DNA of 64,000 nt from Nitrospinaceae bacterium. GTDB lineage: Bacteria > Nitrospinota > Nitrospinia > Nitrospinales > VA-1. Location of the stretch: the NCBI GenBank assembly GCA_029261655.1, contig JAJDAY010000009.1:1-64000 (forward strand), in the 5' to 3' direction. This document shows, in pieces, positions 1 through 64,000 of this stretch. Position numbers and translations under genes: made by a program. How positions within the stretch are numbered: position 1 is the stretch's first letter; each line of letters begins with the position of its first letter. The notes beneath the pieces were generated by a model. That model made no database searches. It had not been told where the DNA came from and worked only from the letters and a program-made list of their open reading frames with translations.

Positions 1-1
1 A

Positions 2-718
2 AAAACTCTCCTGAAAACCTATCAGGAAATTCCGAGCGCCGTGGTCGATGATATCATTCTCACCGACGACGCCAGCCAGGACGATACGGTAGAAATCTCC
101 AAAGAGCTTGATATTTTCACGCTGGTCCATGAAAAAAACAAGGGTTACGGGGCCAACCAGAAGACCTGCTATCAGGAAGCCGTTCGACGGGGATGCGATA
201 TCGTCATCATGCTCCATCCAGACTACCAGTACACGCCGAAACTCATTTCCGCCATGGCTTTCATGATCGCGGAAGGTATTTTCGACGCAGTGATCGGCTC
301 GCGGATTCTTGGCAACAAAGCAATGGCAGGCGGCATGCCGGCTTATAAATACTATGCCAACCGGTTCTTAACCCTGGCCGAGAATTTAATCATCAACCAG
401 AAACTTTCCGAATACCACACCGGCTACCGGGCCTTCAGTGTAAAAACCTTGACCACCATCCCCCTGCTGGAAAATTCGGATGATTTTATTTTCGACAATG
501 AAATGCTTCTGCAAACCTTGTATTTCGGCTTCCAGGTAGGAGAGGTCTCCTGCCCTGCCCGGTATTTTGAGGAAGCGTCCTCCATCAGTTTTAAGAGAAG
601 CGTCAAATATGGGTGCGGTGTTCTGCAAACAGCGGCCAAATACTTCCTGGCAAAAAAGGGAATCAAGTCCTTCCCCATTTTTGACCCCGCCGGAAAAAAA
701 ATCACAATCAATTCATAA
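2..718 (+). CDS. Glycosyltransferase family 2 (5' end outside window)
   Basis: Transfers a sugar from a nucleotide- or lipid-linked donor, probably in envelope polysaccharide or lipid glycosylation. The GT-A signature is clear: an ILTDDASQDDT stretch near the start, the NKGYGANQKT loop, and an HPDYQY segment where the family has its acidic metal-binding site. A GTG at 41 could start translation, but the frame is open to base 2 and the residues before it (TLLKTYQEIP) are typical of the helix after the first GT2 beta strand. The true start therefore lies upstream of the window. No C-terminal membrane helix is visible. The substrate cannot be told. Confidence 0.88.
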   Translation, partial: KTLLKTYQEIPSAVVDDIILTDDASQDDTVEISKELDIFTLVHEKNKGYGANQKTCYQEAVRRGCDIVIMLHPDYQYTPKLISAMAFMIAEGIFDAVIGSRILGNKAMAGGMPAYKYYANRFLTLAENLIINQKLSEYHTGYRAFSVKTLTTIPLLENSDDFIFDNEMLLQTLYFGFQVGEVSCPARYFEEASSISFKRSVKYGCGVLQTAAKYFLAKKGIKSFPIFDPAGKKITINS

Positions 719-760
719 AGATAAATCCTGCCTGTAAAGGGAATAACCCGGATACTTTCT

Positions 761-780
761 CCATCTTAATCTATAGATGG
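761..780 (+). terminator. Possible weak terminator hairpin after glycosyltransferase
   Basis: CCATCT and AGATGG are perfect 6-base arms around an 8-base loop, followed by GGGTTTATTT. It lies about 45 bases after the glycosyltransferase stop. The stem is short and the T tract poor, so this is only a candidate. Confidence 0.3.
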
Positions 781-837
781 GGGTTTATTTCCCATGTTTG
801 CAACTGCGTTATCTAATTTCAGCAAAAGGGGATTTTC

Positions 838-1476
838 ATGAGAATAGCTTTTCGTAAATTCAGGCCAATACTGTCGGCTTTGCTGGCTTTTATTTTTTTT
901 AGCGGGGAGGCCTGGGGGTTGGGTCAATTGCAGCTGGTCGCCAAAACGGAGGATGGCAAAATAAAAGTTTCTCTCTATGAAGAAGAAGGCCATTATTTCG
1001 GTGAGATCCGTGAAGGCTTCACTGTGATGACACCCATCGAAGTCTATCTTGACGCCAAAACTCTACAAATCAGTATGGGCGAACAGGACTACGTCATTGA
1101 AAGATGGAAACTGGGGAAATTTATAAGCTATGGCGGCATTATTCAGGATGACAGGGGTATCTCGGCGCAGGCAGAATTTAAAGGACCGCGATTGACACTC
1201 TCAGGCACCATTGAAAATGAAAAAAATGACCTCGTCCACTTTGAGGTCACCGCCAATGACCAAAAAGGCTCTTTGAAGTTGCACTGGAATGATAAACACC
1301 TGGCCTTGAAAAAATCATTCGATGGGAACCCAGGGGATTGCCAGGGCGGGTTGTTTCCGGACAATTTAGCAAAATCCAGCGGTTTCTGGTGTTCCAGTTC
1401 GGGAAGCTTAAAGGACGCTTTTTTTAAAAGCCCGGATCATATCCTCGCCTGGCTGGTTGTTTTTTTTGTTAATTAA
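838..1476 (+). CDS. Secreted or periplasmic hypothetical protein, 212 aa
   Basis: Not recognised. The first 27 residues look like a Sec signal peptide: basic RIAFRKFR, a hydrophobic LSALLAFIFF core, then SGEAWG as a possible signal peptidase I site. The mature part alternates polar and hydrophobic residues, as expected for beta strands. Two cysteines (in GDCQGG and FWCSSS) could form a disulfide. The last 12 residues are hydrophobic (LAWLVVFFVN). The ATG is preceded at good spacing by AAAAGGGG, which supports this start. It stands alone between a glycosyltransferase and a convergent small gene. Confidence 0.6.
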   Translation: MRIAFRKFRPILSALLAFIFFSGEAWGLGQLQLVAKTEDGKIKVSLYEEEGHYFGEIREGFTVMTPIEVYLDAKTLQISMGEQDYVIERWKLGKFISYGGIIQDDRGISAQAEFKGPRLTLSGTIENEKNDLVHFEVTANDQKGSLKLHWNDKHLALKKSFDGNPGDCQGGLFPDNLAKSSGFWCSSSGSLKDAFFKSPDHILAWLVVFFVN

Positions 1477-1499
1477 AACTAATCAGTAGAAATAATGAG

Positions 1500-1829
1500 T
1501 CAAGCCTTGGGTTCTTCCTCCAGCATATATACTCTTCGTTTGAAAACCCAAACAGGGGAGTAGGCCATAACCAATGCAAGAAGGTCTAAAACAATGCCCT
1601 GTCTATTTGAAATTTGATCTTCTCCAAAAAATATAAAACTAATTGAATATTGGAGAATAAAACTAGAAATGATAAAAATTAAAAAAAACTCTACCCAGAA
1701 CGTAAAGTTTACTTTCAATTTACGATTGCAACTTTTGCAAACCCTTTTTTTCACACCACCCATGAACCAAAAATAGCTTAAAGGGTGTATCGCCTCGTTA
1801 TTACAATTTGGGCATTCAAAGAGTTTCAT
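1500..1829 (-). CDS. Small membrane protein with N-terminal zinc ribbon, 109 aa
   Basis: The N-terminus carries CPNC and, about 25 residues later, CKSC, a four-cysteine zinc-ribbon layout. Two hydrophobic stretches follow (about residues 46-70 and 80-95), so the protein is probably a two-helix inner-membrane protein with a cytoplasmic zinc ribbon. It starts with ATG 48 bases after the truA stop on the same strand and may be co-transcribed with truA. The function is unknown; many bacteria carry such small ribbon-plus-membrane proteins. Confidence 0.6.
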   Translation of the reverse strand: MKLFECPNCNNEAIHPLSYFWFMGGVKKRVCKSCNRKLKVNFTFWVEFFLIFIISSFILQYSISFIFFGEDQISNRQGIVLDLLALVMAYSPVWVFKRRVYMLEEEPKA

Positions 1830-1877
1830 ACAATCCGCCTTTTAAAGAATTTCTATTCGATCCGCTCGCTCCACTCG

Positions 1878-2618
1878 CTATTTATAAAACACTTCAACAA
1901 GACAAAGCCCGTATGGACGCGCGGTGGGACCGGCGGTTTTGCGATCGCGGGAATCCAGGATGGTTTTCACCTCTTCGGGTCGCATTTTCTTACGACCCAC
2001 CTGTATCAAAGTTCCAACAATATTTCGGACCATGTATTTGAGAAACCCATTGCCGTCGAAATCCAGGGTGATGAAATCTTCATTTTTGGATATGTCGATT
2101 TTGTAAATTTCCCGCACCGGGTTTCTGGCCTCGCAGTTGGACGCTCTGAACGCGGAAAAATCGTGTTTGCCTTCCAGATAAGATTTGGCCGACTGCATCG
2201 CTTCGACATCCAACGGAGTTTGAATGAAATTACAGCGGTCGTGCAGGAGGGCGGAAGGGTATTCCCGGTTTAAAATGGTGTAACGATAAATTTTGCGGAC
2301 AGCGGACCGTTGGGCGTGAAAATCATCCGAAACTTCGGCGACATTCTTGACCACAATGTCGTTCGGCAGGAGGCTGTTAAAAGCCATCAAAAATTGATGC
2401 GGGGTCATGCCGGATGCCGTCCGAAAATGCGCCACCTGCCCCTCGGCGTGGACCCCGGCGTCGGTTCTTCCAGAACCCACCACCGACGTTTCTTCCTGAG
2501 TGATTTTCTTGAGGCAGTTCTGCATCATTTCCTGAATGGTGATTCCGTTCGGTTGCACCTGCCAGCCGTGGTAACGGGTTCCTTCATATTCAATGATGAT
2601 TTTCAATTTACGAGACAA
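1878..2618 (-). CDS. truA: tRNA pseudouridine(38-40) synthase TruA
   Basis: Isomerises uridines 38-40 of the tRNA anticodon arm to pseudouridine. The catalytic aspartate lies in GSGRTDAGVHAEGQVAHF, and the N-terminal EYEGTRYHGWQVQPN and C-terminal FDGNGFLKYMVRNIVGTL blocks are typical of TruA. With the start used here the protein is 246 aa, normal for the family. The frame extends to a TTG at 2645, but that would begin within a few bases of the T tract of an upstream terminator. The TTG at 2618 has a GGAG about 9 bases upstream and fits TruA N-termini better. A TTG at 2606 is also possible. Confidence 0.93.
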   Translation of the reverse strand: MSRKLKIIIEYEGTRYHGWQVQPNGITIQEMMQNCLKKITQEETSVVGSGRTDAGVHAEGQVAHFRTASGMTPHQFLMAFNSLLPNDIVVKNVAEVSDDFHAQRSAVRKIYRYTILNREYPSALLHDRCNFIQTPLDVEAMQSAKSYLEGKHDFSAFRASNCEARNPVREIYKIDISKNEDFITLDFDGNGFLKYMVRNIVGTLIQVGRKKMRPEEVKTILDSRDRKTAGPTARPYGLCLVEVFYK

Positions 2619-2646
2619 ACCCTGGCTCTCCGAAAAATTTCCCAAT

Positions 2647-2690
2647 AAAAAAAACGCGTCACATGATCTGCAACGCGTTTTTTCTCTTTT
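2647..2690 (-). terminator. Rho-independent terminator of the helicase gene
   Basis: The 11-base arms AAAAAACGCGT (2649-2659) and ACGCGTTTTTT (2673-2683) are perfectly complementary, with A or T tracts on both sides. On the minus strand it ends transcription from the helicase gene before truA. Because of its symmetry it could also work on the plus strand. Confidence 0.75.
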
Positions 2691-2899
2691 TTATGGCCCG
2701 ATGTCAACTCTCAATCGGGGTTGTCCAAAATTATAGATGGACTTTAGTGCTCTGAATTTTAACTACCTGAATCTGAAAAGGTGGACTGTCGTTATCTATA
2801 AGCGCCTCCTTTTTTTGATCAAACACAAGTTTCAGGATTTGCCTCAAACCTTCCAATAGAAATATAGTCCCGGTCGGGTTTTTCGCAATAGTTTTTTTA

Positions 2900-5047
2900 T
2901 TAATTTTTAAGAACTCTGGCGAAGGGTTTGGTGCCGATCAACATCAATTCATCTTCAGCACGGGTGATGCCGACGTAAAGCAGATTCCTGCTTTCGGGCC
3001 GGGTTTGAGGATAATTTTCTTCGCTCGGCTCGACAATGCACACGGCGTCAAATTCCAATCCTTTCACCTGATGAATATTCGTCACAATGATCCCCGGTTC
3101 GAAAGAAAATTGATCCCGATGGCCCAGGCGAAGGCCGGCGTCTTTGGGTATCATTTCCTGCAGATCTTCTTTTAATTCCATCGCCTGTTTGGGATAGCGG
3201 CAAATGAGAGCGATCAATTTGTTAGGCCCTGTGGACTGACACACCTGCAACCAATTGGTGATGGTTTCCAGCAAATCATCTTTATCCCCGACATTTTGAA
3301 AGGCCGGAGGCGGTCCTTGTCGCCCATCGACTTTTTTGGGGTTGCCCGCCACCCGGTTGGCCAGGGTCATGATCTGGGCTGTACAACGAAAGGAAACTTC
3401 CAGGCGGATCAAATCACTTTCATCAAGACTCAGGTTGTCTATGATTTTTTCCCAGCCAATGAATCGGCGCGAAAATAAAATCTTCTGACTGACATCGCCG
3501 ACGATGGTCAAATTATGCTTGTCTTTGACGGCGTTCATCATGATAGAGAATTCCACCGGTCCAAAGTCCTGCGCTTCGTCTATCACCAGATGATCTAGGA
3601 TGGAAATGTCCCCATTTTTTCCGGGCAATCCGCCATTCTTCATCTGGATATTGCACAGGATAAGAGACATGTCGAAATAATCCAGATTTTTATATTTCCG
3701 GTTCTTTTCAGTTTGCTGTTTCAGGTAATCCAGATGGTAGTCGAGTTTTCCATCCGGTTTCAGGTGGGCACGCAAAAGATCAGAATCCGCCAGCAAATCA
3801 TAAATATCATTGATGTAGTCTTCCATCTTCCCCTGCAGGGACCGCACCGACACATGAATTTGCTTGCGCTCTTTATCAGGCAACTTTGCCCGGTTAACTT
3901 CATGCGCAAAATTTCGGATGCGGGGAAGAATGGCCCCTCCCCTGCTTTCGTCCCATTTTTTAACCAGATGAGGCCAGCGCGCAAACGTATCGCGAATCCA
4001 TTGACCCGACCGCTCACTCTGTTTGTCCACCTGACTGGAAATGGCTGAAAGAATTTCTTCAGAAAATTTTATTTTTTCCACAAAATCAGGAAGGTTATGA
4101 AATTTGAAATGCGATTTGCCCCCGGTTGCTTTGCGAATGATCGACAACGCCCAACTGTTGAAAGTGGATGTTTCCACTTCATGAATCCCCAAAGATGGCA
4201 AAGTCGAGTCCACATAAATCTGCAACGATTTGTTCATCACCAGGACACGGGTCTTTTCGGGACGACAAAAAGAATTGCCTTCGTGCAGAAGCCAGCCCAG
4301 CCGGTGCAGGGCAACCGTCGTCTTGCCCGACCCCGCCGACCCCTGAATGATGACGGGACGGTCGGGATCGGTGGTTATCATTTCGAACTGGTCTTTGGTG
4401 ATGAGAGAAAGGATGTTCGGAAGTTTTTTGTCCGAGGAACCTATATTTCGCGACTTGTGGGCGGCAATTTCCACATCCAGGTCCAGTTTCTGCCAACCAT
4501 GACCGTTGTTATCGATGTGATAGACCCCGTCGGGAGTATCGATCTGCACCAGCCTTCCCCCTTCGACCCGGTAAGATCGTCTCAGTTTGATTTTGCCGCT
4601 CCGTTCCCGGTCGTTGATTTCCTCAAAAAATTCATCTCCCTGCTGGTAATTGAAATAGAGCGCGGAGATCGGCCCGTTGCGCCAATCCACGATTCCCGCT
4701 TCGATGTTGCTCTTTTTACCGATCAGGAAGGCGACTTCCCGGCCATCGTCTTCCGTCGTCACCACCCGGCCAAAATAAGGTTCCTCAATCAGCTCCATCA
4801 GCGTTTGGTCGGTTTCTTTACGGATATCAGACACCTTGTGCGCCACGGCTTCATCGGAAACCAGCGGCTGCCTTTCTTCCGGGTTCCACTCATTGACCAT
4901 CTGGCTGGTCAACTCGCGCGCGGCCTGATTGGCTGATATTTTTGAGGCCCGAACCTGCGGAAGTTCTTCACATAGGGACTCTACGGTCCTGGAAAAAAGG
5001 GCTTCTTCCTCCTCGATGAGCTTTTTATCGTCTTCAGACAGTTCCAT
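2900..5047 (-). CDS. HelD/UvrD-like superfamily 1 helicase-type ATPase
   Basis: Superfamily 1 motor ATPase. An acidic helical N-terminal part of about 230 residues precedes the Walker A motif QGSAGSGKTTVALHR. Then follow the Walker B/DExQ motif IDEAQDFGP, VSFRCT, the late motif HQVKGLEFDAV and LYVGITRAEDELML. A long charged N-terminal arm ahead of a UvrD core is the plan of HelD, which removes stalled RNA polymerase, so that is the best guess; DNA unwinding is the alternative. The ATG at 5047 (715 aa) has GGGAAG 5 bases upstream; a TTG 12 codons earlier lacks a site. It appears monocistronic, with a terminator downstream. Confidence 0.85.
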   Translation of the reverse strand: MELSEDDKKLIEEEEALFSRTVESLCEELPQVRASKISANQAARELTSQMVNEWNPEERQPLVSDEAVAHKVSDIRKETDQTLMELIEEPYFGRVVTTEDDGREVAFLIGKKSNIEAGIVDWRNGPISALYFNYQQGDEFFEEINDRERSGKIKLRRSYRVEGGRLVQIDTPDGVYHIDNNGHGWQKLDLDVEIAAHKSRNIGSSDKKLPNILSLITKDQFEMITTDPDRPVIIQGSAGSGKTTVALHRLGWLLHEGNSFCRPEKTRVLVMNKSLQIYVDSTLPSLGIHEVETSTFNSWALSIIRKATGGKSHFKFHNLPDFVEKIKFSEEILSAISSQVDKQSERSGQWIRDTFARWPHLVKKWDESRGGAILPRIRNFAHEVNRAKLPDKERKQIHVSVRSLQGKMEDYINDIYDLLADSDLLRAHLKPDGKLDYHLDYLKQQTEKNRKYKNLDYFDMSLILCNIQMKNGGLPGKNGDISILDHLVIDEAQDFGPVEFSIMMNAVKDKHNLTIVGDVSQKILFSRRFIGWEKIIDNLSLDESDLIRLEVSFRCTAQIMTLANRVAGNPKKVDGRQGPPPAFQNVGDKDDLLETITNWLQVCQSTGPNKLIALICRYPKQAMELKEDLQEMIPKDAGLRLGHRDQFSFEPGIIVTNIHQVKGLEFDAVCIVEPSEENYPQTRPESRNLLYVGITRAEDELMLIGTKPFARVLKN

Positions 5048-5184
5048 GCGTTCTTCCCGGAGTTTTGACGGCGAACATCCCAATACCTAAAACTTTGTAA
5101 TTTAGATTAGATTCTCCCGTGAGGTCAATCGAAAAGTAAAATTAAGGGCATTTTTATCAGTTTTTCCGAAATAAAAGTATCTCT

Positions 5185-5212
5185 TTGCAACGGCAATATT
5201 TTCCGATATGAT
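5185..5212 (+). promoter_or_regulatory. Candidate promoter for the Mrp-type ATPase gene
   Basis: TTGCAA (5185-5190), a 16-base spacer and TATGAT (5207-5212) lie about 60 bases before the ATG of the downstream gene, in an AT-rich divergent intergenic region. Sequence match only. Confidence 0.4.
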
Positions 5213-5270
5213 GGTTGCAAAAATTCACATTTAATTTAAATCCAAACACTTACGATTTTCAGGAGCCGGC

Positions 5271-6164
5271 ATGAAAACCTATGAAGATCTCGCCGGAGAT
5301 GGCGGATCAAATATCATCAGCCAGGTGGTTTCACAAAGGGAAAAACTTCGCGCCCGGCTGGACAAAATAAAACACAAGGTCGCTTTAATGAGCGGTAAAG
5401 GCGGTGTCGGCAAGAGTTCTATCACAGCCAATATAGCAGCCTGCCTTGCCGACCGGGGGCATACGGTCGGAATTCTCGATGCTGACTTGAACGGCCCCAG
5501 CATTTGTCACCTGCTGGGTGTGGGCAATGATGAGAAGCTGGTCATCAACGACGATGGAATCAAAGCCGGCGAAGGGGCGATGGGAATCAAAATCATGTCA
5601 ATGGACATGTTGCTGTCCAGCCCGGACACGCCCGTCATGTGGACGGATGACGCGGGAGCGACTTCCACGTGGGTGAGCACCATGGAATCGACGGCGCTCC
5701 GCGAACTGCTGGCCGATACCATCTGGGGCGAACTCGACTACCTGTTGATCGACATGCCTCCGGGAAGCGACCGCATGGATAATATCCGCGACCTGATTCC
5801 CGAATTGGCGGGGGTGGTTGAAATCACCATTCCTTCCCAGCTTTCCCAGCACATCGTTTCAAAATCGATCACCAAAAACAGTAAAATGGGGGTTCCTATC
5901 ATCGGCCTGATTGAAAATATGGCCACCTATATTTGCCCGCATTGCGACAAGGAAGGAAAACTTTTTGAAGGCCAGGATGCCGAGCTTTTGTCCAGCAAAA
6001 AAGGCATTAACTATATCGGGAAAATTCCCTTCGACACCCGGGTGTCCAGAAAAACGGATTCAGGATCTTTATTTTACGCCGAGAACAAGGACTCCATCAC
6101 CGGAAAAGCCATTGCCGGGGCAGTCGATTCCATTATCAAATTTATTGAAAATAAAACCAATTAG
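5271..6164 (+). CDS. Mrp/NBP35-type P-loop ATPase lacking the MIP18 domain
   Basis: Iron-sulfur carrier/assembly ATPase of the Mrp-Nbp35 class, cytoplasmic. The deviant Walker A motif SGKGGVGKSS lies at residues 41-50, followed by ILDADLNGPS (switch region) and LLIDMPPGSDR. A C-terminal CPHC pair near residue 222 would bind the bridging Fe-S cluster between two subunits. There is no N-terminal MIP18 (DUF59) domain, unlike the second Mrp at 9046-10140; about 35 charged residues replace it. The gene is followed 8 bases later by a PCP-reductase-like gene, so the two probably act together. Length (297 aa) is normal for a domainless Mrp. Confidence 0.88.
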   Translation: MKTYEDLAGDGGSNIISQVVSQREKLRARLDKIKHKVALMSGKGGVGKSSITANIAACLADRGHTVGILDADLNGPSICHLLGVGNDEKLVINDDGIKAGEGAMGIKIMSMDMLLSSPDTPVMWTDDAGATSTWVSTMESTALRELLADTIWGELDYLLIDMPPGSDRMDNIRDLIPELAGVVEITIPSQLSQHIVSKSITKNSKMGVPIIGLIENMATYICPHCDKEGKLFEGQDAELLSSKKGINYIGKIPFDTRVSRKTDSGSLFYAENKDSITGKAIAGAVDSIIKFIENKTN

Positions 6165-6172
6165 GGGGAGTA

Positions 6173-6607
6173 ATGAAATTCCTTTGCATACCTTGCGATG
6201 AGCAGATGGAAACTCAAACGGACGGCATCATGCCAGAAGAGAATAAAAATCTGGCGATGAAGTTCAAGTGTAAAAAATGCGGTCACATGATCGCCATGCT
6301 GACCAATCAATTTGAAACCGAGTTTGTCAGTAAGCTGGGTGTCGAAATGGGCGGAGCTTCCAGCGTCGGGTCCGGGCCGATGAGCATGGTCGGGTCGCAA
6401 TTGTCTCAGGCCAAAAAAGAGTTGGACAAAGGCAAACCTGAAGACAACCTCGTTTGGACGGAGGAAGCTCAGGTACGGATCAAAAAAGTTCCGTTTTTTG
6501 TGCGCAACATGGCTAAGAAAACGGTCATCAATTTTGCGCTTGAAAAAGGCGTGACCCTGATCGACGCCAAACTGATGGACGAAGTCCGGGAAAAAGTCGG
6601 CATGTAG
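6173..6607 (+). CDS. Zinc-ribbon plus PCP-reductase-like domain protein, 144 aa
   Basis: Two parts are visible. The N-terminus has CIPC and, about 30 residues later, CKKCGH, a zinc ribbon. The last about 50 residues, from WTEEAQVRIKKVPFFVRNMA onwards, match the small domain found at the C-terminus of light-independent protochlorophyllide reductase subunit B (PCP_red family). In non-photosynthetic bacteria this domain occurs in small proteins of unknown function. No other chlorophyll gene is present here. The start follows AGGGGGAG closely and lies 8 bases after the Mrp-type gene. A role in handling an Fe-S or tetrapyrrole enzyme together with that ATPase is inference. Confidence 0.75.
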   Translation: MKFLCIPCDEQMETQTDGIMPEENKNLAMKFKCKKCGHMIAMLTNQFETEFVSKLGVEMGGASSVGSGPMSMVGSQLSQAKKELDKGKPEDNLVWTEEAQVRIKKVPFFVRNMAKKTVINFALEKGVTLIDAKLMDEVREKVGM

Positions 6608-6621
6608 CAGGTCACACCTGC
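6607..6621 (+). other. Short perfect hairpin after the PCP-reductase-like gene
   Basis: GCAGGT-CAC-ACCTGC, a 6-base stem with a 3-base loop starting at the last base of the stop codon. The T-rich sequence only begins about 10 bases later, so it may be a 3'-end-stabilising hairpin or a poor terminator. Confidence 0.3.
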
Positions 6622-6728
6622 AGGAAATTTGCTTGAATTTTATTTTGACCTCAATCGTTCTTGAGCGCAAAGCGGAGTGCCTCCGCAGAAATTTATTTTA
6701 ATTCTCAAGGGTTCCTAAGGGCGCTTTC

Positions 6729-7247
6729 ATGAAAAAGTTCGGAATCGTTTTAGCGGCTCTCATTGGAGTTTTCATCGTCGTCGGGCTTATTCTCCCCACC
6801 GAATACACCGTCACCCGGACAGAGATGATTCAAGCCAAACCTGCGGCGATCCACACTCATGTGAACGATCTCACCCAATGGGATGCCTGGGCTCCCTGGA
6901 AAGATGAAGATCCCAGCCTGATCATCACTCAGGGAAAGATAAAGTCTGGCGTGGGCGCCAGTCAATCCTGGGTCGGCAAGGATGGCAACGGAGAGTTGAC
7001 TTTTACCAAATCATCGGAAAAAGAAGGCATAGATTATGACCTTTCCTTCAACGATGGCGCTTTTAAATCCACAGCCTTCATTCATTATCGTGATCTGGGA
7101 GGAAACACCCAGGTCACCTGGACGATGGAAGGGAATATGACGGTCCCCGTCGTCGGCGGCTATTTTGCCATGACAATGGATGGAATGGCAGGCCCTATGT
7201 TTGAACGCGGGCTGACCAAACTTAAGAATGTAGTAGAGAAAAAATAA
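6729..7247 (+). CDS. Membrane-anchored SRPBCC (START/polyketide cyclase-like) protein
   Basis: A single N-terminal hydrophobic segment (residues 5-23, IVLAALIGVFIVVGLIL) is followed by a START-like fold: the TEYTVTRTEMIQAKPAAIHTHVNDLTQWDAWAPW pattern (split here only by domain, residues 26-59) is the hallmark of SRPBCC polyketide-cyclase-type proteins. Such proteins bind hydrophobic ligands in a helix-grip pocket. The ligand is unknown. It ends convergent to the 7316-7615 gene and has no clear operon partner. Confidence 0.8.
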   Translation: MKKFGIVLAALIGVFIVVGLILPTEYTVTRTEMIQAKPAAIHTHVNDLTQWDAWAPWKDEDPSLIITQGKIKSGVGASQSWVGKDGNGELTFTKSSEKEGIDYDLSFNDGAFKSTAFIHYRDLGGNTQVTWTMEGNMTVPVVGGYFAMTMDGMAGPMFERGLTKLKNVVEKK

Positions 7248-7315
7248 AGCCCGCCGCGAATAGTCTGGAACAAATCTTTTCTTTTTTTGACATCATCCTG
7301 CACGAAGACTCATGA

Positions 7316-7615
7316 TTACCCAAGTGCCTGATGTGGTTTTTTCTCGCTGGTCCAATCCATCCAAGAAGGTTTCGGCGCGGGTTGGCGCAGGGGAATTCGA
7401 TTCAAAAGTTCATCATAATCGATCTCTTCACCCGGTGTTTCAGAATAAACCGGCAGGGTTTCTTCCTGAACAGGAAAAGCGGTCTGTACTTCATCTGTAC
7501 GTCCGGCCAACAGAACAGTCAGAAGAATAAACGCCAGCGTTGCCGCCGCAAGTTTGCAGGGAAAAGCAAAAATCGCAGGAAATTGTTTTACGATGGAACC
7601 GTGAGGCTCAATCAA
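7316..7615 (-). CDS. Small single-pass membrane protein coupled to XRE regulator
   Basis: Not recognised. A 99-residue protein with one strong hydrophobic helix (about residues 20-40, CKLAAATLAFILLTVLLAG), then an acidic, proline-rich tail. It would be a bitopic inner-membrane protein. Its TTG start overlaps the TGA stop of the upstream XRE gene (TTGA), a layout typical of translational coupling and the main reason to accept the gene. It may act as a membrane partner or anchor of the regulator; this is inference. Confidence 0.5.
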   Translation of the reverse strand: MIEPHGSIVKQFPAIFAFPCKLAAATLAFILLTVLLAGRTDEVQTAFPVQEETLPVYSETPGEEIDYDELLNRIPLRQPAPKPSWMDWTSEKKPHQALG

Positions 7616-8043
7616 CCTGTCGGTTTTTTTGAGGTTTTCCTCCCCTTCTCCCCTTCCAATTTGGCCAGTCTTTCTTCCAGGCCGCGGATTTTTTCTTTTT
7701 GCAGTGCAATAATCTGGTTTTTATCTTGAATCATTTCATGCTCCCATTGAGTCATAGAGCTATTATCCCTACCCCCACCGCTGTTATCAACAGGCATTTG
7801 CCTCAATTCCGGATTGCCACGGTCCTTCGCTGAGGTCTCCGGATTTTCTCCCGACACCAGCCAGGTTTCAGTGGTTTCCAGAGCCCTGGCCAGTTTGATG
7901 AGCGATTCAACGCTTGGGATATTTTTACTTTTTTCCCAATCACTTATATCGGGCGGATGACATCCCACCCGTTCGGCCAATTCCTTACCCTTGAGGCCTA
8001 ATAACTTCCGACGAAATACAATTCTGGGGCCAATGGTTTCCAT
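7612..8043 (-). CDS. XRE-family transcriptional regulator with coiled-coil tail
   Basis: Helix-turn-helix at residues about 8-62: FRRKLLGLKGKELAERVG, then PPDISDWEKSKNIPSVESL, the classic lambda-repressor/Cro pattern with a DISDWE recognition helix. A Ser/Gly/Asn-rich linker follows, then a C-terminal helix rich in E, K, L and R that looks like a coiled coil for dimerisation. It probably binds a palindrome near its own promoter or the divergent Sm-like promoter. The downstream membrane protein overlaps it by 4 bases. The family includes phage-type repressors and RodZ-like proteins; the split HTH/membrane arrangement is reminiscent of RodZ but no RodZ sequence is visible. Confidence 0.85.
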   Translation of the reverse strand: METIGPRIVFRRKLLGLKGKELAERVGCHPPDISDWEKSKNIPSVESLIKLARALETTETWLVSGENPETSAKDRGNPELRQMPVDNSGGGRDNSSMTQWEHEMIQDKNQIIALQKEKIRGLEERLAKLEGEKGRKTSKKPTG

Positions 8044-8050
8044 AAAAAAC

Positions 8051-8062
8051 TTATTGTAATAA
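8051..8062. promoter_or_regulatory. Short palindrome next to XRE start codon
   Basis: TTATT-GT-AATAA, just 8 bases upstream of the XRE ATG and covering its ribosome-binding region. It could be an autoregulatory operator, but the area is so AT-rich that chance is a real alternative. Confidence 0.2.
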
Positions 8063-8195
8063 ATTTTTCAAAATTTTATTTACTATATTGCTAATATTTT
8101 TTTGACGCCAAAATTTAAATAACTATTTGTTTATTATATACATACAATAAATATTATTTCAATTCCGAGATTTGGACTCTAAAAATATTAATATA

Positions 8196-8225
8196 TTGAC
8201 TAATTTTTTAGTTTTCATGTATATT
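8196..8225 (+). promoter_or_regulatory. Promoter of the Sm-like gene pair
   Basis: TTGACT (8196-8201), an 18-base spacer and TATATT (8220-8225). A 16-base palindrome begins immediately after the -10 box. It lies about 70 bases before the ATG at 8295, in an AT-rich intergenic region. Confidence 0.55.
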
Positions 8226-8241
8226 ATTCCGTATGCGGAAT
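8226..8241. promoter_or_regulatory. Operator-like palindrome ATTCCGTATGCGGAAT
   Basis: Inverted repeat with arms ATTCCG and CGGAAT around TATG, directly abutting the -10 box, so it would cover the transcription start. Such placement suits a repressor. The divergent XRE protein is the obvious candidate; this is inference. Confidence 0.5.
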
Positions 8242-8294
8242 TTTAATTTTTTAGGAACAAAAAAACCAGCCTTTTTAAAATTAAGGAAGCCATT

Positions 8295-8552
8295 ATGGAA
8301 TTGAATATGGGAAAAGAAAATCAGGAAGGGTTGATACCTTTGATCGGCAAACGGGTCACGTTGTTTTGCGTCAATTATATCTACACCGGGACATTGACCG
8401 CAGTGAACGATGCGTCTGTCATTCTGACCAACCCCGCTATCGTTTATGAAACAGGTCCGCTAAAAACTAAAAAATGGAAGGACGCGCAAAATTTTCCCAA
8501 CGACTGGCAGGTCCAAAAAAATTCTATCGAATCGTTCGGAGAGCTGAAATGA
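8295..8552 (+). CDS. Sm/Hfq-fold-like small protein, 85 aa
   Basis: The core LIGKRVTLFCVNYIYTGTL-TAVNDASVILTNPAIVYETG has the strand pattern of an Sm-like barrel: strand, Tyr-x-Tyr-x-Gly turn, acidic ND turn, strand. The C-terminus (KKWKDAQNFPNDW, then SIESFGELK) is also distinctive. From memory, close relatives of this small protein occur scattered in many proteobacteria, often in accessory regions; their function is not established. It could bind RNA, as Sm proteins do, but no lysine-rich face is obvious. The start has AAGGAAG upstream. Its stop overlaps the next start (ATGA), so a second peptide is probably translated with it. Confidence 0.75.
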   Translation: MELNMGKENQEGLIPLIGKRVTLFCVNYIYTGTLTAVNDASVILTNPAIVYETGPLKTKKWKDAQNFPNDWQVQKNSIESFGELK

Positions 8553-8704
8553 AACAACGCAACAGATTTCGGTTGAGGAATTCAGTGATGTCGGCTTCAG
8601 GACGGAAATCATGGGCAAATTCCTGGTCTGGCCCTTTCACCATGAGATATTGGCGTTTTTCCTGGTCGGGAAGCAGGTCGCATTCCCTTTCCTGGGCGGG
8701 CTAG
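8549..8704 (+). CDS. Ser/Trp/Arg-rich 51-aa peptide coupled to Sm-like gene
   Basis: The ATG overlaps the TGA of the Sm-like gene (ATGA), which suggests translational coupling. The 51-residue product is basic at its start (KQRNRFRLR) and then rich in Ser, Trp, Gly and Arg (SWANSWSG, RFSWSGSRSHSLSWAG). It matches no family I know. It has no signal or membrane helix. Its TAG stop is the same CTAG that forms the stop of the convergent DUF971 gene. The odd composition means it could also be a chance frame. Confidence 0.4.
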   Translation: MKQRNRFRLRNSVMSASGRKSWANSWSGPFTMRYWRFSWSGSRSHSLSWAG

Positions 8705-9042
8705 TTTTTTTTACAGGATTCGCACTGGCAAAGTTTTCTCAGCAACTCATGCGGGTACAATCCCGTGTCATGCCCGTCGTTCCAGAAAAACTGGACCGCG
8801 TACAACCCGACAGACTTAATATCCTTGGGACGAATCGAATCTGGGATCATCCCCGGTTTGATTTTTTTTTCGCCGCTCCACTCATCAATACAGTTCGCAC
8901 AGGGACAGCTTTCCCGCAACTTCTTGACCCCATAAACCGACTCATGCCCGTCCGTCCAGGTGATACCCAGCGTGGTGGCGTCGATCTGATGCAACTTTTT
9001 TGGCGATGGATGGTTGGAGTCCACCTTGGTAGCTTCGCTCAT
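8701..9042 (-). CDS. DUF971 (GBBH-like N-terminal) domain protein
   Basis: Small protein of the family similar to the N-terminal domain of gamma-butyrobetaine hydroxylase. Diagnostic blocks are ITWTDGHESVYGVKKLRESCPCANC and VQFFWNDGHDTGLYPHELLR, with cysteine pairs CPCANC and CQCESC that could bind zinc or Fe-S. DUF971 genes lie beside mrp/apbC in many genomes, as here: it starts 3 bases after the Mrp stop on the same strand. A helper role in Fe-S cluster delivery is inferred from that association. Confidence 0.88.
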   Translation of the reverse strand: MSEATKVDSNHPSPKKLHQIDATTLGITWTDGHESVYGVKKLRESCPCANCIDEWSGEKKIKPGMIPDSIRPKDIKSVGLYAVQFFWNDGHDTGLYPHELLRKLCQCESCKKN

Positions 9043-9045
9043 ATT

Positions 9046-10140
9046 TTACTCCTTCCATGCCAGATCAAAAGTAGCTTCCGCTTTGTCCTCTTTGGCCTGT
9101 TGAATGCTCAATTGCGCCGCCACCTGGCCGGCCAATTGGGTATAAGCGACACTCGCCGGAGATTCAGGATTGCTCAATAAAATCGGAACTCCGGAATCCC
9201 CTCCCGTGACCACCTCGGGAATAATGGGAATTTCGCCTATAAAAGGAATTTTAAAAGTATCCGCCAGCGTTTTTCCACCGCCGCTTTTGAAAATATGATG
9301 TTTTTTATCGCATCCGTCACACACAAAATAACTCATGTTTTCCACAATGCCTAACAGCGGAACCTTGACCTGCTGAAACATCTTAACCCCTTTATCGGCG
9401 TCGATCATACTGACTTCCTGAGGCGTGGTCACCACCACGGCTCCTGAAATCGGCGCTCTCTGGGTCAGGGTCAACTGCACGTCCCCCGTTCCCGGAGGCA
9501 GGTCGATGACAAGATAGTCCAGCTCTCCCCATTCCACATTCTGCAAAAACTGCTGGATAATGCCGCCCAGCATGGGTCCCCGCAACATCAAAGGTTGTCC
9601 CTGCTTGGTCAGAAAGGCCGCGGACACGACTTTCAGTCCGTACTTTTCGTGGGGAAAAAACTTATTTTCCTCCCCGACTCTGGGCGAGGAAATCGGGATT
9701 CCCAGCATTTGCGGAATACTGGGCCCATAAATATCCGCGTCCATCAAACCTACTTTGGCGCCGGATAACTGCAAGGCAATCGCCAGATTGGTGGCGACGG
9801 TGGATTTCCCGACTCCGCCTTTACCACTGGCCACGGCGATGATATTTTTGACTCCGGTTAAAATCGGCTGGCTGTGCTCGGAGGCGCGAACCACAGCCGT
9901 CATATTGACGGACACGCTGGCGACTCCATCAATGGCTTTGGTTTTGGTCTCGCACTCGGCTTTCAACTGCTCTTTCACCGGACAGGCCGGGGTGGTCAGT
10001 TCTACGTCATAACTGACAGTGCCATTTTCAATTTTCATGTTTTTTACGAAACCAAGACTGACAATATCTTTATGAAGATCCGGATCCTCCACGGTCTTCA
10101 ACGCGGCGATTATTTTTTCCTGCAAGGCTTGATCCGACAT
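9046..10140 (-). CDS. mrp: Fe-S cluster carrier ATPase Mrp/ApbC with MIP18 domain
   Basis: Full-length Mrp/ApbC. Residues about 1-85 form the MIP18 (DUF59) domain (LKTVEDPDLHKDIVSLGFV). The ATPase domain has ASGKGGVGKSTVATNLA, MDADIYGPSIPQMLG and DLPPGTGDVQLT, and a CDGC pair that would hold a bridging Fe-S cluster. It carries or inserts Fe-S clusters into apoproteins in the cytoplasm. At 364 aa it is normal length. It heads a unit with the DUF971 gene. It is clearly distinct from the shorter paralogue at 5271-6164, so two Mrp types coexist within 4 kb. Confidence 0.93.
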   Translation of the reverse strand: MSDQALQEKIIAALKTVEDPDLHKDIVSLGFVKNMKIENGTVSYDVELTTPACPVKEQLKAECETKTKAIDGVASVSVNMTAVVRASEHSQPILTGVKNIIAVASGKGGVGKSTVATNLAIALQLSGAKVGLMDADIYGPSIPQMLGIPISSPRVGEENKFFPHEKYGLKVVSAAFLTKQGQPLMLRGPMLGGIIQQFLQNVEWGELDYLVIDLPPGTGDVQLTLTQRAPISGAVVVTTPQEVSMIDADKGVKMFQQVKVPLLGIVENMSYFVCDGCDKKHHIFKSGGGKTLADTFKIPFIGEIPIIPEVVTGGDSGVPILLSNPESPASVAYTQLAGQVAAQLSIQQAKEDKAEATFDLAWKE

Positions 10141-10703
10141 AAAAAAACTCCTGATAAAATTAACCAGTGAATCACTGGGTCATTTGGCTTAATAATTACA
10201 TTAGACAAAATTCATCATTCCGCCAGATCACGGCGGGACTCTCTTTTTCCAATAGGATGGTCAAACCCAAAAAAAGGTTTAAATCGGGCGGGTTTAATCC
10301 AGACTCCTCTCTCCGATCCTGAACAACTCTCATGATCTTATATCTTTTCAGTCCATTCAGAAACCACTAATTAAATAAACGAATCCTTCTATAACTCTCG
10401 ATTTTTAAATAAAAAGTAAGGTTCCGCGCCGGTTCTTCCGAAGTAAAGGAATAAGACAGGCGGGATATTATCGGAAAAAAGAAAACTTGATTTATACAGC
10501 TTGTTCTCTGTATAAAACTGAATGGCATGTTTGTCAAGTTCTCGCGCTCAAAACCCGGATCAGAATCTTGCCCTTTTTTTATTAGATATTACTACACCCT
10601 GATTGCCTGGATAAATCTTTCCATTGTTCTACTCATCCAGTCCGGTTTGGTTTTTTTAGCTTAATTTTCACAAATTTAAACATATAGCCTCCCAATCATA
10701 TTA
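10141..10703. other. 563-base intergenic region between mrp and parC
   Basis: No convincing gene is visible. It holds a hairpin TTCCGCC-7-GGCGGGA near 10220-10238, with one wobble pair and a T-rich stretch after it but no plus-strand gene before it. It also holds a strong 9-base inverted repeat with an overlapping promoter at 10487-10516. The rest looks like ordinary AT-rich spacer. Confidence 0.6.
10487..10516 (+). promoter_or_regulatory. Candidate parC promoter overlapped by 9-base inverted repeat
   Basis: TTGATT (10487-10492), 18 bases, TATAAA (10511-10516). The same stretch is a perfect inverted repeat, TTTATACAG (10491-10499) and CTGTATAAA (10508-10516) with an 8-base centre. A protein bound there would block the promoter. 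The start codon is about 190 bases downstream. Confidence 0.45.
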
Positions 10704-13034
10704 ATGGCGAAAGAAAAAACTTCCGACATTCAAGTCGAACTGGAAAACCGGTTTCTCACCTACGCGCTGTCCACCATCGTTTCGCGCTCCCTTCCCGATG
10801 TCCGCGACGGATTAAAACCCATTCACCGAAGAATCCTGTACGCCATGAACAGCATGGGTTTGACAGCCGCCGTAAAATTTGTAAAGTCGGCAAGAATCAT
10901 CGGGGAAGTGTTGGGTAAATATCATCCGCATGGCGACGCGTCCACTTATGAGTCTATGGTCCGAATGGCCCAGGATTTTTCCCTGCGTTATCCGTTGGTG
11001 GAAGGGAAAGGAAATTTTGGTTCCCTGGACGGTGACCCGCCCGCCGCCTACCGTTATACGGAAGGAAGACTGCAGACGATATCCGCCTTCATGTTGCAGG
11101 ATATCAAAAAAGACACCGTCGATTTCCAGAGAAATTATGACAACACCTTAAGCGAACCGCTGATTCTGCCTTCGCGTATCCCCAACCTGCTGGTCAATGG
11201 AGCATCGGGAATAGCGGTGGGCATGGCCTGCTCCTTTCCCAGCCACAATCTCAAAGAGGTTGTTAGCGCCCTCATTTCTCTTATTGATGATCCCGACGCC
11301 ACCATCGCCCAATTGATGAAACACATTAAGGGGCCGGACTTCCCGACGGGCGCGATCATACTGAACTCCAAAACAGAAATCCGGAAGTTTTATGAGGAGG
11401 GTTCGGGAGCCGTAAAAATGCGCGGCGAATGGAAAACCGAAGACCTTGGCAGAGGCAAGAAAAGTATCATCATCACCGCCATTCCCTATGGCGTGAACAA
11501 GTCCAAACTGATCGAAAAAATCGCCGAAATTATCATAGGCAAAAAACTCCCTCTTCTGATAGACATTCGCGATGAAAGCGATGAAAAAATACGCATCGTG
11601 ATGGAGACCAAGGCCGGAGCTGATCTCGATAAGGTCATGAGCTATTTATTCAAACACAGCGATCTGGAGTCTAACTTCCAGATCAATTTCACCTGCTTGA
11701 AACCCAACGGTGAACCTGAGCGGTTGTCTCTTTTGCAAATTTGCCAGTATTTTCTGGATTTTCGCAAGGAGGTCGTCACCAGAAGGCTGAACTATGAGCT
11801 TGCCTTGCTCGAAAAGCGCCTCCACATCCTGGCGGCATTCGCTATTATTTTCAATAATCTCGATGAAGCCTTGAAATTGATCCGGTCGTCAAAATCCAGG
11901 CAGGAAGCGCACGAAAAACTCGCACAAGCCTTTAGCCTCGACGACGAACAAACCAGCGCCATCCTCGAAATTCCTCTCTACCGTCTGGTTTCGATGGAGA
12001 TCGACAAAATTATCGCCGAGCAAAATGAAAAGTTGAAGGAAAAAAAACAAATCGAAGCCATTTTACGGTCGGCAAAAAAAGTATGGGGCGTGGTCAAAGA
12101 GGAACTGAACGAGATCAACGAAAAGTTCGGCGACAAACGCAAAACCACGATCAAGCAAATAGAGCTTGTCGAGTTTAACGCCGAAGATTTCATTCAACAC
12201 GAAGACGTTGCCCTGGTCATCAGCAAAAACGGGTGGTTACGTAAACTGAAAAATCTGGGCGACCCGGCGGCGTTGAAGTTCAAGGAGAATGACGAGCTTC
12301 ATTCCGTCGTGAAGGCCAACACCAAAGATTTCGTCGCGTTTTTCACATCTGCGGGGGCATCCTACATTCAAAAAATTTACAATCTACCGCACACCCGCAG
12401 TGGCTTTGGCGAACCCATTCAGAATCTTTTCAAGTTTTCCGACGGAGAACAGGTTCTCAAAATGATTTCCCTGAACCCCGAAGAACTGCTGGCTCAGGTC
12501 AAGCCGGAGCCGAAAAAGAAATCTTCAAAGAAATCCTCCCGAAAGGTTTTGCCCAAAGATCAGGCCACACTGGATTTTACCGACAATAAAACTCAGGAAG
12601 AGTCTCCTCTGGGAGATCTCGAGTTCATGGTCATGAGTGAAAGAGGTTACGGGTTTCGCTTTCCGGCGGCAAATCTGACAGAGACCACTAAATCCGGTAG
12701 AAAAATAATGTCCCTGAAAAAAGACGACCGGATGACTGCGATTTCTCTGGTTCTGGGTAATTTTGTGTTCATGGCCACCGTCGATGGCAAAGGTCTGGTC
12801 ATCGCCACCGACCAGGTCACCCAACTCAGCGGATCGGGTATGGGAGTCAAGCTAATGAGTATCACCGACAGCGCACTGGCGGGTTTTAAATTTGTCGAAA
12901 AGAAAGATAAAATCACTCTTGTCTTTGAGAGCGGGAAAGATAAGGAAATTACCGTTAAAAGCGTTCCCGTTTATAACCGGGGAAGTCAGGGCGTGAACCT
13001 CTCTAAACGCAAGAAAATCATCAACATCATTTAA
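10704..13034 (+). CDS. parC: DNA topoisomerase IV subunit A (ParC/GyrA family)
   Basis: Breaks and rejoins DNA as an A2B2 complex with ParE. The active-site tyrosine is Tyr118 in [10 protein letters not shown]. The [18 protein letters not shown] and KYHPHGD blocks are intact. The C-terminal domain after about residue 600 is reduced: a Lys/Ser-rich linker ([11 protein letters not shown]) and only loose GyrA-box-like turns ([17 protein letters not shown]), which favours topoisomerase IV over gyrase. The quinolone-contact position equal to Ser80 of E. coli ParC (Ser83 of GyrA) is Ala79 here, while the acidic partner (Glu83) is kept. parE follows 13 bases later. Confidence 0.9.
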
Positions 13035-13047
13035 TCGCAATATCACT

Positions 13048-14937
13048 ATGGCCACCTACGGCGCAGACGACATTCAAATCCTGGAAGGCCTCGAGCCTGT
13101 TCGCAAGCGGCCCGGAATGTATATCGGGTCCACTTCTTCCAGCGGACTCCATCATCTTCTCTGGGAAATCCTGGACAACTCAGTCGATGAAGCGCTGAAC
13201 GGGCATTGCGACCTCATTGAAATTTTTCTCGAAAAAGATCACGGCGTCACCATCAATGACAACGGGCGGGGCATACCGGTCGATAAATTTCGCAAGACCA
13301 AGCTCAGTGCCATGGAAATCCTGTTCACCACCCTGCACTCTGGCGGAAAATTCAGTCAGGATAATTACAAGGTGTCAGGCGGTCTGCACGGTGTCGGCAT
13401 GGCCGTGGTCTGCGCGCTTTCGGAAACCCTCATCGCCTCGTCACGCCGGGACGGCTTCGAGTGGACCCAAACTTATACCCGCGGAAAACCCTCGTCCAAA
13501 TTAAAAAAAGGCAAAGCCGTTCGCAATTATGGAACCACCGTTTTTTTCAAACCCGACAAAAAAATATTTCCCAAAATTGAGTTCAACACCAAATTGATTC
13601 TGGAGCAGGCGGAGTCCAAAGCCTTTTTAAATAAAGGCCTTAAAATCGTCGTCCATGACAACGGCAAAAAACACGCCTTTCAGTATCCTGAAGGGATCAA
13701 AGACTATATTCGCAAAATTGCGGCCGATCTGCCTTCGGTCTCGCCAGAGCCTTTTTACATCGAAAAAGACGATTCGAACCTGCGTGTTGAAACCTCTTTT
13801 TTGTGGACGGCGAACACCGAGGCCAACATCCTGTCTTACGCCAATGCCATAAAAACAGTGGACGGAGGCACACATGAGAACGGGTTCCGCAATGGCGTCA
13901 CCAAAGCCTTCAGAGCCTATATTGAACGAAGAAACCTTCTGCCCAAAGGAGTCACCGGCATCACCGGAGATGACGTTAAAGAAGGACTGGTCGCCATAGT
14001 CAATGTTTATGTTCAGGGAGAAGTTGAATTTCAAGGGCAAACCAAAGGACGCTTGAATTCCAATATCACCTCGCAGGTGGAATCGGTGGTCAAACACTCG
14101 CTGGAACATCAACTCCACGACAACCAGACTCTAGGCGACCTCATTGCGAACCGAATCATTCTCTCCACCCAGGCACGCATCGCGTCCCGTCAGGCGAGAG
14201 ACGCCGTCCAGCGTAAAACACTGGTGTCGCATCGGCTCAACCTTCCAGGGAAACTTTCCGATTGCTCGACCACCGACAAAAATGCCGCCGAACTTTTTAT
14301 CTGTGAAGGCGATTCCGCCGGCGGATCGAGTAAACAGGCCAGGGATCGTAAAACACAGGCGATTTTACCCATCCGCGGAAAAATCATTAATGTCGAAACC
14401 GCGACCATGGCCAAGGCGCTGGCAAACAATGAAATTCAAAATATTGTTTCCGCGATAGGAACAGGCATCCAGCCAAAATTCGATTACAGCAAACTGCGTT
14501 ATGGAAAAGTCATCATAATGACCGACGCCGATGTGGATGGGGCCCACATCTGCACTCTATTGCTGACCTTCTTTTTCCGCTACATGCCGGAACTCATCCA
14601 GAATAAGCATCTCTTCATCGCCCAACCGCCCTTGTACAGGATCGATGCAGGCAAGAAACTGTTTTACGCTCTGGATGACAATGAAAAAGACACGATCATT
14701 GAAAAGCTCAATGGCTCCCCTCATGAGATTGGCCGGTTCAAGGGTCTGGGAGAAATGCCCCCTTCCGACTTAAAAGAAACCACGATGAATAAGAAAACCC
14801 GATCCATGGTTCGGGTGGACATCAAAGATCAACAACTGTCCCATAAAATTTTTGAAGATTTAATGGGAAAAGACTCCGAACCCCGGTTCAAATTCATCAA
14901 GGAAAAAGCCATTTTCGTCAAAAACCTGGATATTTAA
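13048..14937 (+). CDS. parE: DNA topoisomerase IV subunit B (ParE/GyrB family)
   Basis: ATPase subunit of the type IIA topoisomerase formed with the upstream gene. The GHKL ATPase motifs are DNSVDEALNGHCD, NGRGIPVD and GGLHGVGMAVV. The TOPRIM domain has EGDSAGGSSKQARDRKTQA and the metal-binding MTDADVDGAHI. At 629 aa it matches ParE (about 630) rather than longer GyrB proteins. The parC-then-parE order is the reverse of gyrB-gyrA operons and agrees with topoisomerase IV. No terminator is visible in the 275 bases after it. Confidence 0.92.
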   Translation: MATYGADDIQILEGLEPVRKRPGMYIGSTSSSGLHHLLWEILDNSVDEALNGHCDLIEIFLEKDHGVTINDNGRGIPVDKFRKTKLSAMEILFTTLHSGGKFSQDNYKVSGGLHGVGMAVVCALSETLIASSRRDGFEWTQTYTRGKPSSKLKKGKAVRNYGTTVFFKPDKKIFPKIEFNTKLILEQAESKAFLNKGLKIVVHDNGKKHAFQYPEGIKDYIRKIAADLPSVSPEPFYIEKDDSNLRVETSFLWTANTEANILSYANAIKTVDGGTHENGFRNGVTKAFRAYIERRNLLPKGVTGITGDDVKEGLVAIVNVYVQGEVEFQGQTKGRLNSNITSQVESVVKHSLEHQLHDNQTLGDLIANRIILSTQARIASRQARDAVQRKTLVSHRLNLPGKLSDCSTTDKNAAELFICEGDSAGGSSKQARDRKTQAILPIRGKIINVETATMAKALANNEIQNIVSAIGTGIQPKFDYSKLRYGKVIIMTDADVDGAHICTLLLTFFFRYMPELIQNKHLFIAQPPLYRIDAGKKLFYALDDNEKDTIIEKLNGSPHEIGRFKGLGEMPPSDLKETTMNKKTRSMVRVDIKDQQLSHKIFEDLMGKDSEPRFKFIKEKAIFVKNLDI

Positions 14938-15212
14938 ACCCATTTCTTTTAATACCCGCAGGCCGTCCGCCCAACCAAAAGCACTGAAAACCCCCCTCTT
15001 TTCCCCCAAACCACGCCTCCCGAAACACCTTAAAATCCTCTTTCATATATTTACATTGAAATTCTATCTATAATACAGATAATGCAATAACCTCAATAAA
15101 TTCAATAATATTTTGTGCTAATCAATGGGAAATTTTCTTGAATTTTGATGAACATAGCTGTAACATATTAATTCGTTCCCACTACATTTATTAATTTCCT
15201 TTTATTTGCTAA

Positions 15213-18200
15213 ATGGCATTTTTCTCAAAATTAATGCGTTCAGGAAAACCCAGGTATTCTGGAGGCCATCCCGAATTTGGAACTGAGCATCAGGACCCCA
15301 ACTCTCCCGTAAACGATTTATCATCCATCGACGATGAATTGGCATTTATTCTGGAACGTAAAGGAGCCAGAAACAGCGATCTTGCGACAACCGAAGACCT
15401 GAAGGATGCATCTGCAAACAATCTACCGCTCCAAAGGCCAACAGACAGCGGACCCGGCAGAAGGACGGGAGACAAGATCAAGCCTCTGATAAATAAAATT
15501 TTATCCGCTCCAAGCATCCAGGCTATTTTCCCATCATTAATTGATGATCTAGGTGTTTTTTTCAATAGTCAGACGGTGATCCTGTATTCTGTCGACCCTG
15601 TCAACAAACAGCTTTATTCCCATACGCTTCCTAATGGGGAAGTGGATGATTTTCGTCTGGAAATTTCTCCGGCAAGCTTCCCCGGATATTGCGCCTCCAC
15701 AGGGAAAACCATCAATATAGCCAATGCCTACTCTGCCGAAGAATTGAAACAATACGGGCCTGGATTCGCGCATAACACCTCCTGGGACAAATTGGCCCAA
15801 TCTAAAACAAGCTCCGCATTAGTCGTGACCCTGCCCTATGAAAAAAAGCTGGTGGGTGTCCTTGAGATTTTAAATAAAGAGGGGGGAGAAAAATTCTCCG
15901 AGGAGGACGAACGACAGGCCAGGGAACTTGCGACCACACTTGGGAATGCTCTTGTCAGATTGGGAATTGAACAAGTTGAAGAAAAGGTTCAATCAACTGG
16001 GCACGCAATTCATTCGGCCAAAAATTTAGATACTATTCTTCTGGATCTCAGCCTCAAGTGCTCCCTTTTGGATATATTTGGGGCGGAGCTTGTCACCCTT
16101 TATGCAATCGACCCTACAAAAAATGAAATTTATTCCAAAATAAAATCAGGGACTTCCTTCAAGGAAATCCGGTTTCCAATTTCTAATAAAGTCATTGCCG
16201 GTTGTGTGGCACGGGAAAGAAAGCCTTTAAATATTACCGATGTCTCAAATACCAATGAACTTAAAAATTACCACCCCGAACTCATTTTTGACAAGACCTG
16301 GGATAATAAAACGGGAATAACGACAAAATCCATGCTGGTTTATCCTCTCCTCCACAATAATAAAACGATGGGGATACTCCAGTTAAGCAATAAAAGGATT
16401 GGAGATAAATTCACTTCTTTTGATCAAAAAAATGCGTTGATCATTGCCGACCACCTTGCGCTGGCTTTTTACAACCAGAAAATGTTGTCCCGGAAAAAGC
16501 GCAACAAGTTCGCCTATCTATTAGAAAATGGAATTATCACCCAGGACGAACTGAACAATGCCATTTCCAACGCCCGAAATAAAGGCATCGATATTGAAGT
16601 CATCTTGCTTGGGGAACTAAAACTAAAGCGAAAAGATATCGGAAAATCTCTTGAAATATTTTATGAGATTCCATACACGGGTTACAGCGAATCCATCACT
16701 ATCCCGAATCAATTATTTGCCGGATTAAATAAAAATTTCCTTGCCAAAAACCATTGGGTCCCAATTGAGCTTTCCGCCACAAGCATCACAATTCTCATCG
16801 ATGACCCATTGAATCAGGACAAGATCAGCAACATCAAAATGATCTTTCCAAAAAAACACATCGATTTTAAAATTGGTTTGAAGGCCGACATCAAGGATTT
16901 CTTGAATATAGGCCTTCTTGACTCTTCCATGCCAGAGGAACCCGAAGAAGTTGGGCAGCCCACAGAAGAATTATCCTCTCTATTGGACGCCCTGACAGAT
17001 GAGCGGGCAGATACGACGATCGACATTCAAACGGGCGCCGACGAATCGGTTGACGCCATTAGCGAAACAGACAGCACCATCGTCCGCCTCGTCAATAAGA
17101 TTCTGATAGATGCCTACGATCAAAGCGTTTCCGATATCCATATCGAACCGGGATCAGGGAAAAACGACGTCCGGGTACGTTATCGAAAGGACGGCACTTG
17201 CAGGGTCTATCAAAGGATACCTTATCTCTACAAGCAGGCCATTGTTTCCAGAATCAAAATCATGTCCCGATTGGACATAGCGGAAAAAAGAATGCCCCAG
17301 GATGGCAAAATTAAAATGCGCTATGGAAGAAAAGAAATTGAATTTCGTGTGGCCACCTGCCCCACCGTGGGGGGCAATGAGGACGTGGTTCTTCGTATTC
17401 TTGCTTCCAGCAAACCGATTCCGTTGGACCAAATGAATTTTAGCAAACAAAATCTGGATTGGATTTATAAAATGGTCGCCAAACCCTATGGCCTCATTTT
17501 AGTGGTGGGTCCGACCGGTTCGGGGAAAACAACCACACTGCACTCGTGTCTTGGACATATAAACGATGACGAAAGAAAAATCTGGACGGCTGAAGACCCG
17601 GTTGAAATCACTCAGGAGGGTTTGCGTCAAGTACAGATGATGGACAAAATAGGCTTGAATTTTGCCAGAGCCATGCGATCGTTTCTGCGCGGAGACCCGG
17701 ATGTCATCATGGTGGGTGAAATGCGCGATCCCGAAACCGCTTCGATCGGACTTGAAGCCTCCCTGACCGGGCATCTTGTGCTCAGTACTTTGCACACCAA
17801 TTCGGCGCCTGAAACAATCACCCGTCTTCTCGATATGGGAATGAATCCTCTCAATTTCGCGGACGCTCTCTTATTAGTCGTTGCACAAAGGCTGGTCAAA
17901 ACATTGTGTAAGGAATGTAAGGAAGAATATCACCCCAGTAAAGAAGAGTTTGAAATCATAGTGAATGAGTATGGGAAAAAAGAATTTTCCACTTTAGGCA
18001 TCACCTACACAAAAGATTTAAAATTAATGAAACCCGTGGGTTGTTCTTCCTGCCTGGAAACCGGATATTTAGGCCGCCTGGCGATACATGAAGTTCTTTG
18101 TGCTACGCCGGAGATCAAAAAAAACATAATGCGTAAGAAACTGGTGGATGAATTGAGGGAAATAGCAAAGCAGGAAGGAATGCGGACTTTAAAACAGGAC

Positions 18201-18266
18201 GGAATTGAAAAGATTTTTCAGGGCCGGTGCGACCTCAAGCAAGTATTGACAGTCTCATCAGCATGA
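15213..18266 (+). CDS. GAF-GAF-MshEN-PilB/GspE-type ATPase, paralogue 1
   Basis: 1017-aa protein. A Ser/Pro/Arg-rich N-terminus of about 85 residues is followed by two GAF domains (about 95-255 and 275-428), an MshEN/GspE N-terminal domain (about 435-570), an acidic linker, and a T2SS/T4P assembly ATPase core from about 620. In the core, Walker A is VVGPTGSGKTTT (Lys772), the Walker B glutamate is in IMVGEMRDPETA, the His box is STLHTNSAP, and CKECKE plus CSSC form the tetracysteine zinc site. All catalytic motifs look intact. The GAF and MshEN parts suggest control by small ligands such as cyclic di-GMP. No pilin or platform gene is nearby. First of three tandem paralogues. Confidence 0.88.
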   Translation: MAFFSKLMRSGKPRYSGGHPEFGTEHQDPNSPVNDLSSIDDELAFILERKGARNSDLATTEDLKDASANNLPLQRPTDSGPGRRTGDKIKPLINKILSAPSIQAIFPSLIDDLGVFFNSQTVILYSVDPVNKQLYSHTLPNGEVDDFRLEISPASFPGYCASTGKTINIANAYSAEELKQYGPGFAHNTSWDKLAQSKTSSALVVTLPYEKKLVGVLEILNKEGGEKFSEEDERQARELATTLGNALVRLGIEQVEEKVQSTGHAIHSAKNLDTILLDLSLKCSLLDIFGAELVTLYAIDPTKNEIYSKIKSGTSFKEIRFPISNKVIAGCVARERKPLNITDVSNTNELKNYHPELIFDKTWDNKTGITTKSMLVYPLLHNNKTMGILQLSNKRIGDKFTSFDQKNALIIADHLALAFYNQKMLSRKKRNKFAYLLENGIITQDELNNAISNARNKGIDIEVILLGELKLKRKDIGKSLEIFYEIPYTGYSESITIPNQLFAGLNKNFLAKNHWVPIELSATSITILIDDPLNQDKISNIKMIFPKKHIDFKIGLKADIKDFLNIGLLDSSMPEEPEEVGQPTEELSSLLDALTDERADTTIDIQTGADESVDAISETDSTIVRLVNKILIDAYDQSVSDIHIEPGSGKNDVRVRYRKDGTCRVYQRIPYLYKQAIVSRIKIMSRLDIAEKRMPQDGKIKMRYGRKEIEFRVATCPTVGGNEDVVLRILASSKPIPLDQMNFSKQNLDWIYKMVAKPYGLILVVGPTGSGKTTTLHSCLGHINDDERKIWTAEDPVEITQEGLRQVQMMDKIGLNFARAMRSFLRGDPDVIMVGEMRDPETASIGLEASLTGHLVLSTLHTNSAPETITRLLDMGMNPLNFADALLLVVAQRLVKTLCKECKEEYHPSKEEFEIIVNEYGKKEFSTLGITYTKDLKLMKPVGCSSCLETGYLGRLAIHEVLCATPEIKKNIMRKKLVDELREIAKQEGMRTLKQDGIEKIFQGRCDLKQVLTVSSA

Positions 18267-18321
18267 TTCGTCCTGCCACTAAATTATTTGGCAAATACAA
18301 TACTCAGTCAGGAAACAATGA

Positions 18322-21300
18322 ATGAACTTTAGCTCAGGCGAAATAACCTCACCCAAATCCATTGAGGAATTGATTAAAGAAATCCACGAACGAGTGCGTT
18401 CCTCTAAGAATATGCGGGATTCCCTCCCGGACCTCATTGGACAATTGAAGGTTTTTTTTAATTGTGAGGCCATCACTATTTTTGCCGTGGACCAATCCGC
18501 ACGCCAACTATATTCAACAAGCCATATTTCAGATACAACTCCCGAAATAAGAGTGGAGATATCTCTGAACAACCTTGCAGGGTATGTCGCAGGAACTGGC
18601 AATCCCCTGAATATAGCAAATGTAAAAGATAAAGCGGAATTGGCTCAGTATCACCCACATTTATCTCACGACTCAAAATGGGATCCTGTTTTAAGTTTCG
18701 TTTCAAAATCTATGATTGTCGTTCCAATTCCTTATAAGAAAAATCTAATAGGAATCCTGGAAATCATAAACAAAAAAAACGATCTGGCATTTTCCGCCGG
18801 GGATTTGAAATTAGTACAGGATATCTCTCCTGCGCTGGGTTTGGTTTTGGTTAGGTATTATAACGACGCACTCAAAAATAATTCGCATGAAGACACTCCT
18901 GCCGACGCCATTGAACCCAACCTAACAGGCCAGGACGAAGACAATAATAGTGAATCTACACCGGATGAAGACACAACATCCTCAGAAGAATACAATATTA
19001 CAAATCAGGACGAAGACATCCATAGTGAACCCACACCGGGTGGCGACACTTCTACCGACTCCATTGAATCAAACGATACAGGTCAGGACGAAGACACCCG
19101 GCGTGAAAACACATCGGATGAAGACACAACTTCTGAAGAATCCGATATCATAAATCAGGATGAAGACATCCATAACGAATACACGCCTGACCTGGACGCT
19201 GAACCGCAGGATGTGTCCCTGGAAACCGAAATTTTATCAAATGAAATCATTGAAATTGACAACAACCAGGATATTTCCAACGCTGGTCTAAACCAGACGG
19301 AACTGGAGCCGGAAAATATTGAAGATCAGAATGTGGTTCAAGAAGAAACCGATTACCTCGAATTGGACAGACGGGCTGGGAGCAGACGAGACGAAGATAA
19401 AGAAAAGGAAATTCTGAAAATTGCTCAAGCGATCCACAACGGAAAAAATTTAAAGGTGATTCTTTCCGAGTTTAAGGATTCAATTCTGGATAATTTTGAC
19501 GCCGAAGACATAACGCTCTACGGATTGGACTCAACCAAAAATGAAGTTGTCTCAAAATTCCAATCGCGGGAAACGTCAAAAGAAATTCGCCTTCCTCTCG
19601 CCCACAGTAATATACCAGGCCATGTCGCCATGGCCAAAAAACCAGTAAATATTGAAAATGCTGAAAATCTGGAGGAATTAAAGTCATACCACTCGGAATT
19701 GGAGACCAGCGATCCGGAGAAAGATTCTTTCGGATATAAAACTCTGGAGTTATTAGCTTTGCCTGTAATGCATGAGGAAACTTTACTGGGAGTCCTGAAA
19801 ATCGTTAACAAACGAAATGGGACCATTTTCTCGGAAAAAGATGAAAAACGCGCATTCATTATGGCGGAAAACCTGGGATACGCCCTGGCAAAACAAGAAA
19901 AATTATCAAAACACAAACCGGATAAATTCAGCTATTTACTCGAAAATGATTTGATCACAGAAAAAGAATTAGACTCGTCACTTGCCTATGCCAAGAGCAA
20001 CAATATCGACATAGAAACGGTTTTGCTCGAACGGGTGGGTTTGAAGCGCGAAAGCCTGGGGTTATCATTGGAAAGTTTTTATGGTCTCCCCTATTATGGT
20101 TATGAAAAAACAATTGTCCTTCCTGCAAAAATTCTAGGGGGATTGAACAAAAATTTCCTCGCCAAGAATTTCTGGCTTCCCGTTAATTCCCACAACTCAA
20201 AAGTTGTGATTTTAATCAACGACCCCAGCAATCTCGACAAAATTCAGAACATAAGGCATATTTTTCCAAAAAAGGAACTTGAGTTTAAGGTCGGTCTAAA
20301 AATTGACCTCAACGATTTTTTAAATTCAATTTCAGGGCAGGACGAACAACCCGTCGCTCTTGAAAGAACCGAGAAAATATCTTCCCTCATCGATTCTTTG
20401 CTGGAAGAAAACAACGATGCTCAGTTAGAAACACAGTCAGATGACGATCTTAGCGAACTCAATGATATCAAAGAAACCGATAACGCGATCATTCGTCTAG
20501 TCAATAAAATTTTGACCGACGCGTATGAGATTGGGGCCACGGATATCCACATTGAACCTGGAATAGCGAAAGATAACATTACCATCCGATTCAGGAAGGA
20601 CGGGGATTGTTCGATCTATGAAGAAATACCTTTTCTTTACAAACATGCCATTGTTTCCAGAATAAAAATAATGGCCAATCTGGACATTGCCGAACGTCGC
20701 ATTCCCCAGGATGGAAAGATTAAAATGCGCTATGGCAAGGTCAATATTGAGTATCGTGTGGCAACCTGCCCCACGGTTGGAGAAAACGAGGATATTGTTC
20801 TGAGAATTCTTGCAAAAAGTGAAAGTCTTCCCCTGGGCAAAATGAATTTTACGGATCGAAACCTGCAATTGATTATTAAAAACGTGAGTACCCCTTACGG
20901 CTTGATATTGGTGGTGGGCCCAACCGGATCGGGCAAAACAACCACTCTTCACTCCTGCCTGGGTCACATCAACACTCCGCGGAAAAAAATCTGGACAGTG
21001 GAAGACCCTGTCGAAATAACTCAAAAAGGCATTCGGCAAGTGCAAACGATTGAGAAAAAGGGGTTGGATTTCCCTCGTGCCATGAGATCGTTTCTGAGGG
21101 GAGACCCCGATGTCATCATGGTCGGTGAAATGCGCGATAAAGAAACCGCTTCCATCGGCCTGGAAGCCTCGTTGACCGGACATCTGGTATTCAGCACCCT
21201 CCACACCAATTCCGCGCCGGAAACAGTCACTCGCCTGTTAGACATGGGAATGAACCCTTTAAACTTTGCCGACTCCCTGTTATTGGTTGTGGCCCAACGG

Positions 21301-21675
21301 TTGGTAAAAACTCTTTGCAAGAATTGCAAGGAAGATTACCACCCCACCCAGGAGGAATTCAGTATCATCGTGAATGAATACGGGAGGGAAAACTTTGAAA
21401 AACTGGGTATCCTCTACGATAACGATTTGACCATTAAAAAACCCGTAGGATGCGATGATTGTGATAATACAGGTTACTCCGGACGTACGGCGATCCATGA
21501 AGTTCTCGAAGGAACCAAGGAACTTAAGCGGCAAATAGTCAAACAAGCGTCGGGTGAAGAACTGAGAAATACGGCAATTGCAAATGGAATGTGCACCCTT
21601 AAACAGGATGGGATTCAAAAGATTTTCAACGGCGACTGCGACCTAAAGCAGGTTCTTGCCGTTTGTATTTTATAA
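18322..21675 (+). CDS. GAF-linker-GAF-MshEN-PilB/GspE-type ATPase, paralogue 2
   Basis: 1117-aa paralogue of the upstream gene, 55 bases after it. Order: a GAF domain (about 15-175), a very acidic Asp/Glu/Thr linker (about 190-360) that includes a tandem 51-residue duplication, a second GAF (about 375-530), MshEN (about 540-680), then the ATPase core. Catalytic motifs are intact: VVGPTGSGKTTT (Lys872), IMVGEMRDKETA, STLHTNSAP, and CKNCKE plus CDDC. The intact core should hydrolyse ATP and drive pilus or secretion assembly, or a related motor. The acidic linker probably acts as a flexible spacer. Confidence 0.88.
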   Translation: MNFSSGEITSPKSIEELIKEIHERVRSSKNMRDSLPDLIGQLKVFFNCEAITIFAVDQSARQLYSTSHISDTTPEIRVEISLNNLAGYVAGTGNPLNIANVKDKAELAQYHPHLSHDSKWDPVLSFVSKSMIVVPIPYKKNLIGILEIINKKNDLAFSAGDLKLVQDISPALGLVLVRYYNDALKNNSHEDTPADAIEPNLTGQDEDNNSESTPDEDTTSSEEYNITNQDEDIHSEPTPGGDTSTDSIESNDTGQDEDTRRENTSDEDTTSEESDIINQDEDIHNEYTPDLDAEPQDVSLETEILSNEIIEIDNNQDISNAGLNQTELEPENIEDQNVVQEETDYLELDRRAGSRRDEDKEKEILKIAQAIHNGKNLKVILSEFKDSILDNFDAEDITLYGLDSTKNEVVSKFQSRETSKEIRLPLAHSNIPGHVAMAKKPVNIENAENLEELKSYHSELETSDPEKDSFGYKTLELLALPVMHEETLLGVLKIVNKRNGTIFSEKDEKRAFIMAENLGYALAKQEKLSKHKPDKFSYLLENDLITEKELDSSLAYAKSNNIDIETVLLERVGLKRESLGLSLESFYGLPYYGYEKTIVLPAKILGGLNKNFLAKNFWLPVNSHNSKVVILINDPSNLDKIQNIRHIFPKKELEFKVGLKIDLNDFLNSISGQDEQPVALERTEKISSLIDSLLEENNDAQLETQSDDDLSELNDIKETDNAIIRLVNKILTDAYEIGATDIHIEPGIAKDNITIRFRKDGDCSIYEEIPFLYKHAIVSRIKIMANLDIAERRIPQDGKIKMRYGKVNIEYRVATCPTVGENEDIVLRILAKSESLPLGKMNFTDRNLQLIIKNVSTPYGLILVVGPTGSGKTTTLHSCLGHINTPRKKIWTVEDPVEITQKGIRQVQTIEKKGLDFPRAMRSFLRGDPDVIMVGEMRDKETASIGLEASLTGHLVFSTLHTNSAPETVTRLLDMGMNPLNFADSLLLVVAQRLVKTLCKNCKEDYHPTQEEFSIIVNEYGRENFEKLGILYDNDLTIKKPVGCDDCDNTGYSGRTAIHEVLEGTKELKRQIVKQASGEELRNTAIANGMCTLKQDGIQKIFNGDCDLKQVLAVCIL
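18904..19206 (+). repeat. Tandem duplication in the acidic linker (153 + 150 bases)
   Basis: Two in-frame units begin at 18904 (DAIEPNLTGQDED...) and 19057 (DSIESNDTGQDED...). They share the order TGQDED, SDEDTTS or PDEDTTS, NQDEDIH and TP. The second unit is one codon shorter. DNA similarity is visible, with scattered substitutions, so the duplication is not brand new. Confidence 0.75.
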
Positions 21676-21878
21676 CCTTTTAGAAATATAGAGTTACCTT
21701 CCTTCAACCAATAGTTGTTTTTCCTTCCTTATTTATTTTTTCCAAAATATTAAATTTTATGTTATTAAATATAGCTATAACCTTAAATTTTTCAATTTCA
21801 AACATCCACATCATCGGAAATTAATCAAAACATTCCAACAACAGGAATGGATGAGATCACCGATATTGAGCTACGATC

Positions 21879-24239
21879 ATGGGAAACCCCGAAAACACCC
21901 CAGCCGTCAAAAATACGCCGCCAAATGGATTGGGGAACCTTGAATCCTTTGTCTCCCAAATAAAGAATATTGATCTCAATAACGCATCGCTGGACTCTCT
22001 TACAGACAGCTTAAAGAGCATTTTCAATTGTGAATCAGCAACCCTTTTAAATTATGACGATTCCAAAAATGAGCTTTACTCCCGCAATTTCAGATCCCAT
22101 ACCTCAGAAGAAATCCGTTTTCAAGTTTCAGTAAATAATCTGGCCGGGTTTGTAGCCGCTACACGTAAGCCATTGATTATTAATGATTTATCTTCCAAAG
22201 AAGAACTGTCAAAGCATCACAAGGATCTCAAATACGATGACTCCTGGGATGAAAAATATGGTTTCAAGGCAAGTTCTGCAATTCTGATCCCACTTCCGCA
22301 CAAAAACAAATTGGTTGGAGTGATGGAAATTGTCAATAAGACCAATGGGAAGCCTTTTCTCGAAGCTGATTTTATTCGCGCCAAGGCAATTGCGCTGGTG
22401 ATGGGCCTGGCTTTAGCCAAATTAAAAGAACGCAGGCAAAACAACGAAGTAGCGGACATTCATGAAAATAACCACAAAGAAGAACCGAAGCTAACAAAAT
22501 TCAGTTATTTGATCGCCAATGGGTTTGTCACGGAAGATGAATTGACCCTTATCAAAAAGAAAAGTCAGGAGTCTGGAACAGACGTCGAAGACTTACTTGT
22601 AAACGAACACTATTTACGTCCTCTGGATGTTGGCAAGTCTTTAGAAACATTCTATTATATCCCTTACGAGGGCTATGATGAATCTACCAGCAAGCCCAAT
22701 TTGGATAACTATACAATTGATGTTGAAACTCTGCGAAGACACAGCTGGGTTCCACTTAAGAACAGCTCTTTAGGGATGGTGGTATTGATCAATGACCCGA
22801 CCGATAAAAATGTTACTGAAACAATAAAACGAACCTTTCCTGATAAAAATGCCGAGTTCAGGGTTGGATTGAAAATGGATATTCAGGAGTATATTGATGG
22901 ATTTTTTAAGGCTGAAGAATCCCAACCTATTTCTGAAACAGAAATTTTAGCTGAGGACAAAACTTTGGAACTTCTAATAAAAGAAGAACAGCAGACCAGG
23001 GCTCCCGAGAATCAGGTCGTGACTCCAGATACCAGCAACAAAATATTCGATGAAATGCTCTCGACTGCCATCAAGCAGGGTGTCACCGACGTCCATATAG
23101 AACCTGGAATGGAAGGCAAAAACCTGTTGATCAGGCTCCGCAAAGAGGGCGCTTGTCGAGTCTATGAAGAAGTTCCATCCAATATGCAAAAGGAAATCAT
23201 CAATCACATCAAAACATTGGCAGGGCTGGACCTTTCAGTCAATCAACTCCCGCAAAATGGAAAATTTGTCTGGTCTCTGGATTCAAATAAATATGAGCTC
23301 AGTGTCGTAGTGTTCCCCACCATTGGCAATCTCGAAGATGCCATGCTCCGGGTGGCTCCAATTGGAAAGCCTGTTCCCCGCTTCATCCCCATTACCCAAA
23401 TGGAATTTTCCGATCCGAATCTGGACAAAATAATGTCCAGAATCCATGCGTCCAAGGGGATGATTCTGGTTGTCGGCCCCGAGGGAACCGGGAAAACAAC
23501 CACCTTGCACGCCTTTTTGGGCCATCTGAACACTCCCGAAAAGAAGATCGTGACCGCAGAATCTCCGGTGGATATCGTTCAAAGTGGCCTGCGTCAAATT
23601 CAAACAAATCAGGAAATTGGCCTCAACTATGCTTTCGCTCTGGAAACTTTTTTATTAGGAAATCCCGATATCATCATGATCGGAGAAGTCGCAGATCCAG
23701 CAACTCTGAAACTTTGCAACGAAGCCGCCAGGGAACATCTGGTTTTCTCATCGTTGCAAGCCAGGTCCACAATGGACGCGATCCGAATAATGCGTGAAAT
23801 GAATATCGACCCCAATCAATTTGCTGAAACGTTTTTAATCATCATGGCGCAAAAACTGGTACCCAGTCTATGCGATGCCTGCAAAGAGGATTATCATCCT
23901 TCTCAGGATGAATTCAATATGCTGGAGAAGTTTTATGGGAGCGATAATTTTGCCGACCTTGGGTTTCAATACAATGACAATTTGACTCTCAAAAAAGCGG
24001 TGGGGTGCAAGCAATGCATCTTTACCGGGTATTCCGGTAAAATTGTCCTTCAGGAGGTTCTGGAAAGGACCCACGAATTGAACCGGCTCATTGCGGAGAA
24101 AGCTCCCTTAGAGGAGATACAAAATCAGGCGCTGAAAGATGGGATGATCACCCTGAATCAGGATGGTATTTATAAGATAATGAGCGGTGACTGCGATTTC
24201 AAAAAGATTCAGGAAGCCTTTCTTCCAGGCCGAATTTAA
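21879..24239 (+). CDS. GAF-MshEN-PilB-like protein with degraded catalytic motifs, paralogue 3
   Basis: 786-aa third paralogue with a single GAF (about 20-190) and an MshEN domain (about 205-340) before the ATPase core. Walker A is kept (VVGPEGTGKTTT, Lys539), as is a Walker B-like IIMIGEVADPAT. Other motifs are lost: the His box STLHTNS reads SSLQARS, the arginine of FRVATCPT is gone (LSVVVFPT), DIAEKR reads DLSVNQ and PQDGK reads PQNGK. The zinc cysteines are intact. It probably binds ATP but is a poor or dead ATPase, perhaps a regulatory subunit mixed into hexamers of paralogues 1 and 2. Not a pseudogene: the frame is fully open. Confidence 0.85.
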   Translation: MGNPENTPAVKNTPPNGLGNLESFVSQIKNIDLNNASLDSLTDSLKSIFNCESATLLNYDDSKNELYSRNFRSHTSEEIRFQVSVNNLAGFVAATRKPLIINDLSSKEELSKHHKDLKYDDSWDEKYGFKASSAILIPLPHKNKLVGVMEIVNKTNGKPFLEADFIRAKAIALVMGLALAKLKERRQNNEVADIHENNHKEEPKLTKFSYLIANGFVTEDELTLIKKKSQESGTDVEDLLVNEHYLRPLDVGKSLETFYYIPYEGYDESTSKPNLDNYTIDVETLRRHSWVPLKNSSLGMVVLINDPTDKNVTETIKRTFPDKNAEFRVGLKMDIQEYIDGFFKAEESQPISETEILAEDKTLELLIKEEQQTRAPENQVVTPDTSNKIFDEMLSTAIKQGVTDVHIEPGMEGKNLLIRLRKEGACRVYEEVPSNMQKEIINHIKTLAGLDLSVNQLPQNGKFVWSLDSNKYELSVVVFPTIGNLEDAMLRVAPIGKPVPRFIPITQMEFSDPNLDKIMSRIHASKGMILVVGPEGTGKTTTLHAFLGHLNTPEKKIVTAESPVDIVQSGLRQIQTNQEIGLNYAFALETFLLGNPDIIMIGEVADPATLKLCNEAAREHLVFSSLQARSTMDAIRIMREMNIDPNQFAETFLIIMAQKLVPSLCDACKEDYHPSQDEFNMLEKFYGSDNFADLGFQYNDNLTLKKAVGCKQCIFTGYSGKIVLQEVLERTHELNRLIAEKAPLEEIQNQALKDGMITLNQDGIYKIMSGDCDFKKIQEAFLPGRI

Positions 24240-24245
24240 CCGAAC

Positions 24246-25577
24246 TCAAACCGTGGAATCCACCTCTTGCTGGAACGAATTTCTCCAACGAGTCAAGCCG
24301 GCTAAAGCATTGTCAAAAATTTTCTGATTTCTTTCCTTTTTGTTCCGGATGCCCATTTCCGTCGCCGGAAAAAGACCAAAATTGATGTTCATTGGCTGGA
24401 AGTTTTTGGGCGGCTTTGTGGTGACATAATTATGCAACGCGCCCATTGCGGTTTCTATCGGCGGCGGCGTAAAATCTTCCCCTGAAATTTTCCGAACCGC
24501 GCTCAAACTCGCGAGCAATCCCATCGTCGCGGACTCCACATAACCCTCCACCCCAATGATTTGACCCGCAAAATAAATTCCCGGCCGGGTTTTAAGGTCC
24601 AGATTTTTTGTGAGTATCCCCGGAGCGTTGATATAAGTATTTCTGTGAATCGCACCGAACCTGAAAAACTCGGCCTTTTCGAGGCCCGGAATCATGGTGA
24701 AAATTCTTTTTTGCTCAGGATAGGTGAGTTTGGTTTGAAAACCCACCAGATTGAACGCCGTTCCCTCCTTATTTTCCCGGCGCAATTGCACTACGGCATG
24801 AGCGATACGACCCGTTTCGGGAAGCGTCAGACCCACGGGTTTTAGAGGACCGAATGCCAGGGTCTTTGGCCCGCGGGAAGCCAGTTCCTCAATGGGCAGA
24901 CAACCTTCAAAATAAATTGGTTTTTCAAAAGACGCAAATGGAACCTTCTGGGCATTATTGAGCTCCTGCACGAACTGCCCGTATTGTTCTCGATCCATCG
25001 GACAGTTCAGGTAGTCGTCCCCTCCTTTATCGTAACGCGAAGCAAAAAAGGCCTTATCGAAATCAATCGTATTGGCATCGACAATCGGAGAAAGAGCATC
25101 GTAAAAATAAAGATATTTCTGTCCGACGATTCTCTGGATGTCTTCAGAAAGTTTGGGCGACGTCAAAGGGCCCGTGGCGATGATGACCGGACCCTCCTCC
25201 GGGATTTCCACCACTTCATCACGTTTTAAAGTGATGTTCGGGTGTTGCATGATTCTTTCCGTGATTTCCTGGGAAAACAAATCCCGGTCAACGGCAAGCG
25301 CTCCTCCAGCGGGAACCGAATGACGGTCCGCTGAACCGATCACAAGAGAGTTAAATTTCCTCAGTTCTTCTTTTAATAGAAAGGGTGCCGAATGGGGAAG
25401 GTTATTGCCAAGGGAGTTGCTACAAACCAGTTCGGCACATTGGTCGGTTTTATGCGCGGGCGTCGGGGTTACCGAGCGCATTTCATGCAAAATAACCGGA
25501 ATGCCTCTTTCCGCCGCCTGCCAGGCCGCTTCCGACCCAGCCAGTCCGCCGCCGATAATCGTTAAATAAGGTTTCAC
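24246..25577 (-). CDS. trmFO: Methylenetetrahydrofolate-tRNA-(uracil-54-C5)-methyltransferase TrmFO
   Basis: Folate- and FAD-dependent enzyme making ribothymidine 54 in tRNA. The N-terminal FAD site [19 protein letters not shown], then [35 protein letters not shown] and the C-terminal [19 protein letters not shown] are all TrmFO signatures. The 443-aa length is normal. Downstream of topA on the same strand with a 9-base gap, in the common order dprA-topA-trmFO. It ends convergent with the third PilB-like gene, 6 bases apart, with no visible terminator. Confidence 0.95.
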
Positions 25578-25586
25578 GTCAAAGAT

Positions 25587-27857
25587 CTATGCCGCCACAT
25601 GGGCTTTTTTGAAACCGCATTCCGGGCAGACAATGGAAACGCCTTCTTCCTTTTTAAACTTTTCAACCATGAAAGCATGCTTGCACTCCGGGCAGGCTTC
25701 GGCCACCGGTTTTGCCCAGGAAGTGAATTCACAGTCAGGATACCGACTGCACCCATAAAAGGTTCTGCCTTTTTTGGTTCTACGGGGAGAGATTTCTCCC
25801 TTACAATCCTTTTCAGGGCAGGAAATTCCAAGGCTCACGGGTTTGGTGAATTTGCATTCGGGATAATTCGAGCAGGCGATGAATTTCCCAAACCGGCCCA
25901 TTTTCATAACCAACGGAGATTCGCATTTGTCACAATTGCCCTCCACCTCATCGGTGGTTGGTTCGCCGGGTTTCGAATCGTCGCCCAGGTTTTTAGTGTT
26001 CTTGCATTCCGGGTAACCCGTGCAGGCCATGAACTTCCCAAAGCGCCCCCATTTAATGATCATAGGCTGTTCGCATTTTTCACAAACCTCATCGGTTTCT
26101 TCCACCTGGCTTTTCAGATCCTTCATTTTCTTTTCCGCTTCTTCCAGGTTTATTTTAAATGGTTTGTAAAATTCCTGGAGCGCCTGCACCCATTCCATCT
26201 TTCCCTCTTCAATATCATCCAACTGTTCTTCCATTTTTGCCGTGAACTGAGTGTTGATGATTTCAGGGAAATTTTCCACCAAAGCGTCGGAAACCAGAAA
26301 TCCCAATTCGGAGGGGAATAACCTACGCTCCTCAGATCGAATATAATCCCTGTCCTTGATCACGCTGATGGTCGCCGCATAAGTACTGGGCCTGCCGATG
26401 CCTTTATCCTCCAATTCCTTCACGAGCATGGCCTCCGAAAACCGGGCAGGCGGTTGGGTGAAATGCTGGTCGGGGTTGATCTTTAATAGTTTCAGAACAT
26501 CTCCCTTATCCAGCTCAGGAAGAATGCGGTCACTGTCTTTTACTTTTTCCTTGGACCCATCGCTACCCTCATTCGCTTTTTCTTCACTGGTTTCGACATA
26601 CACCTTCATGAAACCGGCGAATTTCAGGATGGACCCGTTACTGCGGAACAAATAAGAACCGGAGCGAATATCGAATTGGGTCGTGTCCATAACAGCGGGA
26701 ACCATCTGGCAGGCTACAAAACGCGACCAAATCAACTGGTAAAGATTAAAGAGATCTTTTTCGAGGTATTCCTTGATCGTTTTGGGCTCTATAGTGACAT
26801 CCGACGGCCTGATAGCTTCATGCGCTTCCTGAGCCGATTTTTTACTCTTGTAAAAATTTGGCTCTGCAGGCAGGAACTCTTTCCCATAACGTTCGGGAAT
26901 GAATTCTCGTACCATCGCCAGCGCGTCGTCTGAAAGCCGTACGGAATCGGTACGCATATAGGTGATCAAACCCACAGTCCCCTTTGACCCCAACGCCAAA
27001 CCTTCATAGAGGCGTTGCGCAAGCATCATGGTCTTTTTAGGCGAAAAGTTTAATTTCCTCGAGGCTTCCTGTTGAAGGCTACTTGTGATGAACGGAGCTG
27101 TGGGGTTGCGCTTTCTTTCCTTTTTAGCAATGTCTTCCAGAACCAGCGGGACCCCATCGAGTTCACTGACGATTTTATCAGCTTGCTCTTTATTGCTCAC
27201 CACGGCTTTCTCATCGTTGATCTTGAACAGCTTGGACTCAAATGCAGGAGGAATTTTACCTTCAAGATCGAGGGCGATGGACCAGTATTCTTCCGGTTTG
27301 AAAGCCTGAATTTCTCTTTCCCGCTCGACCACCAAACGGAGCGCCACCGATTGAACCCTGCCGGCGCTCAACCCCCGGTGAATTTTTTTCCACAATATGG
27401 GGCTGATTTTATAACCCACCAGACGGTCGAGAATACGTCTCGCCTGCTGGGCGTTCACCCGGCTTTCATTGAGTTCCGTGGGATTATTCAGGGACTCCAT
27501 CACCGCCTTTTTAGTGATTTCATTAAAAGAAACCCGGTAAATTTTCCCCTTGGCAAACTTTCTGATTTCGTTTCCGATATGGTAGGCGATGGCCTCACCT
27601 TCACGATCCGGATCGGGGGCGAGGTAAATATTGTCCACCTTTTTCGCGGCGGCCTTCAACTCGCTCAAAATTTTTCCCTTGCCGCGAATGGTAATATAAT
27701 CGGGAGCAAAATTATTATCCACGTCCACGCCCAGCTTCTTTTTAGGCAGGTCTTTGAGATGCCCCACAGACGCTTTGATGATAAAGTCTTTACCCACAAT
27801 TTTTTTCAGTGTGTTTACTTTGGTGGGTGACTCCACAATCAACAATGATTTAGCCAT
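25587..27857 (-). CDS. topA: DNA topoisomerase I
   Basis: Type IA topoisomerase that relaxes negative supercoils. The TOPRIM domain is at the start (SLLIVESPTKVNTL, then APDPDREGEAIAYH). The active-site tyrosine is in GLITYMRTDSVRLS. The C-terminus has three topoisomerase-type zinc modules (CEKC...CTGYPEC, CDKC...CSNYPEC, CPEKDC...CSRYPDC) and a final CPEC...CPEC ribbon. The 756-aa length is usual. Between dprA and trmFO, probably one transcript. Confidence 0.96.
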   Translation of the reverse strand: MAKSLLIVESPTKVNTLKKIVGKDFIIKASVGHLKDLPKKKLGVDVDNNFAPDYITIRGKGKILSELKAAAKKVDNIYLAPDPDREGEAIAYHIGNEIRKFAKGKIYRVSFNEITKKAVMESLNNPTELNESRVNAQQARRILDRLVGYKISPILWKKIHRGLSAGRVQSVALRLVVEREREIQAFKPEEYWSIALDLEGKIPPAFESKLFKINDEKAVVSNKEQADKIVSELDGVPLVLEDIAKKERKRNPTAPFITSSLQQEASRKLNFSPKKTMMLAQRLYEGLALGSKGTVGLITYMRTDSVRLSDDALAMVREFIPERYGKEFLPAEPNFYKSKKSAQEAHEAIRPSDVTIEPKTIKEYLEKDLFNLYQLIWSRFVACQMVPAVMDTTQFDIRSGSYLFRSNGSILKFAGFMKVYVETSEEKANEGSDGSKEKVKDSDRILPELDKGDVLKLLKINPDQHFTQPPARFSEAMLVKELEDKGIGRPSTYAATISVIKDRDYIRSEERRLFPSELGFLVSDALVENFPEIINTQFTAKMEEQLDDIEEGKMEWVQALQEFYKPFKINLEEAEKKMKDLKSQVEETDEVCEKCEQPMIIKWGRFGKFMACTGYPECKNTKNLGDDSKPGEPTTDEVEGNCDKCESPLVMKMGRFGKFIACSNYPECKFTKPVSLGISCPEKDCKGEISPRRTKKGRTFYGCSRYPDCEFTSWAKPVAEACPECKHAFMVEKFKKEEGVSIVCPECGFKKAHVAA

Positions 27858-27878
27858 GATTCCTCATTTAATCAATTT

Positions 27879-28982
27879 TCATAACGCTACAAACAGTTTT
27901 CCTTCAAACTGCTGGATCAATCCGTTCAATTCCAGTTGAACCAGTGTAGCCGAAACTTCCGCCGGTGACAATCGGCTGTTTTCAATTATAAGGTCGATAT
28001 GCTTTTCTTCCTGGCTCAATACGGCCAGCACCTGCCGTTCAAGGGTTGATAACTCAGGGGGTTTCAAACTTTTTTGCCCGGTTCGCAGGTTTTCTTCAAG
28101 ATAACCCTGAACCTCGGCGGAAAGTTCCTGCACGATCGAATCAGGACCGTCCACCATAACCGCGCCGGTTTTTATCAAGCGGTTGGTTCCCTTACTATTG
28201 GGTGAATTGATATTGCCGGGGACTGCAAAAATTTCCCGCCCCTGTTCGAGAGCAAATTCGGCGGTGATCAGAGCGCCGCTTTTTTCCCCCGCCTCAATGA
28301 CCACCGTTCCAAGAGAAAGACCGCTGATGACCCTGTTTCGAGCCGGAAAATTATTTCTATCCGGGCGTTTGGTTACGGGAAACTCGGACACGATCGTGCC
28401 CTGTTCGACAATTTTGTTGCGCAATTGCCTGTTTTCCGGCGGGTAAATGTGAGAGAGCCCGCATCCGAAAACAGCGACGGTTTCCCCTCCGGCTTCCAAA
28501 GCACTTTTATGCGCCAGGGTATCGACACCACGCGCCAATCCGCTCACGATGCATATACCCATCGAGGAAAGACGCTTGCAAAGGGCTTCGGTTATAATTT
28601 TTCCATAGTTTGTCGGCATTCGGGTGCCAACGATCGCCAGAGACACCGGGTATTCATCAAGATTTTTACCCTTGAAGTACAATACCGGCGGCGGGTCATA
28701 AATAGCTTTTAATAATGGAGGGTAACCTGGGCATTCCAGGCTGAGCAACTCAAGTTCCAACTTCTCTATAAAATGCCATTCCCGCTCAACATTTTTTTCA
28801 ACTTCGAACTTCCGAATCTCCCGGGCAACTTTCTCGCTGACCCTTTCCACACGCATCAAATCGTTCAACGATGACCGGAAAACCTGTTCAGGCGAACCAA
28901 AGGTTCTCACCAGACGGTGAAAAAGAGTCTTACCGACTCCCACCACCATATTCAATGCCACCCAATAATGTTTTGGGTCCAT
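27879..28982 (-). CDS. dprA: DNA processing protein DprA
   Basis: Binds incoming single-stranded DNA and loads RecA during natural transformation. The Rossmann-like domain is clear: AIVGTRMPTNYGK, VSGLARGVDTLAHKSALEAGG, AVFGCGLSHIYPPEN and VIEAGEKSGALITAEFALEQGRE. An N-terminal helix-hairpin-helix-like region and a C-terminal winged-helix (DprA_WH) part (about 300-367) complete the normal 367-aa plan. Transformation ability cannot be judged from this window. Confidence 0.95.
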   Translation of the reverse strand: MDPKHYWVALNMVVGVGKTLFHRLVRTFGSPEQVFRSSLNDLMRVERVSEKVAREIRKFEVEKNVEREWHFIEKLELELLSLECPGYPPLLKAIYDPPPVLYFKGKNLDEYPVSLAIVGTRMPTNYGKIITEALCKRLSSMGICIVSGLARGVDTLAHKSALEAGGETVAVFGCGLSHIYPPENRQLRNKIVEQGTIVSEFPVTKRPDRNNFPARNRVISGLSLGTVVIEAGEKSGALITAEFALEQGREIFAVPGNINSPNSKGTNRLIKTGAVMVDGPDSIVQELSAEVQGYLEENLRTGQKSLKPPELSTLERQVLAVLSQEEKHIDLIIENSRLSPAEVSATLVQLELNGLIQQFEGKLFVAL

Positions 28983-29004
28983 GAAGAATTATTTCAGAAG
29001 GGTA

Positions 29005-29814
29005 TCAACCGGTAGTTTCACGGGTCAATTCCGCCACCGCCATATTGAAATTATATACGGCTTCATAATAACCGCTGAGCACACGGGTATAAATAATGAG
29101 TGCCTGGAAAAGATCGCCAGCGTCCCCGATGCCAAAATCGTAGTTCGCAAGTTCTGTGACCAGCAATGCACGAGTGATTTTTCGACTCCCCTCGGCCAGG
29201 TCCAACTGCGCTCGCGCTTCGTCAACGTTGAGAAACGCTTTTTTCTCCTCAAGCCGGGAACTTCCAGAAGTTTTTCCAAACACCTCTTTGAAACTTTTTT
29301 TAGAAAATTCGACCGGTTGAATCGTATCTTCCTCCAGCGAACTCTCTTTGGAAATATCCAGTCCGGTCAAATCGGCCAGGTCAAGTTTTGCAATGTGGAT
29401 TTCATTTTCCAGCTCAATCACATCATGCACCGACCCGGTACGCCCAAGCTTCAGCTTAGTGATATCGGATTGAGAAACATCCCCCTCTCCCTCTTCAAAT
29501 TTTTCTTCCGCCTTTTCGATGGCGGTTCCAAAACGTTTTTTGACTTCCTCAGCAATGCCCAGTTGGTTGGTCTTGAACTGGATTTGATAATAATATTTCG
29601 CGGCCAGAAATTTGTTTTCGCCTGGGGACCGGGACGAATTTTGTTTTTTTTCTATCGCCAGAGGAATGACCTTATCCAAAGGAGGGATTGTGAACGCCCC
29701 CCCTCCCGCTTCCGCAGAGAGCACGGACGCCGCCAATACAAAAGCCATGAATAAACCGCCTTTAATAAAAAAAGCCGGTTTTTTCCGTGGGAAAACAGAG
29801 GGTGTTATTTTCAT
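29005..29814 (-). CDS. TolC-like (outer membrane efflux protein) half protein
   Basis: A Sec signal peptide (basic FPRKKPAFFIK, hydrophobic LFMAFVLAASVLS, then AEAG) precedes about 230 residues. The C-terminal part, with ARAQLDLAEGSRKITRALLV, ANYDFGIGDAGDLFQALIIY and YYEAVYNFNMAVAELTRETTG, resembles one helical repeat of TolC-family outer membrane proteins. TolC itself has two such repeats and about 450 residues, so this is roughly half. No RND or ABC pump is adjacent. The ATG at 29814 is chosen because it gives a complete signal peptide; an ATG at 29748 has the better ribosome site (AAAGGCGG) but would cut the signal. A TTG at 29859 is also open. Confidence 0.6.
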   Translation of the reverse strand: MKITPSVFPRKKPAFFIKGGLFMAFVLAASVLSAEAGGGAFTIPPLDKVIPLAIEKKQNSSRSPGENKFLAAKYYYQIQFKTNQLGIAEEVKKRFGTAIEKAEEKFEEGEGDVSQSDITKLKLGRTGSVHDVIELENEIHIAKLDLADLTGLDISKESSLEEDTIQPVEFSKKSFKEVFGKTSGSSRLEEKKAFLNVDEARAQLDLAEGSRKITRALLVTELANYDFGIGDAGDLFQALIIYTRVLSGYYEAVYNFNMAVAELTRETTG

Positions 29815-29859
29815 TTGGAAACGAATTTTCTTCGGGATACAGAACAAAAGGATATTCAA

Positions 29860-30260
29860 TATATTTTAAGGGAGAATTTTGGGAACGCAAAAGGAAAGGG
29901 ATACTGAACCCCCTAAAAAGAAACCTTGATGGCAACCAAGTTCGTTCTTAAACAGGATTTGCCCCGATACCAGGACAAAGGTTCAGTACCCCTTAGATTT
30001 AGAAAATTTATCATACGGCCTATACCCTGTCAATACAATTCTAGGGAAATACGGGGCGACAGGAAGCGGAAAAAATTAAATAACTCATTTAAATTCAATA
30101 TGTTATAGAAATACAACAAAAGTGCCAGCTTTTATAGCACTATAACCCTTTTGAAATCAATAGGTTAGATATAGCGGAGGATAGCAAAATCCTGGCCTCA
30201 ACTCAAGGCTGTTCCAGCGATGAAAGTATCATAAACATCTGTTTTTAAATTAGTAAAATT
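29860..30260. other. 401-base intergenic region with a long-spaced inverted repeat
   Basis: No convincing gene. GGGATACTGAACC (29898-29910) and GGTTCAGTACCCC (29980-29992) are complementary at 12 of 13 positions, separated by 69 bases. The rest is AT-rich with no clear promoter. Confidence 0.55.
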
Positions 30261-31067
30261 CTAGGTCATGGAAAAGGGCACTGGAATAAAGGTCAACAGG
30301 AAGATGACGATAGAAATGTAACCCATGACCCGGTGCCGGCGATCAGGGAGCACGGAATCATCGAGCAAGGGAGCGGGTCGAAATCCCATCAATGCAATCA
30401 TGAAAGCCCAGAACCACCACCCCTGCCAAAAATAGCCGAGAGGAAGCATCAGAACAAAAAACAGCCTGGAAAGTTCTTTGTGCCTGAATTTAAATAAAGA
30501 ATAGATCACATGTCCGCCATCGAGCTGACCGATGGGCAAAAGATTCAGTGCGGTGACGAACAGACCGATCCAGCCCGCAAAAGCAACGGGATGCAAAAGG
30601 ATATTGACTCCCTCTGAATATGGGGTCACACCTAAAATCATTTTGGAAAGAAGGGCTAATAAAATCGAACTTCCGAAGGTCAACCCTTCAGCCGTTTCAC
30701 CTGGCGTTACTTCGGACAGGAAAAGACCCACAACCAATGTCGGAACAGCCACCACAAATCCGGCGATGGGTCCCGCAGATCCGATTTCCATCAATACCCG
30801 GCGGTCGGGTATCAATTCTTTAATCTGAATGAAAGCTCCGAAGGTTCCCGCGATAAAAATCGGCGGTGCCGGAATGAAAAAAGGCAATGTGGCTCTGACA
30901 TTATTTTTCCTGCTGGCCCAGTAATGTCCGAACTCATGCGTCCCCAGGATGAGGATCAAGGAAAAGGAAAAAAGAAGCCCTCCCGCAAGGAAAGTCGTGA
31001 CCAGAGTTCCGGCCAACAGCAGGGAAAAGATGATCCAGTTTTTTATGCTTGGATTATCGGCAGGCAA
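30261..31067 (-). CDS. Site-2 protease family (M50) zinc metallopeptidase
   Basis: Multi-pass inner-membrane protease of the M50 class. The zinc-binding motif HEFGHY sits in a membrane-embedded stretch (LGTHEFGHYWASRK), and the third ligand motif LPIGQLDGGHVIYS comes about 120 residues later. About six hydrophobic helices are visible. At 268 aa it is close to compact site-2 proteases without a PDZ domain. Last gene of the run that begins at trpF; proA ends 17 bases upstream. The substrate is unknown. Confidence 0.88.
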   Translation of the reverse strand: MPADNPSIKNWIIFSLLLAGTLVTTFLAGGLLFSFSLILILGTHEFGHYWASRKNNVRATLPFFIPAPPIFIAGTFGAFIQIKELIPDRRVLMEIGSAGPIAGFVVAVPTLVVGLFLSEVTPGETAEGLTFGSSILLALLSKMILGVTPYSEGVNILLHPVAFAGWIGLFVTALNLLPIGQLDGGHVIYSLFKFRHKELSRLFFVLMLPLGYFWQGWWFWAFMIALMGFRPAPLLDDSVLPDRRHRVMGYISIVIFLLTFIPVPFSMT

Positions 31068-31084
31068 TACGTTTCTCTATAGCT

Positions 31085-32383
31085 TCAACACGACGGGTTC
31101 ACTGATTTATGCGTGAACTCTCTGGCGCCGTCACCGGAATAGTCCCCGGCGATCTGACCTTTACCGATGAGTTTGTATTTATAAATCACCAGTCCTTCGA
31201 GACCCACGGGACCGCGGGCATGTGTTTTGTTGGTGCTGATACCTATTTCGGCTCCCAAGCCATAACGAAAACCATCGGCGAATCGGGTGGAGGCATTCCA
31301 CATGACGCTAGCGGAGTCCACCTCATTCAAAAACATCTCTGCCCGGTCGGGGTCCATTGTGAGTATCGTGTCGGTATGACCGGAACCATGCAGATTGATA
31401 AACTCTATCGCCTCGCCAATATCCTTAACAATTTTAACAGCCAGCTTCAGATCGTTGTATTCCGTGTCCCACTCGTTTTTTTTCGCGGGTTTTATTTGCG
31501 GAGCAAGCTGGCAGGTTTTTTCACAGCCGACAAGTTCCACTTTCTCCGCTTTGAGTTTTTCGACCAGGAGAGGAAGCACTTGTTGCGCGATATCCTGATG
31601 GACCAACAGGTTTTCCATGGCGTTGCAGGCGGCGGGATATTGAAGCTTGGAATCGAGAACGACCCGGAGGGCCATATCGACATTCGCCCCTTTATCTATG
31701 TAACCATGACAAATACCTTCGGAGTGGCCCAACACCGGTATCCGGGTGTTTTCCTGAATATAGCGGACAAAGGCGTTGCTTCCGCGCGGAACAACGAGGT
31801 CGATGTATCGGTCCTGATCGAGCATTTCCGCGACCTCTGCCCGGGTCTCGATCATTTGTATCGCGGTTTCAGGCACTCCATCCACCTGCCCAATGGCGTC
31901 AGCCAGAAGAGAAACGATGACCTTGTTGGTGTTCTGCGCTTCTGTGCCGCCCTTCAAAATAACAGCGTTTCCTGATTTCAGGCAAAGGGAAGAAATCTGC
32001 GGCACCGCATCGGGCCGGGATTCAAAAATAGCGCCTATCACGCCAATGGGGCAGGTGACATGACTCAATATCAAACCCTCATCCATTTCCGTCACACTTT
32101 TTACCCGGCCCACCGGGTCTTCCAGCCGGGCCACACTGCGAACTCCTTTGGCCATGCTTTGAACTTTAGCCGGGTTCAAAGCCAGCCGGGCCATCAACGG
32201 CCCCGGAATATTTTCCTTGCGCGCATACTCCATATCCTTCGCATTCGCTGACAGGATGGCGGATTCATTGGACTCCAAAGCCGAAGCCATTTTTTCCAGG
32301 GCGGAATTTTTTTCCTCAGTTGAAAGACGGGCCAACTTCAGGGACGCGGCTTTGGCCTGGGCGGAAATTTCTGCTACGGTCAT
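31085..32383 (-). CDS. proA: Glutamate-5-semialdehyde dehydrogenase (gamma-glutamyl phosphate reductase)
   Basis: Second step of proline synthesis: reduces gamma-glutamyl phosphate with NADPH. The catalytic cysteine is in LQYPAACNAMENLLV, with GVIGAIFESRPDAVPQISSLCLKSGN and HGSGHTDTI also typical. The frame opens at a TTG (32425) inside the upstream LRR gene, but ATG 32383 has AAAGG 6 bases before it and gives the usual N-terminus (MTVAEISAQAKAAS) and length (432 aa). proB is not in the window. Confidence 0.95.
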   Translation of the reverse strand: MTVAEISAQAKAASLKLARLSTEEKNSALEKMASALESNESAILSANAKDMEYARKENIPGPLMARLALNPAKVQSMAKGVRSVARLEDPVGRVKSVTEMDEGLILSHVTCPIGVIGAIFESRPDAVPQISSLCLKSGNAVILKGGTEAQNTNKVIVSLLADAIGQVDGVPETAIQMIETRAEVAEMLDQDRYIDLVVPRGSNAFVRYIQENTRIPVLGHSEGICHGYIDKGANVDMALRVVLDSKLQYPAACNAMENLLVHQDIAQQVLPLLVEKLKAEKVELVGCEKTCQLAPQIKPAKKNEWDTEYNDLKLAVKIVKDIGEAIEFINLHGSGHTDTILTMDPDRAEMFLNEVDSASVMWNASTRFADGFRYGLGAEIGISTNKTHARGPVGLEGLVIYKYKLIGKGQIAGDYSGDGAREFTHKSVNPSC

Positions 32384-32414
32384 TTTTAGCCTTTGATATC
32401 GGGGTTTCGCTTTT

Positions 32415-33215
32415 TCATCGGACAATGATTTGAACTGCCTTTTCCTTACTATATTTTAAAGCTTTAATGCGGAATTTTTGCGAAATGGGGTTCATCGCCA
32501 GATCAAGTGTCTTAAGGGCAGGGAAAAATTCACTGTCTATAAGCGCATTGGCACCCCTATCGGATATATTGTTTTGCCCCAAATAAAGCGATTCAAGATT
32601 GGGGAAGTTTTTGGAATTGGCAAAAGCCACCGCCCCGCCATCTCCTATTTCGTTGCGAAACAAATTCAGCGTCACAAGTTCGGGCATGGTCTTAACTTCG
32701 GACAACGCCATAACACCTTCAGGTGTTATGAGATTATCGTTCATTAAAAGCGTTTTTAATTTAAGAAAATTGTTGGAGTCGGCCACAAAACCAAAAGCCT
32801 CATCTGCTATTTCATTTTTCCATATTTTTAAAGATTCCAGGTTTTTCAAATGAGGGGATTCAGACAGGGCTTTAAGTCCCTGGTCGCCGATCAAATTTCC
32901 CCACAGATCAAGGTGCTGAAGGTTTGCCAGATGAGGCGATTGGGCCAGAGCCTTCACCCCTTTATATTTAATTTTATTTCCCTGGAGCAGAAGCGTGGTG
33001 ACCGAACTCAACTGCTCCATTTTTGCGAGTTCCTTCGCCCCTTGGGTCCCAATCACCACCCGGCTCAGATCCAGTACCTGCCCGTCCTGGCTGAGTCGGC
33101 TTTGAACAAGGGTCTTGATATCCTCCGCAGCCCAGGATGATGAACTGAATGCAAAACCAATCAACATAAAACCGACCGCTAAAATTTTGCCAAAATTCAT
33201 ATCAGGGGTTTTCAT
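32415..33215 (-). CDS. Secreted leucine-rich repeat protein (ribonuclease-inhibitor type)
   Basis: Signal peptide (GKILAVGFMLIGFAFSSSSWA) followed by about seven LRR units of 23-29 residues: LTTLLLQGNKIKYKGVKAL, LQHLDLWGNLIGDQGLKAL, LESLKIWKNEIADEAFGFV and so on. The LxLxxNxIxxxGxxAL pattern is the ribonuclease-inhibitor class common in eukaryotes and in some environmental bacteria. Probably periplasmic and involved in protein binding. Lies between a glycosyltransferase and proA on the same strand, an unusual place for an LRR protein. Confidence 0.85.
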   Translation of the reverse strand: MKTPDMNFGKILAVGFMLIGFAFSSSSWAAEDIKTLVQSRLSQDGQVLDLSRVVIGTQGAKELAKMEQLSSVTTLLLQGNKIKYKGVKALAQSPHLANLQHLDLWGNLIGDQGLKALSESPHLKNLESLKIWKNEIADEAFGFVADSNNFLKLKTLLMNDNLITPEGVMALSEVKTMPELVTLNLFRNEIGDGGAVAFANSKNFPNLESLYLGQNNISDRGANALIDSEFFPALKTLDLAMNPISQKFRIKALKYSKEKAVQIIVR

Positions 33216-33256
33216 TGCAACCGATCCTGTGCCATTTGGGTTTAATCGCTTTGCAT

Positions 33257-33940
33257 TTAGACTATCAGATATTTAAAAATGGTATAAATAATTTTTGTTC
33301 CCGCTTTCAGGGTTCCCGAAACGGTTCCGGTGATTTTCGACACTCCGACCCTTTGCCGGTAACGCACCGGAATTTCACATATTCTCAGCCCGTTCTGGAC
33401 GGCTTTGATCTGCATTTCAACCGTCCAGCCGAAATCCCGGTCCTGCATCCCGATACTTTTAAGAGAGTCATGCCGAATGGATCGAAAGGGTCCAAGGTCG
33501 GTATAGCGATGCTTGAAAAATATTCGTATCAAAAAGACCGCCAAACGGTTGCCATAACGTGCCTGCGGTAAAAGGGCCGAACGGCTTTCAGGCAATAGCA
33601 TACGGCTTCCCACAACAAAATCTTTCTCTCCCCTGAGTATCGGTTGGATAAGATCCGTGATTTCTTCCGGGTAATCGCTGTAATCGCCATCGAGAAAAAC
33701 CACAATATCCGGTTGACTCAATTCAGCGATTCCGCGTAAGCAGGCCGACCCATAACCCTTACGGTTTTCCCGGATCACCCGCGCGCCGGATTCCCGTGCG
33801 ACGTTTGCGGTGTTGTCGGTCGAACCGTTATCGACCACGATAATTTCATGCAGGCTTTTCTGAGGAAGGTCGTTTAAGACCAGGCCAATAGAGGATTCTT
33901 CATTGAAGGCAGGAATGATGACCGATACTTTGGGGCTCAT
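33257..33940 (-). CDS. Family 2 glycosyltransferase, dolichol-phosphate mannosyltransferase-like
   Basis: Typical GT-A start (KVSVIIPAFNEESSIGLVLNDLP), VVDNGSTDNTANVARESGA, the ENRKGYGSA loop and the DxD-like FLDGDYSDYPEE. The end (ICEIPVRYRQRVGVSKI) is characteristic of DPM1/DpgS-like soluble enzymes. It transfers a sugar from a nucleotide to a lipid phosphate. No C-terminal membrane segments. It follows trpA by 16 bases, so it is likely transcribed with tryptophan genes. Confidence 0.9.
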   Translation of the reverse strand: MSPKVSVIIPAFNEESSIGLVLNDLPQKSLHEIIVVDNGSTDNTANVARESGARVIRENRKGYGSACLRGIAELSQPDIVVFLDGDYSDYPEEITDLIQPILRGEKDFVVGSRMLLPESRSALLPQARYGNRLAVFLIRIFFKHRYTDLGPFRSIRHDSLKSIGMQDRDFGWTVEMQIKAVQNGLRICEIPVRYRQRVGVSKITGTVSGTLKAGTKIIYTIFKYLIV

Positions 33941-33956
33941 AAGTGGATTTCCGGAA

Positions 33957-34760
33957 TCATCCAGAGCTGGAAATCGCCTGTTTCACGCTGGCAACAAAAT
34001 CGCCGACTTTAGCTTCCAGATCGGCGGGGTTTCCATTCTGTTCGATCAACCGGACAATGGCACTTCCCACGATCACTCCATCGGAAACAACCGCCGCTTT
34101 TTTTGCCTGATCGGGACCTGAGATACCGAACCCGACCAGAACCGGCAGTTTGGCGACCCGCTTGATGCTCTGTACTTTGGCCTCCAGATTGCCGCTCACT
34201 TCGGATTTAACCCCCGTCGTTCCGGTCAGGGACACATAATAGATGAATCCCCGGCTGGCATTGGCGATCAGGCGAATTCGATCTTCGGTGCTGGTGGGCG
34301 CCAGAAGATGAATCATGTCCAATCCCTGTTTTTTTGCGTGCGCGTCAAATTCACCGGCTTCTTCAGGAGGAAGATCGGGAATGATCACGCCATCCACCCC
34401 AGCTTTAAGAGCATCGTCCACGAACAGCTTTTGTCCATAGGCAAAAACCGGATTGTAACTGGTCATCAAAACAATGGGGAGTTCTGAAGTCTTGCGAATT
34501 TCACCCACCAGCCGGATGATTTTTTTCAAAGTCGTCCCGCTTTCCAAAGCCCGCTGGGAAGCCGCCTGAATGACCGGACCGTCTGCCAGAGGATCGGAGA
34601 ACGGCACGCCAAGCTCAATAATATCGGCTCCATTTTTTTCAATGACGGAAAATATTTTTTGGGTGGCGGACAAATCAGGGTCCCCCGCTGTGATGAAAGC
34701 GACCAGAGCCTTCTGATTTTTTTTCCTCAGTTTTTGAAAACAATTCTCGATTCGGCTCAC
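33957..34760 (-). CDS. trpA: Tryptophan synthase alpha subunit
   Basis: Cleaves indole-3-glycerol phosphate to indole. Motifs: [10 protein letters not shown], the catalytic glutamate in [19 protein letters not shown], and the loop [16 protein letters not shown]. The frame opens upstream in the trpB coding region, but the likely start is the GTG at 34760-34758, overlapping the trpB TGA (GTGA). It gives 267 aa, the normal length ([11 protein letters not shown]). Confidence 0.96.
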
Positions 34761-35968
34761 AAGGGAACTCCCATGATTTCGGCGACCTGGTTCACGTCTT
34801 TGTCCCCTCTTCCAGATAAACAAATCACGATGATTTCATCCTTCTTCATTTCCGGGGCCAGCTTGCTGACATAGGCGATGGCGTGCGCCGACTCCAGCGC
34901 CGGGATAATGCCTTCGGCTCTTGATAGAAGTTTGAAGCCTTCCAGTGCTTCCTCATCGGTAACAGGAACATACTGCGCCCGGCCAGTTTCATTGAGATGA
35001 CTGTGCTCGGCCCCCACTCCGGGGTAATCCAGCCCAGCCGAGACTGAGTGAGCCTCTTTAATTTGTCCGTCTTCATCGTATAACAGATTGCTCATCATTC
35101 CGTGCAGAACCCCCGCCTTGCCCTCGCTCAGAGAAGCGCCGTGTTTGCCGGTCTCGATACCGAGGCCCGCCGCTTCCACGCCGATCAACCGGGTTTCTTC
35201 ATGCTCGATGAAGGGATAAAACAAACCCATCGCATTGCTTCCGCCGCCGACGCAGGCAACGCAAACGTCCGGCATCCGTTTTTCAATGTCCATGATCTGC
35301 CCGGTAACTTCTTCTCCAATGATCTTTTGAAATTCCCGAACCATCATTGGGTAAGGGTGAGGCCCGACGACGGACCCGATGATGTAATGCGTGGTTTCAA
35401 CGGTGGTGATCCAGTTGCGAATCGCTTCGCTGGTCGCGTCTTTGAGCGTACGCGTCCCGCTGGAGACGGGGATCACATTGGCGCCCAGCAGTTTCATGCG
35501 AAATACATTGAGCGCCTGCCGCTGGATGTCTTTTTCTCCCATGAAGACATCGCATTCCAATCCGAACAAGGCGGCGGCGGTGGCGGTGGCCACTCCATGC
35601 TGACCCGCTCCGGTTTCGGCAATCACCCGCTTTTTATTCATGCGAAGCGCCAAAAGAGCGCTGCCTATTGTATTGTTGATTTTATGAGCACCGGTATGAT
35701 TGAGATCCTCCCGCTTCAGATAGATTTTAGCCCCTCCCAGCTGGCGGGTTAAATTGCCCGCAAAATATAAAGGGGTGGGCCGGCCCACATACTGACGCAG
35801 GTAATATTTTAAATCTTTTTGAAAGGAAGGGTCATTCTGGGCAGATGCGAATACCTGCTCAAGCTCTTTCAACGCAGGCATTAAAGTCTCTATCACATAC
35901 TTACCGCCGAAAACGCCAAAATGCCCCCGTTCATCCGGCAACTGCATTTGTTTCATGGGTTGCTTCAT
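34757..35968 (-). CDS. trpB: Tryptophan synthase beta subunit
   Basis: PLP enzyme joining indole and serine. The PLP lysine is in [23 protein letters not shown] at the start and [10 protein letters not shown] at the phosphate site are canonical. 403 aa, normal for TrpB type 1. Its start lies 34 bases after the trpF stop; the trpA start overlaps its stop. Confidence 0.97.
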
Positions 35969-36002
35969 CTTTCTATTTCCTTGATACCTGGGTTCAATAT
36001 CG

Positions 36003-36638
36003 TCACGACTGGCCGCTTCGCACAGCTTTGATAAATGCCTTCAACCGGGCCGGATCTTTTTTTCCAGGCGTGCGTTCCACCCCGGAACAAACGTCCACCG
36101 CATAAGGTTTGACCTTTTGAATCGCGTGCGCCACGTTCTTGGGGTCCAACCCTCCCGCAAGTATTACCGTACCGTATTGTTTGCCTCCACGGATCAGACG
36201 CCAGTCGAAAGTCTCGCCGGTGCCGCCCTGCTGTTCTTCGGAATAGGCATCCAGCAGGATAGCGCTGACTTTAAAGGAAGATAATCCATCGAAAGATTCC
36301 TTCCCCTTGACCCGGACCGCCTTGATCACCCTGCGACGAATTTTTTTGCAAAAAGCGGGAGATTCGTTTCCATGCAACTGCACGGCGGACAAATTACACG
36401 AATCCGCGATGCGATTGATCCGGTCCGACGTTTCATTGACAAAAACACCGACAGCCTCGACAAACGGAGGTAAAGCCGCGACAATGCTTTTCACCGTCTT
36501 CACGGAAACAGCGCGCGGGCTTTTTTTGTAAAAGATAAAGCCCACCGCGTCGGCGCCTTCTTTCACCGCCAGGAGAGTGTCTTCCAAGCTGGTCATCCCG
36601 CAGATTTTAATCTTAACCCTACCCGACAGTGTATTCAT
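36003..36638 (-). CDS. trpF: Phosphoribosylanthranilate isomerase
   Basis: Third step of the tryptophan-specific branch. [16 protein letters not shown] with the catalytic cysteine, [27 protein letters not shown] and [11 protein letters not shown] are TrpF signatures. 211 aa. It heads a minus-strand unit that continues through trpB, trpA and beyond; the start of that unit lies in the 146-base divergent gap before the lipoprotein gene. Confidence 0.96.
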
Positions 36639-36784
36639 TTTTCAAAAATCTGTGTCATTTTGCAAATTTTTGCATTAAAATTAGTGGAGCATTGATTTGA
36701 ACCGCCTTCATTGTAACCCCGTTTGCCACTCGACAAAAAATCGATCACTGCCTGTCTTAACTATTCTAACTTCCCAGGTGCAAT

Positions 36785-37207
36785 ATGAAAATTTTTCGAT
36801 GGATCGCCCTCATCCTGTTCATGACACTCCCGCTTTTATCCACCGGTTGCGGAACCACCCACGAAGCCGATGGCGTGGAAGTTGACATTAATTTCCAGGG
36901 ACATGGCGTTAAATCGTTTCCGCTAACCGTTGAACCCCTTTTTCAGGCCACCCTGGTCGCCCTCAAAAATTTGAAGCTCAAAGTCGATGATATTTCAGAT
37001 GACGGTGAAAATCGCCAAATCAACGTAAAAACCGATGAACTTCATATCATCATCGATGTTATGGAAATTGGTCTCAAAATTTCCAGATTGCGTGTCAAGG
37101 CCCAGGAGAAGGGTTTCTTTTCCTCTGATTATAATGAAGAAATGGCCGTTGAAATTATCAAGGAAACCTCTCTCGTTGTGGAAGCCTCCGGTCACACCCA
37201 TTATTAA
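36785..37207 (+). CDS. DUF3568-like lipoprotein, 140 aa
   Basis: A lipoprotein signal (IALILFMTLPLLSTGC, lipobox LSTG-Cys) is followed by about 115 residues with the small alpha/beta pattern of DUF3568-type proteins: FQATLVALKNLKLKVDD, then alternating strands, DVMEIGLKISRLRV, and a final helix. The function of the family is unknown. The gene sits against the trp direction between trpF and trpC, 11 bases from the trpC stop, and so splits the trp cluster in two. Confidence 0.7.
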   Translation: MKIFRWIALILFMTLPLLSTGCGTTHEADGVEVDINFQGHGVKSFPLTVEPLFQATLVALKNLKLKVDDISDDGENRQINVKTDELHIIIDVMEIGLKISRLRVKAQEKGFFSSDYNEEMAVEIIKETSLVVEASGHTHY

Positions 37208-37218
37208 ATCGGCCCCGA

Positions 37219-38025
37219 CTATACGCTTTCTTTTCCAGAATCTCCTTTAAGCTCCGCAAGCTTTTTAGAAATATTATCGGCTTTCATCAAACTCTCGCCG
37301 ATCAAAAACGCGTGCGCTCCCAGTTTTTCCAATTCCTGAATGTCCCCGGACGAATGAATACCGCTTTCACAAACCAACAAATTGTCTGGAACCATTTTTG
37401 CCATTTTTATCAAACGCCGTGAAATACCCAGATCGGTTTTCCCGGTTTTTAAATCCCGATTGTTGATGCCAATCAGAAAGGCTCCTACGGAAAATGCTTT
37501 CTCCATATCCTTTTCACAATGCGTTTCCACCAGAGCGGTCATGCCGAGCTCCTTACCCAGCTCCAGCAAATCCTCCATCTGATTTTTATCCAGCCAGGTC
37601 GCGATCAGCAAAAAAAAATCTCCCCCAAAAGCCCGCGATTCATGAACCTGATAGGGGTCAAAAATGAAATCCTTCCTGAGTAACGGGATTTTCACTTCAT
37701 CCCGAACCTGACTCAAAAAATCGATGTTACCGCCAAAATAATTGGACTCCGTGAGTACGGATATCGCGGCGGCTCCGTGGGCCGCATATTCTCTGGCGAT
37801 GGCCAGACCGTCAAAATCAGGGCGTAATTCTCCTTTGAAGGGAGTCCGTTTTTTGATCTCGGCAATGATTCTGGAACCCTTCGCTGGGGCAAGCGCCTTG
37901 CGGACATCCCGGACAGGCTCCTTCTGCCCAATTCTACCTTTGATTTCAGAAAGAGGCGTTTTCCTTCTGGTCGAGTCCAGTTCTTCCTTTTTATGCGCGA
38001 AAATTTTATCGAGTATATTTGCCAT
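37219..38025 (-). CDS. trpC: Indole-3-glycerol phosphate synthase
   Basis: Decarboxylating ring closure that makes indole-3-glycerol phosphate. RIIAEIKKRTPFKGELR contains the substrate-binding lysine, followed by ISVLTESNYFGG, PLLRKDFIFDPYQV, LIGINNRDLKT and LVCESGIHSSGDI. 268 aa, single-domain (not fused to TrpF). Last gene of the trpEGDC unit; converges on the lipoprotein gene with no visible terminator. Confidence 0.96.
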   Translation of the reverse strand: MANILDKIFAHKKEELDSTRRKTPLSEIKGRIGQKEPVRDVRKALAPAKGSRIIAEIKKRTPFKGELRPDFDGLAIAREYAAHGAAAISVLTESNYFGGNIDFLSQVRDEVKIPLLRKDFIFDPYQVHESRAFGGDFFLLIATWLDKNQMEDLLELGKELGMTALVETHCEKDMEKAFSVGAFLIGINNRDLKTGKTDLGISRRLIKMAKMVPDNLLVCESGIHSSGDIQELEKLGAHAFLIGESLMKADNISKKLAELKGDSGKESV

Positions 38026-38040
38026 ATTTTGACTGCCCGC

Positions 38041-39054
38041 TCAGGAATGACTCACTTCACAAAGTTTGCTTAATTTTTCTTTAGCCGCCCCCGATGCAAT
38101 GGACTCTCTGGCTACCCCCAATCCGTCGTCAATAGAAACCGCCTTGCCGCCGGCGCAAATGGCCGCAGAAGCATTTAATAAAACGATGTCCATTTTAGGC
38201 CCGGCCTCGCCTTCCAATACAGCTTTTATGATTTCCGCGTTCATTTCAGGCGACCCTCCCTGAACCTGCTCTGGAGCACAGCGTTTCAGGCCAAAATCTT
38301 CGGGTCGGATGCTGTATTCGCGGATTTTTCCGTCCAATAGCTCCGCGACATGAGTCGTGTCCATCAAGGAAATTTCATCGAGTCCATCTTCCCCGTGCAC
38401 CACAAACGCGTGCCGGCACCCCAGTTTTTTCAAAACATGGGCGATCGGTAAAACCCATTTGCGATCGAAAACGCCGATCACCTGAGCATGCGCGTTCGCC
38501 GGGTTGGTCAGCGGCCCCAGTAAATTGAATATGGTGCGAAACCCCAGTTGCTTTCTAACCGGCGCGGCATACTTCATCGCCCCATGCATGAGAGGCGCGA
38601 ACAGAAACCCCATGCCCACCTGTTCAACACATTTTTCCACCACCGGTTTATCGGCTTCGATGTTGACGCCGAGACATTTTAAAACATCAGCGCTCCCCGA
38701 CCGACTGGACACCGCCCGATTGCCGTGTTTGGCGACAGTGATTCCCGCTCCGGCAACGATAAACGCCGAAGCGGTAGAAATATTAAAGGTCGTGCCACCA
38801 TCGCCGCCGGTCCCGCAGGTGTCTACAATATTTTTGGAGGTAACTTTCAATACTTCGGCTTTCTGGCGCATCACCTGAGCCGCGCCCACGATTTCGCCGA
38901 CACTTTCCCCTTTTTTACTGAGCGCCGTGAGAAAAGCCGCCAATTGAGAATCCTCCACAGCGCCTTCCATGACTTGACTCATCACAGCAACCATTTCCGT
39001 TTCCGTCAAATCAATCCCATCAAGAGTTCTCGTCACCGCATCCTGGATTTTCAC
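38041..39054 (-). CDS. trpD: Anthranilate phosphoribosyltransferase
   Basis: Attaches phosphoribose to anthranilate. [17 protein letters not shown] binds PRPP, with [17 protein letters not shown] and [11 protein letters not shown] as further signatures. 337 aa, stand-alone (not fused to TrpG). Start overlaps the trpG stop (ATGA); trpC follows after 15 bases. Confidence 0.96.
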
Positions 39055-39632
39055 GCGCTGGTTTTTGTCGGTAGTTTGAGAAAATTTCCCAACAATTCTT
39101 TTCCGTTCACAGTCAAAATCGATTCAGGATGAAACTGCACGCCTTCAACCAAAAGTTCCTTATGCCTTATACCCATGATTTCCTTGTCATCGCTTTCAGC
39201 GGAAATCTCAAAGCAATCCGGCAGGTTTTTTCGATTCAGGACCAATGAATGATAGCGGGTGGCTTCAAAGGGATTGGGAAGATTTGCAAACAGGGTTTTG
39301 CCATCGTGATGGATCATCGACGTTTTGCCGTGCATCAATTTTCCGGCTTTAATGATTTCTCCGCCAAAGGCCGCGCCTACGGACTGGTGCCCCAGACACA
39401 CTCCTAGAATTGGAATTTTCCCGGCAAAATGTTTCACCACTTCGACAGACACACCTGCTTTGTCCGGCGTGCAGGGTCCCGGTGAAACCACAATTTTTTC
39501 AGGATTTAGGGCCGCAATCTCATCAATTGTGATTTCATCGTTTCGACGCACCTCGATATCCGCCCCCAGTTCGCCCATGTATTGCACCAGGTTATAAGTG
39601 AACGAATCGTAATTGTCGATCATGAGGATCAT
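39051..39632 (-). CDS. trpG: Anthranilate synthase component II (glutamine amidotransferase)
   Basis: Class I glutamine amidotransferase that gives ammonia to TrpE. The nucleophile is in [17 protein letters not shown], the oxyanion segment is [13 protein letters not shown], and the His/Glu pair is in VQFHPESIL. It may double as the PabA subunit for folate synthesis, as in many bacteria with one copy. Overlaps trpE and trpD by ATGA on both sides. Confidence 0.94.
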
Positions 39633-41128
39633 CGCGACAACCCCCTCTCGGAAATTTCGATGGCTTTCAGGAGGGCCTTGCCCTTGTTCATGGTTTCCTC
39701 AAATTCATTGTCAGGAACAGAATCTGCGACGATTCCCGCGCCTACGCCCAGGTAGGCTATATTATCTTTTATCAAAAGCGTGCGGATCGCGATGGCCGTG
39801 TCCAGATTGCCGTTAAAACTGATATACCCCACGGTTCCGCCGTACAATCCACGGCGATTCGGCTCCAGTTCGTCGATGATTTCCATCGCCCTTATTTTTG
39901 GCGCCCCGGAGAGCGTGCCTGCTGGGAACGCGGCTTTCAGGACGTCAAAACAATCCAGTCCCGGTTTCAACAATCCCCTGACATTGGAAACGATGTGCAT
40001 GACATGAGAATAGCGTTCGATAACAAATTGTTCGTTCACTTCTACTGTGCTCGTTTGGGCGATTCGGCCCAGGTCGTTGCGCCCCAGGTCCACTAGCATG
40101 ATATGCTCCGCCAGTTCTTTTTCATCCTGCAGAAGATCCTTTTCCAGAGCGCAGTCTTCCGCTTCGTCCTGGCCGCGTTTTCGGGTTCCGGCGATGGGAC
40201 GGACCTCCACCTTGCCGTCTTCCAACCGTACCAGTATCTCAGGGGAAGAACCCACGACCTCTAAATCTCCAAACTTAAGAAAATACATGTAAGGAGATGG
40301 GTTAACTGTGCGCAGAGCACGATAAATATCAAACGGGTCTTCGCTGATCTTGACCTTCAAACGCTGGGACAATACCACCTGAATCGCGTCCCCTTCAACG
40401 ATATAATCCTTGATCTTCAGAACCGCTTCCTTGAAGGCTTTCTCTTCAAAATTAGATTGGATGTCATTTAGATCCGCTTGGAGGCCCGATTGGACCTTTT
40501 TAGATTCACTCGATTTGACAACAGGAGGGTTGGTCCTGAGTTTGTCTTCAAGGCATTCGATTTTTTTCAGCGTCCTGGCATACAACCCATCAAGATCGTC
40601 ATCCTCAATAAACGCGTTGGACACGATTTTAATGGTGTGCGATACGTTGTCGAAAATCAGCAGAGTATCGGTGATGACGAACAACGAATCGGGGACATCG
40701 AGATCGTCCATAGTCTGATCGGGCAATTTTTCAAAATACCGCACCATGTCATAGCCAATGAAACCCACGGCCCCGCCGGTGAATGGAGGCAAACCTTCTT
40801 GTGGCACCGGGCGGTATTTTGCCAATATTTCCTTGAGAACAGAAAGCGGACATTCCACTTCGCCGGTCTTCTCCTTGCCATTATCCAATAGGGTGAAAAC
40901 ATTGCCTTTGGTGCGCACGATCAGTGAAGGATCACAACCGAGAAAACAATACCGCGCCCACTTTTCGCCACCCTCCACGCTCTCCAGCAGGAACGAGTAC
41001 TCTCCTCCTCTTATTTTCATATAAGCCGATACAGGCGTGTCCAAATCGGCGATAATTTCCTTGTAAACAGGGATCAGATTGCCTTGCCGGGCTTTTCGTT
41101 TAAATTCTTCTAGAGAGGGCTGATACAT
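39629..41128 (-). CDS. trpE: Anthranilate synthase component I
   Basis: Makes anthranilate from chorismate with TrpG ammonia. The C-terminal chorismate-binding half is complete: [21 protein letters not shown]-like (here [13 protein letters not shown]), [26 protein letters not shown] and [18 protein letters not shown]. The N-terminal part has [14 protein letters not shown], the position of the Leu-Leu-Glu-Ser tryptophan-feedback element. The ATG at 41128 has GGGA 6 bases upstream; an in-frame TTG 2 codons earlier is possible. 499 aa. Confidence 0.95.
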
Positions 41129-41134
41129 ATACAA

Positions 41135-41221
41135 TCCCGTGCGGGAAACCGGTTTTAGTTTTTCAATCTAACCATGCAATATTATTAGCATGGTGAGGAT
41201 TATTTTTGAGCTGATCTCAAA
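41135..41221 (-). promoter_or_regulatory. trpE leader with stacked hairpins
   Basis: Reading towards trpE, the leader contains three inverted repeats: TTTGAG-5-CTCAAA (41205-41221), ACCATGC-10-GCATGGT (41171-41194), and TCCCG-2-CGGGA (41135-41146) whose start-proximal arm is the likely ribosome-binding site. No short reading frame with tandem Trp codons is present, so a classic leader-peptide attenuator is not supported. Repressor binding or another RNA switch is possible. Confidence 0.3.
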
Positions 41222-41327
41222 TAGCCTCAGACGGCTTAAAAAATTTTAATACTAATTATTTCAACTAGTTATCTGAAAGATTTTAACATTTTACTTGAGT
41301 GAATTCCAGGAAATCTAAAGAGGGGGA

Positions 41328-42155
41328 TCAGTCAACCGGCTTCCAGTCTTCGCCGTTCCAGAGAAGAATCAGGCCGTTATCTCCCACGGCATAAATATTA
41401 TCTTCCGAGGTTCCCCAGATAGCGGTCAGGTATTCCTTGGTATTGGATTCAATGCGGGTCCACTGATCGCCTTCCAGAAACATGATCATGCCTTCATCAC
41501 CGATCGCGAAAACCATGTCACTGTTCGGTCCCCACACATCCAGAAAAAATTCCATGGTCCCGGACGGCATTTCTTTTAAATCGGCGCCATTAAATTCAAA
41601 TATGGCCCCATCGGAACCGACAATATATATCTCTTTCGGACCGAATCCGTAAACGCCATAAAACTCCGCGCTCGAATCAAACGTCATGCGCACCCACTGA
41701 TCGCCTTCCTGCCTGAGAACCAAACCATCGTAGCCGACGGCGACCATCCCGCTTTCCTCACACCCCCATAAACGGGTGATGTCGGTATCGGTCCCCGTTT
41801 TGGTATAGTTCCAAGTTTCTCCATCATAACGCAGAATTTTTCCCAAACGGGAGCAGGCGTATATTTCATCAGCGGCCAGGCCAAATATTCCCGTCATCGG
41901 AGGCAATTTTTCTATGTCCTGAGGGGTCCAGGAAGTGCCATCAAAATGCAGGATAATCCCGTCCGTCGCCACCGCGAATAAGTTATCAGCTGCACTGCCC
42001 CACATATTTTTGACGGTGTAACGACCGTTCAACTCCATTTTTTCCCATTTGCTTCCGTCAAAATGAAGCATGGTTCCTTCCGCGCCACCGACGAAAATAT
42101 TGTTCTCATCAAAACCGGTGATGGAAAGCAGATGGTTTTCAGTCAAACTTGTCAT
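41328..42155 (-). CDS. Seven-repeat beta-propeller-like protein A
   Basis: 275 aa made almost entirely of seven repeats of about 38-40 residues with the pattern I-W/F-G-x4-D-x-I/V-Y/F-A-V-G-x-D/N-G-x-I-L-x-F/W-x-G-x-x-W, for example DNIYAVGDNGLILLWNG and DNLFAVATDGIILHFDG. Seven such units suggest one seven-bladed propeller. No signal peptide, so probably cytoplasmic. Paralogue of the next gene upstream, 30 bases away. A binding or scaffold role is likely; the ligand is unknown. Confidence 0.72.
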   Translation of the reverse strand: MTSLTENHLLSITGFDENNIFVGGAEGTMLHFDGSKWEKMELNGRYTVKNMWGSAADNLFAVATDGIILHFDGTSWTPQDIEKLPPMTGIFGLAADEIYACSRLGKILRYDGETWNYTKTGTDTDITRLWGCEESGMVAVGYDGLVLRQEGDQWVRMTFDSSAEFYGVYGFGPKEIYIVGSDGAIFEFNGADLKEMPSGTMEFFLDVWGPNSDMVFAIGDEGMIMFLEGDQWTRIESNTKEYLTAIWGTSEDNIYAVGDNGLILLWNGEDWKPVD

Positions 42156-42185
42156 AATATTCCTTTTATCTAATTGCCTGGCCTG

Positions 42186-43034
42186 CTAAACAGGTCCAAG
42201 GGACATATCGTTCCATTTTTTTCCGTCATAATGAATCACGGTCCCGTTATCCCCCACCGCGTAAACGCAATCGGGCCTCAAGCCCTTCACCTTGGTGAGA
42301 TAATCTTCGGGTCGCGGGGACTCCATTTTCTCCCATTTTTTTCCATCGTAGTGCAGGATGACCGCGCTGTCACCCACAGCAAAAATATCATCGTCGGAGG
42401 TCCCCCAGATACTCAGGAGATATTCTTCGGTCCCCGATTCCATCGGTGACCATTCCTCGCCGTTATAATGCAGGATGGTCCCATGAGATCCGGCAACATA
42501 GACGTTGTCTGTACGGGTCCCCCAGATGCCAAAAAGAGAAACGGTTTCATCCGTCAATTCTTCACGCCGATGAAATTGTTTGCCGTCATAATAACGATAA
42601 ATACCCTCGCCGCCAATGGCGTGGATATGATTGACGTCCTCTCCCCACATGCCAAAAATGTCGTGAATGGTATTCGGTTCCCGGTAATCCCATTTTTCCC
42701 CATTCCAGTAGAGCATGCGCCCGCCAACCCCAAACAGAAATAAATTGTCGGCGTCAAACCCGAAGGCCGCGTTCAGGGAATCATAACTACCGGTATCCAG
42801 CTGATTCCAGTTTTTGCCATCGTACTGTAACACCACGCCGCCGATACCCACGGCAAAAATATTATCTTCAGCGGACGCCCAGATTCCCATGAGAGGGTTG
42901 GTGTTTTCGGTGCGCACCGGATACCATTCCTCGCCGTCGAAATACTGCGGAATGCCGTCTTTGCCAACGACATAAATTTTCTTTTCATTAAATACCCAGA
43001 GATCCAGAAGATCCGGGTGCTCGCCAATGAACAT
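42186..43034 (-). CDS. Seven-repeat beta-propeller-like protein B
   Basis: 282-aa paralogue of the downstream gene with the same seven-repeat plan (DNIFAVGIGGVVLQYDG, DNVYVAGSHGTILHYNG, DDIFAVGDSAVILHYDG, DCVYAVGDNGTVIHYDG). No signal peptide or membrane helix. The two genes probably form one transcript that starts between the LRR terminator and this start. The repeats differ enough from one another that the duplication is old. Confidence 0.72.
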   Translation of the reverse strand: MFIGEHPDLLDLWVFNEKKIYVVGKDGIPQYFDGEEWYPVRTENTNPLMGIWASAEDNIFAVGIGGVVLQYDGKNWNQLDTGSYDSLNAAFGFDADNLFLFGVGGRMLYWNGEKWDYREPNTIHDIFGMWGEDVNHIHAIGGEGIYRYYDGKQFHRREELTDETVSLFGIWGTRTDNVYVAGSHGTILHYNGEEWSPMESGTEEYLLSIWGTSDDDIFAVGDSAVILHYDGKKWEKMESPRPEDYLTKVKGLRPDCVYAVGDNGTVIHYDGKKWNDMSLGPV

Positions 43035-43112
43035 GATTTTGTTATAGCCTCAAAATTTTGAAAAAATTTTATTGTCCTTAAACTTCTTTCCGAAAGGCTA
43101 TTTACCCTGAAT

Positions 43113-43153
43113 AAAAAAAGGGTTCCCCGGCTCTGCGGCACGAGGGACCCTTT
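43113..43153 (-). terminator. Rho-independent terminator of the LRR gene
   Basis: Stem AAAGGGTCCC paired with GGGAACCCTTT (one bulged base), then a run of seven T residues on the minus strand. It begins about 25 bases after the LRR gene stop and separates it from the propeller genes. Confidence 0.8.
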
Positions 43154-43178
43154 CAGATGAGACCGCTACTATCAAAAA

Positions 43179-44087
43179 TCAGACTTCTTCCCTTACAGGG
43201 CGAAACAACACGCTTGTCAGTTTTTCCAGATTTTTTGAGTTTCTAATCAAATCCTCAACTTCAGGGCTGATGTCATTTCGAATCAATATCAGTGTCTGGA
43301 GATTTTTCAGGGTTTTGGATTCGGCGATGGCCTTGCCGCCTTCGTCTCCAATTTCAGCCTCATAAAGATCCAGCAGGGTCAGGTTCCTTAATGCCTTAGA
43401 ATTGGCGATTGCGATTCCGCCACGAGGGCCGATATCGTTATAAGTCAATGTCAATTGCGTCAGGTTTTTTAACGTGTCCGATTGGGCCAGCGCTTCGACG
43501 CCCTCCCCTTCCACATAATTCCAATTCAAATTGAGCTCGGTCAACTGGGATAGATTCTTGGAGTTGGCGATTGCGATGGCCCCCTCGTTGCCAATATTAT
43601 TCCGATAAAGCGACAACTGATTGAGCTTGGTGAGGGTGCTTGATGTCGCGATAGCTTCCACCCCCTCATCTCCCAGTTTTTCGCCCAGCCACAAAGAAAT
43701 CAGATTGGCAAGGGTTCGGGACTCGGCAATGGCGCGCGCTCCCTCGGCCCCCACCTGGTTGTCGCTCAAAATAAGTTCAGAAAGATTGATGAGGGTTTTC
43801 GAAGCCGCCATCGCTTTCACACCCACATCTGTAATTTTATTTTTGAACATATTGAGCACAGTGAGGTGCTTCATATGTTCCGAGTCCAGGAGAGCTTTCA
43901 ACCCATCGTCGCCAATCTCATTGAATTCCAGAAACGCGGCGGTCACACCTTTGACCTTTTCAGACTGGACAATCGCAATGAGGTCCTCATCGGCGATTTC
44001 TTTTTCACGAAGATCCAGTTCGCTTTTGTCCGCACTCAAACTCTGGTCGATCAGGTTGTCTATGTCTTTTTCAGTTTTTGCGGTCAT
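43179..44087 (-). CDS. Cytoplasmic leucine-rich repeat protein (ribonuclease-inhibitor type)
   Basis: 302 aa with about nine LRR units of 27-29 residues (LTVLNMFKNKITDVGVKAMA, LSELILSDNQVGAEGARAIA, LTELNLNWNYVEGEGVEALA and others). Unlike the LRR protein at 32415-33215 there is no signal peptide; the N-terminus is acidic and charged, so the protein is probably cytoplasmic. The last units are slightly degenerate. Function unknown; a protein-binding scaffold is likely. Confidence 0.83.
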   Translation of the reverse strand: MTAKTEKDIDNLIDQSLSADKSELDLREKEIADEDLIAIVQSEKVKGVTAAFLEFNEIGDDGLKALLDSEHMKHLTVLNMFKNKITDVGVKAMAASKTLINLSELILSDNQVGAEGARAIAESRTLANLISLWLGEKLGDEGVEAIATSSTLTKLNQLSLYRNNIGNEGAIAIANSKNLSQLTELNLNWNYVEGEGVEALAQSDTLKNLTQLTLTYNDIGPRGGIAIANSKALRNLTLLDLYEAEIGDEGGKAIAESKTLKNLQTLILIRNDISPEVEDLIRNSKNLEKLTSVLFRPVREEV

Positions 44088-44405
44088 GCTCTCTATTCCC
44101 TCAGAATCAAATTGGTTTTAAAGGGCTAGTAATGTAATTGGTTGAGTCAAGCATTCTAAGAAAGTCTACCGTATTGTAAAGCCTAAATTTCTATAACTCC
44201 CAATCCAGCGGAAAAACCAGTTTGCCGGAACGGAAGATCATAGGGATGTTTGATTTTCAGGCACTACGGATCGAATTTATTAATACATTTTTTTTTAATT
44301 TTGACAATTATTATTTATAATAACAACACGTTGGACGCTTGACCCTCCGTTGGGACACTATTATCCCGTCCCCAAAATTAACCGTATAATACCCATTTTC
44401 ATCCC
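44088..44405. other. 318-base divergent region between LRR gene and moxR
   Basis: AT-rich. It holds TTGACA (44301-44306) next to an AT-only palindrome TTATTAT-TT-ATAATAA (44308-44323). The spacing to a good -10 box on the plus strand is not standard. Promoters for both divergent genes must lie here, but I cannot place them with confidence. Confidence 0.4.
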
Positions 44406-45398
44406 ATGCCGCATAATATTGACGAGATAACGCGCAAAGTCGAAGAGGCCAGTTCCTTCATTCCAGCGCTCCTCAAAGAAATGGCCAAGATTCTGGTGGG
44501 TCAGAAATATTTGACCGAAAGGCTGATTCTCGGCTTGCTGACCGGCGAGCACATTCTGGTGGAAGGCGTTCCCGGTCTGGCCAAGACAACAGCCGTCAAA
44601 ACACTTGCCAGGGCCATCCACGCCGAATTCAAACGCATCCAGTTCACCCCGGATTTACTGCCTGCGGACCTGCTGGGGACTCAGGTGTATCAACCCAAAA
44701 CAGGCGAATTTTCCATTAAAAAGGGCCCCCTGTTCGCCAACATCATATTGGCGGATGAAATCAACCGGGCGCCTGCCAAGGTTCAAAGCGCCTTGCTGGA
44801 ATCCATGCAGGAGCGGCAGATCACCATAGGCGGCCAAACGTTCCGTCTGGATGAACCCTATATGATCATCGCCACGCAAAACCCCATCGAACAGGAAGGA
44901 ACCTATCCCCTTCCCGAAGCGCAGGTGGACCGATTCCTGTTTAAACTGATGATCGAATATCCCAGCAGGGAAGAAGAAAAAATCATCATGCAAAAAATGT
45001 CCCTGTCCAATGATCCCACTCCGATAAACCCGGTGGTCAAACCGGAGAACCTGTTCGGGGCAAGACGGGTGTTCGACTCGATCTATATCGACGAAAACCT
45101 GCAGGATTATATTCTGAATCTGGTCGCGGCCACCAGGGACCCATCCGCCCACGGTCTGGAATCCTATGCGAAAACCATTCAGTTCGGGGCGTCCCCAAGA
45201 GCTTCCATTTTTCTGAACCGGGCATCCAAAGCCTATGCCTTCATGCAGGGCCGGGGCTATGTGGTTCCCCAGGACATAAAATCCATTGGCCGGGATATCC
45301 TGAGGCACCGCATCATCCTGACTTATGAGGCCGAGGCCGAGAACCTCACCACCGACGACATATTGAATAAAATCTTCGATACGGTCGAAGTTCCTTAA
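44406..45398 (+). CDS. MoxR-family AAA+ ATPase
   Basis: AAA+ chaperone-like ATPase. Walker A is EGVPGLAKTTAVKTLA (Gly-Leu-Ala-Lys form typical of MoxR), then TPDLLPADLLGTQVY, Walker B ILADEINRAPAKVQSALLESMQE, sensor 1 MIIATQNPIEQEGTYPLPEAQ and DRFLFKL. 330 aa, usual. MoxR proteins act with VWA proteins encoded nearby to mature enzymes or envelope proteins. Its normal partner, the DUF58 gene, is 2.9 kb away, separated by unrelated genes. Confidence 0.94.
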   Translation: MPHNIDEITRKVEEASSFIPALLKEMAKILVGQKYLTERLILGLLTGEHILVEGVPGLAKTTAVKTLARAIHAEFKRIQFTPDLLPADLLGTQVYQPKTGEFSIKKGPLFANIILADEINRAPAKVQSALLESMQERQITIGGQTFRLDEPYMIIATQNPIEQEGTYPLPEAQVDRFLFKLMIEYPSREEEKIIMQKMSLSNDPTPINPVVKPENLFGARRVFDSIYIDENLQDYILNLVAATRDPSAHGLESYAKTIQFGASPRASIFLNRASKAYAFMQGRGYVVPQDIKSIGRDILRHRIILTYEAEAENLTTDDILNKIFDTVEVP

Positions 45399-45417
45399 AC
45401 AGGTTAAAGGAGATGTG

Positions 45418-45840
45418 ATGAACGATAAAACCGTTAGTGGTATTCACTGGAGTTTCTGGATAATTGGCGTTGTCACACTTATTTTTAATCTTATGGGCGT
45501 CCTCAATTACTTCGCACAAATGAATGCAGACTCCCTCGCTTCATTTCCTGAGCAGTATCTCCCGATAATCCAAGACCGACCCGCCTGGGCCACAGCAGGT
45601 TTTGCGATCGCCGTTTTCGGCGGCTCGCTTGGCTGTCTTTTGCTTTTACTCAGGAAGTCGTCTGCATTCTACGCGTTAATGGTGTCTCTACTCGGCGTAA
45701 TCGTGTCCATGATTCATATATTCCGAGTGGCCGGATTCAGTTCATTCGAGATTTGGGTTGGTGTTTTGATGCAACTGGTGGTGACTGCGTTTTTAATCTG
45801 GTATACAAAGCGGGCCGAGCAAAAGGGTTGGACCCCTTAG
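45418..45840 (+). CDS. Four-helix integral membrane protein, 140 aa
   Basis: Four hydrophobic segments (about residues 11-33, 55-78, 83-102, 112-132) make up most of the protein, with a basic C-terminus (KRAEQKG). Not assigned to a family by me; small four-helix membrane proteins of this type are often annotated as hypothetical. The ATG at 45418 has AAGGAG five bases upstream and is preferred over the GTG just before it. It lies 19 bases after moxR and is the first gene of the patch that splits the Bat locus. Confidence 0.7.
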   Translation: MNDKTVSGIHWSFWIIGVVTLIFNLMGVLNYFAQMNADSLASFPEQYLPIIQDRPAWATAGFAIAVFGGSLGCLLLLLRKSSAFYALMVSLLGVIVSMIHIFRVAGFSSFEIWVGVLMQLVVTAFLIWYTKRAEQKGWTP

Positions 45841-45898
45841 GAACAATTCCTGCTAATCGCCAGGTTACCTCTGGATTTTCGAACCGCTTTAAACAAAA

Positions 45899-46339
45899 AT
45901 GGACTATTTTGCAGAACTGGGCTATTTCGGCCTTTTTGTTGCGGCATTTTTAGCGGCGACCATTTTACCTTTAAGCTCTGAAGTGGTTTTAACCACTTTA
46001 TTGTTAAATGGTTTATCACCTGTAGCATTGGTCACTATCGCAACTGTTGGCAATGTGTTGGGGTCTCTCACCAATTATGCCCTCGGCTATTGGGCCAGCC
46101 TGGAAGTCATAAAAAGATGGCTAAAGATTTCTGAAGAGGAATATGCCCGGGCAGAACAGCATTTTGTAAAATATGGATTGTTCTCTTTATGTTTTGCATG
46201 GGTGCCTGTGATTGGCGATCCCTTAACCGTTATAGCCGGCATTTTGCGCATTCGTTTATTGTGGTTTGTTTTATTGGTCACTGCTGGCAAACTGATGCGG
46301 TACATCGTCGTCAGTTATTTAGCAATACAAATAAATTGA
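45899..46339 (+). CDS. YqaA/DedA-like (SNARE-associated) membrane protein
   Basis: 146-aa membrane protein related to the YqaA/DedA superfamily: ELGYFGLFVAAFLAATILPLSSEVVL near the start, GNVLGSLTNYALGYWAS in the middle and FAWVPVIGDPLTVIAGILR later match the re-entrant hairpin and Gly/Pro motifs of that family. Possibly a lipid carrier/flippase-type protein of the inner membrane. Start ATG without a strong ribosome site. Confidence 0.8.
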   Translation: MDYFAELGYFGLFVAAFLAATILPLSSEVVLTTLLLNGLSPVALVTIATVGNVLGSLTNYALGYWASLEVIKRWLKISEEEYARAEQHFVKYGLFSLCFAWVPVIGDPLTVIAGILRIRLLWFVLLVTAGKLMRYIVVSYLAIQIN

Positions 46340-46347
46340 AATGAGGA

Positions 46348-46365
46348 TTACCAGAGAAATAGTAA
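46348..46365 (+). repeat. Direct repeat copy 1 (TTACCAGAGAA type)
   Basis: 18 bases that match a second copy at 46952-46969 at 16 of 18 positions. The two copies bracket the glycosylase gene. Confidence 0.4.
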
Positions 46366-46371
46366 ACCGAA

Positions 46372-46402
46372 AATGTCTACTTTTCGATCCAAAGCGGACA
46401 TT
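46372..46402. repeat. Inverted-repeat element copy A
   Basis: AATGTCTACTTT and AAAGCGGACATT pair over 12 bases with one mismatch and one G-T pair around a 7-base loop TCGATCC. Related to copies at 46896 and 47311 (shared core CGACCCAAAGCGG). Confidence 0.55.
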
Positions 46403-46443
46403 CAGTTTTCCCAAGTTAGTTACAATAGCCCATAATAAGAGTC

Positions 46444-46875
46444 ATGCGATTGTGGTCGATACATCCGAAAAACCTCGATGCCAAAGGACTTGTTGCACTT
46501 TGGAGGGAGGGACTACTCGCTCAAAAAGTTTTGCAGGGAAAAACTCAAGGTTACCGAAATCATCCACAGCTCAACCGGTTTAAAAAGACGAGTGATCCAA
46601 TTACGGCCATTGGCAAGTATTTGTATCATGTTCATAAAGAATCATTAAGGCGCGGCTACAAATTTGATTTAAAGAAAATCAGTGACTACAGATCCAGAAA
46701 AAAGATAAATGTTAGCTCAGGACAATTAGAATTTGAGACCCGGCATTTACTTAAAAAATTGAAATCCCGTGATCCAACACTATATTTAAAGGTTCAAAAG
46801 CTAACGAAATTGGATGCTCACCCTATTTTTCGTGTCGTGCCTGGGGAAATCGCTGACTGGGAAATCACGATTTAG
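46444..46875 (+). CDS. Pyrimidine-dimer DNA glycosylase-like protein (T4 endonuclease V family)
   Basis: MRLWSIHPKNLDAKGLVALWREGLLAQKVLQG (residues 1-32, cited in parts) and GYRNHPQLNRF, then AIGKYLYHVHKESLRRGYKFD, match the pyrimidine dimer excision family (Pyr_excise). Relatives remove UV-induced pyrimidine dimers. The protein is 143 aa, normal. It has no clear ribosome-binding site. It lies between two copies of a short direct repeat and two copies of an inverted-repeat element, which suggests acquisition as a unit. Confidence 0.8.
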   Translation: MRLWSIHPKNLDAKGLVALWREGLLAQKVLQGKTQGYRNHPQLNRFKKTSDPITAIGKYLYHVHKESLRRGYKFDLKKISDYRSRKKINVSSGQLEFETRHLLKKLKSRDPTLYLKVQKLTKLDAHPIFRVVPGEIADWEITI

Positions 46876-46895
46876 GATGTCTCAGATTATTATTG

Positions 46896-46925
46896 AATGA
46901 CCGGAATCGACCCACAGCGGACGTT
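46896..46925. repeat. Inverted-repeat element copy B (degenerate)
   Basis: AATGACCGGAAT-CGACCC-ACAGCGGACGTT. The right half matches copies A and C well; the left arm has diverged so the hairpin is poor. Confidence 0.45.
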
Positions 46926-46951
46926 CAGGATAAGGATTAGGTAACGAGAAC

Positions 46952-46969
46952 TTACCAGAGAACAAGTAA
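46952..46969 (+). repeat. Direct repeat copy 2 (TTACCAGAGAA type)
   Basis: Matches the 18-base stretch at 46348-46365 at 16 of 18 positions. Confidence 0.4.
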
Positions 46970-46984
46970 TAGGGAGCTTTGAAA

Positions 46985-47227
46985 TTGAGCCAGTCAAAGT
47001 CAGAAGATAATTGGTTGAAAGATGCGTTGAATGATTCCACTTCTGAAGCATTTAAGCTGACCAGGGAAGAAGTCAGAAAAATAAAGATATTAAAACGAAA
47101 AGGTTTTAAGGATTTCGCGGAAGCCTATTATGAGTATCTCCAACTGGAAAAAAAAGAAGGTTCTCTGGATTACACTCTGGAAGAATTTTGTGAAAAAAAA
47201 GGGGTTCAATATCGGTCTCTGAAATGA
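46985..47227 (+). CDS. Small charged hypothetical protein, 80 aa
   Basis: Not recognised. Helical and highly charged (LTREEVRKIKILKRKGF, YYEYLQLEKKEGSLDYTLEEFCEKKGVQYRSLK). The last part, an EFCEKKGVQYRSL segment, looks like a small helix-turn-helix-like end, so DNA or protein binding is possible. TTG start at 46985 with GGAG 8 bases upstream; a TTG at 46979 is also open but too close to that site. Coding status rests on the open frame, composition and ribosome site. Confidence 0.5.
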   Translation: MSQSKSEDNWLKDALNDSTSEAFKLTREEVRKIKILKRKGFKDFAEAYYEYLQLEKKEGSLDYTLEEFCEKKGVQYRSLK

Positions 47228-47310
47228 TCGGGTATTTGCTGGCTCACAATGGCTGTTCTAAGTTGAAAGACAAAAAGAAGGCTAAAATAGAACCATATGG
47301 GTTAAGCGGA

Positions 47311-47340
47311 AACGCCTGCTTTCGACCCAAAGCGGGCATT
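47311..47340. repeat. Inverted-repeat element copy C
   Basis: AACGCCTGCTTT and AAAGCGGGCATT pair over 12 bases (one mismatch, one G-T) around the loop CGACCC. It ends 17 bases before the dioxygenase start. Confidence 0.55.
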
Positions 47341-47357
47341 TTCATGAAAAGTAAAAA

Positions 47358-48176
47358 ATGAAACAATCAAATAATATTCTTTCCCCCGTACTCTACCTAC
47401 CTCATGGTGGTGGCCCGCTCCCACTTTTAGGTGAAAAAAGTCAAGAGGATTTGGTGGTTTTTCTAAAAGAACTTCCCAAAACCATTACTCAACCTTCAGC
47501 AATTTTAATTATCAGTGCCCATTGGGAAGAACCGCAGGCGACCATAACCAGCGGCGATCAACAAAACATCATTTACGACTATTCAGGATTTCCTCCAGAA
47601 GCGTATGAAATACAATATCCGGCTTCTGGAAATTCTAAACTGGCTAAAGAGATTGGGAGTCTGGTTAAAAGAGATGGAATAAAAGTAAAGCTTGATGAGA
47701 AACGTGGATTCGACCATGGAATGTATGTGCCGTTAAAAATCATGTACCCTGAGGCGCAAATATCCTGCCTGCAGTTATCTTTACTTAAGAGCCATGACCC
47801 ATCCGAGCATATAGCTCTCGGTAAATCTTTAGCGAGTTTACGGAAAAAAAATGTTCTTATCATTGGTTCAGGATTTTCTTTTCATAATCTGAAATTATTT
47901 TTCCAGCCTGAGAAGGAAACCCACGATAAAAGTATCGCGTTCGACAAATGGCTAGTGGATACCTGTTCAAATTCTAATCTATTAGTTTCACAACGAGAAC
48001 AACAACTAACTGCATGGGAAAAAGCCCCCTATGCTCGATATTGTCATCCACGAGAGGAACATTTATTGCCATTACACGTATGTTTTGGTGCTGCAAGTTT
48101 GGAGACACCTATAGCAAAAGTGATTTACAATGAAGACTTTATGGGCGCGAGAACTACCGGGCTGCGATGGGGATAA
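47358..48176 (+). CDS. DODA-type extradiol aromatic ring-opening dioxygenase (LigB/YgiD-like)
   Basis: Class III extradiol dioxygenase family. Candidate metal ligands are the His in YLPHGGGPLPLLG, the His in IISAHWEEP and a later His in FSFHNL; the catalytic His lies in GFDHGMYVPL. The 272-aa length fits single-domain YgiD-like enzymes, which open catechol rings such as DOPA. The natural substrate here is unknown. It is the last gene of the patch inside the Bat locus; inverted-repeat copy C sits directly upstream. Confidence 0.87.
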   Translation: MKQSNNILSPVLYLPHGGGPLPLLGEKSQEDLVVFLKELPKTITQPSAILIISAHWEEPQATITSGDQQNIIYDYSGFPPEAYEIQYPASGNSKLAKEIGSLVKRDGIKVKLDEKRGFDHGMYVPLKIMYPEAQISCLQLSLLKSHDPSEHIALGKSLASLRKKNVLIIGSGFSFHNLKLFFQPEKETHDKSIAFDKWLVDTCSNSNLLVSQREQQLTAWEKAPYARYCHPREEHLLPLHVCFGAASLETPIAKVIYNEDFMGARTTGLRWG

Positions 48177-48350
48177 TAGGAATGTTTCCCGTCAACGAAA
48201 AATAGAGCAGTTGAGGTAAAAAGCTAAAAGATACTTTCAGTTAATATTTTATTAAACGAACGCCCTTTTCTGCCCGATAGTAGTCTTTCAAAAATCGAGA
48301 GCATCTATCACTTTCTTTCAGATCACGTTTAAACTAATTAGGTCATCACT

Positions 48351-49295
48351 TTGAATTTCGTCACAAATTTTTTGGATTGGTTCCGCCCCCCTGCACCGGA
48401 AATCGTTGAAAACAACATTTCCCCCGAGTTATTGAAAAAAGTTCGCGCCATTCAGATTAAAACCAATCACCTGGCCAACGACATCATGACCGGTGAATAT
48501 GTTTCGGCATTCAAGGGAAGTGGCATGGAATTCAGCGAAGTCCGGGAATATCAACCGGGCGACGACATTCGCTTAATCGATTGGAACGTGACGGCCAGAA
48601 CGGGCCAACCCTACATCAAGGAGTTCAAGGAAGAGAGGGAGCTGACCTCCATGTTGTTGGTCGATGTCAGTTCTTCGGGAGAATTTGGTTCGATTGGGAG
48701 ACTTAAAAACGAAATCTCCGCTGAAATCGCTTCTATACTGGCTTTCGCGGCTATCAAAAATAATGATAAAATCGGCTTGATCGTATTTTCGGATATCATA
48801 GAACATTATATTCCGCCTAAAAAGGGCAAAGCGCATGTGTGGAATATCATTCGCACCATTTTAGACTTTAATCCGGAAGGGAAAGGCACCGACCTGAATC
48901 TACCTCTGGAATATTTAATCAATATCCAGAAACGCAAAAGCGTCGCCTTTTTGATATCCGATTTTCTGGCGCAGGGCTATGAAAACACCCTGAAACTCGC
49001 CCGGCAAAAACACGACCTCATCGCTCTCAGGATCGTCGATCCGCGTGAACGGGATCTCCCGAATGTGGGGCTGGCCCATTTGCAGGACGCCGAAACAGGA
49101 GAAGCTATCCTGATCGACACTGGCAACCGGGAAATGGTCCAACAATTCGTTGAGCTTGGTCAAAAGGAATTTGAAAAAATGAAGACTTTTTTTAATTCGA
49201 TTGGCATCGACATCATTGACATACGCACGGATCGTCCTCTTGTCGAACCCATCATAAAATATTTTAAGGTGAGAGAAAAAAGGCGCGGAATATGA
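48351..49295 (+). CDS. DUF58 (VWA-like) protein of the Bat locus
   Basis: DUF58 family: GSGMEFSEVREYQPGDDIRLIDWNVTARTGQPYIKEF (residues about 57-93, cited in part) is the signature, followed by a von Willebrand-like fold (LLVDVSSSGEFGS). Works with MoxR and VWA proteins. 314 aa, TTG start. Next gene overlaps by ATGA. No transmembrane helices, as expected for the cytoplasmic member of this set. Confidence 0.92.
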   Translation: MNFVTNFLDWFRPPAPEIVENNISPELLKKVRAIQIKTNHLANDIMTGEYVSAFKGSGMEFSEVREYQPGDDIRLIDWNVTARTGQPYIKEFKEERELTSMLLVDVSSSGEFGSIGRLKNEISAEIASILAFAAIKNNDKIGLIVFSDIIEHYIPPKKGKAHVWNIIRTILDFNPEGKGTDLNLPLEYLINIQKRKSVAFLISDFLAQGYENTLKLARQKHDLIALRIVDPRERDLPNVGLAHLQDAETGEAILIDTGNREMVQQFVELGQKEFEKMKTFFNSIGIDIIDIRTDRPLVEPIIKYFKVREKRRGI

Positions 49296-49720
49296 ATCCA
49301 CTTCCAAGTAGCGGTGTCAGCCCCGCGATTAAAATTGGGGTGATCGCCCTGACCGTCATCACGGCGGTGGCTTTCAGCGTATTTTTTTACAAATTAGTCA
49401 GCAAGGTGACTTCCTCCCCCAAAGAAAAACCCTGGGCATTGGAATTACGAGGGGTCGGTGACAAACTAAAAGAGGCCGGACTCCATCGACAAGCGATTGC
49501 TAAATACACACAATTTCTCGCACATGAAGGGATTGATCTGAAAACCAGAGCCTCGGTCTCGCAAACCGTGGGAGAACTTAATAAAACACTTGGTGATTGC
49601 GGCGAGGCTTTGGTCTGGTTTTATCAGGCCGAGGCGGCTGGTCCCGACCCTGCCGACAAGGAGTCTTTGAAATCTCAAGTCGCAACCTGCCTGAAAGAGG
49701 TCAAATCAGGACGACCTTGA
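49292..49720 (+). CDS. Membrane-anchored helical (TPR-like) protein, 142 aa
   Basis: One transmembrane helix (about residues 13-34, IKIGVIALTVITAVAFSVFFY) and a helical domain with a TPR-like pattern (LKEAGLHRQAIAKYTQFL, TLGDCGEALVWFYQAEAAG). Starts by ATGA overlap with the DUF58 gene and is followed 2 bases later by the BatD-like gene. Such small membrane proteins are found between DUF58 and BatD-like genes; the function is not known. Confidence 0.75.
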   Translation: MNPLPSSGVSPAIKIGVIALTVITAVAFSVFFYKLVSKVTSSPKEKPWALELRGVGDKLKEAGLHRQAIAKYTQFLAHEGIDLKTRASVSQTVGELNKTLGDCGEALVWFYQAEAAGPDPADKESLKSQVATCLKEVKSGRP

Positions 49721-49722
49721 AA

Positions 49723-50742
49723 ATGAAATCAGCCCCCGCGAGACAAAACAATATTTTCAGTCGGTTGATAGCCGGTCTCCTTTTAATAGCGGTGGCCGTA
49801 AATCCCCTGCCGGGATTTGCCCAGGAACCTCAACCGGAGACGCCGTCACCGATATCCGTGGAAGTAGAGGTCACGCCCATGCAGGCCACAGTGGGAGACC
49901 TGATCACCTATTCCATCCGGGTGCGCCATGATTCCAGTATCGAACCCTCTCAGCCACAATTTGTGCCGCCGGAAGGTTTGGAGGCGGTCGAACAGGGAAC
50001 GAGAGACCATCCGCGTCAAAAATCACAAGCTCAGAGGGAATTCTGGTTTCAATTACGGGCAGATCGGGTAGGAAGTTATGAGTTTCCCGCGCTCTCCATT
50101 CCATTTGTCGTTTCCAAAACTGACAATGGAAGTAAAATTATTCCAGGGCAACTTTCTTCCCCAAAATCTCAATTGGAAATAAAGTCCGTTCTTCATCATC
50201 AGGGCGAACCTACCGACATCCGCGACATCAAGCCCTTGGAAAATATTCCGAGAGACTGGCTTCCCGTCATTCTTGTGGTTTTGGGGATCACTCTACTAGC
50301 CGCTCTGGGAATTCTACTTTTTCTTAAGCGACGAAAGAAAAGATCAATCGAGCCAAAACTCAAACAGGAAACTCTGTCCCCGCAAGAAACCGCTTTGCGG
50401 AATTTAGACATTTTGCAAAACAAAAAATTGCTGGATAAAGGCCGTGTCCGTGAACATTATTTTGAATTGTCGGAGATTTTTCGTCGTTACCTCGGTGACA
50501 TATTCAATTTCCCGGCGTTGGATTGGACCACGGAAGAGATAAAACACTTCCTCACAAGCTCACCCTCGCACTATCCTGAAGTCCGTGAAAAGATTGGCTT
50601 CATTCTCGAAGAAACCGATCTGGTCAAATTTGCCAAAGCCCAGGTCACAGGGGAGAAAAATATGACCCAGGATGTCATTAATTTTATCCAGGAAACTTCT
50701 GTGGCCCAAAATTCGGCTGATAACCCCACTATTCCCTCATGA
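49723..50742 (+). CDS. Short BatD-like protein
   Basis: Signal peptide (IAGLLLIAVAVNPLPGFA), an immunoglobulin-like BatD N-terminal domain (VEVTPMQATVGDLITYSIRV), one transmembrane helix (VILVVLGITLLAALGILLFL) and a C-terminal cytoplasmic helical domain (YFELSEIFRRYLGDIFNFPALDWTTEEI) that is typical of this family. At 339 aa it is much shorter than full BatD (about 600 aa), which is also present at 54535. The ATG at 49723 fits the signal peptide; earlier in-frame starts would lie inside the previous gene. Overlaps the next VWA gene by ATGA. Confidence 0.82.
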   Translation: MKSAPARQNNIFSRLIAGLLLIAVAVNPLPGFAQEPQPETPSPISVEVEVTPMQATVGDLITYSIRVRHDSSIEPSQPQFVPPEGLEAVEQGTRDHPRQKSQAQREFWFQLRADRVGSYEFPALSIPFVVSKTDNGSKIIPGQLSSPKSQLEIKSVLHHQGEPTDIRDIKPLENIPRDWLPVILVVLGITLLAALGILLFLKRRKKRSIEPKLKQETLSPQETALRNLDILQNKKLLDKGRVREHYFELSEIFRRYLGDIFNFPALDWTTEEIKHFLTSSPSHYPEVREKIGFILEETDLVKFAKAQVTGEKNMTQDVINFIQETSVAQNSADNPTIPS

Positions 50743-51737
50743 CATTTTTCCACTTCGAAGACCCCTGGTTATTACTGCTGTTGTTTCTACTGCCGGTCAC
50801 CGTTTTTATGGTCCGTGATAACCGAACCGCAGTAATTTCGTATTCCGCCATTGGGCGACTGAAAGCTGTGAATCCTGGTCGAATGAATCTGGTTTCCCGA
50901 ATTCCAGCCACTCTAAAGTTACTGGGTTTTATCCTTCTGATCCTCGCTCTTGCGCGCCCTCAAATGGGTCACAAGCGATCCCGGATTTTATCCGCCGGAG
51001 TGGATATCGTGCTTGCTATCGACACGTCCGGTAGCATGAACGCTCTGGATTTTAAAAAAGAGGACATGCCCGTCGACCGTCTGGAAGCGGTCAAGGATGT
51101 GGTCGCGGATTTTATCGCTCATCGGGAAAATGACCGCATGGGCATGGTGGTTTTTGGACAGGAAGCGTTCACCCAATGCCCGTTGACCCTCGATCACGGC
51201 ATTCTTCTGTCCTTTTTGGGTAATCTTAAAATAGGGATAGCAGGCGACTCCACCGCCATTGGATCTGCCATCGGAATTGCCGTCAAGAGGCTCAAGGATT
51301 TAAATTCGAAATCCAAGGTCATCATTCTTCTAACCGATGGGCGCAACAACTCAGGAAGTCTTTCCCCGATGCAGGCGGCCCGGATCGGCAAAACCTTCGG
51401 AATAAAAATTTATACCATAGGGGTTGGCACTCGGGGAAAAGCCCCTTTCCTGGTAGATTCTATATTCGGCAAACAATACATTTATCAAAATGTGGAGATA
51501 GATGAAAAAACTTTGCAGGAAATTGCCGAAACAACCGGAGCGAAATATTTTCGTGCCACCGACCGGGATTCGCTTAAAAATATTTATGAGCAGATCGACA
51601 GCCTGGAAAAATCCGAAGTCAAAATTCTCGACCGCTCGGAATACCGGGAACTCTTTCTCTATTTTTTAATACCGGGCTTGGTATTTATTTTTGCGGAAAT
51701 TTTGTTATCTCACACACGATTGAGAAGGATTCCCTGA
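50739..51737 (+). CDS. BatA-type VWA protein 1
   Basis: Two N-terminal membrane helices (about 8-24 and 56-74), then a VWA domain with a complete MIDAS: VLAIDTSGSMNALD (DxSxS), GDSTAIGSAIG (Thr) and LLTDGRNNSG (Asp). A C-terminal membrane helix (FLIPGLVFIFAEILL) completes the BatA plan. Metal-dependent protein binding at the outer face of the inner membrane. 332 aa. Next VWA gene starts 1 base after its stop. Confidence 0.93.
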   Translation: MTFFHFEDPWLLLLLFLLPVTVFMVRDNRTAVISYSAIGRLKAVNPGRMNLVSRIPATLKLLGFILLILALARPQMGHKRSRILSAGVDIVLAIDTSGSMNALDFKKEDMPVDRLEAVKDVVADFIAHRENDRMGMVVFGQEAFTQCPLTLDHGILLSFLGNLKIGIAGDSTAIGSAIGIAVKRLKDLNSKSKVIILLTDGRNNSGSLSPMQAARIGKTFGIKIYTIGVGTRGKAPFLVDSIFGKQYIYQNVEIDEKTLQEIAETTGAKYFRATDRDSLKNIYEQIDSLEKSEVKILDRSEYRELFLYFLIPGLVFIFAEILLSHTRLRRIP

Positions 51738-51738
51738 T

Positions 51739-52749
51739 ATGAAATTTGGAAATCCTGAATTTTTCCATCTGCTTTGGTCAATTCCAGTATTAATATTATT
51801 TTTCAGGTGGGGTTTGTGGAAAAAACGCCAACTCACCGAAATTTTCTATAAGCCAACCTCTTCCGTTGAAACTTTACTTGCGAAATATCACCGCCGACAA
51901 AACACCAAAGCGTTTTTCAGCATTCTGGCAGTTTTTTTTATGATATTGGCTCTGACACAGCCGAGATGGGGCTATGAATGGAAAGAACTGACTCAGGAGG
52001 GAGTCGATATTATTGTGGCGCTGGATGTTTCGACCAGCATGTTGGCGGAAGACATCAAGCCAAACCGTCTCAGCCGTGCAAAACGAAAAATTTCCGATCT
52101 GCTGGACATGCTGGAGGGGGACCGGATCGGCCTGGTCGCATTCGCGGGAACGGCATTCATACAATGCCCTCTGACCCTGGACTACACCGCCCTGAAACTT
52201 TTTCTGGACGCGACCGACACCGATCTAATTTCGGCAAAGGGAACGGCGCTTGCCGAGGCCATGCGCAAAAGTATTTCAGCCTTCAGAACGGGTGACGATC
52301 GTTCCAGAACGATCATTCTAATCACCGATGGAGAGAATCACGAAGGCACCCCATTGAAAGTCGCAGATTCTGCCGCCAGGCAGGGTATCAAAATTTTCAC
52401 GATCGGGATCGGGGGAGACAGCGGCGCTCCCATACCCGACACTGCCGGGGATTTCAAAAAAGATGCGGAAGGTGAAATTGTGTTGACCCGGTTGGGTGAA
52501 ACCATGCTCCAGAAAATCGCGCTGGAAACCGGAGGAACGTATGTTCGGTCCGTTACGGGGGATCTAGATCTCAATAAAATTTACCTGAAAAATATAAAAC
52601 CAAAAATTGAAAAAAAGGAGATAAAAACCCAGAGGCGAAAACTATGGACCGAACGTTTCCAATGGGCGATTTTTCTGGCACTTGTCTGCCTGTGGATTGA
52701 ATTTTTGATCCAGGAAAAACAGATTCGCAATCCTGCGGAGGGACGATAA
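51739..52749 (+). CDS. BatA/BatB-type VWA protein 2
   Basis: Paralogue of the upstream gene with the same helix-helix-VWA-helix plan. MIDAS: IVALDVSTSMLAED (DxSxS), ISAKGTALAEAM (Thr) and LITDGENHEG (Asp). The C-terminal helix is FLALVCLWIEFLI. The Bat locus usually has two such proteins, which probably interact. 336 aa. Confidence 0.93.
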   Translation: MKFGNPEFFHLLWSIPVLILFFRWGLWKKRQLTEIFYKPTSSVETLLAKYHRRQNTKAFFSILAVFFMILALTQPRWGYEWKELTQEGVDIIVALDVSTSMLAEDIKPNRLSRAKRKISDLLDMLEGDRIGLVAFAGTAFIQCPLTLDYTALKLFLDATDTDLISAKGTALAEAMRKSISAFRTGDDRSRTIILITDGENHEGTPLKVADSAARQGIKIFTIGIGGDSGAPIPDTAGDFKKDAEGEIVLTRLGETMLQKIALETGGTYVRSVTGDLDLNKIYLKNIKPKIEKKEIKTQRRKLWTERFQWAIFLALVCLWIEFLIQEKQIRNPAEGR

Positions 52750-52820
52750 AACTCCACCCGGCCCGTCAAAATTTGTTAAAATAGAGGCCATAGACAGTTC
52801 GATTTCCAATTCGTCACGCC

Positions 52821-52849
52821 TTGACAATCCTGGAATCCGGTCCTATTTA
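52821..52849 (+). promoter_or_regulatory. Candidate promoter for the BI-1 family gene
   Basis: Perfect TTGACA (52821-52826), 17 bases, then TATTTA (52844-52849, 3 of 6 consensus). About 67 bases before the next ATG. Suggests that BI-1 is transcribed separately from the VWA genes. Confidence 0.4.
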
Positions 52850-52916
52850 TTGAGTGTGGATAAAACATCGCATTCTGGCAGTTTAGATCTAACTTACTGA
52901 AAGGATTATTCTTATT

Positions 52917-53618
52917 ATGACAGATATCTCGCGAACAATGAGTACGGATGCGGTAGCGGCCGAACAGCAACGGTTCATGGTTCGGGTTTACAACTGGATG
53001 ACGGCGGGTTTGGCCGTTACCGGAGTTCTCGCATTTTACGTCTCCAATAATGAGACGATGTTGAATATCATTCACGGTAATCCAATTGTGCCCATCGTTT
53101 TGATCGTCGCGCAACTGGGACTGGTGATTTACCTGTCCGGCTGGATCAAGAATATGTCCGCCAGTCAGGCCACCGGTATTTTTATGTTATACGCCGGGCT
53201 CACCGGATTGACATTTTCCTTTATTTTTCTGGCGTACACGACGTCCTCGATCACCTCGGCTTTTCTGGTGACTGCCGGCACCTTCGCCGCCATGAGTGTT
53301 TATGGCTACACCACCAAAAAAGATCTGACCTCCATGGGCAGTTTCCTTTTCATGGGATTGATCGGCATCATCATCGCTTCATTGGTCAATCTATTTTTAC
53401 AAAATGAAACCATGCATTGGGTCATCACCTATGCGGGTGTGCTCATTTTTGTCGGACTCACGGCCTATGATACCCAGAAGATCAAGAACATGAATATTCT
53501 GGGCAACGAAGGCACCGATGAAGACACCAAAGAAGCGGTCATCGGCGCGTTGACCCTGTACCTGGATTTCATCAATCTCTTCCTGATGCTCCTCAGAATA
53601 ATGGGAGACCGACGGTAG
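52917..53618 (+). CDS. Bax inhibitor-1 (YccA/YbhL) family membrane protein
   Basis: Seven hydrophobic segments with the family signatures RVYNWMTAGLAVTGVLAFYV, FAAMSVYGYTTKKDLTSMGSF, YAGVLIFVGLTAYDTQKIK (aspartate of the UPF0005 motif) and DFINLFLMLLRI at the end. Possible proton/calcium-linked channel or a regulator of FtsH-type proteolysis, by family. 233 aa. It sits between the VWA pair and the TPR/BatD genes with its own likely promoter and a strong 3' hairpin. Confidence 0.93.
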   Translation: MTDISRTMSTDAVAAEQQRFMVRVYNWMTAGLAVTGVLAFYVSNNETMLNIIHGNPIVPIVLIVAQLGLVIYLSGWIKNMSASQATGIFMLYAGLTGLTFSFIFLAYTTSSITSAFLVTAGTFAAMSVYGYTTKKDLTSMGSFLFMGLIGIIIASLVNLFLQNETMHWVITYAGVLIFVGLTAYDTQKIKNMNILGNEGTDEDTKEAVIGALTLYLDFINLFLMLLRIMGDRR

Positions 53619-53643
53619 GGCTATTAAAAACATAAAATTCACT

Positions 53644-53675
53644 CAACCCCCCTGTAACATCTTGCAGGGGGGTTG
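53644..53675 (+). terminator. GC-rich 3' hairpin after BI-1 gene
   Basis: CAACCCCCCTG and CAGGGGGGTTG are perfect 11-base arms around a 10-base loop. No T tract follows (GCCCCGTAAAATAA), so it could be a non-canonical terminator or an RNA-stabilising stem. Confidence 0.5.
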
Positions 53676-53711
53676 CCCCGTAAAATAACCTAATGGCTTC
53701 CGCCTTTTCTC

Positions 53712-54521
53712 ATGCCCAGGTTTCAAACTCTTCTCAAATTTTTTAATAGTTTTTCTCCTAAAGTATTTCAGCTTTTCATTCTTACCTTAACTTTCTGGTC
53801 TGGTTCATTGGTTTCTGGCCATGCTGAAACAGCCGCCTTCAATATTCATGAAGGGATTGCTGATTATAAAAACCAAAATTTTGAACAGGCGGAGAACCAT
53901 TTTTCTAAGGCTCAAAAAGAAAATCCTGACAATTCAAAATTGAATTACAACCTCGCCAACAGTCACTATAAAAACGGCAGGTACCAGGAGGCGCTCAAGT
54001 CTTACTCTAATGCGACTGAAAAAAATACAACACCTGATATAGAAAAAAATTCTTTATATAATTCCGGCAACGCCCTTTATCGTATGGGCAAACTCGAAGA
54101 ATCCATAACGGCCTATAAAAAAGCTTTGGCATTGGACCCCAAGGATATGGACGCCAAGTTTAATCTTGAGTTTGTCCGGGAAAAATTAAAGGAAAAACAA
54201 CAGAAACAAAACAAACCGCAGGAAAAAGATTCCATGGACAACGACCAACTAGATCAGAACCCGTCGCCGGACAATGACTCTGACACCCTTGATAACGATA
54301 ACAATTCCACACGGCAGGAAAACCAGAAACCCTCTTCTCCTGAAGAATTTGAATCCGGAGAAGACAAGCCATCTGAACTGGCACAGATTCAGGAAAACTC
54401 CATATCAAAGCAACAGGCCGAACAATGGTTGAGCGGCCTCCAGGAAGACCTTAAAAAATTCAGCCAGAAACAAGCCCATGCGGAAAAAGGGACTTCTTCA
54501 CCTTCCAGCCGGGATTGGTGA
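53712..54521 (+). CDS. TPR protein of the Bat locus (BatC-like)
   Basis: Signal peptide or N-terminal anchor (FQLFILTLTFWSGSLVSGHA), then about three TPR units (FEQAENHFSKAQKENPDNSKLNYNL, YQEALKSYSNATEKN, LEESITAYKKALALDPKDMDAKFNL). The last about 100 residues are an acidic, Gln/Asn-rich low-complexity tail (DNDSDTLDNDNNSTRQENQ). This matches BatC. Probably periplasmic. 269 aa. Confidence 0.86.
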   Translation: MPRFQTLLKFFNSFSPKVFQLFILTLTFWSGSLVSGHAETAAFNIHEGIADYKNQNFEQAENHFSKAQKENPDNSKLNYNLANSHYKNGRYQEALKSYSNATEKNTTPDIEKNSLYNSGNALYRMGKLEESITAYKKALALDPKDMDAKFNLEFVREKLKEKQQKQNKPQEKDSMDNDQLDQNPSPDNDSDTLDNDNNSTRQENQKPSSPEEFESGEDKPSELAQIQENSISKQQAEQWLSGLQEDLKKFSQKQAHAEKGTSSPSSRDW

Positions 54522-54534
54522 CCTGGACCTTCCA

Positions 54535-56352
54535 ATGAAAATCAGCCCCCTCCCAATCACTGCTAATTTTCTGATAACATGCCTTCAGCTAATGCTGATG
54601 GCATTATTAGAAACGCCCGTCAATGCCGAGGATATCGGCCTCACTGCCAGAGTCGATAACAATGAAATTTCACTGGGAGATACTCTCCACTTATCACTCA
54701 CCGTGAAAGGGGTGTTGAATGCCCCGGAGCCTAATTTACCGCCCCTCTCTGATTTTCGCATACGTTCTTCGTCCACAGCTTCTTCCACGCAAATCATAAA
54801 TGGACAACGAACTGTATCCGTAACATACAACTATCAGCTGGTTCCGTTGAAAGCGGGATCGTTTACCATTGATCCCGCGATTCTAGAACTGGCTGGGGTC
54901 ACCTATCAATCCAATCCTGTCCTCATTGTCGTTTCAGAACCCGGCGCTCATTCACCTGCAAAAAAATCTCCGGCCTATATCGAAGCATTTGTTTCAAACG
55001 CGAATCCTTACGTTAATGAGCAGTTGATTTATACTTTCAGGCTTTATCGAAGAGTCCAGGCAAGAAATCTCGACCTTAGTATTTCCTTTGAAGACGGTAT
55101 TTTTCGCAAGGAAGATATGGGTGACGCAAAAATTTTTTCCCGCACGATCAATGGCATTCAATATCAAATCCATGAATTAACAACCGCCTTGTACCCTATC
55201 CGTTCCGGGGACGTTGAAATTTCTCCCGCAACTCTTGAAATCGATCTCCTCGCTAAATCGCCAAACTCTCCCAGACAAAGCCCTTTTCCGCAAATATTCG
55301 ACAACCGTTTTTTTGGAAGTCGTGCGAACTGGCTACATAAAACACTTCGAAGCCAACCCCTTGCGGTGAGCATACGCCCACTTCCAAAAGCCGGAAAGCC
55401 TGTAAAATTTTCAAACATTGTTGGAGACCTGGACATTTCGGCAACGATCGGAAAGAAGGAGCTAAAAGCTGGAGACACCACCACCTTGACCGTGACCCTG
55501 AATGGGTCGGGAGCCTTGAAAGGCTATTTGTTGCCCCTTCCGAAGTTATCGGACGGTTTTAAAATTTATCCCGACAAGCCGGAATTTAAATTATCGGTTC
55601 AGCAAAATACTTTGATGGGTGAAAAGATTTTTAAATTTGCTCTGGTTCCACTAAAACCGGGTCACAAAATATTGCCGTCTATCACCCTCTCCTACTTTGA
55701 TCCGGCCAGAAATAAATATTTGATAAAAAAAACAACTCCCATTTCTTTAACCATAGAACCTGCAGAATTTCCTGAAAACTTGAACTCGGCAGAAAATTTC
55801 AAACCTAAAAAAAGTAACACGAAAAATTCCATTGAAACCACGGGCGAAGATATATTACCCATCCACACCCGGCTTTCGGATTTTGAAGAAGTTTCAGCAA
55901 ACGGATCGGATGTTATTTTATTAACGGGGAGGCTGGTCGCCCCCCCGGTGCTGTTTCTTTTGTTCACGGTCTACATCCGGTTCAACCAGAAGTTAAAACA
56001 TGACAAAGCCTTTGCCCGCAACCGCAAGGCGTTTAAGATAGCCCGGCAAAAGCTCAAAAAGCTGTCGAGTTCATCAGGCCCGCCCCCCCGTGATTTCGCG
56101 AAAAAATTATCAGATATTTTTCGTGAATATGTGGGCAATAAATTAAATATTCAAGGAAAAGCCCTCACCTCTTTCGAAGTGGAACAAAAGCTGATTGACC
56201 AGGATTATCCAAAAGAACAGGCGGAGCAAACCCGGGTATTATGGGGAAAATATGAATCCCTGCAATATGCCCCCACCACCGATTCGAAAAATAATCTCGA
56301 CATGATCGATGAATCGTTGCGCTTATTGAATCAACTTGAAAAAAAATCATGA
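54535..56352 (+). CDS. BatD protein
   Basis: Signal peptide (TANFLITCLQLMLMALLETPVNA), then several immunoglobulin-like BatD (oxygen-tolerance) domains: ARVDNNEISLGDTLHLSLTVKG, the TNYQLVPLKAG-like block (NYQLVPLKAGSFTIDP), YVNEQLIYTFRLYRRVQ and later KAGDTTTLTVTLNGSGAL. One transmembrane helix (VAPPVLFLLFTVYIRF) and a C-terminal cytoplasmic helical part follow. The ATG at 54535 gives the clean signal; an in-frame ATG at 54478 lies inside the previous gene. 605 aa. Overlaps batE by ATGA. Confidence 0.92.
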   Translation: MKISPLPITANFLITCLQLMLMALLETPVNAEDIGLTARVDNNEISLGDTLHLSLTVKGVLNAPEPNLPPLSDFRIRSSSTASSTQIINGQRTVSVTYNYQLVPLKAGSFTIDPAILELAGVTYQSNPVLIVVSEPGAHSPAKKSPAYIEAFVSNANPYVNEQLIYTFRLYRRVQARNLDLSISFEDGIFRKEDMGDAKIFSRTINGIQYQIHELTTALYPIRSGDVEISPATLEIDLLAKSPNSPRQSPFPQIFDNRFFGSRANWLHKTLRSQPLAVSIRPLPKAGKPVKFSNIVGDLDISATIGKKELKAGDTTTLTVTLNGSGALKGYLLPLPKLSDGFKIYPDKPEFKLSVQQNTLMGEKIFKFALVPLKPGHKILPSITLSYFDPARNKYLIKKTTPISLTIEPAEFPENLNSAENFKPKKSNTKNSIETTGEDILPIHTRLSDFEEVSANGSDVILLTGRLVAPPVLFLLFTVYIRFNQKLKHDKAFARNRKAFKIARQKLKKLSSSSGPPPRDFAKKLSDIFREYVGNKLNIQGKALTSFEVEQKLIDQDYPKEQAEQTRVLWGKYESLQYAPTTDSKNNLDMIDESLRLLNQLEKKS

Positions 56353-57122
56353 ACTACCGGAATTCCATTTTCCAAACTGTTTTTTATTTTTTGACCGCCT
56401 GGGTTATTTCTACGGGTACTGCCGCAGGCGAAGAAAATCTATCACGAATTTCTCTTGCCAACAGTTATTACGCAAAAGGTCAGTATCAGGAAGCCGCGGC
56501 AGGGTATCAAAAGCTGATCAATGGCGGTTATAAAAATGGTTTTCTTTATTACAATCTGGGAAATTCTTATTATCGTCTCGGTAAAACCGGGCCGGCTATC
56601 TTGAATTACATCCGCGCCAAACATTTTCTCCCGCGGGACGAATCTTTGAAAGCTAATTTGAAAACCGCCATTTTAAAAACCGAAGATCAATTGGAACCGC
56701 CTTCAGCAAAAGGTATTGGAACTTTTTTATTCTGGGTGAATGATTTCACTTTGAAAGAACAATTGAAATTTCTTGGGATCATTAATTTATTTTTCTGGGG
56801 GGTCCTCAGTATTTGGATTATTCAAAAGGCGGGTTTTTGGAACGTGGCGCGAAAAACCATGACGGTCATTCTATTAATCGCAATAATTTCCATCGGCGCT
56901 AAAGTCTATCTGGAGTCAGAAAACACTCTTGGGGTTGTCCTGGCAAAAAATACTCAGATCAAGTCCGCCAGGGGCGCGAATAACGTGACCCTGTTCCAAC
57001 TCCATGAAGGTTCTGTCGTGTCGATCATTGAAAGTCAAAATGACTGGTATTATATTGAGTTGAACGACGGTAAAAAGGGGTGGGCGCAAAAAGAATTTGT
57101 TGGAAGTGAGGGGGCCTATTGA
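56349..57122 (+). CDS. TPR-SH3 protein of the Bat locus (BatE-like)
   Basis: Signal peptide (FQTVFYFLTAWVISTGTAAG), two TPR-type units (YYAKGQYQEAAAGYQKLINGG, LYYNLGNSYYRLGKTGPAILNY), two membrane helices (FLGIINLFFWGVLSIWII and MTVILLIAIISIGAKVYL), and a C-terminal bacterial SH3 domain (VSIIESQNDWYYIELNDGKKGWAQKEFV). This is the BatE plan. 257 aa. The last 7 bases overlap a convergent response-regulator gene. Confidence 0.9.
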   Translation: MNYRNSIFQTVFYFLTAWVISTGTAAGEENLSRISLANSYYAKGQYQEAAAGYQKLINGGYKNGFLYYNLGNSYYRLGKTGPAILNYIRAKHFLPRDESLKANLKTAILKTEDQLEPPSAKGIGTFLFWVNDFTLKEQLKFLGIINLFFWGVLSIWIIQKAGFWNVARKTMTVILLIAIISIGAKVYLESENTLGVVLAKNTQIKSARGANNVTLFQLHEGSVVSIIESQNDWYYIELNDGKKGWAQKEFVGSEGAY

Positions 57123-57670
57123 GGGTCCAGCTGATTTTTAATATTTTTCTTTTTTTCGTGTACCACAGACTCATAAGTCGAAAGTAATTGACGTAAAATC
57201 TGTTGTCGATTCAACGGAATGGAATGTTGCTTCCCCTCAAAATGGACATTTAAATCTTCTTCTCCTGTATCTTCAATCTGAAATGTGCCCGTTTTCGCTA
57301 ATTCTTTTGTACGGGAGAGCAAGTGACCCTTGTCCCAGGGCTTGAAAAAATATAAATCCGCTCCAGACTCCAGGCCTTCCAGGAGAGAACCCATCTCCCA
57401 CGAGGCCGTCAGCAGGATCACCGGAATTTGAGCAAGATCCCGGTCTTTTTTGATTTCCCTGCATAACTCAAAACCATCCATTTCGGGCATCTGGATATCA
57501 GCGAAAACAATATTCGGAGCTTGTTGCTTCATCATCGCCAAAGCCTGCCTTCCATTCATCGCAACTTTGACTTCATATTTATGTTTTGTCAGGGTATGAC
57601 GAAGAAGCGCGCTTTGATCCTCACAGTCCTCAACAATTAAGACATACGTTCGGATATTTTCATTTTTCAT
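57116..57670 (-). CDS. Stand-alone receiver-domain protein with C-terminal linker
   Basis: CheY-like receiver, residues 9-125. The acidic pocket is Glu14-Asp15, the phospho-acceptor is Asp58 in FADIQMPEMDGFE, and the KPWDKG motif carries the conserved lysine. There is no DNA-binding domain. About 50 further residues (EGKQHSIPLNRQQILRQLLSTYESVV) look like the connector that, from memory, joins receiver domains to a histidine kinase in hybrid proteins, but no kinase domain follows. It may be a single-domain signal relay. No cognate kinase is present in the window. Confidence 0.86.
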   Translation of the reverse strand: MKNENIRTYVLIVEDCEDQSALLRHTLTKHKYEVKVAMNGRQALAMMKQQAPNIVFADIQMPEMDGFELCREIKKDRDLAQIPVILLTASWEMGSLLEGLESGADLYFFKPWDKGHLLSRTKELAKTGTFQIEDTGEEDLNVHFEGKQHSIPLNRQQILRQLLSTYESVVHEKKKNIKNQLDPQ

Positions 57671-57799
57671 TTTAAAAGATACTTTAATTTTATGAGTCGA
57701 TTATGCCCAGCTGGATGGCAGTTTTAAGCCCGTTTATCCGGAATATTATTAACGGGAAGAAATTTTCACCTTCCAGATGAAGAAAAGAGTTTTGTTGGT

Positions 57800-58240
57800 T
57801 CAGGAGTTATCAGGATCAGCCCCTACCAAAAATCCCTCCAAATGAGCCCGTTTGCCAGCATCACCCCTTCGATAGACACGAACGACTTTTTCAATCAATT
57901 CTTTCAGCATTCGATCCTGCATTAAGTCAGCGTATTCACGGGGAAAGTTAACAACATCACCATGTTCCGGTTCCTGACGGATCATTGGACCGCGCCCAGT
58001 GAGCAACCAGTAAATATTAATATCTGAAAACATGCATAAATTTGCCAGAGTCGTAGCGGAAGGCAGGGATTTGTCGTTTTCTAAATCGGAAAGTGAACCC
58101 TGGGAAACGCGAATTTTTTTAGACAATTCAACCAACTTGAGCAGTGAATGTTTGCGCCAGCTTTTCAGGCGCTTTCCCACCGTAGAGACGGTGATGGTTT
58201 CTTGTGAGCCATTTGTGTCACTAGACATTGATTCCCTCAT
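57800..58240 (-). CDS. XRE-family transcriptional regulator
   Basis: HTH region at residues about 20-80: GKRLKSWRKHSLLKLVELSKKIRVSQGSLSDLENDKSLPSATTL (cited in parts), with the recognition helix SQGSLSDLENDK. The next part, LCMFSDINIYWLLTGRGPM, is the ligand-less INIYWLLTG pattern seen in many phage-repressor-type regulators. C-terminal helical part. A palindrome about 40 bases upstream of the ATG may be its operator. Confidence 0.85.
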   Translation of the reverse strand: MRESMSSDTNGSQETITVSTVGKRLKSWRKHSLLKLVELSKKIRVSQGSLSDLENDKSLPSATTLANLCMFSDINIYWLLTGRGPMIRQEPEHGDVVNFPREYADLMQDRMLKELIEKVVRVYRRGDAGKRAHLEGFLVGADPDNS

Positions 58241-58278
58241 AACGGATATCCTTTTGATGAAATTGAAATTTATATAAA

Positions 58279-58299
58279 AAAAGTTTAGTTAAAACTTTT
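58279..58299. promoter_or_regulatory. Operator-like palindrome at XRE promoter
   Basis: AAAAGTTT-AGTTA-AAACTTTT, perfect 8-base arms. It lies just upstream of a TATATAA-like -10 region for the XRE gene on the minus strand, 39-59 bases before its ATG, consistent with autoregulation. Confidence 0.5.
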
Positions 58300-58453
58300 A
58301 TTTAGGGAGGGAACACCGGCTTTCCCAAGGTCGCATCCCAAGAATAGGTGGGGGTTATGGCGATATCGTTAAGCAAAAGTTACGGTTGTGTCACGAATTA
58401 GGATATTGCGACCGAAGCTGACAAGATATGGGGAGGGAAAACAGAGGGATGGT

Positions 58454-58485
58454 TCAAAAACAAAAGGGAAGGACAGGACCTTCCC
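58454..58485 (-). terminator. Rho-independent terminator of the OmpR-type regulator gene
   Basis: On the minus strand GGGAAGG-6-CCTTCCC is followed by TTTTGTTTTT. A classic terminator, about 65 bases after the response-regulator stop. Confidence 0.85.
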
Positions 58486-58550
58486 GGTTCAAACCATTTA
58501 GAAGAAATGGGCTAATACTTCGAAAATAAGCAGGTTAAGATCTATTTTTT

Positions 58551-59243
58551 CTATTCATGCTCCTGAAACCGGTAACCAACACCGCGGACAGTTTCAATAT
58601 ACCCTCCCGCATCCTTGAGTTTCGACCGAAGTCTCTGGATGTGGGTATCAATAGTTCTGGAAAATACGCCATCGCCATATTCCCAAATTTGCTCAAGAAG
58701 AACATCCCTGGGTTTTATTTTTCCCGGACTCTCGATCAATCGGGCAAGAAGTTTGAATTCGGTGAGCGTTAAATCAACATCCTTATTTTTTACTTTGACG
58801 GCATGACTGGACAAATTGACGCACAAACATCCATAGTTGAATTGTTCCTTAGCTTCCGGAGTTGCATACACACGCTTTAATACACTTTTGATGCGAAGAA
58901 TCAATTCACGCGTATTGCAAGGTTTGGTCACATAGTCGTCCGCGCCAAATTCAAATCCCAAAACGCGATCGACTTCGTCATCACGAGCGGTCAGCATGAT
59001 GACAGGAACGTCGGAAGTGCGATTTTCCGAGCGCAAAACCTTAATCACATCCATTCCATTCATTCCGGGCATGTTGACATCCAGAACCAGTAAATCAGGA
59101 ATCTTGAAGCGAATTTTTTTTATGCCTGCCTCACCATCCGAAGCCGTCTCCACCTTGAAGCCTTCTTTGTTCAGCTTCAGTTCCAGGGCCGCCAACAATT
59201 CCTTATCATCGTCGATCAATAAAATGTGATTATTCATTTGCAC
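58551..59243 (-). CDS. OmpR/PhoB-family response regulator (orphan)
   Basis: Receiver domain with acidic pocket Asp11-Asp12 and phospho-acceptor Asp55 in LVLDVNMPGMNG, plus the KPCNTREL lysine; winged-helix domain in the last about 95 residues (DVDLTLTEFKLLARLIESPGK, SRTIDTHIQRLRSKL, VRGVGYRF). 230 aa, normal. No histidine kinase gene is adjacent: upstream is an HD protein, downstream a terminator. Its start overlaps the upstream HD gene by 10 bases. Confidence 0.93.
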   Translation of the reverse strand: MQMNNHILLIDDDKELLAALELKLNKEGFKVETASDGEAGIKKIRFKIPDLLVLDVNMPGMNGMDVIKVLRSENRTSDVPVIMLTARDDEVDRVLGFEFGADDYVTKPCNTRELILRIKSVLKRVYATPEAKEQFNYGCLCVNLSSHAVKVKNKDVDLTLTEFKLLARLIESPGKIKPRDVLLEQIWEYGDGVFSRTIDTHIQRLRSKLKDAGGYIETVRGVGYRFQEHE

Positions 59244-59770
59244 TTCCTCAATAAATTAATTCTTATTTTCAATCCATCCCACTCTTCAGTATGCAGGTCA
59301 TTCACCGTACGAAATTTTTCAGCCAACTCCCTATTCTTTACAAAGCCGCCTGACAACGGTTCACGTCCAATTTTGTCCAGGTATTTTTTCCATCGAACCA
59401 GCATCCTCAACCGCCTTTCCAGCGGGATTTCCCGGGAATCCAGAATATTGTCTTCTATGTCGCACAATTTAATTTTCTTGGACTCCAGACTCCAATCGAA
59501 AATATTGTTTGCGTATTCCTCACTGGAAATATCAGCAGGTTTGGTCAAGTCAAATACAATTTTTCTAACATCGGCCCCAAACATTCTTTCCAGTTCATCG
59601 AGAGACATTGCCGTGTCTTCGACGAGGTCATGACAAAGCGCCGCGATCAATCCGGAAACCGATTTATTTTTATAAGTCAGATAACTTTTGCAGACTCTCC
59701 GGGGATGATTATAAAATGGATCCCCTTTCGGTCCTTTTCGCACTTGCCCGGCATGAAATTTTTTCGCCAA
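59234..59770 (-). CDS. HD-domain hydrolase, RelA/SpoT-hydrolase-like
   Basis: HD superfamily (MESH1/SpoT hydrolase-type): HAGQVRKGPKGDPFYNHPRRV, AALCHDLVEDT (HD pair) and SKKIKLCDIEDNILDS. Metal-dependent phosphohydrolase; ppGpp hydrolysis is possible by family. The nearest canonical start is the TTG at 59770 with AGGCGG upstream, but family-like residues (NGKIRQAVRLAKKFHAG) are encoded for a further about 15 codons upstream, up to a TGA. The true start may be earlier and non-canonical. Confidence 0.82.
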   Translation of the reverse strand: MAKKFHAGQVRKGPKGDPFYNHPRRVCKSYLTYKNKSVSGLIAALCHDLVEDTAMSLDELERMFGADVRKIVFDLTKPADISSEEYANNIFDWSLESKKIKLCDIEDNILDSREIPLERRLRMLVRWKKYLDKIGREPLSGGFVKNRELAEKFRTVNDLHTEEWDGLKIRINLLRKCK

Positions 59771-59828
59771 CCGGACCGCCTGTCTTATCTTTCCATTACT
59801 GCTGATTTTTAAAATAATTTTTCACCTT

Positions 59829-60479
59829 TCAGATCAACTTTTCATTACGAAAAAATTTCAAAGCGTCCTCAATGATCCAATCAATATGAGAGAGCAATTG
59901 ATGGTCGGAATCCAGTTCTTCCATTTGGCACTTAGGATGCGCCCGTGCAAAATTTCGGGACTCTAAAATATCCACCGTGTCGTCATGAATTCCGTGAACA
60001 ATACGCGTGGGCAAATCTCGATCCAAGTCCAAACAGGCCCATTTTTCCGCATCGCAGAAAATATCCGCACTCAAATGCATTTCTTTATTATACCGATAAT
60101 GATACACCGGTATCAAGTCTGGAATACCTTTTGAGCCTTTTAAATGGCCTTGAAACCGATCTCCCCATCTTTTCAGAAAATTAAATCCCGGAGCCATGAG
60201 ATAGATCGCGGCCACTTCCTCACGGGTTTGCGCCTTGAGAGCGGCAAGATAACCTCCCATACTGCTGCCTATCAAACCAAATCGCTCGCCTGGATATTGG
60301 CCCATACAGTCATCAATGGTTTTCAACTGTTTCGTCAGCGATAACCGTTGAAAATCCCCCCCTTCCAGATCGGGCACCTCCAGCGAAATGGAATTGGAAT
60401 CGAATCGTTTTTTAAAAGCCGTCGCTTTTTTTGATCCCGGACCCGAGGCAAAACCATGCAAATAAATAAACTGCGTCAC
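59829..60479 (-). CDS. YqiA/YcfP-like alpha/beta hydrolase
   Basis: Small serine hydrolase family: FIYLHGFASGPGSKKA oxyanion segment, nucleophile elbow LIGSSMGGYLA, and the late acid/His parts VHGIHDDTVDI and LDSDHQLLSHID. YqiA-like esterases act on short acyl esters. 216 aa. The HD gene follows within 60 bases. Confidence 0.88.
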   Translation of the reverse strand: MTQFIYLHGFASGPGSKKATAFKKRFDSNSISLEVPDLEGGDFQRLSLTKQLKTIDDCMGQYPGERFGLIGSSMGGYLAALKAQTREEVAAIYLMAPGFNFLKRWGDRFQGHLKGSKGIPDLIPVYHYRYNKEMHLSADIFCDAEKWACLDLDRDLPTRIVHGIHDDTVDILESRNFARAHPKCQMEELDSDHQLLSHIDWIIEDALKFFRNEKLI

Positions 60480-60539
60480 AATAGAATCGTCTGAAAATGC
60501 TTAATAATTTTTCACCTGTAAAATAAGAAACTTTCAAGT

Positions 60540-61811
60540 TTATTTGTTTAACCCGGCCCACGCCTCTTTATGATCGAGACTTCCGACATTCTTTCGCATG
60601 ATCCACAAAAGCCCCAGGCCAGGGAGGGCCGCCAAAAATGTGATAAAAAAGAACACGGCCCAACCGGTGGTTTCGACTAAAAATCCCGATGGAGGCCCCA
60701 CAAATACCCTTCCCAATGCCGCCAGAGCCGACAACAAGGCAAACTGAGTGGCGGTGAATTTTGGGTTGCACAGGGCCATGAGAAACCCGACGAAGGACGC
60801 CGTTCCCATACCGCCTGCCAGGTTTTCAAACGCCACCGCGAACACCATCATGGTGTAACTCTTGCCCACAAAGGCTAACACCATGAAGGACAAATTTGAC
60901 ACCGCTTGCAGGAGTCCAAATGCCATGAGGGAACGAAACATCCCCAGACGGGACATGATCACGCCGCCGAATAAGGCCCCCACGATGGTGGCGATCAACC
61001 CCAGGCCTTTGTTGATGGCGCCCACCTCTCCCACGGAAAATTCCACTCCGCGAATCAAGAAAGCCGTGGTTAGACTGCCCGCAAAGGCATCCCCTATTTT
61101 ATAAAGAACGATCAAGGCCAATAAAGCCCAAGCCCCCGGCCTTGAAAAAAACTCCTTGAGCGGCCCTCCTACGGCCTCTTTGAGCGTTCGGGGAGGCACG
61201 ACTTTAACTTCCGGTTCCGGCCCGAAAAGAGTTGCCAACACTCCCAGAGTCATCACTCCCGCAATCAGGAGATAGGTCAACCGCCAGCCGATGATTTCGG
61301 AAAATATCAACGCCAGAGCGCCCGATACCAGCATGGCGATCCGGTATCCGGTCACGAAAACACCGGCTCCAAGACCACGTTCCGGTTCGCGCAGAACATC
61401 CGTCCTGTAGGCGTCCACCACGATATCCTGTGACGCCGACATGGTGGTGATCATCACCGCCAGCAGGGCCACCATCCAGGGAGCGGATTTTGGCGAAAAG
61501 CCGCTCATAGCCACAATGAGCGCCATGAGAGCGAGTTGAAAAATTAATATCCAACCCCGCCGCCTTCCCAGAACCGGCGGAACAAAGCGATCCAGAAGAG
61601 GCGCCCAAAGAAACTTAAAGGTATAAGGGACCCCCACCAGAGTAAATATCCCAATGGTCTTTAAATCCACACCCTCCACCGTCATCCAAGCCTGCAGAGT
61701 CCCGCCCGTCAGAGCCAGAGGCAAACCGGAGGAGAACCCCAGCATCGTGATCGTGCCTATCCTGAGGTTGGCCAGAGATTTCAGTTGTGAAAGACGGTTA
61801 TCGGTGGTCAC
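60540..61811 (-). CDS. AmpG-like MFS permease
   Basis: 12-helix MFS protein with AmpG signatures: LGFSSGLPLALTGGTLQAWM, PYTFKFLWAPLLDRF, ASQDIVVDAYRTDVL and KIGDAFAGSLTTAFLI. AmpG imports 1,6-anhydro-muropeptides for cell-wall recycling and in some bacteria feeds beta-lactamase induction; no such genes are near here. 423 aa. Starts 61811; an inverted repeat at 61897-61931 lies upstream. Confidence 0.9.
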   Translation of the reverse strand: MTTDNRLSQLKSLANLRIGTITMLGFSSGLPLALTGGTLQAWMTVEGVDLKTIGIFTLVGVPYTFKFLWAPLLDRFVPPVLGRRRGWILIFQLALMALIVAMSGFSPKSAPWMVALLAVMITTMSASQDIVVDAYRTDVLREPERGLGAGVFVTGYRIAMLVSGALALIFSEIIGWRLTYLLIAGVMTLGVLATLFGPEPEVKVVPPRTLKEAVGGPLKEFFSRPGAWALLALIVLYKIGDAFAGSLTTAFLIRGVEFSVGEVGAINKGLGLIATIVGALFGGVIMSRLGMFRSLMAFGLLQAVSNLSFMVLAFVGKSYTMMVFAVAFENLAGGMGTASFVGFLMALCNPKFTATQFALLSALAALGRVFVGPPSGFLVETTGWAVFFFITFLAALPGLGLLWIMRKNVGSLDHKEAWAGLNK

Positions 61812-61896
61812 AACTCAAGGATACCACCAATTCCTTTATTTTCAATATGTTATATGAAATTATCCTCAAAATTTACTAAAAATTTCATAAATTACC

Positions 61897-61931
61897 GGAA
61901 AATCGATATCATCCCCTATATTCGATTTTCC
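61897..61931. repeat. 10-base inverted repeat upstream of AmpG-like gene
   Basis: GGAAAATCGA (61897-61906) and TCGATTTTCC (61922-61931), with further ATA/TAT pairing inside. It is in the divergent region and could be an operator for either side or a leader hairpin for the permease gene. Confidence 0.4.
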
Positions 61932-62120
61932 CCACTAGCGTTGAATTTCCGTCACTTAGGCGCAACAGAAGGCGCCCCGGCACAAAGTAGGTTGCAATAT
62001 CCATATAAGTCTAATAAAATCAATGATAAACCAAATTAATACTCTATTTATCTTTTCTCTCCCGATGGCGGAAGTTTGCCCTGGGGAATCCATATATTGG
62101 CAAAAGGCGGGTGTCAAGAA

Positions 62121-62333
62121 ATGCAGAACCAGGGATATTTACAGCAATTGCAGGAACAGGTTAAGGTCAAATCCCTGGAACTGAGAAAGTCTAAAAAGGA
62201 AAGTGAAAAAACCACTAAAAAGCAGAAAGAGCTGATATTGAATTACAAGAATGAAATAAACGAGTTGAAAAGAATCATCAAGAAAAAGGACGAGAGGATT
62301 AATTTTCTAAAGAAAAATTCTTCAGCCAAATAG
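62121..62333 (+). CDS. Small coiled-coil protein, 70 aa
   Basis: Almost entirely charged helix with heptad spacing (LQQLQEQVKVKSLELRKSKKE, LKRIIKKKDERINFLKK). No signal or membrane segment. The ATG at 62121 is chosen; the frame opens earlier at a TTG (62076), but the extra residues are unlike the coiled coil. It lies 27 bases before a MotB-like gene that also starts with a coiled coil, so the two may interact. Confidence 0.55.
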   Translation: MQNQGYLQQLQEQVKVKSLELRKSKKESEKTTKKQKELILNYKNEINELKRIIKKKDERINFLKKNSSAK

Positions 62334-62360
62334 TTCTCCGTCACATCGGGATTCTAAATT

Positions 62361-63548
62361 ATGGATCACTTTCAAAATCAGCCGCAATTATTAGATGAAA
62401 CGATTCCTTTGAAACAACGGAACGAACAACTCCTGAAAGAGAACTCCACACTTCATCAGGAATTGCATCGGTTAAAGAAAATCAGCGCCCATTCCAAAAC
62501 TTTGATCGATCAGGCCGAATGGCACCAATCGCAACTCCAGGAAGCGAAAACCGCCATTGGTCGTTACAAGCAGGCTGTATTGAAAACATTCAAAACAAAA
62601 GATTTGCTGGTAAAAAAATACGAGACCATTTTGTATGGCGTTGAACTGCCTGGAAAAGGAAAAATCCCCAAAACAACTGTTGTTGATGCTCTAAAGGCGG
62701 AAGTCAAGGACATAGAACATCAAAACAAAATTCTGAACCGTGAAAGTGAGTTTCTTAAAAAAGAAATAGAAGAGCTGGAATCAGGCATGCTGGTGCTGGA
62801 AGAAAAAGAAATACACGACACCAGAGATTTCAAACCCAATTCAGAAGCCCGCGTTGCGGTGACCGCAGAATTTTCCAACGGATTAGATAGTTTTCTCGTC
62901 ACCTATTCGGATCTCATAACACTTATTCTGGTAATTTTTGTTTTACTCTATTCGGTTTCCAAGGTGGATGGAGGGAAGTTCACGGAAGTGTTTTCATCTT
63001 TTCAGGAAAAAGATTTCAAGATCCAAAACCGAAATGTCCGTTTGGACACAAAAGAATTTGAAATGCTCGAGCGCGTCAGGGAACTGGTGAAGGACAACGT
63101 CGATCCGGAAAGCCTTGTCCGCAGTGATGTACGCACGATCCTTATTCGTCTCAACTCATCCGATTTATTTGCGCCGGGCAGTGCAGACCTCAAAGACGGT
63201 GCCGAAAAGTTGATTCTCGATTCAATTTCGAGTGAAATTCAAGACGGGGTCAAGCAAATTCATGTTGACGGGCATACAGACAACGTTCCCATGAAAGATA
63301 ACGAATCATTTCCAACTAATTGGGAACTTTCTTCAATTCGCGCCTCCCTTGTGGGGCGGGTTATTATCGACAAGGCTAAATTCTCTCCTGAACGCATGGT
63401 GGTCACTGGGTACGGGGAATACCGCCCTCTCAAACCGAATAATAGCGATGCCAACCGCGCTATAAATCGGCGGGTTGAGATAAAGATCCTCAAAGACCTT
63501 GAGGTTTTGAAGGAGGTAAAAGAGATTAAATCTCCGAAACAGTTTTAG
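62361..63548 (+). CDS. MotB/OmpA-domain protein with cytoplasmic coiled coil
   Basis: 395 aa. Residues about 1-170 form a charged coiled coil, then a single membrane helix with MotB-type plug (FLVTYSDLITLILVIFVLLYS), whose aspartate is the proton-binding position of flagellar stators, then a linker and a C-terminal OmpA/MotB peptidoglycan-binding domain (IHVDGHTDNVPM, NWELSSIRASLVGRVI, GYGEYRPLKPNNS). MotB normally has only a short cytoplasmic N-terminus. No motA or flagellar genes are in the window. It may be a stator-like energy transducer for another machine. Confidence 0.83.
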   Translation: MDHFQNQPQLLDETIPLKQRNEQLLKENSTLHQELHRLKKISAHSKTLIDQAEWHQSQLQEAKTAIGRYKQAVLKTFKTKDLLVKKYETILYGVELPGKGKIPKTTVVDALKAEVKDIEHQNKILNRESEFLKKEIEELESGMLVLEEKEIHDTRDFKPNSEARVAVTAEFSNGLDSFLVTYSDLITLILVIFVLLYSVSKVDGGKFTEVFSSFQEKDFKIQNRNVRLDTKEFEMLERVRELVKDNVDPESLVRSDVRTILIRLNSSDLFAPGSADLKDGAEKLILDSISSEIQDGVKQIHVDGHTDNVPMKDNESFPTNWELSSIRASLVGRVIIDKAKFSPERMVVTGYGEYRPLKPNNSDANRAINRRVEIKILKDLEVLKEVKEIKSPKQF

Positions 63549-63751
63549 ACCCGCGCAGAATATGTCGGCGTCTTTTCTCCCAATTCAGGGCCTTCCCTGC
63601 CAAAACCCTTCTAAAACCGCGAGAAATTCCGACACACCATAATTTTTCCCCCATTTTCTCAAAACCCCCTTATACTATTGAAAATAAATGATTTATAAAT
63701 TTCATCCAAAGCCCGATGACCCCCGTCATTTTGGCTTTTCTATGGAAACGT

Positions 63752-64000
63752 ATGGAATTTTCGCAACAAAAAGACCAAAACGCTCTCTTTGAAAACCGAA
63801 AGCTTTTTCGCCAATTCAATCAGCGCAAAATTGATCAAGCCCGGAAAGTTTTTTCTGAACCCGCTCGAACCGTTTTTTTGACCATTCCACGGCTTCTTCA
63901 CGTCAATCAAAAAGGATTGCCAGGTTATGTGGAGGGAAATCCTCCCTGCGGAATTTTTAATTATACGATTGACCGGCAATCTCAATTCAGCGGAGAAAAA
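63752..64000 (+). CDS. Class I adenylate cyclase, N-terminus (3' end outside window)
   Basis: The first about 80 residues match the N-terminal nucleotidyltransferase region of class I adenylate cyclases (CyaA type): helical start with QFNQRKIDQARKVF, then FLTIPRLLHVNQKGLPGYV and GNPPCGIFNYTIDRQSQ. E. coli CyaA has a comparable LLPTLLHYHHPLMPGY block. The frame is open to the window end. An ATG at 63716 is in frame but lacks a ribosome site; ATG 63752 is preferred. The enzyme makes cyclic AMP. Confidence 0.82.
   Translation, partial: MEFSQQKDQNALFENRKLFRQFNQRKIDQARKVFSEPARTVFLTIPRLLHVNQKGLPGYVEGNPPCGIFNYTIDRQSQFSGEK

Follow-up and report, generated by a model that had tools for sequence, protein, structure and literature searches.

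In the window, by which we mean the whole stretch of 64,000 nucleotides that was analysed, a gene for a small Sm-like protein is followed on the same strand by a second small frame (Table 1). This second frame begins on the ATGA overlap (8549-8552) and ends with TAG (8702-8704), and its 51 codons give a peptide with 12 Ser, 8 Arg, 5 Trp and 4 Gly. An initial annotation of this DNA had proposed an Sm-like gene overlapping a compositionally biased 51-codon frame by ATGA, and both frames were confirmed. The Ser plus Trp count of the second frame was reached by none of 1,611 open frames in 20,000 shuffles of the stretch, which as mononucleotide shuffles are a rough control only. The candidate ribosome-binding site of the peptide lies 5 nt before its ATG.

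Table 1. Positions of the gene pair and of the features around it in the window.
Feature	Position	Strand	Remark
XRE (HTH_3) regulator gene	7612..8043	-	divergent; HTH_3 E 1.3e-12
Promoter-like site TTGACT-18-TATATT for the pair	8196..8225	+	10/12 matches
Imperfect 6-4-6 inverted repeat	8226..8241	+	two 6-bp arms, non-self-complementary TATG between
Sm-like (family A) gene, 85 aa	8295..8552	+	ORF
GGAGAG, candidate ribosome-binding site of the peptide	8538..8543	+	within the Sm-like gene
51-aa Ser/Trp/Arg/Gly peptide gene	8549..8704	+	ATGA overlap with the Sm-like gene
GBBH-like_N gene	8701-9042	-	converging

The control region was less straightforward than had been described. The promoter claimed upstream of the pair was found, but ten sites of such quality occur in the 2.6-kb region against 3.5 expected, and the site is partly conserved in the relatives G002 and G004 and not in G003 or G001. 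What had been called a 16-base palindrome controlling this promoter is really a 6-4-6 inverted repeat whose TATG centre is not self-complementary. No conservation of it was seen in the four aligned same-genus relatives, CTAATTTTT and TGTATATTA being common to G000, G002 and G004 only, and perfect 6-4-6 inverted repeats number 30 in the window, where about 16 would be expected. The lack of conservation speaks against the palindrome as an operator, and the repeat is probably without function. The divergent XRE gene was present as annotated; its nearest NCBIfam profiles are DicA and phage RstR, both under the cut-off.

On the other side, the peptide gene and the converging GBBH-like_N gene, which we take to be DUF971-type, end on a common CTAG (8701-8704) with a TAG stop each. 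Genes for Mrp/NUBPL-type P-loop ATPases stand on both flanks (5271-6164, +, and 9046-10140, -, the latter named by eye), the former being followed by a gene for a PCP_red protein. Adjoining the XRE gene, 7316-7615 (-) encodes a small protein with a single hydrophobic segment, which has a clear relative at the same place in the genome G008 (L009:2965-3417) and may be part of the same inherited block as XRE. A prophage in the window was considered and rejected, as the examined neighbours are not phage-like, XRE excepted.

Conservation of the pair in Nitrospinaceae

Orthologues of the Sm-like gene were found in 6 of 60 genomes, its own included: all five of the genus, one of 32 in the rest of the family and none of 18 in the order or of 5 in the class. 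A profile search of 77 genomes of the phylum returned the identical six carriers. The second frame is open in all six loci with 50-51 codons, its start overlap being ATGA in four and GTGA in two, and the GGAG before the start keeps its position in five. The initial annotation had named an interrupted frame in relatives, or a missing second ORF, as grounds for giving up the pair, and the frame is uninterrupted in all relatives found. Within the genus the mean pN/pS is 0.31 for the peptide frame, whereas the other two forward frames reach 1.77 and 1.21; these means exclude pairs with G008, a member of another genus, for which the peptide frame gave 0.34-0.59. The 51-aa peptide is thus, judging from its substitution pattern, under purifying selection, and the conservation in 6/6 loci together with the pN/pS of 0.31 rules out a chance open frame. 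The antisense frames gave 1.41, 0.44 and 1.49; coding in the one with 0.44 was rejected, since it holds a stop in G003 and such a value is expected where wobble positions coincide. A hydrophobic +1 frame from 8611 was dismissed with a pN/pS above 1.

It had further been suggested that the regulator is part of the unit, and in this lineage the XRE gene (E<=1e-20) occurs in exactly the same 6/60 genomes as the Sm-like gene. The same genes also lie upstream in G008, so that the XRE gene, the Sm-like gene and the peptide look like one inherited unit. Of the flanking genes, the cyclase on the left is variable (4/37 genomes) and the DUF971-type gene is general (36/37).

Phage relatives and the predicted Sm fold

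Outside Nitrospinaceae, the phage record ctah5458 holds an Sm-like protein with 68% identity at a place without an annotated gene. Among the uncultured phages of IMG/VR a strict query gave 8 loci with this family (family A) and a profile search gave 105 relatives, of which 80 were kept as the family A set; many IMG/VR loci are near-copies or one contig twice. With the nitrospinal loci and repeated contigs included, 98 Sm-like ORFs in 97 loci were obtained; 97 have some downstream sequence, representing 79 distinct downstream DNAs. By script and eye, a Ser-rich frame was found after the Sm-like ORF in 97 of 97. The weakest cases are L026 (19 codons, read by eye), L075 (23 codons), L024 and L089 (frame cut by the contig end), L085 (frame 208 nt from the Sm-like gene) and L040. 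In the unique A loci the repeat gene starts at -4 in 46 of 66 and at -1 in 7 (L026 and L040 having been dropped before this count), and a Shine-Dalgarno core is present in 18/66 at a control rate of 0.09. The Sm-like frame L040:4001-4260 has an in-frame TGA where a conserved Trp stands, for which a nonsense change, a sequencing error and a recoded host are candidates. One phage contig carries two complete pairs of Sm-like and repeat genes in series (L045:4049-4940).

We also searched in the reverse direction, scanning IMG/VR for (TCTNGG)6 and (TCGNGG)6 alone, which gave at least 120 loci each. Of 204 arrays among the matches listed that had at least 1 kb available upstream, 134 are preceded by an Sm-like gene at a distance of up to 1 kb, compared to 536 of 12,700 random positions in the same loci (4.2%). 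On the same strand the upstream partner of these listed arrays belongs to family A in 64, to a second family (B) in 70 and to neither in 70; an Sm-like gene lies within 1 kb downstream in 7 and upstream on the opposite strand in none. Listed short ORFs in which R, G and W are all present have an Sm-like partner in 119 of 159, listed arrays without all three in 9 of 34. Since the family B model was built from loci of the array scan, B was searched by protein too. This gave 391 relatives, the best 80 of which were kept as 79 loci. Of the 62 unique ones with 150 nt or more of downstream sequence, 60 carry the repeat gene, the exceptions being L405 and L427. The phage ctTUS972 has an annotated B pair with an ATGA overlap, the B protein being accompanied by MNAAIIRAGLDASWSWSWSWSRSRSWSWSGSRSGSRSRSGSGS. 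The initial annotation had stated that similar Sm-like genes often have another small, biased gene behind them. Both directions of search strongly support this, and the two-gene module is almost certainly real.

Families A and B are homologous by profile (hhalign 97.1%, E 7.7e-11), and a search with the B profile gives a weak match to the nitrospinal gene itself. The Sm-like protein L317:422-667 (-) mixes motifs of A and B (VFETG and a KTPTFYYIG stretch) and is perhaps an intermediate. DUF6948 was discarded as a name for family B, as Pfam gave no match. In a midpoint-rooted tree with few columns, the nitrospinal Sm-like proteins nest within the phage homologues, beside L056 (support 98/87). 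The nitrospinal pair is, judged by these sequence relationships, a chromosomal copy of a two-gene phage module. Spread of the pair by plasmids was rejected, there being no match of family A or B in 72,556 plasmid records. A search of 84,980 species used two exact peptide patterns; this kind of pattern catches 8 viral loci against 105, so absence from other bacteria is not established.

The Sm fold assigned in the initial annotation was right as far as prediction goes. The AF2 model of family A has a pLDDT of 91.3 (64 sequences), and its 50 best PDB matches by Foldseek are Sm/LSm/SmAP-type entries. VIA gave a Z of 10.4 to 9dtr_r and of 10.3 to 1i8f_C, with Z at least 8 in 412 of 954 chains, and the top matches listed are again Sm/LSm/SmAP. 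The model of family B (pLDDT 93.9) matches mostly Sm/LSm/SmAP entries (best E 2.7e-3), LSM14, Tral and the Edc3 decapping complex included. Both families are thus predicted to have an Sm fold. An RNA role, as had been proposed, is possible. The median net charge of the Sm-like proteins is -2 in A and -3 in B, and that of the window's own protein is 0.

In Pfam the Sm-like protein stayed under the cut-off (LSM14, E 0.038, 14.5 bits compared to a cut-off of 30), and no other Sm family, Hfq included, was listed. NCBIfam gave nothing above cut-off for it, PHROGs no match below E 0.01 for A, B or the repeat proteins scanned and PADLOC no match for the Sm-like or repeat proteins; for XRE, PADLOC gave weak HTH-only matches to RmrA and capH. 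As far as such searches reach, both genes lie outside the families of Pfam, PHROGs, NCBIfam and PADLOC. In phages the pair is surrounded mostly by genes of early DNA metabolism (methyltransferases, Erf, exonucleases, helicase, DNA polymerase exonuclease subunit, SSB), in a tally of the 25 commonest families listed from 121 of 226 ORFs, which were hand-picked and mostly longer.

The repeat protein and its coding

In phages the product of the second gene is a leader followed by an (S-[R/G/W])n repeat, and the protein is free-standing with 23-118 aa. Its median net charge is +11 (n=64), with 7 Trp and no acidic residues at the median; the nitrospinal peptides have +9 (n=6). The nitrospinal peptide is, by its composition and position, a degenerate relative of this phage protein in which the regularity has been lost. 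At A loci the leader is basic, often like M-I-R-G-K-K-Q-K-W, before the Ser-X repeat with X as R, G or W, and B leaders are often like M-N-A-A-I-L-R-A-G-F-D. Among the A rows 41 of 50 leaders have a net charge of at least +3, among the B rows 1 of 56; the rows are related by descent, so that any p-value is inflated. The leader type follows the partner family in these comparisons, and this agreement could be mere co-inheritance.

The coding of the repeat was compared in 68 A elements, after removal of the nitrospinal loci, of L026 and of any element in which Ser occurs fewer than 8 times. By serine codon these are TCT in 25, TCG in 25, AGC in 11 and TCA in 7. Across the classes X is G at.33-.42, W at.23-.29 and R at.26-.27 (R.14 in the TCA class), which is about G.36, R.27 and W.25 in three of the four, and NGG makes up 75-89% of the X codons. 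Arg is encoded by AGG where the serine codon is AGC or TCT (C at N below 2%) and by CGG where it is TCG (A at N 3.7%), with Trp and Gly unchanged. Serine is kept across AGC and TCN, codons two bases apart. As four serine and two arginine codons yield nearly one composition, the phage repeat is selected as a protein. In 69 family B elements X is R.30, W.30 and G.27, and the codon flip is weaker (169 CGG versus 88 AGG in the TCG class). TCC is the repeat serine codon in 0/68 A and 1/69 B elements; TCC before NGG would give CCNGG, a common restriction motif.

When the same Sm-like protein occurs in different phages, the repeat lengths differ by multiples of 6 nt in seven of eight groups, the eighth (L085/L086) differing by 39. 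Repeat length thus changes by whole units as far as the assemblies tell, lengths read from metagenomes being possible artefacts of assembly. The repeat gene is present in many copies, tandem or scattered, in L099, L112, L152, L155 and L191, some behind one Sm-like gene and some far off.

Possible functions of the module and known systems

In the grammar of phase-separating proteins, Arg and aromatic residues act as stickers and Ser and Gly as spacers. Our best explanation overall, to which we give somewhat less than an even chance, is a phage module of a hub and a sticker-spacer polymer that was captured by Nitrospinaceae. The Sm-fold protein would be the hub, holding the leader of its own partner, and the repeat would be a minimal polymer in which Arg and Trp are the stickers and Ser and Gly the spacers, binding both nucleic acid and itself. 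At an early stage of phage infection it would drive the formation of a multivalent nucleoprotein assembly or condensate, by analogy with the Edc3 LSm domain in yeast P-bodies. An ancestor of the Nitrospinaceae would have captured the module along with XRE, a phage-type repressor that probably still acts as the switch of the pair, and the lineage would keep a domesticated copy beside this repressor-like gene.

That the module works as an assembly scaffold is a tentative proposal, and the step from its anatomy to an assembly is one that we infer. Opposite charges of the partners (-2/-3 and +11) and cognate leaders (at least +3 in 41/50 A and 1/56 B) speak for it, and the early-gene neighbours point to an assembly early in infection. 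Precedent for phase separation through an LSm domain and the short motifs bound by it comes from PMC4320757 (as far as its available text goes), and the Arg-richness of prokaryotic RNA-binding low-complexity regions (available text of PMC6821194) is a further point in favour. Against it, the Sm-like proteins are mildly acidic and the window's own has a net charge of 0. In the nitrospinal copy the regular repeat is mostly gone, and whatever the pair does there cannot require a long sticker-spacer polymer. A bolder version, rather unlikely in our judgement, is that phages encode a minimal two-protein condensate machine that builds an RNP or replication compartment and was captured by at least one bacterial lineage. 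Here the repeat would be a two-letter code of Ser and one variable residue, the base before GG (A/C, G or T) would toggle between Arg, Gly and Trp as charged sticker, spacer and aromatic sticker, and slippage of units would tune the valence.

The antitoxin, protamine-like and Rof-like readings remain alongside the assembly scaffold. In type II toxin-antitoxin pairs the partner comes first and coupling is tight, and our pair resembles them in both. The Sm-fold protein might be a chaperone or antitoxin neutralising a cationic Arg/Trp peptide that acts on membranes or nucleic acids, that is kept in step with it by translational coupling and that is aimed at the host or rival phages. The peptide's charge of +11 with 7 Trp at the median, the opposite mean charges of the partners and the XRE neighbour in Nitrospinaceae fit this, and antimicrobial peptides acting through nucleic-acid phase transitions have reportedly been published. 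We consider it unlikely, however, since addiction pairs are common on plasmids and none of the 72,556 plasmid records matched, since L099, L112, L152 and L155 carry the repeat gene many times in tandem, behind a single Sm-like gene or with none, and since there is no PADLOC match. A very basic, Ser/Arg-rich protein with no acidic residues at the median, among neighbours such as SSB, Erf and RecE-like genes, could also coat or condense phage DNA like a protamine, with the Sm-like protein as its loader; this is quite unlikely, structural genes being rare among the neighbour families listed and repeat lengths varying widely between near-identical phages. If the phage Sm-like protein instead blocked Rho or another RNA machine, early operons would be read through, with the basic peptide binding RNA alongside. 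Phages need anti-termination, Rof is an Sm-like Rho inhibitor coupled to yaeP (PMC11018626, in its available part) and the pair sits among early DNA genes, but such a role accounts for neither the repeat nor the leaders. Family A gave no match to PDB chain sequences at E<=10 and hence no detectable relation to Rof, and Rof is absent among the 50 structural matches listed for family A by Foldseek and VIA, a listing that cannot exclude it; we regard anti-termination as distinctly improbable.

Two further possibilities carry little weight. The hexanucleotide repeat of Ser codon and NGG might itself be the functional element, as DNA or RNA, with the peptide incidental, which would suit the 75-89% share of NGG and the near-absence of TCC (0/68 and 1/69). 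The AGC and TCN classes, however, have no common hexamer yet code the same protein, the R codon flips with the class while leaders and start overlap are kept, and the nitrospinal peptide is conserved without the repeat, making this highly improbable. The defence-like unit suggested in the initial annotation could draw on the XRE neighbour and its weak HTH-only matches to RmrA and capH. It is scarcely likely at all, the homologues lying mainly in phage contigs, beside phage DNA-metabolism genes, and the pair having no PADLOC match.

The Sm fold was already known; the repeat protein, its pairing with an Sm-like gene and the cognate leaders are new as far as the open-access literature reaches, in which no description of them was found. 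The phage gene pair occurs hundreds of times in a single viral collection and has no family name; of the two phage records with the pair, one leaves the Sm-like gene unannotated. If the module is indeed an assembly scaffold, it would offer a compact, genetically tunable model of bacterial phase separation and a prokaryotic parallel to LSm-based RNP granules, and the nitrospinal copy is a small, stable version for structure work.

Compared to known systems, the pair is like type II toxin-antitoxin loci in its two overlapping small genes. With the Sm/LSm/SmAP superfamily (SmAP1 1i8f, Lsm1-7, SmF/SmG) it shares the predicted Sm fold and a short N-terminal helix, whereas family A has 9-24% identity among the matches listed and the Sm-like gene is coupled to one for a repeat protein. 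SR proteins and RGG/FUS-type low-complexity domains have Ser-Arg dipeptides in common with the phage repeat, and presumably also the grammar of Arg/aromatic stickers and Ser/Gly spacers. The phage repeat differs from them in its strict Ser-X alternation with Trp and as a free-standing protein of 23-118 aa. Prokaryotic RNA-binding low-complexity regions are Arg-rich, while aromatic residues and Arg are heavily under-represented in prokaryotic low-complexity regions (available text of PMC6821194), so that the repeat has a composition that the known regions avoid.

Rof/YaeO with yaeP is alike in being a small bacterial Sm-like protein with a coupled small gene. Rof inhibits Rho, and its coupling to yaeP is reported for Enterobacteriaceae; it differs in this target and in the lack of a repeat protein, and the available part of PMC11018626 does not describe it as phage-borne. 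The Edc3 LSm domain forms reconstituted yeast P-body droplets with helical leucine-rich motifs, and the likeness of Edc3 and LSM14 (Scd6) to the module lies in the LSm domain as a hub for protein motifs (PMC4320757, in its available part). These P-body proteins are eukaryotic and multi-domain, whereas the phage module consists of two separate genes with an S-[R/G/W] repeat.

Follow-up and report, generated by a model that had tools for sequence, protein, structure and literature searches.

Tandem GAF-fused PilB-type ATPases, including a probable pseudo-ATPase, in a Nitrospinota order in which canonical PilB was not detected

The genome of a Nitrospinaceae bacterium (assembly GCA_029261655.1) carries a full type IVa pilus gene set and a type II secretion system (T2SS), no canonical PilB, and three tandem PilB-type ATPases fused to N-terminal GAF domains (GAF-PilB copies 1-3). 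The full pilus set and T2SS without canonical PilB are new here. The three copies lie in the window that we analysed, a stretch of 64,000 nucleotides at the start of contig JAJDAY010000009.1 (Table 1). We consider it fairly likely that copies 1 and 2 are type IVa pilus extension motors and that copy 3 is a regulatory pseudo-subunit.

The preliminary description of this DNA reported three open, co-directional frames, and its coordinates and lengths proved exact. Pfam found GAF, MshEN and type II/IV assembly ATPase (T2SSE) domains in each copy, in agreement with the fusion described there. The T2SSE scores of copies 1, 2 and 3 (398, 382 and 239 bits; Pfam cut-off 24.9) place all of them in the PilB/GspE type. 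A long acidic linker joins the two GAF domains of copy 2. Copy 3 has a single GAF domain, whereas the lengths of its orthologues in genomes G001 and G003 would accommodate two. Across the order, the locus is flanked by gyrB/parE on one side and trmFO-topA-dprA on the other, and no pilus gene adjoined it in any genome read; membership in a pilus operon was rejected on these neighbours.

Table 1. Features of the three GAF-PilB copies (positions in the window; residue numbers after E, R, T and H on the left of arrows or equal signs are those of PilB)
Feature	Position	Strand	Remarks
Copy 1 (clade A), GAF-GAF-MshEN-T2SSE ATPase	15213..18266	+	1017 aa; every catalytic motif intact; candidate pilus extension motor
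Copy 1 GAF domain 1, aa 101-247	15513..15953	+	Pfam PF13185; motif NKEGGEKFSEEDE
Copy 1 GAF domain 2, aa 287-418	16071..16466	+	Pfam PF01590
Copy 1 MshEN domain, aa 494-565	16692..16907	+	Pfam PF05157; c-di-GMP motif RLG..Q absent
Copy 1 T2SSE motor domain, aa 619-1012	17067..18248	+	PilB structures matched, E 1e-100 to 1e-105
Copy 2 (clade B), GAF-GAF-MshEN-T2SSE ATPase	18322..21675	+	1117 aa; every catalytic motif intact
Copy 2 T2SSE motor domain, aa 719-1112	20476..21657	+	Pfam
Copy 3 (clade C), GAF-MshEN-T2SSE putative pseudo-ATPase	21879..24239	+	786 aa
Copy 3 GAF domain, aa 38-179	21990..22415	+	Pfam
Copy 3 MshEN domain, aa 261-348	22659..22922	+	Pfam
Copy 3 T2SSE motor domain, aa 388-777	23040..24209	+	Pfam; PilB-like fold predicted
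Copy 3 N2D arginine-finger stretch, aa 470-491	23286..23351	+	R271 -> S475 (lost); R286 = R491 (kept)
Copy 3 Walker A VGPEGTGKTT, aa 532-541	23472..23501	+	Lys and Thr retained; T327 equivalent = Glu
Copy 3 Asp box TAESPVDI, aa 559-566	23553..23576	+	Mg-binding E357 -> D565
Copy 3 Walker B/catalytic Glu PDIIMIGE, aa 596-603	23664..23687	+	E395 = E603, kept
Copy 3 His box REHLVFSSLQARS, aa 618-630	23730..23768	+	T411 -> R618; H420 -> Q627

Catalytic residues were compared in PilB numbering, with copy 3 aligned to GmPilB (5tsg). Copies 1 and 2 have Walker A, the catalytic Glu and the Glu of the Asp box, the two arginine fingers and the His-box His; the comparison thus confirmed that these copies retain every catalytic motif. 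In copy 3, R271, T411 and H420 are gone, Asp stands in for E357, and the pore Glu E400 is replaced by A608. Every motif quoted earlier, including the altered ones of this copy (SSLQARS for STLHTNS, LSVVVFPT for FRVATCPT and DLSVNQ for DIAEKR, with Walker A kept), was found as given. The losses themselves had to be narrowed: the His box and one arginine are lost, but the second finger R286, the catalytic Glu and the tetra-cysteine zinc site are retained. The DIAEKR change was given no weight as a key loss, because it is not among the residues with a role described in PMC5424180. None of the roughly 55 family members that are intact shows the substitutions of copy 3, which were otherwise seen only in further degenerate copies. 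Its predicted fold matches PilB (5tsh, E 1.5e-40).

We propose that copy 3 arose by duplication of a motor subunit and would have lost residues coupling hydrolysis (R271, T411, H420 and the pore E400), with its nucleotide pocket, catalytic Glu, fold and one of its fingers retained. Its most likely role would be that of a regulatory subunit which binds nucleotide and senses a ligand, either within the ring of copies 1 and 2 or as a ring of its own that competes for the platform or stacks on it. The second arrangement, in which copy 3 would act at the platform as a PilU-like dependent partner or as a competitor and not as a subunit of mixed hexamers, is a substantial possibility. Copy 3 could plausibly self-assemble, having retained one finger and the predicted fold, and in PilT/PilU, a close precedent tested in vivo in which the second paralogue depends on or modulates the primary motor, genetic overexpression experiments in V. 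cholerae spoke against mixing of the two (PMC6762196). That pair differs from the present one in driving retraction rather than extension, and PilU is itself a working ATPase. Hetero-oligomers of PilB and TfpB, on the other hand, are still possible in A. baylyi, where more than one extension-type ATPase apparently serves one pilus (PMC11656802), as we propose here. Unlike our copies, TfpB alone supports pilus assembly and has no described GAF fusion, and copies 1 and 2 scored 395 and 363 on the TfpB model (cut-off 850).

PilB was the best fold and sequence match of the copies. Copies 1 and 2 share with PilB (G. metallireducens 5TSG/5TSH; Thermus PilF) the order of MshEN-type N1, N2D and T2SSE core, Walker A/B, the Asp and His boxes, the arginine fingers and the tetra-cysteine zinc site. 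In contrast to PilB, copies 1-3 have one or two N-terminal GAF domains, form a clade apart from canonical PilB and sit outside the pilus gene cluster; copy 3 additionally lacks the four residues named above. Scores on TIGR02538 (PilB) versus TIGR02533 (GspE) were 511 versus 460 bits for copy 1, 492 versus 453 for copy 2, 312 versus 264 for copy 3 and 628 versus 677 for the GspE of the genome. By profile score, then, copies 1 and 2 are PilB-like rather than GspE-like, and all three copies fall below the equivalog cut-offs for canonical PilB (675.65) and for GspE (630.25).

The genome contains six T2SSE genes, encoding GspE, PilT, PilU and copies 1-3, and none encodes a canonical PilB. Its type IVa pilus set comprises PilT, PilU, PilC, PilM-Q and pilins; PilC, PilS, PilM-N-O-P-Q and the pilins share one contig with PilT/PilU, distinct from that of copies 1-3. 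The T2SS has its own GspE (677 bits on TIGR02533) beside GspF and near GspD. The earlier statement that there is no pilin, platform or secretin gene close by agrees with what was read of the window; elsewhere in the same genome, however, genes of all three kinds were found. A type IVa pilus system is present without canonical PilB, which provides a likely job for the ATPases of copies 1-3.

The same pattern was observed across the order. Of the genomes with PilT, none of 39 from the order and four of nine from sister families had a canonical PilB above the cut-off. Among 64 genomes, mostly draft or metagenome assemblies and not phylogenetically independent, 35 had both GAF-PilB and PilT, 4 PilT only, 7 GAF-PilB only and 18 neither (Fisher p 5e-7). 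Seven genomes (90-97% complete) carry PilT and PilU with GspE as the sole other extension-ATPase candidate besides GAF-PilB; G042 (97% complete) does not have even GspE. Because the order is without canonical PilB and GAF-PilB tracks PilT, copies 1 and 2 are probably pilus extension motors, a role to which genome content, and not gene neighbourhood, links them.

PilT without GAF-PilB was seen in three genomes that are 71-72% complete and in G062 (94% complete; PilT/PilU), which carries another GspE/PilB-like gene. This second type, T2, could serve as the extension motor in G062. As the missing PilB of the order it was rejected, being absent from several PilT-bearing genomes at least 90% complete and present in one (G011, 98% complete) that is without PilT. 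In a further genome, G027, T2 adjoins a histidine kinase and an NtrC-type regulator. A contig scan gave one match, JADFGI010000091.1 (Nitrospinota), which has the 9483 bases and the match position of G004:C44, and no further genome.

It is unlikely, in our judgement, that copies 1-3 drive some machinery besides or instead of the type IVa pilus, such as a second secretion or competence endopilus, or that they are signalling proteins. Such roles would suit a locus with no pilus gene beside it, the genomes that have GAF-PilB and undetected PilT (including two that are 92% and 94% complete) and the tendency of GAF-PilB to accompany GspE. Yet PilC, beside PilT/PilU, and GspF, beside GspE, are the only two platform proteins in the genome, so copies 1-3 have no spare platform. 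Moreover, PilT/PilU would be useless lacking an extension motor, and five GspE-positive genomes are without PilT and GAF-PilB alike.

Copy 3 is under constraint. In close relatives it is neither absent nor frameshifted: each of the four congeneric genomes has an open frame, the same losses recur in every one of the five genus members (g1), and orthologues are present in two further genera. Motor-domain omega (dN/dS) was 0.089 for copy 3, 0.061 for copy 1 and 0.102 for copy 2, values that are approximate because of nearly saturated synonymous sites (NG86 dS about 1-3). No stop was observed in any copy 3 gene, against 18-24 per gene expected under simulated unconstrained substitution at the nucleotide divergence of 22-33%. 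The shared losses and purifying selection support the earlier suggestion that copy 3 is selected as a pseudoenzyme; it is probably a constrained pseudo-ATPase, one that would have lost ATPase activity.

We doubt that copy 3 is instead a still active ATPase with an altered mechanism. Strong purifying selection would be compatible with this, as would the Walker A Lys/Thr, catalytic Glu, R286 and zinc site of the g1 copies, and some residual activity is possible because R286 and E395 are kept. However, R271 and H420 are missing in 5/5 g1 orthologues, whereas arginine fingers and the His-box His are conserved or highly conserved throughout the PilT/PilB family, where mutating these motifs disrupts activity (PMC5424180), and g2 orthologues have lost the catalytic Glu as well (VGA/VDA). 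That copy 3 is a recent pseudogene, open by chance, is extremely improbable and was rejected on omega and the stop-codon simulation. Copy 2 is pseudogenised in one congener (G001), so loss does occur at the locus, but copy 3 is still open there.

Inactive-looking paralogues were also found in other genera (g3, f3), and these may have arisen separately from copy 3. The all-degenerate clade has long branches. On whether copy 3 came from clade A or clade B, and on whether one event produced the degenerate copies, separate tree tests rejected neither placement (p-AU 0.31 and 0.49 for clade C, and 0.60 for the g3 pair with clade B).

As in MshE and other MshEN c-di-GMP receptors, the same MshEN Pfam domain precedes the motor in copies 1-3. 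The receptor motif consists of two RLGxx(L/V/I)(L/V/I)xxG...LxxxLxxQ half-motifs (PMC5013675). The preliminary description had called the domain cyclic di-GMP-type: the domain is there in each copy, but KFA or KFS replaces RLG and the Gln is absent. Input by c-di-GMP is unsupported because the binding motif is gone, and gating by this route was rejected for all three copies. Copies 1 and 2 each contain a single NKXnFX3DE, the NKFDE-type motif of cyclic-nucleotide-binding GAF domains, although the motif alone is no proof of binding, and copy 3 has DF where the motif has DE; this weakly suggests a cyclic nucleotide as GAF input. In our proposal, copies 1 and 2 would have taken over from canonical PilB in this Nitrospinota order. 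A small ligand would bind to the GAF domains at their N-termini, and the ligand state would be relayed through the MshEN (N1) domain to the hexameric motor, which would turn PilC. The MshEN (N1) domain of PilB is thought to face the stator.

Among open-licence papers, we found nothing direct on Nitrospinota PilB, GAF-PilB fusions or pilus pseudo-ATPases. Whether type IV pilus ATPases form mixed rings, and why several extension ATPases exist, are open questions (PMC11656802). Two intact motors and one conserved, apparently non-hydrolysing paralogue make a natural set in which mixed rings are testable. As a tentative generalisation, canonical PilB may have been replaced by GAF-fused motors in an order of Nitrospinota, with some lineages adding a pseudo-ATPase, and ligand and non-hydrolysing subunits might together gate extension in a hetero-oligomeric ring. 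Our results show how a marine bacterial order can be without canonical PilB yet retain PilT/PilU, and they suggest that the motor itself incorporates ligand sensing.

The three tandem genes form a real set, well supported as two intact sensor-fused PilB-type motors followed by a conserved pseudo-ATPase. An ORF check of the window placed all three frames exactly where the preliminary description had put them. All lie on the plus strand, with intergenic gaps of 55 bp (copies 1-2) and 203 bp (copies 2-3), downstream of gyrA/parC-gyrB/parE and followed on the opposite strand by trmFO-topA-dprA; dprA is seemingly split or shortened in two relatives. Using Pfam, we found two GAF, an MshEN and a T2SSE domain in each of copies 1 and 2, and a single GAF, an MshEN and a weaker T2SSE domain in copy 3. 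Elsewhere in the window, a low-GC stretch (~40%) containing several short ORFs of 45-146 aa lies after a moxR-like gene and before a LigB-type gene, with a batD-like gene beyond it.

Catalytic residues were mapped onto PilB of G. metallireducens (5tsg) via HMMER alignments, with residue roles taken from PMC5424180; chain position in 5tsg equals residue number plus 20, as verified on T411, H413, H420, R257, R271, R286, E395 and E400. Copies 1 and 2 retain E357, E395, T411, H413, H420, R271, R286 and E400. Copy 3 retains the Walker A Lys/Thr, E395 (E603), R286 (R491), H413 (H620) and the cysteines, and carries the changes R271→S475, T411→R618, H420→Q627, E400→A608, E357→D565 and T327→E535. The losses of R271, T411 and H420 are common to its orthologues in the four congeners (G001-G004), from which H413 is additionally missing; in the orthologues of another genus, g2, the catalytic Glu is gone too. 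The degraded active site initially reported for copy 3 is thus correct but incompletely described, because the copies of its own genus still have one arginine finger and the catalytic Glu.

Copy 3 shows conservation, not decay. Its frame is open in 4/4 congeneric genomes (791-961 aa); random substitution at the observed divergence is expected to yield 18-24 stops per gene in simulation. In the congener G001, copy 2 is a decayed pseudogene (pieces of both ends, numerous stops) alongside intact copies 1 and 3, which provides an internal control within the genus for the retention of copy 3. Under a codon model (IQ-TREE MGK+F3X4), omega for copies 1, 2 and 3 was 0.061, 0.102 and 0.089 in the T2SSE domain and 0.127, 0.186 and 0.163 over the full length, figures that are approximate because synonymous divergence is high. 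AlphaFold2 predicted a well-ordered copy 3 motor domain (pLDDT of 77-96 in 10-residue blocks over residues 390-780, with one exception at 63) that matches PilB (5tsh, E 1.5e-40, Foldseek); the domain arrangement in this model is not reliable, since the overall pTM is only 0.47.

In PilB, a packing unit uses R271 and R286 to read its neighbour's nucleotide, H420 touches the gamma-phosphate and the neighbour's T411, and E400 lines the pore (PMC5424180). With its nucleotide pocket present, copy 3 should bind nucleotide and pack; without R271, H420, T411 and E400, it should not sense or couple hydrolysis normally. Such properties would fit either a subunit that brakes or gates a mixed ring, or a ring of its own that acts on the platform. 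The precedents point in both directions: PilT and PilU seem not to mix (PMC6762196), whereas PilB and TfpB may do so (PMC11656802).

A tree built from 79 proteins puts the GAF-MshEN ATPases (GAF-PilB) in a single clade, separate from canonical PilB and GspE. Copy 1 belongs to clade A, which adjoins gyrB/parE throughout the family, and copy 2 to clade B. Clade C (long stem, short tips) contains copy 3 and is found in the five genomes of its genus, in G008 and in g2 (G005, G013); its gene ends the tandem in G008, G013 and those genomes of the window's genus that have all three copies. Degenerate GAF-PilB genes also occur in the clade A slot of a further genus, g3, and in another family, and a tree containing all of them places them with clade C. 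Long-branch attraction is likely here, and tests of the alternative placements rejected neither; gene position, taken by itself, suggests separate origins.

Coordinates of the triplet and of related or neighbouring features
Feature	Genome	Position
Copy 1 (1017 aa)	G000 (window)	15213-18266
Copy 2 (1117 aa)	G000 (window)	18322-21675
Copy 3 (786 aa)	G000 (window)	21879-24239
moxR-like gene	G000 (window)	44406-45398
Low-GC stretch	G000 (window)	45400-47360
batD-like gene	G000 (window)	54478-56352
dprA, split or shortened	G009	L063:816-1909
dprA, split or shortened	G021	L064:827-1201
Copy 2 pseudogene	G001	L058:11467-12615
Degenerate GAF-PilB, g3	G018	L068:8008-11220
Degenerate GAF-PilB, g3	G014	L069:8171-11194
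Degenerate GAF-PilB, other family	G038	L067:10913-14287
cNMP-binding protein, pilus cluster	G000 (C17)	L087:10936-11346
cNMP-binding protein, pilus cluster	G027	L100:15148-15570
PilT-family fusion, divergently oriented	G059	L055:2623-4482
Stand-alone cNMP-binding protein	G059	L055:7858-8364
Canonical PilB with C-terminal extension	G055	L093:2405-4651
Canonical PilB with C-terminal extension	G059	L094:1273-3516
Second GspE/PilB-like ATPase	G027	L100:4232-5959
PilT frame with TAA stop	G002	C14:69390-70409

The c-di-GMP signature is lost from the MshEN domains of copies 1-3. One NKFDE-type motif lies within the GAF domains of copy 1 and one within those of copy 2; the copy 3 GAF motif ends in DF, and this domain matches cyclic-nucleotide GAF structures (among them a cGMP-specific phosphodiesterase, PDE2A and an adenylate cyclase). 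A stand-alone cyclic-nucleotide-binding-domain protein sits between PilU and PilC in the pilus clusters of two genera. The GAF-PilB of G059 is flanked by a divergently oriented PilT-family ATPase fused to N-terminal cNMP-binding and MshEN domains, and is followed by a stand-alone cNMP-binding protein. There are also two genes for class III cyclases. Taken together, the GAF motifs and matches, neighbouring proteins and cyclases make a cyclic-nucleotide input to the GAF-PilB ATPases a tentative inference. By eye, canonical PilB of a sister family has a C-terminal extension resembling a cyclic-nucleotide-binding domain.

The genome carries six T2SSE genes: copies 1-3, GspE, PilT and PilU. GspE scores 677 against a TIGR02533 cut-off of 630, with gspF alongside and gspD further along. 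On contig C17, PilC and PilS belong to the PilT/PilU cluster, and PilM-N-O-P-Q and the pilins lie at other places on the contig. Canonical PilB was not found in this assembly (3.1 Mb, 92% complete). Its absence is not a mere gap in one assembly, because TIGR02538 had no match above cut-off in any of the 39 PilT-bearing genomes of the order, whereas 4/9 PilT-bearing genomes of sister families have one. Counted per genome, PilT and PilU occur with extension-type ATPases limited to GspE and GAF-PilB in G000, G002, G009, G024, G042, G046 and G048 (90-97% complete), G042 being without GspE also. The PilT frame of one congener has one TAA stop, perhaps a sequencing error, perhaps a genuine disruption.

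In a set of 64 genomes from the order, 35 have both GAF-PilB and PilT, 18 neither, seven GAF-PilB only and four PilT only (p 5e-7, relatedness not corrected for). Nine of the 64 joined the set once the hypothesis had been framed; eight of them agree with it and one, G062, is an exception. GAF-PilB presence tends to accompany GspE too, so its association with PilT is the closer one but not the sole one. At E 1e-150 or better, GAF-PilB was limited in our phylum sample to the order and two class-level genomes. About 20 genomes carry another type of GspE/PilB-like ATPase, the example from G027 adjoining genes for a histidine kinase and for a regulator of NtrC type. We conclude that the triplet is not a new kind of machine and that copies 1 and 2 probably replace PilB and are candidates for the motor role.
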